From Parcubacteria group bacterium (GTDB lineage Bacteria > Patescibacteriota > Minisyncoccia > UBA6257 > UBA11618): 35,554 bases of DNA. This document shows positions 1 through 35,554 of this stretch, piece after piece. The notes under the pieces were generated by a model that saw only the letters and a list, made by a program, of their open reading frames with translations, searched no databases and was not told the DNA's origin. Position 1 is the first letter of the stretch; the number at the start of each line of letters is the position of its first letter. The stretch is taken from positions 1 through 35,554 of the forward strand of contig CALRGO010000005.1 of the NCBI GenBank assembly GCA_943357895.1, given 5' to 3'. Both the position numbers and the translations under genes were made by a program.

Positions 1-64
1 CTGCCGTGACGGCGCCGCCCTCAATGAGCATTTCTTTTAGTTTTTCCTGCGGGATGGATAACAT
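1..64 (-). CDS. N-terminus of a probable type IV pilus assembly ATPase (PilB/GspE-like), truncated by window edge
   Basis: The minus strand opens with ATG at 64 and reads MLSIPQEKLKEMLIEGGAVT before the window ends. This resembles the N-terminal helical start of PilB/GspE assembly ATPases in CPR genomes, and a prepilin gene lies just upstream, but only about 21 codons are visible and no catalytic motif can be checked. A -10 box TATACT (72-77) sits 7 nt before the ATG, which suggests a leaderless transcript. The assignment is inference from a short segment and context. Confidence 0.4.
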   Translation of the reverse strand, partial: MLSIPQEKLKEMLIEGGAVTA

Positions 65-77
65 CCCCCTTAGTATA

Positions 78-596
78 CTATATGAGCAACTGTGCGTACC
101 ACGCGTACTGATACAGATATGCGTTAAGGGCAACCGTTACTGCGGCGCAGGGCAGCCAAAAATAATAAAACGATATGCGGGTGCGGGGGCCGTACGCTAC
201 GGTGCCGATAAGCGTTGCGAGTAGGTACGCGCTAAAAACGACTAGAAGATAAAAAATCCATGCGGGGTGGCCGGAGACGAAAAGCCCAATGGCGAGGAAA
301 TATAATTCCTCTTTCTCAAAAAGCATCCCCTCGCGGCGGGCGTTGAGCCATTTAGCGCCCGCGAAAAAAAGCACTGCGACGGCAAACGAAATAACATAGG
401 GCAGCCAAAAATGCATAAAGGCATAACGGAAAAAGTAGCCAATCGATTGATACGGCGGCAAGAGATGCGCGGCACCCGCAACATCCGCATGCCACATAAG
501 AAATTGCGCGCGGCTTAGGTGTAAGGCGTATACGGCAAAGCCAGCACATACCGCCCAAAAGCCCCTGCGCGACCACGTAACTATCTTTTTTTCCAT
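78..596 (-). CDS. Membrane protein of unknown function next to pilin gene
   Basis: A 172-aa protein with about four or five hydrophobic segments: residues roughly 12-28, 60-80, 95-110, 112-132 and 145-165. Short charged stretches (RR at 10-11 and RREG near 87) separate them. It lies between the prepilin gene (upstream, across a terminator) and a probable pilus ATPase gene (downstream, 13 nt away), so a role in the pilus system is possible. No catalytic aspartates of the A24 prepilin peptidase family are visible in the expected setting, so I do not call it a peptidase. The function is unknown; only the membrane topology is supported. Confidence 0.65.
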   Translation of the reverse strand: MEKKIVTWSRRGFWAVCAGFAVYALHLSRAQFLMWHADVAGAAHLLPPYQSIGYFFRYAFMHFWLPYVISFAVAVLFFAGAKWLNARREGMLFEKEELYFLAIGLFVSGHPAWIFYLLVVFSAYLLATLIGTVAYGPRTRISFYYFWLPCAAVTVALNAYLYQYAWYAQLLI

Positions 597-628
597 AACA
601 CGTGATTATTACTATATCGAAAAGACGC

Positions 629-659
629 AAAAAAAGAACCCCCTGCGGGGTTCTTTTTT
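629..659 (-). terminator. Intrinsic terminator after the prepilin gene
   Basis: A perfect 7-bp stem GAACCCC/GGGGTTC (636-642 with 647-653) is flanked by an A-run and a T-run, so it can act in both directions. On the minus strand it ends the prepilin transcript. It also lies just upstream of the membrane-protein gene at 596. Confidence 0.85.
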
Positions 660-680
660 ATTCGTAATCGCTAACCGAAG

Positions 681-1259
681 TTAGAGAAGAACGTTCGTAC
701 CGACTTCGAAAAGCGTGTCAACATTACCGCCGTCTGTCTTTTCAACATCATCCGTACCTGTTGCTTTATACCGCGCGCTCTCCATCTTTGCGCTAAATTC
801 CCACGCATTAGAGGAGTCATAGGCGTAGCTATAGAATAACGTTGTGTTGCTCGTCGTACCGTCGCTCGGATCCTTTGGCCATGCCGCAATTGCCGGAGAA
901 GCGCCCAATGCCACCGGAACCCATCCATTGCCGTCAACTTTCTGCGATCCAGCAATGGCAGGAGTAGCTAATGCCGTAATGCTGGAAGCAGCCGCATAAC
1001 GGGTTTTGCAGTCATAGGTTGTCAAAAGCTGATAGCACTTTGTCGTCCCCGAACCCATGCTCGGCTGGGTCGAAGACGTCGCAAGCATCAAGCTCATCGC
1101 GGAGTTCATCTGACCAAGGTCAGCGATACGCTGCGAGTCGCGTGCTTCTTGGAAAATCTTCACGGGGTTGATAACGAGAATGACTGTCGTTGCCAAAAGC
1201 GCGATAAGCGCGATGACGATGATTAATTCGATTAACGTAAAACCTTTCTTATATAACAT
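681..1259 (-). CDS. Type IV prepilin-like protein
   Basis: A 192-aa major or minor pilin subunit. It begins MLYKKGFTLIELIIVIALIA, a textbook class III signal: basic leader, cleavage after Gly6, Phe7 as the methylated residue and Glu at position +5, followed by the hydrophobic N-terminal helix (about residues 7-30). The rest is a soluble head with few charged residues and two Cys (near 72 and 81) that could form a disulfide. Leader peptidase and assembly proteins would act at the inner membrane. The gene has its own promoter (1329-1357) and an A-rich leader of about 60 nt without a Shine-Dalgarno motif; a terminator follows. The family is clear, the exact pilin class is not. Confidence 0.9.
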   Translation of the reverse strand: MLYKKGFTLIELIIVIALIALLATTVILVINPVKIFQEARDSQRIADLGQMNSAMSLMLATSSTQPSMGSGTTKCYQLLTTYDCKTRYAAASSITALATPAIAGSQKVDGNGWVPVALGASPAIAAWPKDPSDGTTSNTTLFYSYAYDSSNAWEFSAKMESARYKATGTDDVEKTDGGNVDTLFEVGTNVLL

Positions 1260-1328
1260 TCTTTATTTATTTCTTTTATTTTTATATCGACCTAACGACC
1301 TTTCGACTTTTTTATTTGTATGTATGTA

Positions 1329-1357
1329 AGCATACGAAACGCAAGCGTCGAGCGCAA
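1329..1357 (-). promoter_or_regulatory. Probable sigma-70 promoter of the prepilin gene
   Basis: On the minus strand TTGCGC (1352-1357), a 17-bp spacer and TATGCT (1329-1334). The transcript would start about 63 nt before the pilin ATG with a leader almost wholly of A and T and no GGAG-like motif. A perfect DnaA-box sequence (1366-1374) lies just upstream. Confidence 0.55.
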
Positions 1358-1381
1358 GGAGCGCCTGTGGATAAACTATCT

Positions 1382-1750
1382 TTATGCTTTCAAAAACTCG
1401 CGTACTTTTTGCACAAGTACGTCAATTGGCGTATCCGCTTTTACTAAATAAGAAACTGCACCAAGTTCTTTGCCGCGTGCAATGTCTGACTGCTGACCTA
1501 AATTAGAAATAATAATAATCGGCGTACTACCCACCTGCGGTTCCGCCACAATTTTTTCCATCACCTCAAAGCCACTCGCCCCCGGCAAGATTATATCCAT
1601 TAAAATAACGTCGTGCGGCGCTTCTTTTAACTTTGCTATTGCCTCATCGCCACTTGTAACCCACGTAATATCAAAGCCCTCTTTAATAAAACGGTTTTTC
1701 ATTAACAGCCCTAAAAACTGGTCGTCCTCCACCAAAAGGATTTTCTTCAT
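1382..1750 (-). CDS. Single-domain response regulator (CheY-like receiver)
   Basis: A 122-aa stand-alone receiver domain. The acidic pocket (Glu8, Asp9, Asp10), phosphoacceptor Asp52 in LMDIILP, Ser82 and the conserved Lys104 (YLVKADTP) are all present; there is no output domain. It would be phosphorylated by a histidine kinase and act by protein contact. It stands upstream of the pilin gene, so a link to pilus control is possible but not shown. The receiver at 23152-23520 is a close relative of the same length and C-terminal pattern. The promoter is an extended -10 TGGTACTAT only 6 nt before the ATG, so the mRNA should be leaderless. Confidence 0.93.
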   Translation of the reverse strand: MKKILLVEDDQFLGLLMKNRFIKEGFDITWVTSGDEAIAKLKEAPHDVILMDIILPGASGFEVMEKIVAEPQVGSTPIIIISNLGQQSDIARGKELGAVSYLVKADTPIDVLVQKVREFLKA

Positions 1751-1765
1751 ACGCCTATAGTACCA
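1751..1765 (-). promoter_or_regulatory. Extended -10 promoter giving a leaderless response-regulator mRNA
   Basis: TGGTACTAT on the minus strand, with the -10 hexamer TACTAT ending 6 nt before the ATG at 1750. No Shine-Dalgarno motif fits in that space. Confidence 0.6.
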
Positions 1766-1789
1766 TACGCTAATCCCCTACGCCGTATT

Positions 1790-1853
1790 TCAAAATAAAA
1801 AAAGAAGCCCTGCGGCGCTTCGGGGAATTCCTTCCGCCGAAACGCCGCAGGGC
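1790..1853 (-). terminator. Strong intrinsic terminator of the orphan gene at 1861-2553
   Basis: A long stem pairs GCCCTGCGGCG (1807-1817) with CGCCGCAGGGC (1843-1853), with further pairing inside, and is followed on the minus strand by a T-rich tract (1790-1806). Confidence 0.85.
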
Positions 1854-1860
1854 ACACACT

Positions 1861-2553
1861 TCATTTCTTAGACCTGAAAATGCGCGTTCCTACCGGCCAC
1901 TTAGCATCGCTATTTTGAGAATAGTTAGCGAAAAAACGCCATCCGCTATCCCCAAAGCCGCGACGGACGTAATAACATGAAACGAGAATATCCGTGTTCA
2001 TGTAAAAAACGTTCGAAGTGTCTAACGACTGACGAGTAAGAAATAGACGTGAAACTTCCGGCTCCAAAAGGAAGCGAAGTGCCGCAAAATCGACTTCATG
2101 CCCTGTGCCCAGCTCGCGGCGGATATCCGAATCCGTCATTGCACAGGATAAACCGAAGCTCGCAAGGCGCCGTTCCGGTTGCGGATCAACAGCGACGCAC
2201 ATCGTAAGAGCCGTGAAATCCGAACTAACCGAAAAGATTTTAAGGGCAGGATTTTGTGAATGGAAATAGTTATCAACCTTAAAGCCGTCGTCGGACTGCG
2301 GAATGACGATATCGCCATTCACGGGAACCAAGAGCCGCTGATCAGCGACGGGCGCAACGGTAGGTGCGGGAGGCTTTTGCAGGTTCCGCACCTGTAGCTC
2401 ATGCAACGCCTTCCGCACTTCGTCCGGTTCGCACCGCAGCAATTCGGGCCACAGCGCCGGCAAATGCCACGTCCATCGATCCCGCAACTCATCGCTCAAT
2501 CCGTTCGGTAAGCCAAGCCCATCTACCATCTGCAGAAATTTCAATCGCGACAT
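1861..2553 (-). CDS. Orphan protein of unknown function with a Shine-Dalgarno start
   Basis: A 230-aa protein that I do not recognise. It has no signal peptide or membrane segment. The N-terminal 80 residues are helical-looking with several Trp residues (WTWHLPALWPELL), followed by a Pro-rich linker (about 79-88) and a mixed alpha/beta C-terminal part with many aromatic residues ending in FRSKK. The gene forms its own unit: promoter 2607-2635, leader of about 45 nt, GGAG 8 nt before ATG, and a strong terminator. That layout matches the orphan genes at 7249, 10676/11300 and 27734 and contrasts with the leaderless core genes. Function unknown; expression as a protein is likely. Confidence 0.7.
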   Translation of the reverse strand: MSRLKFLQMVDGLGLPNGLSDELRDRWTWHLPALWPELLRCEPDEVRKALHELQVRNLQKPPAPTVAPVADQRLLVPVNGDIVIPQSDDGFKVDNYFHSQNPALKIFSVSSDFTALTMCVAVDPQPERRLASFGLSCAMTDSDIRRELGTGHEVDFAALRFLLEPEVSRLFLTRQSLDTSNVFYMNTDILVSCYYVRRGFGDSGWRFFANYSQNSDAKWPVGTRIFRSKK

Positions 2554-2606
2554 ACCAGCATCTCCATTAGAGTTTTCAAAATACGTCCCTATGACGAACC
2601 GCCGTT

Positions 2607-2635
2607 ATAATACAATAATTGCCTCGTAAAGGCAA
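2607..2635 (-). promoter_or_regulatory. Sigma-70 promoter of the orphan gene at 1861-2553
   Basis: On the minus strand TTGCCT (2630-2635), 17 bp, TATTAT (2607-2612). The start codon lies 53 nt further on. The -35 element is part of a small hairpin (AATTGCC/GGCAATT) at the end of the 16S trailer. Confidence 0.6.
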
Positions 2636-2662
2636 TTTTCCTTAAGCAGTCCACCGATGAGC

Positions 2663-2815
2663 AAGTGGCGCGTGGATATGCTTTTTGGAACATCGCGCAG
2701 ATGCCCGCAGCTTGGTATTTTTGCCGCGCAAAAATTGCGGGCATCGAGCGGGAAGAAAGTTTTCTCGCCGGAAGAAAACTATTCTGGTTCCAAAAAGCAT
2801 ATGCGCGCGGCGCTT
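2663..2815 (-). repeat. Large branched foldback in the 16S trailer
   Basis: Two outer arms of 29 nt (2663-2691 and 2787-2815) are inverted repeats with few mismatches. Inside them sit two further hairpins: GATGCCCGCA/TGCGGGCATC (2700-2709 with 2736-2745) and AGTTTTCT/AGAAAACT (2758-2765 with 2773-2780). The RNA would form a three-way junction. It ends 3 nt from the 16S processing stem. It could be an RNA element of the pre-rRNA trailer or a small non-autonomous mobile element; no terminal duplication is obvious. Nothing else coding is visible between 2600 and 2915. Confidence 0.6.
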
Positions 2816-2818
2816 GTG

Positions 2819-2848
2819 AAATAAAGATTTTCTAGTTGTCCCAACAAA
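2819..2848 (-). promoter_or_regulatory. 3' arm of the pre-16S processing stem
   Basis: The minus strand here reads GGGACAACTAGAAAAT and onward, and pairs with 5833-5862 in the 16S leader over about 30 bp with two mismatches. Such stems enclose bacterial 16S precursors and are cut by RNase III. Its position shows that the mature 3' end lies between 2848 and the last exon at 2959. Confidence 0.75.
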
Positions 2849-2993
2849 GTCGTGACTTTAGGCTCCACGACCAAAACCTTGTATCTCCCAACAACCCGTG
2901 AAGGTGTGTTGGCTTTAATTAAGTAATCCACGAGCAGCTTCCGCTACCCGTGCCTTGTTCATGCTTAACCCGCATGTCGCCATGCGGCATGGA

Positions 2994-3629
2994 CTATATC
3001 TTCATCCTGTCTTTCAGAATTTGCGCTTTTATGGGATGAAACGACCCGATGCAACTGGCAAATAGTTTCTGGCTTCGTGCCGAGATAAATATCCGCCAAT
3101 AATCAGGATCAACTCGTTTACTTGGATTATGGATCTTACCAGAGGTAATACCCATAGCTTCCAATATTTCTTTAAGTGCGGCGATTTTCTGATAATTCTT
3201 CTGCACGAGCTGGATATAAAATCTATCCGCCGTGCGTGGAACACCGCCTTCTGCGTCAAAAAATCCCCGCACATATGCAGATTGCGCCTGCTGGCTTTTC
3301 AAAGAAAGCGGATCATGCTTGAAATCCAGTTTTGGACATAATGTTTCCAAAACATGCAAATCACGCATTTTTCCCTCCTTGTAAATCCAAGAATTCGAGC
3401 CGATGTTTTTTAAGAGCACCTGCAAGGTCTTGAGCCAACGGACATCTTTCTGCACGAAACGAATTCTTCTCCCTTTATTTAACGAAGCATCATGCAACGC
3501 TCCGTTCAAATACGCTATTATTTCTTCTTCAGACATAGGAGCTTGGCGTATAGTCTCTGAGGACTCTCTTTCAATAACGCATTGAAAGGTTGCCTGCTGA
3601 TTTTCTGCACCGAACGCATTTTCACACAT
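2994..3629 (-). CDS. LAGLIDADG homing endonuclease encoded in the 16S group I intron
   Basis: A 211-aa monomeric endonuclease that should cut intron-less 16S alleles and drive intron spread. Motif 2 is clear at residues 119-130 (YVRGFFDAEGGV, Asp125 and Glu127); motif 1 is a divergent copy at 40-49 (YLNGALHDAS, Asp47). Both acidic metal ligands are kept, so it may be active. The stop codon TAG lies inside the AAGATATAGTCC ribozyme core, so coding and catalytic RNA sequence overlap. A TGATATAAT extended -10 (3636-3644) ends 6 nt before the ATG, suggesting leaderless expression from within the intron. Met32 is an alternative start; some family members also act as maturases. Confidence 0.9.
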   Translation of the reverse strand: MCENAFGAENQQATFQCVIERESSETIRQAPMSEEEIIAYLNGALHDASLNKGRRIRFVQKDVRWLKTLQVLLKNIGSNSWIYKEGKMRDLHVLETLCPKLDFKHDPLSLKSQQAQSAYVRGFFDAEGGVPRTADRFYIQLVQKNYQKIAALKEILEAMGITSGKIHNPSKRVDPDYWRIFISARSQKLFASCIGSFHPIKAQILKDRMKI

Positions 3630-3635
3630 GTATCT

Positions 3636-3644
3636 ATTATATCA
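3636..3644 (-). promoter_or_regulatory. Extended -10 promoter inside the intron, 6 nt before the endonuclease ATG
   Basis: TGATATAAT on the minus strand contains a consensus TATAAT with the TGn extension. It would give a leaderless mRNA independent of rRNA transcription. It could also be part of the intron fold, so expression is inference. Confidence 0.45.
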
Positions 3645-3821
3645 TGCGTAGCGTCGGATACTCAGGAGTTCCAGCATATAGCCAAGTTTTTAATGCTGCA
3701 TTACTGCAACTAGTCGCAACTTATGCAGATTGCATCAACGACTTCGTCCGTGTCACCGATTCTACCCTGATTCGGCGAGGCCGAACTTCAGATATCCCCG
3801 GCTCCCCTGACGTGACGGGCG

Positions 3822-4349
3822 AGAGTCCTCCGTAAACTCGGAGTTGACATCCCCACGTAGCGAGCGGATTTCCCGCACTACGCGAGCTCAAACTTTTTTA
3901 ATTTCGTATGAGAGAATCCTTCCCCAGCACCACTTTTACTCATGGTGTTTATATATATGACATTGTTTTTCAAAAAAACTATGTTTTCTATACACAAACA
4001 TTTTTAGTAAAAGTGGTGCTGGGTACTATGATCCAGCTGACTTCTTACGCCGCGTAAGTTCAATTATATCATATCACGGATATGATAACGGCATAAGATC
4101 TCATCGGGTTAGTACGTATTCTCTTCCTAACATCCCGAGCGAACCTTTTTAAAATATCTTCCCCATCCTCACCGCCTATTTCCTTGATGGGTCGATATGG
4201 TTCTTTTTTTGCTCGGGCTATTATTCGCCTCCGGATCCTCCGCCATGTCCCTCGCGGACCATGACTATCCTTCGACTACGCTCTTTTGACGGACAAAAGA
4301 GGTATGGATTTTAACCATATAGATTACGTACCTGCCGATCGCGGTTTTT
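3822..4349 (-). other. First 16S intron (C1399|C1400), class uncertain: group II-like features, alternative group I reading
   Basis: About 528 nt separate CCTGTACTCAC from CGCCCGTC; removing 3822-4349 restores the universal decoding-site sequence exactly. Near the 3' end 3852-3886 folds like group II domain V: lower helix with a CGC triad whose G forms a G.U pair, a U.G pair, a 2-nt bulge, a short upper helix and a GAAA-containing loop. A domain VI-like hairpin (CTCCG/CGGAG) with an A 8 nt from the end follows. A hairpin loop holds GTGAG (4168-4172), complementary to exon end CTCAC, like EBS1-IBS1. Against group II: no GUGYG start and no AY end. Alternative: splicing after CCTGT (4356) with guide GCAGG (4331-4335) and final G 3827 fits group I, but leaves the exon one base short. 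No convincing ORF. Confidence 0.7.
3923..4023 (-). repeat. 101-bp foldback within the first 16S intron
   Basis: Perfect 18-nt inverted arms (3923-3940 and 4006-4023, CCCAGCACCACTTTTACT on one side) enclose an A+T-rich core that can itself pair (TGTTTGTGTATA with TATATATAAACA, then GTTTTT/AAAAAC). It may be the domain IV-type stem of the intron or an inserted MITE-like element. No protein is encoded. Confidence 0.7.
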
Positions 4350-4694
4350 GTGAGTACAGGACTCGAGAACGTATTCACCGTGGTATAGCTGACCCACGAT
4401 TACTAGCGATTCCAGCTTCATGAGGGCGAGTTGCAGCCCTCAATCCGAACTGAGACCAGTTTTGGGGATTAGCTCCGCCTTACGGCTTGGCAACCCATTG
4501 TACTGGCCATTGTAACACGTGTGTAGCCCAAGGCATCAAAGGGCCATGCTGATTTGACGTCGTCCCCACCTTCCTCCCAGCACACAACGCACCTTATATA
4601 TAAGATGCGCTCTGTGCTGGGCAGTTTCCTGCGACACTTGTAACGCAGAATGGGGGTTGCGCTCGTTTCCCCACTGAAGGGAACGTCTCACGAT

Positions 4695-4725
<31 letters not shown>

Positions 4726-5832
4726 CACTTGTCCCTTGAGAGGACTGCCAGTCTTTCGATAGGCATTCAAGTACATGTCTAGCCTTGGTAAGGTTCTTCG
4801 TTTACCGTCGAATTAAACCACATGTTCCACCGCTTGTGCGAGTCCCCGTCTATTCCTTTGAGTTTTAATCTTGCGATCGTACTTCCCAGGCGGCTGATTT
4901 AACGCGTTAGCTACGCCACTCCGAGGGTCGATACTCGAAACAGCTAATCAGCATCGTTTAGGGCGTGGACTACAAGGGTATCTAATCCTTTTTGATCCCC
5001 ACGCTTTCGCGATTGAGCGTCAGGGATGCCCCAGCTACCTGCCTTCGCCTTCGGTGTTCCCCACAATATCAACGGATTTCACCCCTACACTGTGAGTTCC
5101 AGTAGCCTCTAGCACCCTCTAGTCACGCAGTATTTCACGCTAGTCCGAGGTTGAGCCTCGGTATTTGACATGAAACTTACGCGACCGCCTACTCGCTCTT
5201 TACGCCCAATAAATCCGGATAACGCTCGGGGCCCTCGTATTACCGCGGCTGCTGGCACGAGGTTAGCAACCCCTTATTCCATGGGTACCATCATTTGTTT
5301 TTTCCCCATGAAAAGCAGTTTACAGACCAAGGTCCTTCATCCTGCACGCGGCGTCGCTCGATCAGGCTTGCGCCCATTGTCGAATATTCTCGACTGCTGC
5401 CACCCGTAGGTGTACGAGCCGTGTCTCAGTCTCGTCGTTGGAGAATGGCCTCTCAGCCCTCCTATCCGTCATAGCCTTGGTGAGCAGTTACCTCACCAAC
5501 TAGCTGATAGAGTCTAGGCCGTTCCCGAAGCCCCTTGCGGGTTTACTCTTGCGAGACCATCTGGAATTACCCCGTCTTTCGACGAGCTGTGCCAGACTTC
5601 GGGGTACGTACCAAGATATTACTAACTCGTTCGCCGCTAAACTATGTAATCCGCAACCTTTGATGTAATCTCAGCTACTTCAAACATAGTCCCGCTCGAC
5701 TTGCATGCCTTATCCACGCCGCCAGCGTTCATCCTGGACCAGGATCAAATCCTCTGTGTAAAGCTTCCGGCTCATGGCTTTCAGTTTTTAAATTGCTTCA
5801 AACACTCAATGCCGGTCGCCAAAAGCTATTCG

Positions 5833-5862
5833 TTTATTGGGACAACTAGAAAATTCTTATTT
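5833..5862 (-). promoter_or_regulatory. 5' arm of the pre-16S processing stem
   Basis: Complementary to 2819-2848 over about 30 bp with two mismatches. It lies about 73 nt upstream of the mature 16S 5' end, as expected for an RNase III-type processing stem. Confidence 0.75.
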
Positions 5863-6001
5863 CGTATTGAGTTGCCAATTTGCTGTCAGTTCAGCGTTTT
5901 CTGGAAAAACATATCCGCCTCTATTTCGGCTAAGTAGCCGGAACAGGGGCGGATGCATTTTCGTGTTGCGTGCAGCCGCTTGTAAATCGATAAGTCAGTT
6001 C

Positions 6002-6029
6002 AGCATATCAGATAGATTACGGGTGTCAA
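6002..6029 (-). promoter_or_regulatory. 16S rRNA promoter
   Basis: A consensus -35 TTGACA (6024-6029), 16-bp spacer and -10 TATGCT (6002-6007) preceded by TGA. It lies about 240 bp upstream of the mature 5' end. The region 5761-6154 otherwise holds only the 16S leader and the L31 promoter. Confidence 0.8.
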
Positions 6030-6115
6030 GCGTGGTTTAAGAGGCATAATAAAGCTGTATAAAACGGTGAAATTAAAGCCTAATTTTCATGCATTAAAAA
6101 GTGAGAAAATGCCGA

Positions 6116-6144
6116 TTGCCAAAAAACCCAGCATATAGTACTAT
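6116..6144 (+). promoter_or_regulatory. Promoter of the L31-RF1 operon, near-leaderless
   Basis: TTGCCA (6116-6121), 17 bp, TACTAT (6139-6144); the ATG follows after 10 nt. Expected 5' leader is only about 3-4 nt, leaving no room for a Shine-Dalgarno. Confidence 0.65.
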
Positions 6145-6154
6145 ACGATTACTT

Positions 6155-6421
6155 ATGAAATCTGACATACATCCCACATATCACGAAAAGGCCAAGGTGA
6201 CGTGCTCGTGTGGCAACTCATTCGAAGTCGGCTCCACGAAAGCCGCTATTGGTGTTGAAATCTGCTCGCAGTGCCACCCGTTCTTTACGGGCGAAGAAAA
6301 GATGCTCGACGTCGCCGGCCGCGTAGAACGCTTTAAGGCGCGTCAGGCGAAAGCCGCAACGACCGTTAAGACGGTAAAGAAGCCGCGCGTACCGAAGGTA
6401 GAAAAAGCGAAAAAGGCGTAA
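6155..6421 (+). CDS. rpmE: 50S ribosomal protein bL31
   Basis: An 88-aa protein starting [17 protein letters not shown]. The N-terminal 65 residues match bL31, with the zinc-binding pattern CxC (C18, C20) and CSQC of the Zn-containing C+ form. A Lys/Ala/Val-rich tail (about 66-88) extends beyond the usual 66-70 residues and may bind rRNA. An upstream in-frame ATG at 6101 would add 18 residues unlike L31, and the promoter at 6116-6144 lies between, so 6155 is the start. RF1 follows after 8 nt, a common pairing of rpmE and prfA in bacteria. Confidence 0.95.
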
Positions 6422-6429
6422 ACGCAAAT

Positions 6430-7152
6430 ATGCAGACGGCAATCCTTGAAGTAAGGGCCGGCGCGGGCGGCGACGAAGCCGCCCTTTTCGCGGGCGATTT
6501 GGTACGTATGTACGAACGCTACGCCGCAACGCAGGGCTGGCGCTTTACGGTAATCGACGCAAACCAAAACGACCTGAACGGCTATAAAACATTCGTAGGT
6601 AAAGTGACGGGCGAGGGGGCATTCACCGCCCTCATGAACGAAAGCGGCACGCACCGCGTACAGCGCGTCCCCTCTACCGAAAAACAAGGCCGCGTACATA
6701 CTTCCACCGTGACGGTAGCGGTGCTCCCCGAAGTGGAGGCTAAGGAGGTAGTAATACACCCGAACGATCTCGAGGTAACCTTTTCACGCAGTGGCGGCCC
6801 GGGCGGCCAGAATGTTAATAAGGTAGAAAGCGCCGTGCGCATTCACCACAAGCCCACCGGTATCGTCATCTCCTCCCGCGCCGAACGCACGCAAAACGGC
6901 AACCGCGAAGCGGCGCTCGTAATCTTGCGCGCCAAGTTATTCGAAATAAACCGCCTCGAAGCGGCAGGCCCTTTAAGCGCCGACCGCAAGGCGCAGGTAG
7001 GTAGCGGCGACCGCAGCGAAAAAATCCGTACCTACAACTTCCCCGACGACCGTATCACCGACCACCGCATAGGCAAAAAGTGGCATAACATAGAAAAGAT
7101 CTTAGAAGGCAATTTTGAGCCTATCGCGAAAGCGTTTCGCGAAACGAAGTGA
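6430..7152 (+). CDS. prfA: Peptide chain release factor 1, lacking domain 1
   Basis: A 240-aa class I release factor that would end translation at UAA/UAG. It begins [20 protein letters not shown], equivalent to about residue 108 of E. coli RF1 (360 aa), and is collinear from there: the codon-reading PxT motif is PST ([12 protein letters not shown]), the peptidyl-hydrolysis GGQ is in [10 protein letters not shown], and the tail has DRITDHRI. The N-terminal helical domain 1, which contacts the L11 stalk region, is absent; the frame upstream meets TAA at 6367-6369 inside L31, so no longer form can start there. TGA stops are used by other genes here, so RF2 must be encoded elsewhere. Confidence 0.93.
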
Positions 7153-7178
7153 ATAGTGGGTAGTGATTAGTGAGTAGA
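7148..7178 (+). repeat. Heptamer repeat AGTGRNT x4, copy 1
   Basis: Four tandem 7-nt units (AGTGAAT, AGTGGGT, AGTGATT, AGTGAGT) then AGA. The TGA stop of RF1 is part of the first unit. Copies 2 and 3 are at 19744-19774 and 27130-27160. Confidence 0.8.
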
Positions 7179-7190
7179 TACGACGACGCA

Positions 7191-7228
7191 AAAAAAGAAC
7201 GGCCGCCAGTAAGTCACTGACGGCCGTT
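7191..7228. terminator. Bidirectional terminator between RF1 and the convergent orphan gene
   Basis: AACGGCCGCCAGT (7199-7211) pairs with ACTGACGGCCGTT, with an A-run on the left and a T-run on the right. It can end the RF1 transcript (plus) and the orphan transcript (minus). Confidence 0.85.
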
Positions 7229-7248
7229 TTGTTACCCGGCACTTGATT

Positions 7249-7641
7249 TCATCGACGGGCGAGATCACTCACGTGCTCTGGCCGACCTTGCACGACCTTC
7301 AAATGGTCGTTAATTGGCGAAGTCTCACTCAGTGTCGCGTTCAAATCTTCACGAGGCACGGTCGGATCGAACGAATCCGCACCATGCACTTCAGCCTGAA
7401 GCGCCTGCTGCGCCGGATTATCGAGTAGCTCGACGTCAGAATCTCCCCTGTCATCTTTCTTAATGCGACGGGTTAACCCCTCAGGATCGAGCTCCAAGAG
7501 CAAGGCGTCCGCAACCTGAACGAGCTCGTTCATGATACGAGCAGAGAGAATTTTCGCAAGCAATTGCGCGCGAGCGATGTGCGCTTCGTCATGCACCCTC
7601 ATGATTATCTCAACAAAGCCCTGAAATACACTGTCTGTCAC
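7249..7641 (-). CDS. Small orphan protein of unknown function with a Shine-Dalgarno start
   Basis: A 130-aa soluble, acidic protein that I do not recognise. Residues 1-55 look like a long helix (VFQGFVEIIMRVHDEAHIAR onward); the second half is polar and probably flexible. It starts with GTG, preceded by AAAGGAG at 6 nt spacing, and has its own consensus promoter (7693-7721) and a shared terminator. This solitary layout is like the other orphan genes in the window. No function is proposed. Confidence 0.65.
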   Translation of the reverse strand: MTDSVFQGFVEIIMRVHDEAHIARAQLLAKILSARIMNELVQVADALLLELDPEGLTRRIKKDDRGDSDVELLDNPAQQALQAEVHGADSFDPTVPREDLNATLSETSPINDHLKVVQGRPEHVSDLARR

Positions 7642-7692
7642 GGCGAACTCCTTTACTAAATCAAAGTTTTTTTGGAATACGGAACTGCCTTA

Positions 7693-7721
7693 TTTATAAC
7701 ATAAATAATACTATCCGTCAA
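7693..7721 (-). promoter_or_regulatory. Sigma-70 promoter of the orphan gene at 7249-7641
   Basis: TTGACG (7716-7721), 17 bp, TATAAA (7693-7698) on the minus strand. The leader before GTG is about 45 nt and carries AAAGGAG. Confidence 0.75.
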
Positions 7722-7728
7722 TAGCACC

Positions 7729-9021
7729 TCAAAGCGAAGCTATGCCTGCATTCTGGAGCGCCGCAATATCGTTCTCAAACTGCGCTGCTTTTTTTACCAC
7801 GCGCTCGCCGTATGTCCATAAGTAGTTTTGCCACCGGCCACCGGCGTAATAGCGCGCCGCCGCGCGGCGGTATGCCGTTGCATCCACCTCTGTCCCCGCC
7901 CCCGCGTCTTTCATGTACAAGGCAGTCGCCACAAACGCGTCCGCGTGCCGCCACGGCGACGGCGGGTTATTGCCGGTTAAGGCAGTAATACGCGACACAA
8001 ACCCCTTCCACGTCGCGGGGATAAACTGCGATACGCCCATAGCGCCGCCGTACGCACCGTCTGAATTAGCGCACGAAACGAGCGTCGTATCAGGGTTCAT
8101 CCCCAATTGCGCCGTAAGCTCCAAAAAAATCGATACGTCGCGCGTAGGGTGCATTGATTTCTGGTACGTACATCGGCCGACGTTACGGCCTAAGGCAGAC
8201 TCACCATCAAGCACCGCAAGCAAAAGCGCGGGGCGAATACCCACCATACCCGCTGCAGACTTGGCTATCTGGTACGCCTTCTCGAACGTAAGCGCTCCCC
8301 CGCCCGCAAATTCAAAGATACGGCTACGAATCTGCGCTGCTGTCTTTTGCGATTCTTTTAAAAGCACTTGATACTGGCTTTCCTGCCCCTTGGTTTCTTT
8401 AAGCAAAATATCCTTTTCTTTCTTCGCCGCAAGAACGACTTTATTCTGCTCATCGCGCGCAACCTTCAACTGCGCTGCATCCGTCTTTTTTTCTGCTAGA
8501 TGTTCTTGCAAATCAACCAGTTCATCGCGCGCCGCAACGGTTTTTTGCAACGCCTCCTTCAAGCTACCCTGTAGCGAAAAAAGTCCATCAATATTATTAA
8601 AAAATCCCGAAAGCGTGGGGTTCATTACAAGTATCTCCGCCAAGCTTACACCCCCTTCTTCATGCAGGGACTGTAATGCTGCCGTAAGCATCTGCTTGTT
8701 TGTTTGGAGCTTAATAGTCGTCACCTGAATATCACCCTGATTTTTCTTTATTTCCTTATCGAGTTTCAAAAGCGACAACGATATCGCCTTAATTTCCAAA
8801 TTAAGCTTTTTCGTTTTCGCGTTCATTGTGGCTATTTCGCCGTTCAACGTCTTACCCTGCTTTTGGTACGTACCGATTGTTTTTTCATACGCCTCAATTT
8901 GCGCCTCAATTTCTTTTAATTGCGCCTCAAGGACGGCCCGCTCGGCGGCTGATGTCGTTTGCCCGTGCGCAAAAAACGGCACGGTGAGCAATACCAATAA
9001 CAATGCGGCGAAATGCCTCAT
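7729..9021 (-). CDS. Secreted lytic transglycosylase with coiled-coil N-terminus
   Basis: A 430-aa exported peptidoglycan hydrolase. The start chosen (ATG 9021) gives a clean signal peptide MRHFAALLLVLLTVPFFAHG; an ATG 7 codons earlier is possible. Residues about 25-235 are a long coiled coil as in PcsB/EnvC-type proteins. Residues about 240-425 are an SLT/MltB-like domain: the catalytic Glu is Glu274 in LLAVLDGESALGRN, followed by GAMGVSQFIPATWKGF and the late AARYYAGG motif. It should cut glycan strands, with the coiled coil perhaps controlling or tethering it. A TATATC -10-like box lies 5 nt before this ATG. No gene neighbours suggest a partner. Confidence 0.88.
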   Translation of the reverse strand: MRHFAALLLVLLTVPFFAHGQTTSAAERAVLEAQLKEIEAQIEAYEKTIGTYQKQGKTLNGEIATMNAKTKKLNLEIKAISLSLLKLDKEIKKNQGDIQVTTIKLQTNKQMLTAALQSLHEEGGVSLAEILVMNPTLSGFFNNIDGLFSLQGSLKEALQKTVAARDELVDLQEHLAEKKTDAAQLKVARDEQNKVVLAAKKEKDILLKETKGQESQYQVLLKESQKTAAQIRSRIFEFAGGGALTFEKAYQIAKSAAGMVGIRPALLLAVLDGESALGRNVGRCTYQKSMHPTRDVSIFLELTAQLGMNPDTTLVSCANSDGAYGGAMGVSQFIPATWKGFVSRITALTGNNPPSPWRHADAFVATALYMKDAGAGTEVDATAYRRAAARYYAGGRWQNYLWTYGERVVKKAAQFENDIAALQNAGIASL

Positions 9022-9057
9022 AGATAGATATAAGCCTACCATGCTTTTGCGAGTACG

Positions 9058-9077
9058 AAAAAAGCGCCCTGCGGCGC
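9058..9077 (-). terminator. Terminator of the L25 gene
   Basis: GCGCC/GGCGC stem (9064-9068 with 9073-9077), loop CTGC, with a T-run on the minus strand at 9058-9063. Confidence 0.75.
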
Positions 9078-9085
9078 CTGTTTCG

Positions 9086-9748
9086 TTATTCTTTAGCGGA
9101 ATCTTCCTTTTCAGCCTTTGCTTTTTCGCGTGCCGCCTTCTGTTCGTCCGTCTCCGACTTCACGTCGTCCATAGTCATTGTGGGCGCCTCGGCAACTTCC
9201 TCTTCGCGCGGGGCGGCAACGGTTGCAACCATCGCGTCCGGCTCAGCTTGAATAACCGCCTTCTTGCTAATAGCGAGATCCTTCACGAGAATGCTGTCGC
9301 CTACGTTTACGAGCTTATTAAGATCAACAATCAAGGAGTGCGGCATGTCAGCCGGAAGCGCTTCGACTTCGAAGTCGGATGCCGCTTTTATAAGCACTGC
9401 ACCCGCCTTTACTGCCGGTGACTCGCCGACAAACTCAACCGGCACGTATGCCGTAAGCTTTTGATCCATGCGAACTTGGCGAAAGTCGGCGTGCTCAACA
9501 ACGCCCGAAAACGAATCACGTACCACGTCTTGAATAAGCACCGAAACCTTAGCGCCCGCGGCGTTAAGTGTAACAACGGTTGTTTCGCCCGCCGCTTTAT
9601 ATGCCTTTGCAAATTCCTTCGCAGGTACGGCAACATGCACGTTATCGAAACCGTTACCGTACACTTCGCCAATTACGAAGCCCTTCTTACGCCATATTTT
9701 CGCTGCGCTCCGTCCGGTTGCCGTGCGCACTTCTGCCTTAAGTTCCAT
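9086..9748 (-). CDS. rplY: 50S ribosomal protein bL25 (TL5/CTC type)
   Basis: A 220-aa bL25 of the long form. Residues 1-90 form the 5S-rRNA-binding L25 domain (MELKAEVRTATGRSAAKIWR, with GEVYG and HADF motifs); about 95-185 is the beta-barrel TL5 domain (VPVEFVGESPAVKAG). The end is a highly acidic then Lys/Glu-rich tail, common in this family. The gene is monocistronic, with its own promoter (9761-9789) and terminator. The ATG at 9748 follows the -10 box by 12 nt and no Shine-Dalgarno is present. Confidence 0.93.
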   Translation of the reverse strand: MELKAEVRTATGRSAAKIWRKKGFVIGEVYGNGFDNVHVAVPAKEFAKAYKAAGETTVVTLNAAGAKVSVLIQDVVRDSFSGVVEHADFRQVRMDQKLTAYVPVEFVGESPAVKAGAVLIKAASDFEVEALPADMPHSLIVDLNKLVNVGDSILVKDLAISKKAVIQAEPDAMVATVAAPREEEVAEAPTMTMDDVKSETDEQKAAREKAKAEKEDSAKE

Positions 9749-9760
9749 ATAAGTCCCGTA

Positions 9761-9789
9761 ACTATACCACGATGGGGCGGATTATTCAA
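9761..9789 (-). promoter_or_regulatory. Promoter of the L25 gene, near-leaderless
   Basis: TTGAAT (9784-9789), 17 bp, extended -10 TGGTATAGT (-10 at 9761-9766). The ATG is 12 nt further on, so the leader is about 5 nt. Confidence 0.65.
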
Positions 9790-10643
9790 TACAGGCTTAT
9801 TTTCGCCTTAATTGCCTGATAAACAGCTTCTTCCCCTGCGGCGAGCAACTTATAGGGAGCGACCTCGTCGGGCATTTCTTTAAGTGATTCCCCGAGCTTT
9901 TCGCGCCACGCGCGACGGATTTCGGTATTGATATGGATTACGGAAATACCGGCTTTAATTGCCGCGCGGATATCGGCATCGCTGTTGCCGCTCGCCCCGT
10001 GGAGCACCAAAGGGATCGGTTTACCCTGAGCTTGTCGAAGGGCGTCTTTTATTTTTTTGATAAGCGGAATGTCGAGTGCCGGCTCGTTGCCGCTTGCCAT
10101 CATGCCATGCACGTTGCCCACGGCAGGCGCCAACATATCCACGCCCGTTTCTTGCACGAACCGCACTGCGTCTTTTACCGTCGTTTTTTGAACTCCTTTG
10201 GGAACTTTCTTGAAGACTTGGGAGGCGGTGCCGATGTAGCCCAGCTCGCCTTCCACGATGACACGCGGGCTTACAATGCGCACGTATTCCACGGCGCGTT
10301 TTGTTTCGCGGATGTTTTCTGGAAGTGTGAGGCCCGCGCCGTCGAATATAACGGCGTCGAACCCCGTTTCAACCGCCTCTTTTAGTTTTTCGAACGACTT
10401 AGTATGGTCCGCGTTCAAGTATATTTTTAATCCCTGCGCCCGATACGCGCGTACTAACGCAACGGCTTCGCGCACGCCCACAAATTCCCGCTCGCCCTCC
10501 GAGAGCCCCATAATAATAGGCACGTTAAGCTCCCGCGCCACGCGCGCGGCGGCCTTAAGCGCCGAAAGTTCCGAAAAATTAAAATGCCAAATAACGCCCC
10601 CGCGGGAAGTAGCCTCGCTTATAACATCACGCAACGATTGCAT
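9786..10643 (-). CDS. Class II fructose-bisphosphate aldolase family protein
   Basis: A 285-aa zinc aldolase, probably cleaving fructose 1,6-bisphosphate in glycolysis (a tagatose-bisphosphate or other ketose substrate cannot be excluded). It has the family motifs: NADHTK (catalytic Asp, zinc His), EGELGYIG, GNVHGM (zinc His), LHGASG (zinc His) and INTEIRRAW. Start Met at 10643 is chosen because MQSLRDVISEA matches the family; a longer frame to 10745 adds unrelated residues that run through a terminator. The extended -10 TGGTATACT ends 6 nt before it. Residues LRQAQGKP (near 206) are encoded by a dispersed palindromic repeat inserted in frame before the LHGASG strand. Confidence 0.92.
   Translation of the reverse strand: MQSLRDVISEATSRGGVIWHFNFSELSALKAAARVARELNVPIIMGLSEGEREFVGVREAVALVRAYRAQGLKIYLNADHTKSFEKLKEAVETGFDAVIFDGAGLTLPENIRETKRAVEYVRIVSPRVIVEGELGYIGTASQVFKKVPKGVQKTTVKDAVRFVQETGVDMLAPAVGNVHGMMASGNEPALDIPLIKKIKDALRQAQGKPIPLVLHGASGNSDADIRAAIKAGISVIHINTEIRRAWREKLGESLKEMPDEVAPYKLLAAGEEAVYQAIKAKISLY
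10024..10042. repeat. Dispersed palindromic repeat in the aldolase gene
   Basis: CCCTGAGCTTGTCGAAGGG, inserted in frame (encodes LRQAQG on the minus strand). Copies are at 17821-17840 (AlaRS) and, as a variant, 4269-4283 (16S intron 1). Confidence 0.8.
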
Positions 10644-10649
10644 ATAAAA

Positions 10650-10658
10650 AGTATACCA
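10650..10658 (-). promoter_or_regulatory. Extended -10 giving a leaderless aldolase mRNA
   Basis: TGGTATACT on the minus strand; the -10 hexamer ends 6 nt before the ATG at 10643. Confidence 0.6.
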
Positions 10659-10663
10659 CCAAT

Positions 10664-10697
10664 AAAAAAACCGCCCTACGCTTGATGCGTGGGGCGG
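10664..10697 (-). terminator. Terminator of the two-gene orphan operon
   Basis: CCGCCC...GGGCGG stem (10671-10697) followed on the minus strand by seven T. The stop codon of the upstream gene (TAG at 10676-10678) is inside the stem. Confidence 0.8.
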
Positions 10698-11275
10698 ATG
10701 GCGATAACGCCGGCTCTGATCAATTCGTCGCGATCCCTGCGCCAATCAACCTCTACCGGATGACCGTGCGAAAGGATACTGCCGCGTAACTCCTCATATG
10801 CACCTTCGGATACCCGCATGCTATTGCAATGATGGCATTCTTCAAGCGTCGCCAAAACCATATCAGACCGAGCATACATCAAGCCGTTAATGTCCGGATG
10901 AGTATGCACCACGAGCGTAAAATCGCTTTCAACGCACGCATGCTGCGCGGCGCTCAGCATGCTGATTGCGATACCGTCATCCTCCCTTTTCCGACCATGG
11001 TGGTAGAAAAAGAAATTATTGCCAGCTCCCGCGACGTCGTGCGGGGGGTTGGGGAAGAAATGGATATGCGGAGGAATGGCAAATTTCTTCGGCATCGTTT
11101 CGGCTAAACGCAATCCATCACGCAACCACCCGACATACCGCTTGAATTGTTCGGAGGTCAAGCGAATGCCATCAACGATAACCGGAATGCTATTGTGCAA
11201 TTCGGTTAAAATCTCCGCACGCCAAGAATCCCTTTCGTACAGATCTTCCATCCAATCTAAAGCGTTTTTAGGCAC
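10676..11275 (-). CDS. Orphan protein with a possible JAMM/MPN-like motif
   Basis: A 199-aa soluble protein. Residues near 120-137 read LVVHTHPDINGLMYARSD, which resembles the HxHP...D metal-binding motif of JAMM/MPN proteases and RadC, but the usual Ser is replaced and the spacing is one residue longer, so this is a weak call. The C-terminal part contains HSHGHPVEVDW-like His-rich sequence (SHGHP near 170). It starts with GTG after GGGAGG (5 nt spacing), 24 nt downstream of the orphan gene 11300-11767, with which it shares a promoter, and ends in a strong terminator. If the metal site is real it would be a peptidase or deubiquitinase-like enzyme; otherwise unknown. Confidence 0.65.
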   Translation of the reverse strand: MPKNALDWMEDLYERDSWRAEILTELHNSIPVIVDGIRLTSEQFKRYVGWLRDGLRLAETMPKKFAIPPHIHFFPNPPHDVAGAGNNFFFYHHGRKREDDGIAISMLSAAQHACVESDFTLVVHTHPDINGLMYARSDMVLATLEECHHCNSMRVSEGAYEELRGSILSHGHPVEVDWRRDRDELIRAGVIAIRPTHQA

Positions 11276-11299
11276 GATGGCCTCCCTTCTAAGATTTTG

Positions 11300-11767
11300 T
11301 TAGTTAGAACTCGGACGAGGACCTGCTTGCATGCCGAATTTCGTTGCAACCGCTTCGATTTTTCGATATTCAGCCATATGAAGCGGAATCATCGAAATCG
11401 TCGCGTCAGGATGACGCTCTTGCAATCCACGAAAGAGAATTAACGCCCCTGCTTGCAATAACTCAGTGCGCTCCGTTGGAGCCGAAACGAAAGCGATCAA
11501 ATGCGGCTGACTCGGCGTGCGTTTTGGTACGCCCACACCACCAAGTAAATTAGCGGCAGCCGTCGTCAAGATCAGGATATTCCGCTCGGATAAGAAACTT
11601 CTCAATCCAGCCGCGAAACGGGCTAAATCGGAAAGAGATATCCGCGTAGTGATGATTTCGAACGCGAGAGGTTCTGTGAGTCCGTTTTCCGGCACCACAG
11701 GCATCTCCCACCGCAAGTGGTCATACGCGACTACCTCTTCTGACTGCGGAAAACGATTTGTAGACAC
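11300..11767 (-). CDS. Orphan protein of unknown function, first gene of a two-gene operon
   Basis: A 155-aa soluble protein with no recognised domain. The middle (about 45-75) looks like an alpha/beta core: SDLARFAAGLRSFLSERNIL then a Gly/Ala-rich strand-turn; a basic, Pro/Ser end follows. It starts with GTG after a strong AAGGAGAG, and a consensus -35 TTGACA promoter lies about 50 nt upstream. It is co-transcribed with the JAMM-like gene 24 nt downstream, so the two may act together. Function not assigned. Confidence 0.65.
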   Translation of the reverse strand: MSTNRFPQSEEVVAYDHLRWEMPVVPENGLTEPLAFEIITTRISLSDLARFAAGLRSFLSERNILILTTAAANLLGGVGVPKRTPSQPHLIAFVSAPTERTELLQAGALILFRGLQERHPDATISMIPLHMAEYRKIEAVATKFGMQAGPRPSSN

Positions 11768-11817
11768 GATACTCTCCTTCTCAAATAGGTTTTCAGTGAA
11801 CAGCTAACAACAGTGCT

Positions 11818-11846
11818 ATTTTGCACTATTTAATACTTTTTGTCAA
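11818..11846 (-). promoter_or_regulatory. Promoter of the two-gene orphan operon
   Basis: TTGACA (11841-11846), 17 bp, CAAAAT (11818-11823) on the minus strand. The leader before the GTG is about 43 nt and ends in AAGGAGAG. Confidence 0.65.
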
Positions 11847-11867
11847 ATACGAGCGAAGTAAACCTCT

Positions 11868-13388
11868 TTAAGGATAATAGATATTAGCAACTGTCATCGG
11901 CATCTCGATTGGGTTCCAAGTCATGCTAGAGGGCGAACCATCACTCCATGTAATATCCCCTGCATTTTTAATTTGCACGGACAATGAATCCTGGGCATTC
12001 GAGTTGTTCGTAAATAAACTTGAATCAACGCGTATCCAGACTTTTTTAGTTTTTACTCCATTTGGAATTAGAGCGCTATCAAGACTAAAAGTAACTGAGC
12101 ATGACCCTGCTATTCCTGCATTGCAGATTTTTTGATTACTTAACCCCGTGACAGACCCCCACGTTGCATCAGGAAAAGTAGAGCTTGCGAAGGACTTAAT
12201 CATTAAGTCGACTGAAAATGCAGACACAGGAGACGTTGTAGACGTTACGGGCGGCATTATCGCCCTACCCGAAAAATCAAGTTTTACGGTTTTTATACTT
12301 ACGCCGTCCCCTGTTGCCCCCCACTCAAAAGCTGGTATATCTTTAGTCCCGATAAAATCCATCACAACACGGTCATGATAGATAACGGTTTGAGCTAAAG
12401 GCAGGGCGACAGTTGCCTTAGAAGTAGAAGCCGTACTAGATCCATCAACAACAGTCTGTGCGACCCCTGACGGCGTTCCTGTAATTACTGCTAGAACCCC
12501 TGAAGATGAGTCAGATGCCACTACGTCCGCCGTTGAAGCGATGCCAAACGTATGCACGGAACCGCTCTTAGCAATAGTTGATGTTGGTGTAAGAACATTA
12601 GCCCGTACCACGAATGTCTTCGAGGCGCCTCTTGAAATAATTATTGGATTTCCGAATCCATCGGCTATCTGACTAAAAGATATTTTACCAGGAGAATCAG
12701 CCGTAAGACCCATAGTCACTGGCCCTGCCAATAAAACACCCGTATTAGGATCGTATAACCCGATATTATACAAAGAAACTTTACCGGCATCGTTATTCGT
12801 AATCGTATCCGTAAATTTCAAACTTGAAATTTTCACATCACTGTCCGTGGATAATCTTATTTTATAAACGATATTATTCTCAGATCCCATCACCAATGAG
12901 TTCGAAATACCCGTCGTATCACTCGAAACGGTTACTTGTGGGCCAGCAGCCACTGGCGCTGAAATAACAGGAAGACGATTGCCTAATATCTCCCCACTAC
13001 TTACGGTGCCCGACCCCGAAACTGTTGCCACGTTCGCATAAGGAGCGGCAATCAAATTCCCTGAAATCTCCTTAATAACCGCTTGCGACTTGATATCGGC
13101 TTTCACCGATATGACACGCGGCTGGTTCGCGGGAAGGAAATACCCCAAATTCCCCATGGGTAGGCCGAAATCGGCACGATACGAATTAGAAAAAGTACCT
13201 ACAGTACCCCAATTACCGGATGGAACGGCTATAGACGAACCGATAACGGTGCCCCTATTGTCAACAAGCCTGATATTGCTAATATCCGCGGAAACCGGAG
13301 TAAGACCCTGATCTAGCCCAGCCGTAATCCGTACTTGTAAAAACCTTATGTTCCAATCTTCACCTCCAGGAGTCACGACGAATTTCAT
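11868..13388 (-). CDS. C-terminal part of a split surface protein
   Basis: A 506-aa open frame of beta-rich, Ser/Thr/Val-rich repeats typical of cell-surface proteins, with recurring segments such as VSSDTTGISNSLVMGSENN and KSGSVHTFGIASTADVVAS. There is no signal peptide. It is in the same frame as the gene at 13464-14129: the frame is open from an amber codon (13464-13466) through 25 codons (AAIKFERAQDTPSSSVAV onward) to this ATG, so both were probably one protein of about 750 aa. The ATG at 13388 lies inside a beta-strand-like segment and has no promoter or ribosome site, so it is not a convincing natural start. Function: probable envelope-associated adhesin or structural protein. Confidence 0.65.
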   Translation of the reverse strand: MKFVVTPGGEDWNIRFLQVRITAGLDQGLTPVSADISNIRLVDNRGTVIGSSIAVPSGNWGTVGTFSNSYRADFGLPMGNLGYFLPANQPRVISVKADIKSQAVIKEISGNLIAAPYANVATVSGSGTVSSGEILGNRLPVISAPVAAGPQVTVSSDTTGISNSLVMGSENNIVYKIRLSTDSDVKISSLKFTDTITNNDAGKVSLYNIGLYDPNTGVLLAGPVTMGLTADSPGKISFSQIADGFGNPIIISRGASKTFVVRANVLTPTSTIAKSGSVHTFGIASTADVVASDSSSGVLAVITGTPSGVAQTVVDGSSTASTSKATVALPLAQTVIYHDRVVMDFIGTKDIPAFEWGATGDGVSIKTVKLDFSGRAIMPPVTSTTSPVSAFSVDLMIKSFASSTFPDATWGSVTGLSNQKICNAGIAGSCSVTFSLDSALIPNGVKTKKVWIRVDSSLFTNNSNAQDSLSVQIKNAGDITWSDGSPSSMTWNPIEMPMTVANIYYP

Positions 13389-13463
13389 AAGTGTAGCGTC
13401 CGTTGTCCCGACGGCGACGCTACTCGACGGAGTATCTTGCGCCCTTTCAAATTTAATAGCGGC

Positions 13464-14129
13464 CTATTGAGTAGAAGTTGAGGAGGAACTGGTAATTGCC
13501 TGACCGCCGACCGAAAAATTCGGTTTAACTAATACCTCTGCGGAAATAAAAGTCAAAAACGGCAACCCGTTATTGATGCGCGAAAATTGCGGCGTTGCCG
13601 TTACCTCAAACACAATCGTTTTACCCGGATCCACGGGAAAACCTGCTGAAGTAGTGCTTGATAATGAAATAGATTGAGTAGTGCTGGTATTTGTAACTGA
13701 AGCGCTAATTGAAAAAGAAGTAGAAGTAGTAGAAGTACCAATAAACGACCTCACGGAGGCCATTGGCGAATTCGGGGGAACGGACAGACCCACCTTTTTT
13801 AGATATATAACGTCGCTACTATTATTTGAAATGGTAAATGACCCCATAACCTGACCAGCCCTGCCTTGACTAAAAACAAGGGGATTTGTTCTTAGTGTAT
13901 TTACCCCTATGCTCAAGAGAGCGGGTGCAGTGGAGGTGGTAGAGCCAAGCACCTGCGCGCGTAAGTCATTATATCGAGATTCGATTATATTAGCGCGGGC
14001 AAACGCCCCGCCAGACGCAACATCATTCCCTTTTTTTAGGAAAACGCCGACACCAAAAACGACTGCGCACGTAAAAATTATCACCATGGCGCCATTCATA
14101 ATTCCTACAGATACTTTTTTATCTCCCAT
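13464..14129 (-). CDS. Membrane-anchored N-terminal part of a split surface protein
   Basis: A 221-aa product beginning MGDKKVSVGIMNGAMVIIFT, with one N-terminal membrane segment (about 10-30) and then a Ser/Thr-rich extracellular beta-sandwich-like part (SFTISNNSSDVIYLKKVGLS). It ends in a Ser/Thr linker SSSSTSTQ at a TAG codon; the same frame continues into 11868-13388. The amber codon may be a real mutation, a sequencing or assembly error, or a readthrough site. The leader (about 34 nt) is A/T-rich without Shine-Dalgarno, behind the extended -10 TGGTATCCT at 14170. A perfect DnaA-box sequence is at 14209-14217 and a C-homopolymer at about 14188. Confidence 0.75.
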   Translation of the reverse strand: MGDKKVSVGIMNGAMVIIFTCAVVFGVGVFLKKGNDVASGGAFARANIIESRYNDLRAQVLGSTTSTAPALLSIGVNTLRTNPLVFSQGRAGQVMGSFTISNNSSDVIYLKKVGLSVPPNSPMASVRSFIGTSTTSTSFSISASVTNTSTTQSISLSSTTSAGFPVDPGKTIVFEVTATPQFSRINNGLPFLTFISAEVLVKPNFSVGGQAITSSSSTSTQ

Positions 14130-14208
14130 ATCTAAATATTTATTTTTATTAATTTATATAGTCTTAAATAGGATACCACTATTCCGCCCCCCCCCCGACA
14201 CAAAAAAG

Positions 14209-14220
14209 TTATCCACAGGC
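14209..14220. promoter_or_regulatory. DnaA-box-like 12-mer TTATCCACAGGC
   Basis: Contains the consensus DnaA box TTATCCACA. The same 12 nt occur inverted at 1363-1374 upstream of the prepilin gene. Each lies 80-105 nt before a surface-protein start. Isolated boxes may be chance or DnaA-dependent regulation; there is no cluster to suggest an origin. Confidence 0.4.
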
Positions 14221-14225
14221 ATCTA

Positions 14226-15482
14226 TTACACCGCAAACCAGCCCTGCACGATGTTTTTGCGGCTTAATTCCTCGAGTTGCTTTACGCTGAAATATTCTGT
14301 AAAAATCTTATTCCATAGCGCTTCTTGCTCGTGATACAGGTAGCGAATCTCTTTGCGCTTTACGAGGGTCATTATAACGTCACCCAGGTTAAGGCTCACG
14401 AGCTCATCCTCACCTAAGTCCGTCTTAAAAAAATCACCCACCCAGCCGGCGCCGTTCCAAAAGCGCAGGTCGTCGCCGCCTAAATGCATCACGTCGTCTT
14501 CCGCCCGCTGCCAGTGCAACGCCTCGGGGTTTACACGCGGCTCCGCCAAGCGCCAATCATTCGGATCAATCTTCGCCAAGTAGCGCTGCACTACAAGAAA
14601 GCGCGGCCGCGCGCCTTCAGGTAATTCCTCCGGCAGACGTTTTTCAATCACATCCCCCCGAAGCATAGAAATAACACTTGCGGCAAACGCTGCCTTATCT
14701 TTTTTATACTCGCGAAACGCGTCTGCGTAATACGCCACTTCGTGGAAGTAGTGGAGAAGGAGCGAAACAAGCCGAAGCGTCTCGCCCGATATGCCAAGGA
14801 AAATCGGGATGACGAAAATAACGCCGAGTTCTTTTAAGTGGCTTACGTTATGGAACTTTTTGGCGACGAACGTTTCGGCAACTTTCGCCCATTTTTCGTT
14901 GAGGGCGCGCATTTCTATATCACGCTCCTCAAAGTCGGCTGGCGTAAGTGCCTCGTATTGCTTAAAAAATATCTCGTTTTGCCACTTTTCGTCTTCCAAA
15001 AAACGAAGGGCGCTATACACTTCTTCCAAATTCTCGTTTTCGAGAAGCGTGTCGACGTTTTCATATTTAAGGGCTTTTAAAATATTTAGGGGCGGCACCG
15101 CACGCAAGAATTCACGCGCTTTCGCATGCTTTAAGAAAAACCCTCTGCGTGACCCGCCATACGCCGACTTAACAAACGAAACGACCGCTGCAGAAGCGGC
15201 ATGCCCCCGCAACGACGCATGACCTACAAGCTCTAAAATCTTTAAGTCATCCGCCTCAACTTTAGAAACCAAGGCATCGTACACCTCTTGTGCCTTCGCT
15301 TCATGGATCACGCCGAGCATTGCAAGTTTTTCGCCCACGATACGTTCGTTTTCGAAAAAAATCTTCTCAATAATCTCCGTCTTCCCCGTTATGCGTTCAA
15401 GAGATGTGATAAATTCAAAAAAACCATTCTTCGGAATTTTTAATATCCGCGCAATTTTTTCTTGGTACAAATTACTATCCAT
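14226..15482 (-). CDS. Conserved-looking protein of unknown function, coupled to a PfkB kinase gene
   Basis: A 418-aa soluble, mostly helical protein rich in Lys, Glu, Leu and Phe, with no membrane segment except one hydrophobic stretch near 222-245 (GVIFVIPIFLGISGETLRLV). I recognise no domain. The ATG overlaps the TAG stop of the upstream PfkB-type kinase gene within ATGGATAG, so the two are translationally coupled and probably work together. The C-terminal part has a series of acidic and aromatic residues (EDDVMHLGGDDLRFWNG). A sugar-related role is only a guess from the neighbour. Confidence 0.75.
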   Translation of the reverse strand: MDSNLYQEKIARILKIPKNGFFEFITSLERITGKTEIIEKIFFENERIVGEKLAMLGVIHEAKAQEVYDALVSKVEADDLKILELVGHASLRGHAASAAVVSFVKSAYGGSRRGFFLKHAKAREFLRAVPPLNILKALKYENVDTLLENENLEEVYSALRFLEDEKWQNEIFFKQYEALTPADFEERDIEMRALNEKWAKVAETFVAKKFHNVSHLKELGVIFVIPIFLGISGETLRLVSLLLHYFHEVAYYADAFREYKKDKAAFAASVISMLRGDVIEKRLPEELPEGARPRFLVVQRYLAKIDPNDWRLAEPRVNPEALHWQRAEDDVMHLGGDDLRFWNGAGWVGDFFKTDLGEDELVSLNLGDVIMTLVKRKEIRYLYHEQEALWNKIFTEYFSVKQLEELSRKNIVQGWFAV

Positions 15483-16440
15483 TTTTTATTTTAAATAGTT
15501 TCCACCGTGCGTCCTTTTCGAATTGCGTGCGCGTAAGGGCTCCTACATGCGCACCCAGATGTTCCGTAACTGACGTGGCATTCGCGCTCGCAAGGCGCAT
15601 GGCATAAGCGATATCTTCTTTCCGGATAAACCCCGCCACAAACCCACTCCCGAAGGCATCCCCCGCGCCCGTGCGACTTACTACATTTTTATCCGCGAAA
15701 ATCCCCGCTTGATATATACGATTACCGTCCGAAACGTGCACGCCGCGCGGCCCATCCGTCATTACGCAGATGCCGTCCACCAGTTCGTCTAAGTACTTAA
15801 AAATCTCTTGCTCTTTTGTGGGCGCGATACCGGTTATTATCGCCGCTTCTTCGCGGTTCACGAGCAGTAGCTTTATTTTAGATACCAGCGGCCGAAGTAA
15901 TGCCCCGCGGTTTGCGCAATATGCAGCAGAAGGATTTAAGGCGACGAGAATACCCTGCGCGTAACAATGGTCGATAATCGCCTCCGTTACCGCCGCGTCT
16001 ATATGCGACGGCGTAATATACACCCACTTCGCCGCAAGCTTCGCAAACGGGACGTCTTTTAGCGGTAAACTATCCGCCGCGCCACGGTGCGCAAGCACCG
16101 TACGCTCGCCATCAGGATACAACAGTATCGCGCTCTGCCCCGTCGCTTCACGGGCATCCGCATGCGCCCACGCCGTAATTCCCTCTTTTTCGACTGCACG
16201 CGTAATTGACTCCCCCGCGCTATCCGTGCCCACGCGAAACAATGCCGCCGTTTTAAACCCCTGCCGCGCAAACGTAACGGCCGCGTTCACCGCCCCGCCG
16301 CCGACGAAGCATTGCGGTGCGCCGACTTCCGCCTTCGCGCCTTTTTCGAATTTAAAACTATCGCTCGTAAGCGGATAAAAAACATCCTGCGTCGCTGTGC
16401 CGATAGTTATAACGTCGAAGACTCCCTCCTCTCTCTCCAT
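15475..16440 (-). CDS. PfkB family carbohydrate/nucleoside kinase
   Basis: A 321-aa kinase of the ribokinase/PfkB fold. Visible features: N-terminal strand ITIGTATQDVFYP, the substrate-binding GGGAVNAAVTFARQG (47-61), LNPS and NREEA (about 168-199) and the PfkB signature TGAGDAFGSGFVAG with catalytic base Asp261. The substrate cannot be told by eye: adenosine, ribose or fructose-phosphate kinases share these motifs. It lies 21 nt downstream of alaS and overlaps the next gene by 8 nt, so it is within a long operon running from DUF5667 to the unknown gene. The sequence just before the ATG is CTTCCTCCT, the opposite of a Shine-Dalgarno. Confidence 0.9.
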   Translation of the reverse strand: MEREEGVFDVITIGTATQDVFYPLTSDSFKFEKGAKAEVGAPQCFVGGGAVNAAVTFARQGFKTAALFRVGTDSAGESITRAVEKEGITAWAHADAREATGQSAILLYPDGERTVLAHRGAADSLPLKDVPFAKLAAKWVYITPSHIDAAVTEAIIDHCYAQGILVALNPSAAYCANRGALLRPLVSKIKLLLVNREEAAIITGIAPTKEQEIFKYLDELVDGICVMTDGPRGVHVSDGNRIYQAGIFADKNVVSRTGAGDAFGSGFVAGFIRKEDIAYAMRLASANATSVTEHLGAHVGALTRTQFEKDARWKLFKIKNG

Positions 16441-16461
16441 AGGAGGAAGTATAACACGACG

Positions 16462-18222
16462 TTATTCAACCGTGGCGCGGATGCGACGGATACCTTGGGA
16501 GACGGCTTCTTCCTTTATGATTTTGAAAACGCCGAGGGCAGAAGTATGGGTTACGTGCGGGCCGCCGCAGAATTCTTTGCTGTAGGCAGACGCGAGCGTA
16601 GTACCCACGTAATACACTTTTACCGTATCCGGATATTTTTCTTTAAAATAATATAGAGCGCCGGTTTTTTTAGCTTCTACTAGCGGCATTTCAACGAAGG
16701 TCATGGGTAGATCCTCCTTAACCCGAGCATTAACGATATCCTCTACTTTCTTTAACTCTTCTGCCGTTACTTTACGCGCAAACGAAAAGTCAAAACGCGT
16801 GCGCTCTACCGTAATATCCGATCCGCGTTGTTCTACTTCGCTACCGAGCACGTCGCGGAGCGCCTGCTGAAGCAAGTGCGTAGCGGTGTGAAGCCGCGTT
16901 ACTTTTTTAAGCTCTTCTTCGCTACCCGCTTTCAATTCTCCCGTATCCAAAATAAGGCCATGGCCGCCAAACTTCTTTTCTGCTCCCGCGCGGGATATAG
17001 CTTGGTGCTTTTCGAATTCTTTATCAAAATCGGCGCGCGTGAGACTCGCCGTCTTATCAGGCGCCATTTCTTTTATTGCCTCGTACGGCAAGCCGTAGCT
17101 TTCGAAGAGCTTGAATGCCGCTTGCGGCGTTACCGCATCCATCCTGCCGAGTTCTTTTGCGCCCTGCGCCATAGTCTTTTGAAACTTCACGTATTCGTCA
17201 TTAAAAACGCCTGTAATGACAACTTCATTAAGCTCCGGATACACAACGGCATATTTTTTAAATATTTCGCGCGTAAGACCAGCGAACAAGGCCCCGTCCA
17301 TGCCTTGCGCGATAATGCGGCGCATGAGCCGACGCAACACATACCCTGCGCCCTTATTCATCGGGCGCACGCCGTCGCTTACGAGAAACGCGATGGCGCG
17401 CGCATGGTCGGCAAAAATACGCGCTGTGCGCTCTGCCGTACCCGTGGGTAATTTCGTGATGAGTGGTAAAAATAAATCCGTTTCAAAGACCGTCTTTGTA
17501 CCCTGCGAAACCATTACGAGGCGCTCCAAGCCCATGCCGGTATCAACCCCAAACTGCGCAAGGGGCTTTAATTCTTTACCTACTGCGCCTGCAAGTAAAT
17601 CCTCGCGCGAGCCGTTATAAAAAAACTGGTTAAAGACGACGTTCCAAATTTCCGTATCTTCACCCGAACCGCTCTTGCAGTAGATCTCCGTGGTGGGGCC
17701 GCACGGACCGGACGAACCCGTCGGCCCCCAGAAAACGTCTTCCATGCCTTCGTAGCGAACATCCGTAACGCCAAGCTCTTTCCAAATGCCGGCGGATTCT
17801 TCGTCGCGCGGCACCGCCTGCCCTGAGCTTGTCGAATGGGAACCCTCGAAGACCGTGACGTAGGAAATTGGCAATGCCATTTCCTTAGTTATAAAATCAA
17901 ACGCCAACGTTATTGCCTCACGCTTCTCGTAACCGCCAAAAGAAAAATTACCAAGCATCTCGAAAAAAGTAAGGTGACGCTCGTCGCCTACTTCGTCGAT
18001 ATCCGAAGTGCGAAACGATTTTTGGCACGACGCCGTACTCTTAGCACCGAAGTCGCGCACTGCATCTACTTCGCCCGTATAATACGGCTTAAACTGCTGC
18101 ATGCCAGCGGTAGTTAAAAGCACTGACGGATCAGATGGCACTAAAGATGACGAAGCGACGGCAGCATGGCCGTTTGTTACAAAAAAATCTAAAAACCGTT
18201 TACGAATTTCATCCGCTTTCAT
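16462..18222 (-). CDS. alaS: Alanine-tRNA ligase, short form
   Basis: A 586-aa AlaRS that charges tRNA-Ala. Class II motifs are present in the N-terminal catalytic part (FFVTNGHAAVASSSLVPSD, TTAGMQQFKPYY, GMGLERLVMV), followed by the tRNA-recognition helices and the editing domain with HxxxH (HTATHL) and CGGPH zinc-site motifs. It stops at the end of the editing domain, so the oligomerisation/C-Ala part of the usual 870-residue enzyme is missing; such short forms occur in CPR bacteria. A dispersed repeat adds STSSGQA near residue 125. It follows the DUF5667 gene by 27 nt and precedes the PfkB gene by 21 nt. Confidence 0.95.
   Translation of the reverse strand: MKADEIRKRFLDFFVTNGHAAVASSSLVPSDPSVLLTTAGMQQFKPYYTGEVDAVRDFGAKSTASCQKSFRTSDIDEVGDERHLTFFEMLGNFSFGGYEKREAITLAFDFITKEMALPISYVTVFEGSHSTSSGQAVPRDEESAGIWKELGVTDVRYEGMEDVFWGPTGSSGPCGPTTEIYCKSGSGEDTEIWNVVFNQFFYNGSREDLLAGAVGKELKPLAQFGVDTGMGLERLVMVSQGTKTVFETDLFLPLITKLPTGTAERTARIFADHARAIAFLVSDGVRPMNKGAGYVLRRLMRRIIAQGMDGALFAGLTREIFKKYAVVYPELNEVVITGVFNDEYVKFQKTMAQGAKELGRMDAVTPQAAFKLFESYGLPYEAIKEMAPDKTASLTRADFDKEFEKHQAISRAGAEKKFGGHGLILDTGELKAGSEEELKKVTRLHTATHLLQQALRDVLGSEVEQRGSDITVERTRFDFSFARKVTAEELKKVEDIVNARVKEDLPMTFVEMPLVEAKKTGALYYFKEKYPDTVKVYYVGTTLASAYSKEFCGGPHVTHTSALGVFKIIKEEAVSQGIRRIRATVE
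17821..17840. repeat. Dispersed palindromic repeat in alaS
   Basis: CCCTGAGCTTGTCGAATGGG, in frame inside alaS, encoding HSTSSGQ on the minus strand. It is the same unit as at 10024-10042 but read in a different frame. Confidence 0.8.
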
Positions 18223-18249
18223 TTCCTACCTATCCTATATCAAAATTTC

Positions 18250-19467
18250 CTAATTGCCGAGTAGCGCCAAAACAAGCTTAATTTCGCGGATTGCCACAAG
18301 GGTTTCGCGCGCAGGAACACCACCTATCGCGTCTGCCACCGCCGCGATACGCTTATCTATAAACGCCGGCTTTACGCGCACCGCATCGTACTGCAATTTC
18401 ACAAACGCTAATTCTTCGCGCAAATCCTGCGCGGATAACGTATTTAAAAGCAATGCGTCGGTTGCGGCACCTGATGCAAGCACGCCGTGCTGAAACGCAA
18501 GGTCATACGCACCCTCGCCCATAAACCGGTTCGCTTGCTGGATAAAGTAGCTCGCTTGATCACTCTTAACGCCCTGCATAGCGGCAACGGATGCCGCGTG
18601 CGCGATTGCCGCACGTGCCTCGTGCGCCGTCATAAACCGCGCCTCGGCTGCCGCCTTTAAAACGCTCTGACTCGCAAGCGTAAGAATATTTTTTGTTTCC
18701 ACGTCGCCGGCGCGGTCGCGCATGGCGGCTATGGAATAAAACCGCATACGGGGGTCACCCGAAAGCGACGCGAGATTATCGGCAGTCACTAAACCCCTCT
18801 TTAACTTACCCACGAGCACGGTTGCCATATCTTCTTTAAAGAGTCCGATCTCCCGCGACATGTCGGGCGAGGCAACTACCGTAGCTAAACCAGCAAGGGC
18901 ATCCAAAGCGTATAATTCGCGGTATGCGCCGGTATCGGTAGTGACAAACTCCTGCGCGCGGCTACGGAAAGCCCCATGACCGTTCTGCCCGAACACTTCA
19001 AGAACAAGGTTTATAAGGTTTTCACGCGAAGCGATAACGCCGGACCGAACACCAACGCTCCCCACTACGCTTTTACCAACAAGCACCGTATTAAAAAATT
19101 GCGTGTGCGTCATAAACAGCTCTGCGACGCCCGTAAACACCTGACTATCCCCAATGCCCCGTGCGACAGTAGTAAGGGAATCAACTTCGTCGTCATAGGC
19201 GCGCAAAGCCGTAAAAATAACTTCGTCATCCTTTCCCGCCACAAGGACTTCTTTAATATCAGCACGCCGCTCGGAAACAAGGCGTAATTCAAGAAGCGCT
19301 TTTGACACGGCATTAAAAGTTAATGCGCGACGCAAGCTCCGCATGCCATCCTGAACGAAATAAAACGGGTTGCCGGGGGGTAATGTTGCCGCGTTTGCGC
19401 TACCCGTAAAAAGCGCAAAAATTACCCCATGGGCAATAAAAAAACCAGATATAATCTGCTTTTTCAT
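18250..19467 (-). CDS. Exported DUF5667-like protein
   Basis: A 405-aa secreted or membrane-attached protein. The start at 19467 gives a signal peptide (MKKQIISGFFIAHGVIFALF, cleavage near ANAA about residue 27); an upstream frame to 19521 contains the promoter and is rejected. Residues about 30-75 (LPPGNPFYFVQDGMRSLRRA and the following LTFNAVSKALLELRL) look like the DUF5667 pattern, often seen in proteins of Patescibacteria and actinobacteria. The rest is helical and rich in Ala. First gene of the operon with alaS, pfkB-like and the unknown 418-aa gene. The extended -10 TGGTATGCT ends 9 nt before the ATG. Function unknown. Confidence 0.75.
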   Translation of the reverse strand: MKKQIISGFFIAHGVIFALFTGSANAATLPPGNPFYFVQDGMRSLRRALTFNAVSKALLELRLVSERRADIKEVLVAGKDDEVIFTALRAYDDEVDSLTTVARGIGDSQVFTGVAELFMTHTQFFNTVLVGKSVVGSVGVRSGVIASRENLINLVLEVFGQNGHGAFRSRAQEFVTTDTGAYRELYALDALAGLATVVASPDMSREIGLFKEDMATVLVGKLKRGLVTADNLASLSGDPRMRFYSIAAMRDRAGDVETKNILTLASQSVLKAAAEARFMTAHEARAAIAHAASVAAMQGVKSDQASYFIQQANRFMGEGAYDLAFQHGVLASGAATDALLLNTLSAQDLREELAFVKLQYDAVRVKPAFIDKRIAAVADAIGGVPARETLVAIREIKLVLALLGN

Positions 19468-19476
19468 GATAGGTAC

Positions 19477-19485
19477 AGCATACCA
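19477..19485 (-). promoter_or_regulatory. Extended -10 promoter of the DUF5667-alaS operon
   Basis: TGGTATGCT on the minus strand with the hexamer at 19477-19482, 9 nt before the ATG. Expected leader about 2-3 nt. Confidence 0.6.
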
Positions 19486-19536
19486 TAGGCTGAGCGCGGG
19501 TACAAGGAAGAATGCATACACACCCTAGAAAGTTAT

Positions 19537-19565
19537 TTGACATTAAAACAACGATGCGTTATATT
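19537..19565 (+). promoter_or_regulatory. Strong sigma-70 promoter of a candidate small RNA
   Basis: Consensus TTGACA (19537-19542), 17-bp spacer, TATATT (19560-19565). This is the best promoter in the window apart from that of 16S, and it points into a region without a convincing gene. Confidence 0.85.
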
Positions 19566-19571
19566 ATATAT

Positions 19572-19744
19572 AGAGCTTAAAAGCTCGGGTCACGGACCGC
19601 CTACGGGAAGGTGAGATATCCCACAAGGCGATGAAGAAAGCGGCACCAAAGAAGGAACGGCATGCCCCCCCTCGCGACGCCAAGTACCCCGTGCCCGAGC
19701 TATACTCCCCGACGCGCCATTCTCTCCGCGTCGGGGATTTTTTT
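19572..19744 (+). ncRNA. Candidate structured small RNA of unknown class
   Basis: About 170 nt lie between a consensus promoter and a strong terminator, between two genes on the other strand. The RNA can close with a 13-bp helix pairing AGCTCGGG-CACGG (19582-19595) with CCGTG-CCCGAGCT (19689-19701); an inner hairpin pairs CGCCT with AGGCG and GGGA with TCCC (about 19598-19630). A 5' hairpin GAGCT/AGCTC (19573-19586) competes with the closing helix, so two folds are possible. It lacks the conserved segments of SRP RNA, RNase P RNA and tmRNA. A 6S-like role is conceivable from the long closed stem, but unproven. A frame from ATG 19631 reads through the terminator and antisense to rpoD and is probably not a gene. 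Confidence 0.65.
19706..19744 (+). terminator. Intrinsic terminator of the small RNA
   Basis: Perfect 11-bp stem TCCCCGACGCG/CGCGTCGGGGA (19706-19716 with 19727-19737) followed by seven T. Confidence 0.9.
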
Positions 19745-19774
19745 CTACCCACTACTCACTATCCACTAATCACT
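19744..19774 (-). repeat. Heptamer repeat AGTGRNT x4, copy 2
   Basis: Read on the minus strand: AGTGATT, AGTGGAT, AGTGAGT, AGTGGGT, then AGA. It starts just after the rpoD stop, as copy 1 does after the RF1 stop. Confidence 0.8.
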
Positions 19775-19777
19775 TCG

Positions 19778-21082
19778 TCAGTATCCCTCGAGCATGTGCG
19801 CGTGCTCGTGGCCGCGAATACGCGCCAAGGCCTTTGCCTCGATCTGCCGAATGCGTTCACGGGTGACGCCGAACTGCTTACCCACTTCCTCCAAGGTGTG
19901 CGTTACGCCATCATCCAAGCCGAACCGCATGCCCAAAATCTTTTGCTCGCGCGGCGCCAAGTCTTCCAAAATTTTTCTAATGCGTTCGCGCAGCAACGCC
20001 TGCGAGGCAGACTGCTGAGGCGATAAGGTCTTTTCGTCCTGTATGAAGTTTGCGAGTACCGAATCATCGTCGTCCCCGCCGTCACCCAAGGGCGATTCTA
20101 AGGAAATAACTTCCTGCGAAATTTTCTGTATATGGTAGACGCGCTCCACCGGCACGCCCATTTCTATGGCGATTTCTTCCGCTAATGGTTCGCGGCCGAG
20201 TTCTTGGAAAAGGCGGCGCTTCGCCTGCGTGTACTTCGAAATAGTTTCCACCATATGAACGGGGATACGGATAGTACGCGACTGGTCTGCTAAGGCGCGC
20301 GTAATTGCCTGCCGGATCCACCAGTGGGCGTAGGTCGAAAACTTGTATCCGCGGCGGTAGTCGAACTTGTCGACCGCGCGCGACAGGCCGATATTCCCTT
20401 CTTGTATCAAGTCCAAGATAGAAAGGTTAGGGCTGCGGTTCACATACCGCTTAGCGATGGAAACAACCAAACGAAGGTTCGCCTTAATAAACTGGCGGCG
20501 CGCCTCTTCGTCCCCTTTTTCGATGCGCTTGGCGAGTTCGCGCTCATCTTCGGACTTTAAAAGGCTCTCGCGGCCGATTTCCTTTAAATACGATTGCACG
20601 GCGTCGAGTGCGGCAGCGGGGATATGGCCGTCGGCCTCAATACCCTTCACGCTCACACTATCATCCTTCGGTACGTCAATAAGCTGGCTCGTCTCGATTA
20701 CCTTAATGTTCGATTTTTCGAGTTCGTTGTAGATTTCCTCAAGGAAGACGATATCGTCTTCGATCGTCGGGAAATACTGTAAAACCTCGGTATCCGTAAT
20801 AAACCCACGGCCACGGCCACGGTCGATAAGCTCGCCTAATTTTTCCGTATCAAATTTGCGCTTTTCTTCGGCGCGCAAGGTAGCCTTCGGCTTCTTTGCG
20901 GGCTTTGCGGATTTCTTAACAGCCTTACGTGGAGCAACTTTCTTAACCTTGGAAACGGTTTTAGCCCGCGGTGCGGGCTTTTTCACTGCTTTCTTTATAT
21001 TTTTCTTTACTGCCTTTTTAGCAGGCTTCACTTTTACTTTAGCTTTCGCTTTCGCCGTAGGCTTCTTATTTCCTTTTGCCAT
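19778..21082 (-). CDS. rpoD: Primary RNA polymerase sigma factor (sigma-70 family)
   Basis: A 434-aa sigma factor. Residues 1-75 are an unusual Lys/Ala/Pro-rich tail ([17 protein letters not shown]), like a histone H1 arm. About 78-140 looks like region 1.1; regions 1.2-2.4 follow with [26 protein letters not shown] and [17 protein letters not shown]; region 3 and a full region 4 helix-turn-helix ([20 protein letters not shown]) end the protein. It should recognise the TTGACA/TATAAT promoters found here. The start overlaps the end of dnaG by 17 nt, the classic dnaG-rpoD pairing. The gene has no Shine-Dalgarno and is probably translated by coupling. Confidence 0.96.
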
Positions 21083-22727
21083 CAGGGATAGTATGCAACT
21101 GCCGCGTCACATTGTCAAACTCTGTTAGTGCAATTTTAAGCGCCTCGTCGTCACGGGTCGCTTGTGCGGTAAGTATCCGCGCTTTGATATCTAGTAACCG
21201 CTCACGATGCAATTCCTTACGTAATTCTTCCGTAAGGGACGTAACCTCCGCCGCGCGATCTTCGGGGGTTATTTCGTGAGTCTCTAATTCAGCTCGTAAA
21301 TCGGCTATGGGGGAGACTACTACCGCATAATCCGGCATAGCAGCAACAAGCTCGGCATTACCCCCTAACTTAGCGATACGGTCGATTATAAGCGTCTTAC
21401 GAGCTGCGCGTGGCGGCAGAGGTGCGGCGATAGCAAGCGGCGCCTTGGGGCCGACCGGCGCTTCCAGACGCTCCATTTCAGCATGAAGCACGTGCTCCGT
21501 AACGCCGGTAGCCATAGAAAGTGCACATAACCACGCCGATTGCTCGAACGGGCTTTGGAGCGCTTTGATTTTAAGAAGGATAAACCGCGCGCCGCGCTTA
21601 CGGTCGTCGGGATTCGTAAGCGACTGCGGTAAATAACGGTTAAAATAAAACTCGCGTGCTGACTGCGGGTGCGCCACAAGATCCAAAAGAAGCGCCGGAT
21701 CGTTTTTCGCGATATCCGCCGGATCCTTATCTTTCATGCTTATAATACCCACCGAAAAATCGTGTGCGAGGGCAAGGTCGATGCCGCGCTCTATCGCCCG
21801 CTGACCGGCTTCGTCGTTGTCGAAACATAAGAGCAATTTTTCGCTAATGCGGCGTAAGGCCAGCAAATGGTCGGCGGTAAGCGCGGTGCCGGAGGTTGCT
21901 ATCACGTTTTTCACCCCGCTTTGGTACGACATCAAAAAATCCATCTGACCTTCCACAAGAACCGCCGTCCCCGCTTCGCGTATCGCCCCTTTGGACTTAT
22001 GGAAGCCGTATAAAATCTTCGACTTTTGGAAGATGGGGGTTTCGGGCGAGTTCACGTATTTGGCAATGTCAGCCGGTGCAAAAGCCAACGGCATTATGCG
22101 GCCGGTAAAACCCACGACTTTACTCACATGGTTATAGAGCGGGAACATCAGCCGGCCACGAAACCTATCCCAATACGTCCCCCGCTCGGTGCGGAATACA
22201 AGGCCAGAACTTTCAATGTCTTGCATGCTTAACCCTTTTTTAACCAAGTGCCGCAATAGTAAATCCGAAGAGGGTGGCGCGTAGCCTATTTCGAATTCGG
22301 CGATAGTTTCGCGCGTAAGGCCGCGACCAAGGGCGTATTCCCAAATATCGTCCGTCATATTAGCGCGAAAGAATTCCACCGCCGCCTCTTGGGCGGCATA
22401 CAACGCATCGTATTTTTTGTATTCGGATCCGCCGCTCCGCAAACGGGCGGAATCGATGCCGGCCCGCTCGGCGAGCAACTTCAATGCGTCGTAAAACTCG
22501 ACGTTTTCATACTTCATTACGAACGAAATCACGTCGCCGCCTTCATTGCACCCGCCGAAGCAATGCCAATTGCGCCGCTCGGGCGATATCATAAATGACG
22601 GCGTCTTTTCCTTATGAAACGGGCAACACGCCTTGAAATTGCGGCCGGCCGGAAATACGGGAATATAGCTGCGAATGACTTCGACGACATCCAGCTTATC
22701 CTTTACATCTTCTACGACGGTTCCCAT
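21066..22727 (-). CDS. dnaG: DNA primase
   Basis: A 553-aa primase that makes RNA primers for replication. The CHC2 zinc domain is at about 33-64 (CCPFH...HCFGGC), then the RNA polymerase core with [12 protein letters not shown]-like sequence and a TOPRIM domain: [11 protein letters not shown] (catalytic Glu) and [11 protein letters not shown] (DxD). The C-terminal helicase-interacting part (about 420-553) is divergent and shorter than in E. coli (581 aa overall). It is followed by rpoD with a 17-nt overlap. Upstream is a weak GGTACTAC -10-like element 8 nt before ATG. Confidence 0.95.
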
Positions 22728-22768
22728 TACTATTAGTAGTACCGCATATTTACTGCCTTGCGAAGCAC

Positions 22769-22797
22769 TTGCAAAAACCAGCGAAACGGCATATGAT
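22769..22797 (+). promoter_or_regulatory. Promoter of the L28-tRNA-Pro unit
   Basis: TTGCAA (22769-22774), 17 bp, TATGAT (22792-22797). The leader to the L28 ATG is about 15 nt, without a Shine-Dalgarno motif. Confidence 0.7.
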
Positions 22798-22818
22798 TAC
22801 CTTACTTAACGTATTCCC

Positions 22819-23010
22819 ATGAAACACTGCTTATTGTGCGGCAAAGGATCAATTATGGCGGGCACTCGCAAGCTTTTGCGTGGCCACTACAACCCTACGA
22901 ACTGGAGCCGTAAATACCCCAACCTCCAAAAGACCCCCTTAGCCGACGGCCAAACTGTCATGGCGTGCACTCGCTGCCGCCGCACCCTTGTGAAGCCGGC
23001 TCGCAAATAA
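22819..23010 (+). CDS. rpmB: 50S ribosomal protein bL28
   Basis: A 63-aa bL28. It begins MKHCLLCGKGSIMAGTRKLL and contains GHYNPTNWSRKYPNLQK; two CxxC pairs (CLLC near 4-7, CTRC near 52-55) mark the zinc-binding form. It is co-transcribed with the tRNA-Pro gene 13 nt downstream. The length fits the family. Confidence 0.95.
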   Translation: MKHCLLCGKGSIMAGTRKLLRGHYNPTNWSRKYPNLQKTPLADGQTVMACTRCRRTLVKPARK

Positions 23011-23023
23011 GATACTAGGACTA

Positions 23024-23094
23024 CGGGGTGTAGTATATGGGTAGTACGCAAAGCTGGGGGTTTTGCAAACCGGGTTCAAGCCCCGGCACCCCGA
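23024..23094 (+). tRNA. tRNA-Pro (anticodon GGG)
   Basis: A full cloverleaf: acceptor CGGGGTG/CACCCCG, D-arm GTAT-ATGGGTA-GTAC, anticodon stem CAAAG/TTTTG with loop CTGGGGG (anticodon GGG at 23056-23058), 4-nt variable loop, T-arm CCGGG-TTCAAGC-CCCGG, discriminator A. The C1-G72 acceptor pair is typical of bacterial tRNA-Pro. CCA is not encoded (ACCGC follows), so a CCA-adding enzyme is needed. Confidence 0.93.
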
Positions 23095-23098
23095 CCGC

Positions 23099-23138
23099 AA
23101 TAAATCAAAAAGCGCCATACGGCGTTTTTTGATTTATT
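23099..23138. terminator. Bidirectional terminator between tRNA-Pro and the response regulator
   Basis: Near-perfect 18-bp stem (23099-23116 with 23121-23138) with a GGCGTTTTTT segment on the plus side and the mirror on the minus side, loop ATAC. Confidence 0.9.
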
Positions 23139-23151
23139 GTCAAAAAACCCT

Positions 23152-23520
23152 CTACCCGATATGCGTGTGCACCTTCGCTATAAGGTCATTCGGCGTAAAA
23201 TGCGCCTTTATCAAATAATCTTTCGCACCTAATTTCATCCCCCGCTCCACATCTTCGCGCTGGCCGAGGTTGCTTAAAATAATTACGGGGATAGCGGCAA
23301 CGCCCGCTACCTTCGCTTTTGCCTCTAAGTAATCGAACCCATTCATAATAGGTAATATGATATCCAAGACCACTAAATCCGGCTTCTTTTTCGCCGTCAT
23401 ATCGAGCGCCTCGCTGCCGTCGAGCGCCTCGATCACAGTAAACCCCTCCTTCACAAGCTTCGCCACGAGCACTTCGCGCATGTATTTTTCGTCCTCGACC
23501 ACTAAGATCGTCTTTGTCAT
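23152..23520 (-). CDS. Response regulator, stand-alone receiver domain
   Basis: A 122-aa CheY-like receiver with Glu9/Asp10, phosphoacceptor Asp53 (VLDIILP), Ser83 and Lys105 (YLIKAHFTP). It has no output domain. It follows the histidine kinase gene by 12 nt and is its likely partner. The sequence is a close relative of the regulator at 1382-1750, so both may be read by the same kinase. A TAATAT box is 9-10 nt before the ATG, so an extra internal promoter is possible. Confidence 0.95.
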   Translation of the reverse strand: MTKTILVVEDEKYMREVLVAKLVKEGFTVIEALDGSEALDMTAKKKPDLVVLDIILPIMNGFDYLEAKAKVAGVAAIPVIILSNLGQREDVERGMKLGAKDYLIKAHFTPNDLIAKVHTHIG

Positions 23521-23532
23521 ATAAGGTTTATA

Positions 23533-25059
23533 TTAGCGCAATGGGAGCGTTATGGTAAACGCCGCACCTTCGTTTTCTTTTGATTCGACTTCTATTGTCC
23601 CCCGATGTCGCTCGATAATATTTTTAACGATATATAAACCCAAGCCAAAACCTTGTACCTGCATCTTTACCACGTTATCCCCACGAAAGAATCGCGAAAA
23701 AATCTGCGCCTTTTGCTGGGCCGGGATCCCCACGCCGGTATCTACCACCCTAATCTTTACCACATGCACTTCACGCACCACAGAAACCGTAACGGATCCC
23801 TTCGGCTTATTGTACCGAATGGCGTTGTCTATGAGGTTACCAATTGCCATTTCGATTTTCTCCGCGTCGAGTGGCACGAGGGGCATACGTAATTTTGTGC
23901 GTTGCTTTTCTACCGTAAGCTTCACGCCGGCATGCCGCGCCTCATCGCGGAAGGAATCCGCAACGTGGGCCACGAGCGCTAAAACGTCGGTCTTTCGCGG
24001 CATAAAATTATACCGTCCCTCCTCGATACGGGTGATATTTAATAAGTCATTTACAAGCTTAATCATCTGCTCATTCGTTTCGTAACTGCGCGATAGGAAA
24101 TGCTTTTGCTTTTCGTTCAGCCTGCCCCAATCACCATCAAGTAATGTCTTTATATTCCACTTCGTGCCGGTAAGGGGCGAACGAAGCTGATGCGCTAAAA
24201 GGGAAATATAGTCCGACTTCGCCTTATGCAACGTTTCTTCGCGCACGGCTATCGCCATAATTTTTTTGAAATTAATAATAAGGATTATGACGAAAATAAC
24301 GCCCATCACCATCAAAATGACGGCGAGCGCAATGGCATTATATTTATTCGCCCATGCTTCGGTAAGCGGATCCTCGGCGACCACTGTCCAGCCGATGCCC
24401 GTGGCACGCAGTGCAACACCCAACACTTCATCCCCTGCCTCGTTAACGTAGGTGCCCGACCCGCCCGATGGTAAGGCGGCATCCGCGCCCATGAACGAAC
24501 GTGCACCCTCGACATCGATATCCGTCACGCCCTCGTATTCATGGAATACAATTCCCCCTTTCGCGTCGACCGCGTACAAGCGGCCGAGGACTCCCACGCG
24601 CTCCGAGGCCATTTCGGCTATCACGTCGCCTATTGTCACTACCATATCAAGTGAAAAATCGGTATACGGCAAGGGCGCCGTAATACGTATAACCTTGCGA
24701 CCAGCCATCGGCATGACAGGGCTCACAACATATTCCCCATATTCCGAAGTAGTGGGAATCAAAGACGCCGCTATAAAATCAGGATGACGCGCAAGGAATT
24801 TCCCAATAATAATATCCGTCTTTTTCTTATTTGTACCCGTTTCCAAAATATCGAGCGCTAAACCGCCCATTTCGCGTAATTTCTTCTCAAGAAAAAAGTC
24901 AGCACGAAGCGCTACGCGCCGCGCGACTTCCGCCTGATACTGCACTGCCGACTGTTCCACATCGCGCATGAAAGGAGCGAGCCATACGGCGTTCGAAAGT
25001 ATAAAAATAACTCCTATCGCGATGACAACTGGCCACGCGAATAATTTTTCTCGGCTCAC
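23533..25059 (-). CDS. Membrane sensor histidine kinase
   Basis: A 508-aa kinase. The start chosen is GTG 25059 because an extended -10 TGGTATTCT ends 6 nt before it; the upstream ATG (25083) would lie across that promoter. Membrane segments at about 9-27 and 243-263 enclose an extracellular sensor of about 210 residues that looks like a Cache-type domain. Then HisKA with phospho-acceptor His290 (LLAHQLRSPL), and a HATPase domain with N-box (IGNLIDNAIRYN), DTGVGIP and GFGLGLYIV. It signals to the receiver encoded 12 nt downstream. Ligand unknown. Confidence 0.92.
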   Translation of the reverse strand: MSREKLFAWPVVIAIGVIFILSNAVWLAPFMRDVEQSAVQYQAEVARRVALRADFFLEKKLREMGGLALDILETGTNKKKTDIIIGKFLARHPDFIAASLIPTTSEYGEYVVSPVMPMAGRKVIRITAPLPYTDFSLDMVVTIGDVIAEMASERVGVLGRLYAVDAKGGIVFHEYEGVTDIDVEGARSFMGADAALPSGGSGTYVNEAGDEVLGVALRATGIGWTVVAEDPLTEAWANKYNAIALAVILMVMGVIFVIILIINFKKIMAIAVREETLHKAKSDYISLLAHQLRSPLTGTKWNIKTLLDGDWGRLNEKQKHFLSRSYETNEQMIKLVNDLLNITRIEEGRYNFMPRKTDVLALVAHVADSFRDEARHAGVKLTVEKQRTKLRMPLVPLDAEKIEMAIGNLIDNAIRYNKPKGSVTVSVVREVHVVKIRVVDTGVGIPAQQKAQIFSRFFRGDNVVKMQVQGFGLGLYIVKNIIERHRGTIEVESKENEGAAFTITLPLR

Positions 25060-25065
25060 CTTACA

Positions 25066-25074
25066 AGAATACCA
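25066..25074 (-). promoter_or_regulatory. Extended -10 promoter that sets the histidine kinase GTG start
   Basis: TGGTATTCT on the minus strand, hexamer at 25066-25071, 6 nt before GTG 25059. It lies within the 24 nt between the two possible starts. Confidence 0.55.
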
Positions 25075-25113
25075 CACGCGCAACCCGTCGTGTGTGGGGA
25101 TAAAACTACTGTA

Positions 25114-25647
25114 TTAAAAACGAGAGATACGACTCACGAAGTATACCGCAAAAATACCGATAAGGGCGCCGCAAAGGATATCCGTCGGGTAATGCACAAG
25201 CGAATAAACGCGCGCTATACCAACAAGTAAGGCGCAGGCGAAAAACCAGTACCCCCATTTTTTATTTAACTGCCATATGCTCGCCGCAAGCGTAAAAAGC
25301 ATAGTCGCATGAGCCGAGGGGAAGGACGGCGTCGTATCATGTGCCGTAAGAGGTGTCCAACCAAACTCCACAAAGGGACGCATGCGGCCGTAGCCGTAAC
25401 GGATTGCCGGCAGCACAATCCCCGAAGCGATGATAATCGCAAGAAGCGTCATAAGGATAAACTGCAAACGCCGCTTCTTACTGAGTAAGGGCGTAGTTTC
25501 CGAAAACGCGCGCGGCGTAAAAAGAACTACAACAAAAGCAGCCATAAACAAGTACGGCAAATATGAGGCGAAAAAAACCGCTACTCCGTCCAAAAACGGA
25601 AAGCGGCCTATAATCGAATGGGCGAACTCTAGGGTAGCGCCGTCCAT
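25114..25647 (-). CDS. PAP2 family membrane phosphatase
   Basis: A 177-aa integral membrane phosphatase with about five membrane segments. Active-site motifs: RYGYGRMRP (related to KxxxxxxRP), PSAH (residues about 108-111, usually PSGH) and ARVYSLVHYPTD (SRxxxxxHxxxD with the first Ser changed to Ala). Members dephosphorylate undecaprenyl-PP, phosphatidic acid or similar lipids; the substrate is not deducible. It follows rpsR by 3 nt and precedes the histidine kinase, inside the S6-SSB-S18 operon. Confidence 0.9.
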   Translation of the reverse strand: MDGATLEFAHSIIGRFPFLDGVAVFFASYLPYLFMAAFVVVLFTPRAFSETTPLLSKKRRLQFILMTLLAIIIASGIVLPAIRYGYGRMRPFVEFGWTPLTAHDTTPSFPSAHATMLFTLAASIWQLNKKWGYWFFACALLVGIARVYSLVHYPTDILCGALIGIFAVYFVSRISRF

Positions 25648-25650
25648 TTT

Positions 25651-25860
25651 TTAGTTGGCGCGGACGAATGGCATGAGCCCTAAAACGCGTGCGCGCTTTA
25701 TCGCCTGCGCTAAGCGGCGCTGGTGGCGGGCGCAGACAGAGCTATAGCGCGGGTCAATAATCTTCATCTGACCCGAAATAAAGCCACGGAGTAATTCCGT
25801 ATCTTTGTAATCGATGTCATGCACGTCCTGCGAACAGAAGAAGCACTGGATTTCTTTCAT
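25651..25860 (-). CDS. rpsR: 30S ribosomal protein bS18
   Basis: A 69-aa bS18 with the core DTELLRGFISGQMKIIDPRY, then CARHQRRLAQAIKRARVLGL and PFV. The N-terminus has CFFC, an uncommon extra Cys pair. It lies 31 nt after ssb in the usual rpsF-ssb-rpsR order, and binds S6 on the platform of the small subunit. Confidence 0.96.
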   Translation of the reverse strand: MKEIQCFFCSQDVHDIDYKDTELLRGFISGQMKIIDPRYSSVCARHQRRLAQAIKRARVLGLMPFVRAN

Positions 25861-25890
25861 AAATAGTTTTTGTATACTACCGGAAAATTG

Positions 25891-26391
25891 CTAGAAGTTC
25901 AAGTCTTCGGGCTTGATACCGTCTTCCTCGGGAAAGAAGTCCGCCGGCGTTTCGTGCGGCGCGTCGAGATCGATAGTGGGGATTTCTTGCGCTGGAGCAA
26001 AGCCGCTTTGCGGCGATGCATCCCCCTGCGGACGGGGCGTAAAGCCTCCTCCTTGGTTACCGGCCGATCGCGGCCCGAGCTGCATAAACTCCGCAACGAT
26101 TTCCGTGGTGCGGCGCTTACCGCCCGTCTTATCCGTCCAGTCACGGCTCTGCAACCTACCCTCAATAAGCACCATGCCACCTTTGGTTAAAAAGCGCTGG
26201 GCAACCTCCGCCTGCCTACCCCATACGACGATGTTATGAAACTGCACATCCTCCTTTTTCGCGCCGCTCTTGTCGTTCCATGTGCGGTTCGTCGCCATAG
26301 AAAACGTGGCGACCTGCTGGCCAGCAGGAGTCGTCCGCAGCTGCGGATCCCCCGTTAACCGACCTATAAGCGTTACCTTATTGAGGTTCAT
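25891..26391 (-). CDS. ssb: Single-stranded DNA-binding protein
   Basis: A 166-aa SSB. Residues 1-105 form the OB fold (MNLNKVTLIGRLTGDPQLRT, VATFSMATNRTWND, WGRQAEVAQRFLTKGGMVLI, EGRLQSRDW). A Gly/Pro/Gln linker follows and the tail is acidic (FFPEEDGIKPEDLNF), ending LNF in place of the usual DIPF tip for partner binding. The ATG overlaps the end of rpsF by 14 nt, so translation is coupled. Confidence 0.96.
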   Translation of the reverse strand: MNLNKVTLIGRLTGDPQLRTTPAGQQVATFSMATNRTWNDKSGAKKEDVQFHNIVVWGRQAEVAQRFLTKGGMVLIEGRLQSRDWTDKTGGKRRTTEIVAEFMQLGPRSAGNQGGGFTPRPQGDASPQSGFAPAQEIPTIDLDAPHETPADFFPEEDGIKPEDLNF

Positions 26392-26788
26392 TAGTACCCT
26401 GAATGGTTTCGAGAGCGGCTTCGAGCGCCGCGTTGCTTACCGCCTCTGGCGAAAAAGGCTTCGTTTCAAGCTTCTCGGCTTTCGGTTCGCGCGCGTCACG
26501 ACGGCGGGTCATTACGGGTGGAGTGATTAAGATGTGGCGAAGGACTGCCGTGTTCGTACGCACCGACTCCTCCATGACTACGACGTCCTCCGGCGAGGTT
26601 TTCACGACGTATATCGTAAGGAAAGCGGATTCATACTTCTTAATCGGGTAGCCCAACGGAACCGATTTCGGCCCTTCTTTTTTAACTACTTCGATATTTG
26701 CGCCTAACTCAAGAACCGTCTTATCGCTTACCGTAAGCACGGCAAGTTCGTACAGACGCGCATCCCTCTTTTCTACTACAGAATCCAT
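26378..26788 (-). CDS. rpsF: 30S ribosomal protein bS6
   Basis: A 136-aa bS6. The start at 26788 (MDSVVEKRDARLYELAVLTV) is chosen because the promoter -10 (TAATTT) ends 8 nt before it; an ATG two codons earlier is only 2 nt from that box. The bS6 fold covers about 12-95 (YELAVLTV, YPIKKYESAFLTIYVV, LRHILI); a charged tail of about 40 residues follows. First gene of the S6-SSB-S18-PAP2-kinase-regulator cluster. Confidence 0.93.
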   Translation of the reverse strand: MDSVVEKRDARLYELAVLTVSDKTVLELGANIEVVKKEGPKSVPLGYPIKKYESAFLTIYVVKTSPEDVVVMEESVRTNTAVLRHILITPPVMTRRRDAREPKAEKLETKPFSPEAVSNAALEAALETIQGTNEPQ

Positions 26789-26795
26789 ATGCATG

Positions 26796-26824
26796 AAAAT
26801 TACCAAAAAACACCCCCTTAGTCA
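26796..26824 (-). promoter_or_regulatory. Promoter of the rpsF-ssb-rpsR operon, near-leaderless
   Basis: TTGACT, 17 bp, extended -10 TGGTAATTT on the minus strand. The -35 overlaps the stop region of tatD. The -10 ends 8 nt before the rpsF ATG. Confidence 0.7.
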
Positions 26825-27636
26825 ATCTTCCAGACCGCACGGGCGTTTTGCACCGTTATTCGCGCCACCTCGTCAAAAGCAACGCCTTTTAGCTCAGCTA
26901 GCTTCTTAACGACTTCCTCAACGTATGCCGGCTCGTTACGCTTGCCGCGATAGGGAACAGGGGTAACGTATGGAGCGTCCGTTTCGGCTAGTATGCGACT
27001 CAGCGGGATTACCGCGATTACTTCATCGTAATCGCGGGTAAAGGTTATCACGCCGCCAAAAGTAAAGTAGCAACCGAGTGCAAGCAGTTGCTCTGCCACG
27101 GACACGGAGCCGACGAAAAAATGAATAACAGTAGGTAGTGAGCAGTGGGTAGTAGATAGAATACCAATTAAATCTTCGTAGGCGTCGTCCGTATCCTTCT
27201 TAGGCCGGCAGTGGATCATAAGCGGCTTACCGACCTCTTTCGCAACCGCGATATGCGCGCGAAAAACTTCTTTCTGCTTTTCCTTTATCTGTTCCGCGCC
27301 ATCCTTTAACCGGTAATAATCCAAACCACACTCGCCGATGCCAACGGCCTTCGGGTGCACCGCTAATTCCCGCAACGTATCTATATTAAAACTATCCAAA
27401 CCGCTCGCCTCGCTTCCCGGGCGAAGCGGGCCATCCGCTGGATGCGTACCGACCGTCGCCCACAGGCAACTCGGATACTCTTCCGCGAGGGCAAGTGCTG
27501 CGCGCGACGTAGCCTCGTCCACGCCCACGGTAATTGTTTTTACGCCCGCAGATTGCATACGTAAAATGACATCCGTGCGGTCAGCATCGAATTCTGGTAA
27601 CTGTAAATGGCTATGAGTATCTATGAGTATTATCAT
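26818..27636 (-). CDS. TatD family metal-dependent hydrolase/DNase
   Basis: A 272-aa TIM-barrel hydrolase of the TatD family, thought to be a 3'-5' DNase in quality control. Metal ligands are visible: DTHSHLQ (His8, His10), GECGLDYY (Glu near 101), MIHCRP (His near 142), VIHFF (His) and ETDAPYV (Asp). Residues ILSTTHCSLPT (near 158-168) are encoded by a heptamer repeat (27130-27160) that sits in frame between two barrel elements, just before the VIHFF metal ligand. A TGTTATTGT -10-like box lies 8 nt before ATG. Confidence 0.93.
   Translation of the reverse strand: MIILIDTHSHLQLPEFDADRTDVILRMQSAGVKTITVGVDEATSRAALALAEEYPSCLWATVGTHPADGPLRPGSEASGLDSFNIDTLRELAVHPKAVGIGECGLDYYRLKDGAEQIKEKQKEVFRAHIAVAKEVGKPLMIHCRPKKDTDDAYEDLIGILSTTHCSLPTVIHFFVGSVSVAEQLLALGCYFTFGGVITFTRDYDEVIAVIPLSRILAETDAPYVTPVPYRGKRNEPAYVEEVVKKLAELKGVAFDEVARITVQNARAVWKID
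27130..27160 (+). repeat. Heptamer repeat AGTGRNT x4, copy 3, inside tatD
   Basis: Units AGTAGGT, AGTGAGC, AGTGGGT, AGTAGAT, then AGA. It is translated in frame in tatD on the opposite strand. The other copies are intergenic. Confidence 0.75.
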
Positions 27637-27673
27637 TAATTACTACAATAACATAACTTTATTCTGGATATTT

Positions 27674-27706
27674 AAAAAAAGACCCGCAACTTTTCAGTTG
27701 CGGGTC
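27674..27706 (-). terminator. Terminator of the orphan gene 27734-28300
   Basis: Perfect 11-bp stem GACCCGCAACT/AGTTGCGGGTC (27681-27691 with 27696-27706) and seven T on the minus strand at 27674-27680. Confidence 0.9.
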
Positions 27707-27733
27707 GTGACCCCTACATGCGCACAAGTCATC

Positions 27734-28300
27734 TCATGCAACGGCGAGTTCGGTGTCCGCTACGGCTTCTCCGAAGCCGGAATCGGGTTCAACCCACACG
27801 CACGTCGCGTCAATGAAATGGAGCCCCATACGACATGAATCGGGGACATTCATAAAAAGGGAATTATCGACGAGTAGAAGTGTAACCACACTCGCCGTCA
27901 ACGCCCCACTACTCAATGCCTGCAAAATTTCTTCCGGACTTCGACTAAAACCTCTCTTTCCCTGTGAGCAAACTTCAACAGAAAGAAGCTCGCGACCATA
28001 CTGGTCGTAAATCTTACCTGTTACCTCGTCACGTCGCAAAGAAACGGAAAAAACTTTTGGCTGCCCGCAAGAACCGAGGCTAAATCCCCGACCATCATGC
28101 ATCTCAGCATCTAAAGAAGCTCCCCGCGGCCATTCAGGCGACGCACGGATCGGAATAAGCCGACCCCCAACCTCAAAATCAACAGCACCGAGACAACCAG
28201 ATTCATCCGGTATACTAACCGAAGATGAAGTGGTCCCGCCTTTTTTCGAACGCATCCACCGCACGAATAAGGCAACTAACCAGCTAGTCAAAAAACTCAT
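27734..28300 (-). CDS. Orphan membrane-anchored protein with a strong Shine-Dalgarno
   Basis: A 188-aa protein I do not recognise. The start is ATG 28300 (MSFLTSWLVALFVRWMRSKK) because GGAGGT stands 7 nt before it; an in-frame ATG 17 codons earlier lies in the leader. Residues about 3-16 form a short hydrophobic anchor, followed by a Ser-rich linker and a soluble, beta-rich part. Its promoter (28374-28402), leader of about 66 nt and perfect terminator make it a solitary unit like the other orphan genes. Function unknown. Confidence 0.65.
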   Translation of the reverse strand: MSFLTSWLVALFVRWMRSKKGGTTSSSVSIPDESGCLGAVDFEVGGRLIPIRASPEWPRGASLDAEMHDGRGFSLGSCGQPKVFSVSLRRDEVTGKIYDQYGRELLSVEVCSQGKRGFSRSPEEILQALSSGALTASVVTLLLVDNSLFMNVPDSCRMGLHFIDATCVWVEPDSGFGEAVADTELAVA

Positions 28301-28373
28301 CGATCCTACCTCCAAAAGAAACGAGGAAACAAAAATGCGCGCGCAGCGCATTATCCAAAAACGAACTGTTAAT

Positions 28374-28402
28374 ACCTTAACAGATTAGTATTAAAAAGTC
28401 AA
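28374..28402 (-). promoter_or_regulatory. Promoter of the orphan gene 27734-28300
   Basis: TTGACT (28397-28402), 17 bp, TAAGGT (28374-28379) on the minus strand, 73 nt before the ATG. ACAGTTC follows at the expected transcript start. Confidence 0.55.
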
Positions 28403-28415
28403 GTTTTACTGAGAA

Positions 28416-29810
28416 TTATGTGATACGCGGAAAAAGCATCCCCGTCTCACCTGCTTTAATTTTAGCCGCCGTATTCGGTAGAAAAGGCGCCAGTAAATCC
28501 GCTAGTGCCGTAAGTAGCGCCAAGCCGTTGCCGATAGCGATATTTTTATCGGCTTCCGCCACTTCTTTATCCCACGGCTTCTTTTCGTTCATGTACTGAT
28601 TAGCAAACGTTATAAGGTCCCACACGCCCGCCACCGCCTCGTGTAAAGCGTATCCACCCATTTTTACGCGCACTGCCGCCCGCGCCCTCGTTATCGCTTC
28701 TACCACCGCATCTTCGGGCGCGATAGCTGCCGTAACGCCCGCGCGCACGGCAAGCGCCGTGACACGCGCCGCAAAATTACCTAAGCCGTTTACGAGGTCC
28801 GCCGTATACCGCGCCTCGAACCTCGCTACGCTGAAGTCGCCGTCGTCCGTGGGTGGAATTTCGCGCAATAAGTAGTACCGCACGGCGTCCGCGCCGTATT
28901 TTTTTACGAGCTCAAAGGGGTCGACAACGTTGCCGAGCGTCTTCGACATCTTTTGGCCTTCCGCCGTTATATGCCCGTGGACGAAAAGCGCCTTTGGTAA
29001 GGGCATCTGCGCCGATAAAAGCATCGCCGGCCAGTAAAGCGCGTGGAAGCGCAAAATATCTTTACCGATACAATGTATATCTGCCGGCCACCGGCCCTGC
29101 GGAAACAAATAATTTACCAAGGCGTCGCACCATACGTATATGGTTTGCGTATCGTCCTGTGGCACTGGCACGCCCCACGACAAGTCCTTACGCGGGCGGG
29201 AAAAACTAATGTCTTCCATCCCTTGATTGATGAAATTAATAATCTCCTTCGCCCTGCCGTGCGGAATTATCCGCAACTCGCCGGACTCGATGCGATGCTT
29301 AACCTCATCTGCGTATTTAGAAAGGCGGAAAAAATAATTTTCTTCTTCGATTACTTCGGGCGCCGCGTTATGGTCGCGGCATATACCATCTACCAGATCC
29401 TTTTCTGTCACAAACGCTTCGTGGCCCACACAGTAGAGCCCCGTGTACGTCTTTTTATATATATCGCCGGCCTCTACGAGCTTGTTCCAAACGGATACGA
29501 CGTTCGGCCAGTGCCGTGCAACGTCGGACGTACGGATAAAATCATCCCACGAAAGAGTAAGTGCTTCTTTTAATGCGCGGAATACTTGGGAATTTTTATC
29601 CGTGAGCTCGCGCGGTGTGATTCCCGCCGCTTCGGCAGCGCGAGCAATTTTTGCCCCATGTTCGTCCGTACCTGTCAGAAAAAATACATCGTCCCCCGCC
29701 TGCCTATGAAACCGCGCAATAGCATCCGCCTGCGTGATCTCCAACGCATGCCCTAAATGCGGCGCGCCGTTCACATATGCGATGGAAGTAGTTATATAAA
29801 ATTGAGGCAT
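28416..29810 (-). CDS. metG: Methionine-tRNA ligase
   Basis: A 464-aa class I synthetase that charges tRNA-Met. Motifs: HIGH-type APHLGHAL (about 16-23), GTDEHGAKIARAAE, the zinc/connective region (CVGHEAFVTEKDLVDGICRD), WCDALVNYL and the KMSKS-type KMSKTLGNVVDP (about 293). The anticodon-binding helices follow (about 340-440). The C-terminal tRNA-binding (Trbp111-like) domain is absent. A perfect TATAAT ends 10 nt before ATG. Confidence 0.96.
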   Translation of the reverse strand: MPQFYITTSIAYVNGAPHLGHALEITQADAIARFHRQAGDDVFFLTGTDEHGAKIARAAEAAGITPRELTDKNSQVFRALKEALTLSWDDFIRTSDVARHWPNVVSVWNKLVEAGDIYKKTYTGLYCVGHEAFVTEKDLVDGICRDHNAAPEVIEEENYFFRLSKYADEVKHRIESGELRIIPHGRAKEIINFINQGMEDISFSRPRKDLSWGVPVPQDDTQTIYVWCDALVNYLFPQGRWPADIHCIGKDILRFHALYWPAMLLSAQMPLPKALFVHGHITAEGQKMSKTLGNVVDPFELVKKYGADAVRYYLLREIPPTDDGDFSVARFEARYTADLVNGLGNFAARVTALAVRAGVTAAIAPEDAVVEAITRARAAVRVKMGGYALHEAVAGVWDLITFANQYMNEKKPWDKEVAEADKNIAIGNGLALLTALADLLAPFLPNTAAKIKAGETGMLFPRIT

Positions 29811-29820
29811 AGTAAAAATG

Positions 29821-29826
29821 ATTATA
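29821..29826 (-). promoter_or_regulatory. -10 box of metG, near-leaderless
   Basis: Perfect TATAAT on the minus strand, 10 nt before the metG ATG, overlapping the stop region of the AI-2E permease gene. No clear -35 is seen. Confidence 0.5.
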
Positions 29827-30853
29827 ATCCCAAGCCGCGACGCTTGTGCTTGCTACTTGTCCAATCTTCCACCACCTCCTGTAAAAGCACTGCCGCGGGC
29901 ACGGCGAGTATCAACCCCGCAAAGCCGAACACGCCACCGCCGAGCATAAGGGCGATTATCACGACCGCAGGGTTAAGGTTAGTCGTAAAGCGCATGACGG
30001 ACGGCACCAAGACATGACTCTCCACCTGCTGGATGATGACGAAAAGTGCCAAGGTGTAGAGCGCGACGGTAAGGGAATTCGAAAGCGATATGAGGATAGC
30101 GACGCCGCCCGAAAATACCGGCCCTACGAACGGGATAATTTCAAACATACCAGCGAGGAGCGCAAGTAAGAGGGCGTAGTCTACATCTAAGAGCCATAAG
30201 CCGATGAATACTGAAATAGAAACGATAACGGAGAGTAGTACCTGTGCCTTGAGCCATTTGCCGATTTTGTGCCGCACGCGGAAGTATAAGTCGAGCGCGT
30301 AGTCTTCATATGCCGGCGGCACAGTCGCTAAAATAAATTTCTCCACACCATCCTGCCCAACTGTGAGATAGAAAGATAATACAAATACCGCAACCGCAAG
30401 GAATATACCGCCGAAGAGGAAGCTCGCAACGGCAAGAAGTGACACGTTACCGGTAATAAGAGAGTTAGCGAGTATATTAAAACGCTCGACGATGACATTC
30501 GTCACCTGCGAAATTTTTATGAAGCCAAGCGAACTATCGGCCCGCCCTTGAATACTCGTCGCATTGGCAATAAGGTTAGTGAATTCCGAAATAGCGATAG
30601 GCACAACGGCATAAATGAGGGCGGCCGCAAGCACCAGAAGCGTAGCAAAAATACCGAGCGCCCCCACGACACGCGGTATGCGCTTTTTCTGCAGCCACGT
30701 GATCGGCGCATCAAGCGCGGCGGCAATAACTATAGCGAGACAAAACCCGAGTATCACGTCGATCCCCTTATACACGACAAAAGCGAGCGCAACCGCCACT
30801 GCGATGCGCCATAAACTCTGCCATGTTATGTCAAATGGGTGCGACGGTTCCAT
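29822..30853 (-). CDS. AI-2E family transporter (PerM-like permease)
   Basis: A 343-aa integral membrane protein with about eight helices. Family features: early helices VAVALAFVVYKGIDVILGFC, a charged amphipathic segment (about 95-130), LLALLAGMFEIIPFVGPVFS (the E-IP--GP signature, about 235-255) and a conserved C-terminal part (QQVESHVLVPSVM, NLNPAVVIIALMLGGG). Members export AI-2 or act as Na+/H+ or other exchangers; substrate unknown here. The ATG follows a promoter (TTGCGT, 17 bp, TATTAC) by only 6 nt. It lies 20 nt downstream of the M16 protease gene. Confidence 0.9.
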   Translation of the reverse strand: MEPSHPFDITWQSLWRIAVAVALAFVVYKGIDVILGFCLAIVIAAALDAPITWLQKKRIPRVVGALGIFATLLVLAAALIYAVVPIAISEFTNLIANATSIQGRADSSLGFIKISQVTNVIVERFNILANSLITGNVSLLAVASFLFGGIFLAVAVFVLSFYLTVGQDGVEKFILATVPPAYEDYALDLYFRVRHKIGKWLKAQVLLSVIVSISVFIGLWLLDVDYALLLALLAGMFEIIPFVGPVFSGGVAILISLSNSLTVALYTLALFVIIQQVESHVLVPSVMRFTTNLNPAVVIIALMLGGGVFGFAGLILAVPAAVLLQEVVEDWTSSKHKRRGLGL

Positions 30854-30859
30854 TATTAA

Positions 30860-30888
30860 GTAATACGATGATTCTACGCGAAACGCAA
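30860..30888 (-). promoter_or_regulatory. Promoter giving a leaderless AI-2E permease mRNA
   Basis: TTGCGT (30883-30888), 17 bp, TATTAC (30860-30865), then 6 nt to the ATG at 30853. Confidence 0.55.
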
Positions 30889-32148
30889 TGCAGCTTTAAT
30901 GGTGGCTTCGTCCCCCACGGGGCCAATAACGGCTATATTTAAACGATCATTGGTAAAAATATCCTGCGCCACGGCACGAATATCCTCTCCTGTAACCGCC
31001 TCCAACTTTTCAACTAATTCCTGTGGTGACATTAAAGGCTCTCCTGCAATTTCTTGCGCGCCGTAAAACGAAGCGAGTTCGTCGGACGCTTCTAACCCCA
31101 ATATGATGCGGCCTACGAGATGGTTCTTCGCGCGCCGCAACTCCACCTCGGGAACAGGCTCGTTTTTCAACACCTCCATTTCTTCCAAAATGGCTTTTAC
31201 AACTGGTATGATTTTTGTCTGGTCGATGCCGGCGTTAATAGCGAGAAAGCCATGATCCGTAAATAAGTCGGCGCCTGCGCGTACGGAATATGCCGCGCCC
31301 ATTTCTTCGCGTATTTTTTGAAACAAGCGCGAGCTCATGCCGCCGCCCAAAATATCAGACAATACTTCGAGTGCGAAGCGGCGCTCGTCGAACGCCGAAA
31401 ACGCGCGACAGCCTAACATGATATGCGTCTGATCCACCGCTTTCTTTTTCATAAAAACCTGCGGACTAACTTGCGCCTCAGTTACCGCCGATTTGCCGGA
31501 CTTCGCCCCCGACATAATACCACCGAACGCGGCTTCGATTTTCTTTATGATTGAGGGCTCGTCGAACGACCCTGCTACGACGACCACCGTCGCCTGCGGA
31601 ACGTAATGCGCGCTACGATACGCGCTAAGCTGTTCTTTCGTAAGCGAACGCACAACTTCTTTCGTGCCGCCGATATCCCACCCTGCCGGCTGGTCGCCGT
31701 ACAAAAGCTCCATGAACAAGTCGCCGACTTTACGCATCGGTAAATCCTCGTACATATTAAGCTCTTCGATGACGACACCCTTCTCCTTTTCGATTTCCGG
31801 AGCGTCGAATACGGGGTTTAAGTACAGGTCAGACACGATGTCGAGCGCTTGATCAAGTTTATGCGCCTCAACTTTAGCGAAGTAACCGGTGTATTCCTGT
31901 GATGTAAAGGCATTGCATTCCGCTCCCAAGCCATCGAGCTCACCAGCGATATCTATCGCCCGTGGGCGCTTTACCGTGCCCTTAAAGCACATGTGCTCAA
32001 GAAAGTGCGACAACCCGCTAATTTCCTTGGTTTCATATTTAGAGCCAGCCTCCACTAAGACCAAAAAGGTCGTTGCAAGATCATCTTTTCTGGGGATTGT
32101 CAAAATCCGCAGGCCGTTTGTAAGGGTGGTTTTGGTGCAGGGACGCAT
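30874..32148 (-). CDS. M16 family zinc metalloprotease (pitrilysin/MPP-like)
   Basis: A 424-aa M16B-type peptidase, the size of mitochondrial processing peptidase beta or Bacillus YmxG-like proteins. The inverted zinc motif HFLEH is at 48-52 and the third ligand Glu is in VIEELNMYED (about 128). The inactive C-terminal half-domain (about 215-424) has GGGMSSRLFQKIRE and AYSVRAG. No signal peptide, so it should be cytoplasmic or membrane-peripheral. Upstream is a TTGCAC/18/TATTGT promoter-like sequence with the -10 box 10 nt from ATG. Confidence 0.94.
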   Translation of the reverse strand: MRPCTKTTLTNGLRILTIPRKDDLATTFLVLVEAGSKYETKEISGLSHFLEHMCFKGTVKRPRAIDIAGELDGLGAECNAFTSQEYTGYFAKVEAHKLDQALDIVSDLYLNPVFDAPEIEKEKGVVIEELNMYEDLPMRKVGDLFMELLYGDQPAGWDIGGTKEVVRSLTKEQLSAYRSAHYVPQATVVVVAGSFDEPSIIKKIEAAFGGIMSGAKSGKSAVTEAQVSPQVFMKKKAVDQTHIMLGCRAFSAFDERRFALEVLSDILGGGMSSRLFQKIREEMGAAYSVRAGADLFTDHGFLAINAGIDQTKIIPVVKAILEEMEVLKNEPVPEVELRRAKNHLVGRIILGLEASDELASFYGAQEIAGEPLMSPQELVEKLEAVTGEDIRAVAQDIFTNDRLNIAVIGPVGDEATIKAALRFA

Positions 32149-32215
32149 AGTGCAAGCAACAATACACTGGAATCAGTAGCCAGTGCAACTTGACCAAAAA
32201 TAACTATTATTGCGA

Positions 32216-33550
32216 TTAAACTGCGAGTTTTTTAAGGATATAATCCTTCACGTCTGCAATCTGTATGCGCTCTTGTGCCATAGTATCCCTGTCGCGCACC
32301 GTTACCGCATTGTCGTTGATCGTTTCGAAGTCGAGGGTTATGCAAAACGGCGTGCCGATTTCGTCTTGCCTACGGTACCGCTTACCTATCGACTGCGTTT
32401 CGTCGTAGTCACACATAAATGCCTTACGCAATTCGGCATATAAGGGCTCTGCGATTTTTGCGAGTTCTTCTTTTTTAGAAAGCGGAAGAACAGCGGCTTT
32501 ATATGGCGCCATCCAGTACGGGAACTTCATTACAACGCGCACTTCTTTCTCGCCCTCCTCGGCAGTTGGCGCCTCGTCTTCGTGGTATGCCTCGAGCATG
32601 GCAACGAGCACCGTACGGTCCAAGCCAAACGTCGGCTCTATCACATGCGGCAAGAACTTCTCGCTGGTTTCAGGGTCGGTGTAGCGCATATCCCTCCCAC
32701 TCGCTTCCATATGGTTCTTTAAATCGAAGTCTGTGCGGTATGCGAGGCCGTATAATTCTTTACGGCCAAAGGGATAGTCATATTCAATGTCTATTGTGCG
32801 CTTCGAGTAATGCGCACGCTCGCCGTCCTCAATGTCCTTAACGTAGTAATGCTCTTTTTTAACGCCGCAATGCGCGAGCCATGCGTGCATTTCTTCCAAC
32901 CAGTATTCAAAATGCTTTTCCCACTCGACTTCACGCACGAAGTACTCGAATTCCATTAAGTCGAATTCGCGGGTGCGGAAAATAAAATTACCGGGGGTAA
33001 TTTCGTTACGGAAAACGCGACCTTGTGCGGCGATACCAAACGGCAAACGGCGACGCATGGTCTGCGCCACAGCCGGAAAGTCCACAAACATACCCTGCGC
33101 CAATTCGCCGCGCAGATATGCCTGCGACTGCGCGTCTTCCGTAGCGCCTAAAAATGTTTTAAATAAAAGATTAAACTGCCGTGCTTCGCCAAGTTCTCCC
33201 CCGCACGACGGACACTTTCCATCTATACTGCCTGTCCCGAGCGATTCGAGGGAATCCGCACGAAAACGCTCGTGGCATTTTTTGCATTCCACTAGTGGAT
33301 CAGCAAACTGCTTAACGTGGCCACTCGCCTCCCATACCTTCGGGCTCATTACGAGCGCGGCGTCGATGCCCACCATGTCCGTACGCTGTCGCACAAAACG
33401 GTTCCACCACTCATCCTTAATATTCTTTTTAAGCTCCACGCCAAGCGGGCCATAATCCCACGAATTAGCTAAGCCGCCGTAAATCTCCGAGCCGGCAAAA
33501 ACAAAACCGCGTCGCTTCGCCAAATTCGTTATTTTTTCCATCAAGTCCAT
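32216..33550 (-). CDS. glyS: Glycine-tRNA ligase (dimeric, eukaryotic/archaeal-like type)
   Basis: A 444-aa class II GlyRS of the alpha2 type (the one-gene enzyme of many Gram-positives, not the alpha2beta2 form). Visible are GFVFAGSEIYGG and SWDYGPLGVELK near the start, a zinc-binding pair CKKC / CPSCGGE (about 88-118), class II motif 2 (FRNEITPGNFIFRTREFDLMEFEYF), motif 3 (EPTFGLDRTVLVAMLEAY) and the anticodon-binding domain after about 345. An extended -10 TGGTATAAA lies 5 nt before ATG, so the mRNA should be leaderless. Confidence 0.96.
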   Translation of the reverse strand: MDLMEKITNLAKRRGFVFAGSEIYGGLANSWDYGPLGVELKKNIKDEWWNRFVRQRTDMVGIDAALVMSPKVWEASGHVKQFADPLVECKKCHERFRADSLESLGTGSIDGKCPSCGGELGEARQFNLLFKTFLGATEDAQSQAYLRGELAQGMFVDFPAVAQTMRRRLPFGIAAQGRVFRNEITPGNFIFRTREFDLMEFEYFVREVEWEKHFEYWLEEMHAWLAHCGVKKEHYYVKDIEDGERAHYSKRTIDIEYDYPFGRKELYGLAYRTDFDLKNHMEASGRDMRYTDPETSEKFLPHVIEPTFGLDRTVLVAMLEAYHEDEAPTAEEGEKEVRVVMKFPYWMAPYKAAVLPLSKKEELAKIAEPLYAELRKAFMCDYDETQSIGKRYRRQDEIGTPFCITLDFETINDNAVTVRDRDTMAQERIQIADVKDYILKKLAV

Positions 33551-33555
33551 GCGTT

Positions 33556-33564
33556 TTTATACCA
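33556..33564 (-). promoter_or_regulatory. Extended -10 giving a leaderless glyS mRNA
   Basis: TGGTATAAA on the minus strand with the hexamer at 33556-33561, 5 nt before the ATG at 33550. Confidence 0.6.
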
Positions 33565-33573
33565 TGCAACCGC

Positions 33574-35265
33574 CTATTGGACAATTCCCTGCCCTGCCGC
33601 CGTTGCGTCGTCTGGCAAGGCTGTTGTTACTTCGGGTGCCGAAGAATGAATAACAATACCGGTAAAGTCATCTGTTGCGGATAAATCCGTAACGCCTAAA
33701 AGCGGCGCGTTCTTTCCCTTCATGTCCGCAGTCGGCACCGAAGATAACTGGAACACTGCCTCTGGTGCCGTACCTAACAGGCCCGTGGTTGCTGAAATAC
33801 GGTCGAGCCGCCACACGACTTCGCGCGTTGCAAGGTCGTATACCGGCTTGCCGTCTACGTTCGATTTTACCGCACCCGTAAACGTAACGCCCTGTGGCAC
33901 TTTCGCACGCACGGTAACCCCGCGCACGTCTGTTGCGTAGTTTGTTAACTTCCAGTGCACGGTATATTCCGTAAGGTTACCGACTTTCGGCGGCACCATG
34001 CCCTTATTCACGATACCCGACGCCGCGTCGCGGAAGTAACCGCGCGACGAAACATCCGTTTGCCCCGCGAGCTTCGTTTCGTAATCGAGTGTGCCCACGG
34101 TCGTATCCGCCTTCACCTCACCATGCATCTTTAATATGAAATTGCGGTCGCCGAGCCGGCGAATACCATAATCATTTTTAACTTTTATAGAAAAACCAAC
34201 AGAACCGCCTTCGGTATCCGGCTTTGCCATATACCACGTAATGCGCGGCGCACCACCAGCACCGCGGCCGACCGTGCCGCCATCTACCGGCACAACTGTG
34301 GCGATATCAAACAACGGCGAAAGTAAATCGGCCGTCATAGTAAGCCCGCCGCGCGGTGCCTTTAAGCCGTCCATAGTGTATGAGAGCGTATATGAAAGCG
34401 TATCGCCCAAATGCGCCACATAATCCGGCTGGTCGTTCACGTCGGCAAGCACAACAAGTGGCGCGGCCTCTACTTCAACGGAGGTAGACCCCGTGGCTAT
34501 GGGGTATTTTGCAGAGCCCGTTGACCGGACCACGGAAACAGTAAACGGCGCACTACCCGCAGCCGTAAAACGCCCCTTAATTGCTAAACTATCTGCCGAC
34601 CCTTTTTTTAATCCGCCGATATTCCATACGTTATTGCCACTATCAGGATCGGTAGAAGCGGAGGCAAATACAAACGAACTAGGATACGTTATTTTCACCG
34701 CTAAACCGTCCAAATCCTCGCCGGTTTTATTGGCATACGCTATGGTAATTTCGATCTGCTCGCCGCTTGCGGCTTTTTCGGGTGCCGTGACTGCAAGCTC
34801 AAAACCGGATGCGACGACTGGCGGCACCCACTCTTCCGTTTTTTCGAATACCGCGGAGCTGCCGGCTTGGACGTACGACAATTGAGCTTGGAATGAATCG
34901 ACCGGACCCACTATAGCGTCTACGCCATCCGGAAGCTCAGCGACTGCCATTACGGTAAACGGAATTTCGATAAACGAACCAACACCGACGTCGCCGACCT
35001 GCTTTACCATAAAGCTCGTGCCGAGAGAGTCATTCGCAAAAACGAATCCCGCAGGGAGCGAAAGCGAAAGTGATGCGCCCCTCCATACCGCCGCGGATGA
35101 ATTACCCACGCCAATAACAAGCTCAAAAGGCGCCCCGTAGGCAATCTTTTCCGGCCCCTTGAATACTATTTGCACGCCCGCAGAGCTACCACCTAAAAAT
35201 AAAAAATAATATGCCGCGCATCCGGCAATAACGACACCGAGAGTCCACCCCCAAAAGCCCTTCAT
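33574..35265 (-). CDS. Membrane-anchored surface protein with DUF11/cadherin-like beta repeats
   Basis: A 563-aa protein. The start at 35265 (MKGFWGWTLGVVIAGCAAYY) gives one N-terminal membrane anchor (about 5-24); a -10-like TATCAT lies 9 nt before it. The rest is extracellular and beta-rich. At least three repeats share the pattern of DUF11-type domains: a strand like ELVIGVGNSSAAVWRGASLS or EITIAYANKTGEDLDGLAVK, then YPSSFVFASAS, and near the end YTVHWKLTNYATDVRGVTVR. Probably an envelope stalk or adhesin. glyS follows 23 nt downstream. Confidence 0.8.
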   Translation of the reverse strand: MKGFWGWTLGVVIAGCAAYYFLFLGGSSAGVQIVFKGPEKIAYGAPFELVIGVGNSSAAVWRGASLSLSLPAGFVFANDSLGTSFMVKQVGDVGVGSFIEIPFTVMAVAELPDGVDAIVGPVDSFQAQLSYVQAGSSAVFEKTEEWVPPVVASGFELAVTAPEKAASGEQIEITIAYANKTGEDLDGLAVKITYPSSFVFASASTDPDSGNNVWNIGGLKKGSADSLAIKGRFTAAGSAPFTVSVVRSTGSAKYPIATGSTSVEVEAAPLVVLADVNDQPDYVAHLGDTLSYTLSYTMDGLKAPRGGLTMTADLLSPLFDIATVVPVDGGTVGRGAGGAPRITWYMAKPDTEGGSVGFSIKVKNDYGIRRLGDRNFILKMHGEVKADTTVGTLDYETKLAGQTDVSSRGYFRDAASGIVNKGMVPPKVGNLTEYTVHWKLTNYATDVRGVTVRAKVPQGVTFTGAVKSNVDGKPVYDLATREVVWRLDRISATTGLLGTAPEAVFQLSSVPTADMKGKNAPLLGVTDLSATDDFTGIVIHSSAPEVTTALPDDATAAGQGIVQ

Positions 35266-35288
35266 GTAGTTCGTATGATAGCGTGCCC

Positions 35289-35537
35289 TTATAAGCGCAC
35301 GCAATCGGCTGCGACGGCACGCTGTGGCAAACAGCTACCGCACAGGAATAACTGCGTGCGGAACGAAAAATAATCAGGGTTACCACCACACCATTCGCAC
35401 GCGGCAAAGGTAGGGTCGTACCCGAGCACAGCAAGCAAGGCCTGCGGCGCAGGTGGAACTTTTTCAGATAACAATGCCCATAGCTCTTCGTCCGGCTCCC
35501 ACTCGGGCGCGAGCTCGCGCACAATACGCGCATTCAT
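35289..35537 (-). CDS. Small zinc-ribbon protein of unknown function
   Basis: An 82-aa protein with two CxxC pairs, CEWC (about 47-50) and CGSC (about 66-69), which should bind one zinc. The N-terminal half is acidic and helical. The ATG overlaps a TGA stop (ATGA) of a frame entering from the window edge, which suggests coupling to an upstream gene of which only five codons are visible. It precedes the surface-protein gene by 23 nt. Function unknown. Confidence 0.65.
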   Translation of the reverse strand: MNARIVRELAPEWEPDEELWALLSEKVPPAPQALLAVLGYDPTFAACEWCGGNPDYFSFRTQLFLCGSCLPQRAVAADCVRL

Positions 35538-35554
35538 AAGCGAAGCAAGCGGCA

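Follow-up and report, generated by a model that had tools for sequence, protein, structure and literature searches.

Architecture of the 16S rRNA gene

The window, i.e. the whole stretch of 35,554 nucleotides analysed here (positions 1-35554), carries on its minus strand a 16S rRNA gene that is split into three exons by two introns (Table 1). The exons were delimited by comparison with the intronless relatives L013, L017 and L019 and with E. coli, and the same three relatives served to place the junction at the end of exon 1. Intron 1 is without a match to any Rfam intron family; it holds an inverted repeat (window 3923-4024, minus strand) with perfect 18-bp arms (CCCAGCACCACTTTTACT) and an A/T-rich loop, which occurs as a single copy in the genome. 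Intron 2 scores 55.7 bits against RF00028 (gathering score 50), which identifies it as a group I intron, and contains a homing endonuclease gene. The insertion follows 5'-GAAGTCGT, and since this site matches the continuous GAAGTCGTAACAAGG of the intronless relatives, the boundary of exon 3 is certain. Exon 3 reads AACAAGGCACGGGTAGCGGAAGCTGCTCGTGGATTACTTAATTAAAG on the minus strand, from window position 2959 down to 2913.

Table 1. Features of the 16S rRNA locus, in window coordinates.
Feature	Position	Strand	Description
Pre-16S processing stem, 5' arm	5833..5862	-	Duplex with 2819-2848
16S exon 1	4350..5760	-	RF00177, 1283.6 bits; 5' end to approximately E. coli position 1399, ends ...GTCCTGTACTCAC
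Intron 1, 528 nt	3822..4349	-	After approximately E. coli position 1399
16S exon 2, 84 nt	3738..3821	-	CGCCCGTCACG...GACGAAGTCGT; aligned to L013/L017
Intron 2, 778 nt, group I	2960..3737	-	RF00028; after approximately E. coli U1498
Homing endonuclease gene, LAGLIDADG_3	2994..3629	-	Within intron 2; PF14528, E=1.1e-15
16S exon 3	2913..2959	-	End of helix 44, helix 45, tail GATTACTTAATTAAAG without anti-SD
Replacement tail	2913..2928	-	GATTA + CTTAATTAAAG; expected GATCA + CCTCCTTA
Pre-16S processing stem, 3' arm	2819..2848	-	Duplex with 5833-5862

The pre-16S processing stem that had been proposed from inspection of the sequence is real: its duplex is computed at -34.1 kcal/mol, compared to -5.7 +/- 2.3 kcal/mol in shuffles. 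The Rfam 16S model places its own end at 4303, being stretched into intron 1 (window 4303-4349) to reach full model length. Automatic annotation would therefore misplace the 16S 3' end and overlook both downstream exons. Neither 23S, 5S nor tRNA-Ile/Ala genes were found near the 16S gene in the window, where tRNA-Pro at 23024 is the only tRNA; the rRNA genes thus lie outside a classical operon here.

Loss of the anti-Shine-Dalgarno sequence

The 16S 3' end of the window genome is GGATTACTTAATTAAAG. Helix 45 is intact, and exon 3 displays CTTAATT at the site of CCTCCTT, which confirms the loss of the anti-Shine-Dalgarno (anti-SD) element claimed in the earlier note. No CCTCC is found within 100 nt after helix 45 in this genome. 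A search of the 528 kb assembly (9 contigs, 93.6% complete) returned a single 16S gene, the second copy that might have overturned the claim being absent, and no other match to TCACCTCC lies downstream of a helix 45. The loss hence affects every 16S copy in the assembly, at a completeness that leaves some room for a second gene.

Alignment with related 16S sequences points the same way. A sister species of the same genus (L017/L178), separately assembled, carries the same tail GATCACTTAATTAAAA, its 16S ending GATCACTTAATTAAAATT. CCTCC is absent in all 30 relatives from the order for which the 16S was fetched (100 nt were read in 29 of them, and 13 nt past helix 45 in L030, where the contig ends), and the intronless relatives have the same kind of tail. 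Among these 30 members, conservation covers tail columns 1-5 (GATCA) and several positions between columns 6 and 15, with T at column 7 in 28 and at column 8 in all of them. Past approximately column 15 after helix 45, conservation drops to background. This limit suggests a mature 16S 3' end some 13-15 nt after helix 45, predicted as ...GAUUACUUAAUUAAA, which is where the 16S ends in E. coli and B. subtilis (PMC6107228). If no further intron is present, the mature rRNA would end UUAAUUAAA. The tail is then probably about as long as usual, its CCUCC having been overwritten with A/U-rich sequence (GAU(U/C)A-CUUAAUUAAA) and not deleted.

Distribution over the class and the phylum

A 16S-end pattern was run over 286 genomes of the class, and 148 tails were typed from that list; a genome escapes this pattern if an intron or a divergent end lies close to helix 45, as is the case for the one in the window. 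The 148 genomes map to 66 families, and their tails comprise 76 without the anti-SD, 61 with an intact CCTCC and 11 that are one base off, mostly TCTCC. At the family level, 43 display only lost, 16 only intact and 4 only one-base-off tails, while 3 are mixed. One mixed family (f33) counts 10 intact members and 1 lost. The exception, L039 (G254), has the tail GGATCATTTTTTT, possibly a recent independent loss, and the ten other sampled members keep CCTCC. The families f30, f79 and f46, together with G300 (f88), have tails TCATCTCC or ACATCTCC, which share a C-to-U change at the first base of CCUCC. This change may mark the onset of decay, or the variant may be stable.

Outside the class, tails in the phylum are almost all CCTCCTT, and the phylum core displays only two clear variants (CTTCC in G332, TCTCC in G515). 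Hence the loss is derived and concentrated in the class, which by inference is Paceibacteria; within it, loss is common and probably occurred repeatedly. The earlier note had called such a loss rare. That holds for bacteria overall, with 128 of 20,648 taxa affected (PMC6107228), and fails within the organism's own class, where the data support a clade-wide and widespread loss instead of a rare individual event.

Signals at translation starts

Start sites were taken from the organism's own genome, rebuilt from pieces, and from 40-120 kb of each of 21 genomes of the class. Genes and starts were called by a simple codon-usage caller written for this analysis, which ignores ribosome-binding sites. 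In the own genome, GGAGGN4-8ATG occurs 49 times compared to 55 times for the reversed pattern (ratio 0.89), so that the lack of GGAGG noted earlier for most core genes is borne out genome-wide. SD 4-mers at -18..-4 precede 9.0% of starts vs 6.4% in the control, compared to 65% vs 2% in E. coli; for 5-base SD motifs a weak excess remains (2.9% vs 0.7%). The genome thereby resembles anti-SD-less, SD-scarce bacteria, in which no SD motif is enriched before genes. The SD signal is near background in the 21 sampled class genomes as well, nine of which have an intact anti-SD. Across the class, the median ratio of GGAGGN4-8ATG to the reversed control is lower in genomes that lost the anti-SD than in intact ones (1.98 against 2.60; P=0.0008 before any phylogenetic correction).

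On the other hand, start codons are preceded by a promoter-like signal. The average upstream profile of all genes displays T-12, A-11 and T-7, a register that fits a -10 box for transcripts beginning with the A of ATG. In the own genome, TAnnnT placed so that the first T falls at -12 occurs 21 times vs 4.4 expected before first genes, and 23 times vs 3.8 before internal ones. In several separate genome sets, TATAAT-like boxes at -14..-11 are enriched over dinucleotide shuffles (z = 4.8-7.6). At one-mismatch stringency the signature is found in only about 15% of genes. The position of these boxes, about 10-12 nt before start codons, is that known from organisms with many leaderless genes, and their enrichment around -12 suggests many leaderless mRNAs. 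Judged from this register, leaderless initiation is probably in use; its role as the main route is the weaker part of the proposal.

Initiation and tail-binding proteins

Era binds GAUCACCUCC (PMC10582724). In the own genome Era scores below the cut-off, in keeping with Paceibacteria being reported to lack it for the most part (PMC12641178). IF3 is present. No bS21 was detectable in the own genome, and since the bS21 profile is weak across the class, a possible link of bS21 to anti-SD status was dropped. S1-domain proteins occur in 283 of 286 class genomes, including open reading frames of bS1 size (approximately 360-440 aa).

The own assembly returned no S1 domain, PNPase or uS15. Relatives of the same genus have S1 domains in reading frames of bS1 and PNPase size a few kb apart, and in the relative G004, bS1, uS15 and PNPase stand together in one 5-kb block. 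A loss of bS1 from the own genome was rejected as an assumption on the grounds of these relatives; more likely, the assembly has a gap or one block is missing, with relocation or a real loss also possible. On contig C1 of the own assembly (G000; approximately 23-26 kb, beyond the window), the genes that neighbour the bS1-uS15-PNPase block lie inside the contig, and not at its end.

Proposed explanation and alternatives

Taken as a whole, we consider it very probable that the anti-SD was truly lost and overwritten by an A/U-rich tail, that the whole order has this change in common, as one instance of a loss that is widespread in a single class of Patescibacteria and probably occurred more than once, and that starts are selected independently of SD motifs. 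A ribosome without the anti-SD cannot choose start codons by the usual pairing of rRNA and mRNA. Starts are instead most likely chosen in two ways: on leaderless or near-leaderless mRNAs, where a -10 box approximately 12 nt before the start codon would set the first transcribed base to the A of AUG or close to it, and in other genes by a weakly structured, A/U-rich context. The use of SD motifs was probably abandoned first, because members of the class with an intact anti-SD are also without an SD signal and share the promoter-at-start signature; SD-independent initiation hence appears common to the class, these members included. The anti-SD would then have decayed repeatedly under relaxed selection. 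A further-reaching version, in which the order and most of the class left the SD/anti-SD system stepwise, the tail GAUCA-WUUAAW is functional, leaderless initiation is the main route and the intact members represent the stage before decay, is put forward tentatively, and we hold it to be somewhat doubtful in its entirety.

Of comparable standing is the idea that most mRNAs are leadered, A/U-rich and unstructured, and initiate with bS1, with leaderless mRNAs as a minority. The near-universal S1-domain proteins of the class, the small share of genes whose start carries a strict -10 box and the A-rich upstream profile speak for it, but the T-12, A-11, T-7 register is seen in the average of all genes, and the -10 box enrichment is strong in separate genome sets. 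We regard this as a serious option that nevertheless falls short of being probable.

A new pairing partner for the tail is improbable by comparison. The conserved tail, with its nearly invariant UU at columns 7-8, could act as a variant anti-SD for an A/U-rich motif before genes. However, the own tail pairs no more strongly with positions -21..-1 than with an upstream control, and it behaves like shuffled tails in this respect (difference 0.12 vs 0.08 +/- 0.20 kcal/mol), and TAATT-type words are enriched in anti-SD-intact genomes too. The complementary upstream regions that define an alternative anti-SD/SD pair were not found, and this candidate was rejected.

A further unseen intron between GGATTA and a true downstream CCUCC exon had been judged unlikely in the earlier note, and is even more so now. 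Such an intron is conceivable in a gene that already holds two, and a CACCTTC lies approximately 20 nt past exon 3. Yet the sister species shares the tail but has no CACCTTC, intronless relatives carry the same kind of tail, neither the own genome nor its relatives have CCTCC within 100 nt or anything conserved downstream, and only about 64 nt separate exon 3 from the processing stem; we give this reading hardly any weight. Least credible of all is an assembly error, chimera or pseudogene, which a draft in 9 contigs with a single 16S copy might invite, but which is opposed by the separately assembled sister, the order-wide tails, the intact decoding-site sequence and helix 45, and the strong processing stem. 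That the sister and all 30 order relatives share the loss in practice excludes an error of assembly, an overlooked third intron or a pseudogene, and the loss is genuine and common to the order.

Few bacterial sequences are as conserved as the anti-SD. A class with intact, one-base-off and lost families therefore offers a natural series on what maintains it, in which the order of SD and anti-SD loss and the choice of start codons without an anti-SD can be tested. It also cautions that gene finders relying on SD motifs, and 16S annotation as well, can go wrong in this class. The 16S 3' ends in the phylum are "often not fully annotated" (PMC12641178), which anti-SD loss would partly explain.

Comparison with known systems

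Leaderless genes of Actinobacteria and Deinococcus-Thermus reportedly display a TA-rich, -10-like signal approximately 10 nt before the start codon. Both groups retain the anti-SD, and many of their other genes rely on SD motifs.

Loss of the anti-SD is a recognised class of event in bacteria (PMC6107228, 2018; class iv of PMC10783764, 2024; Lim et al., 2012, as cited in PMC6107228). The present case agrees with anti-SD-lacking bacteria in that helix 45 is kept, CCUCC is absent from the 13-nt tail and genes are without a preceding SD.

In Flavobacteria and Bacteroidetes, mRNAs are likewise without SD motifs, and the anti-SD is kept in some lineages and lost in others: it is sequestered where kept, and lost in Chryseobacterium and relatives. 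Unlike the organisms studied here, however, these bacteria have Kozak-like positions (PMC6847099) and ribosomal proteins that sequester the anti-SD; the present genes have a promoter -10 box at their start codon, and the own genome yielded no detectable bS21. Mammalian mitochondria also have a small subunit rRNA without an anti-SD (PMC10582724) and translate leaderless mRNAs (PMC7797035), but are organelles, whereas the present 16S is cellular.

The closest precedents are single genomes of Campbellbacteria and Wolfebacteria, likewise Parcubacteria-type organisms without the anti-SD, reported together with a single Peregrinibacteria genome and two Absconditabacteria (PMC10783764). A literature search that covered few subscription papers returned none joining the anti-SD or leaderless initiation with Parcubacteria. 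Loss of the anti-SD as a type of event, the Campbellbacteria and Wolfebacteria genomes included, was thus already known. Earlier surveys held few genomes of the phylum, whereas the loss is seen here order-wide and in more than half of the class families sampled, with one-base-off intermediates, a mixed family and an intact remainder of the phylum. New are the clade-wide extent of the loss, its intermediates, the conserved replacement tail and the leaderless signature.
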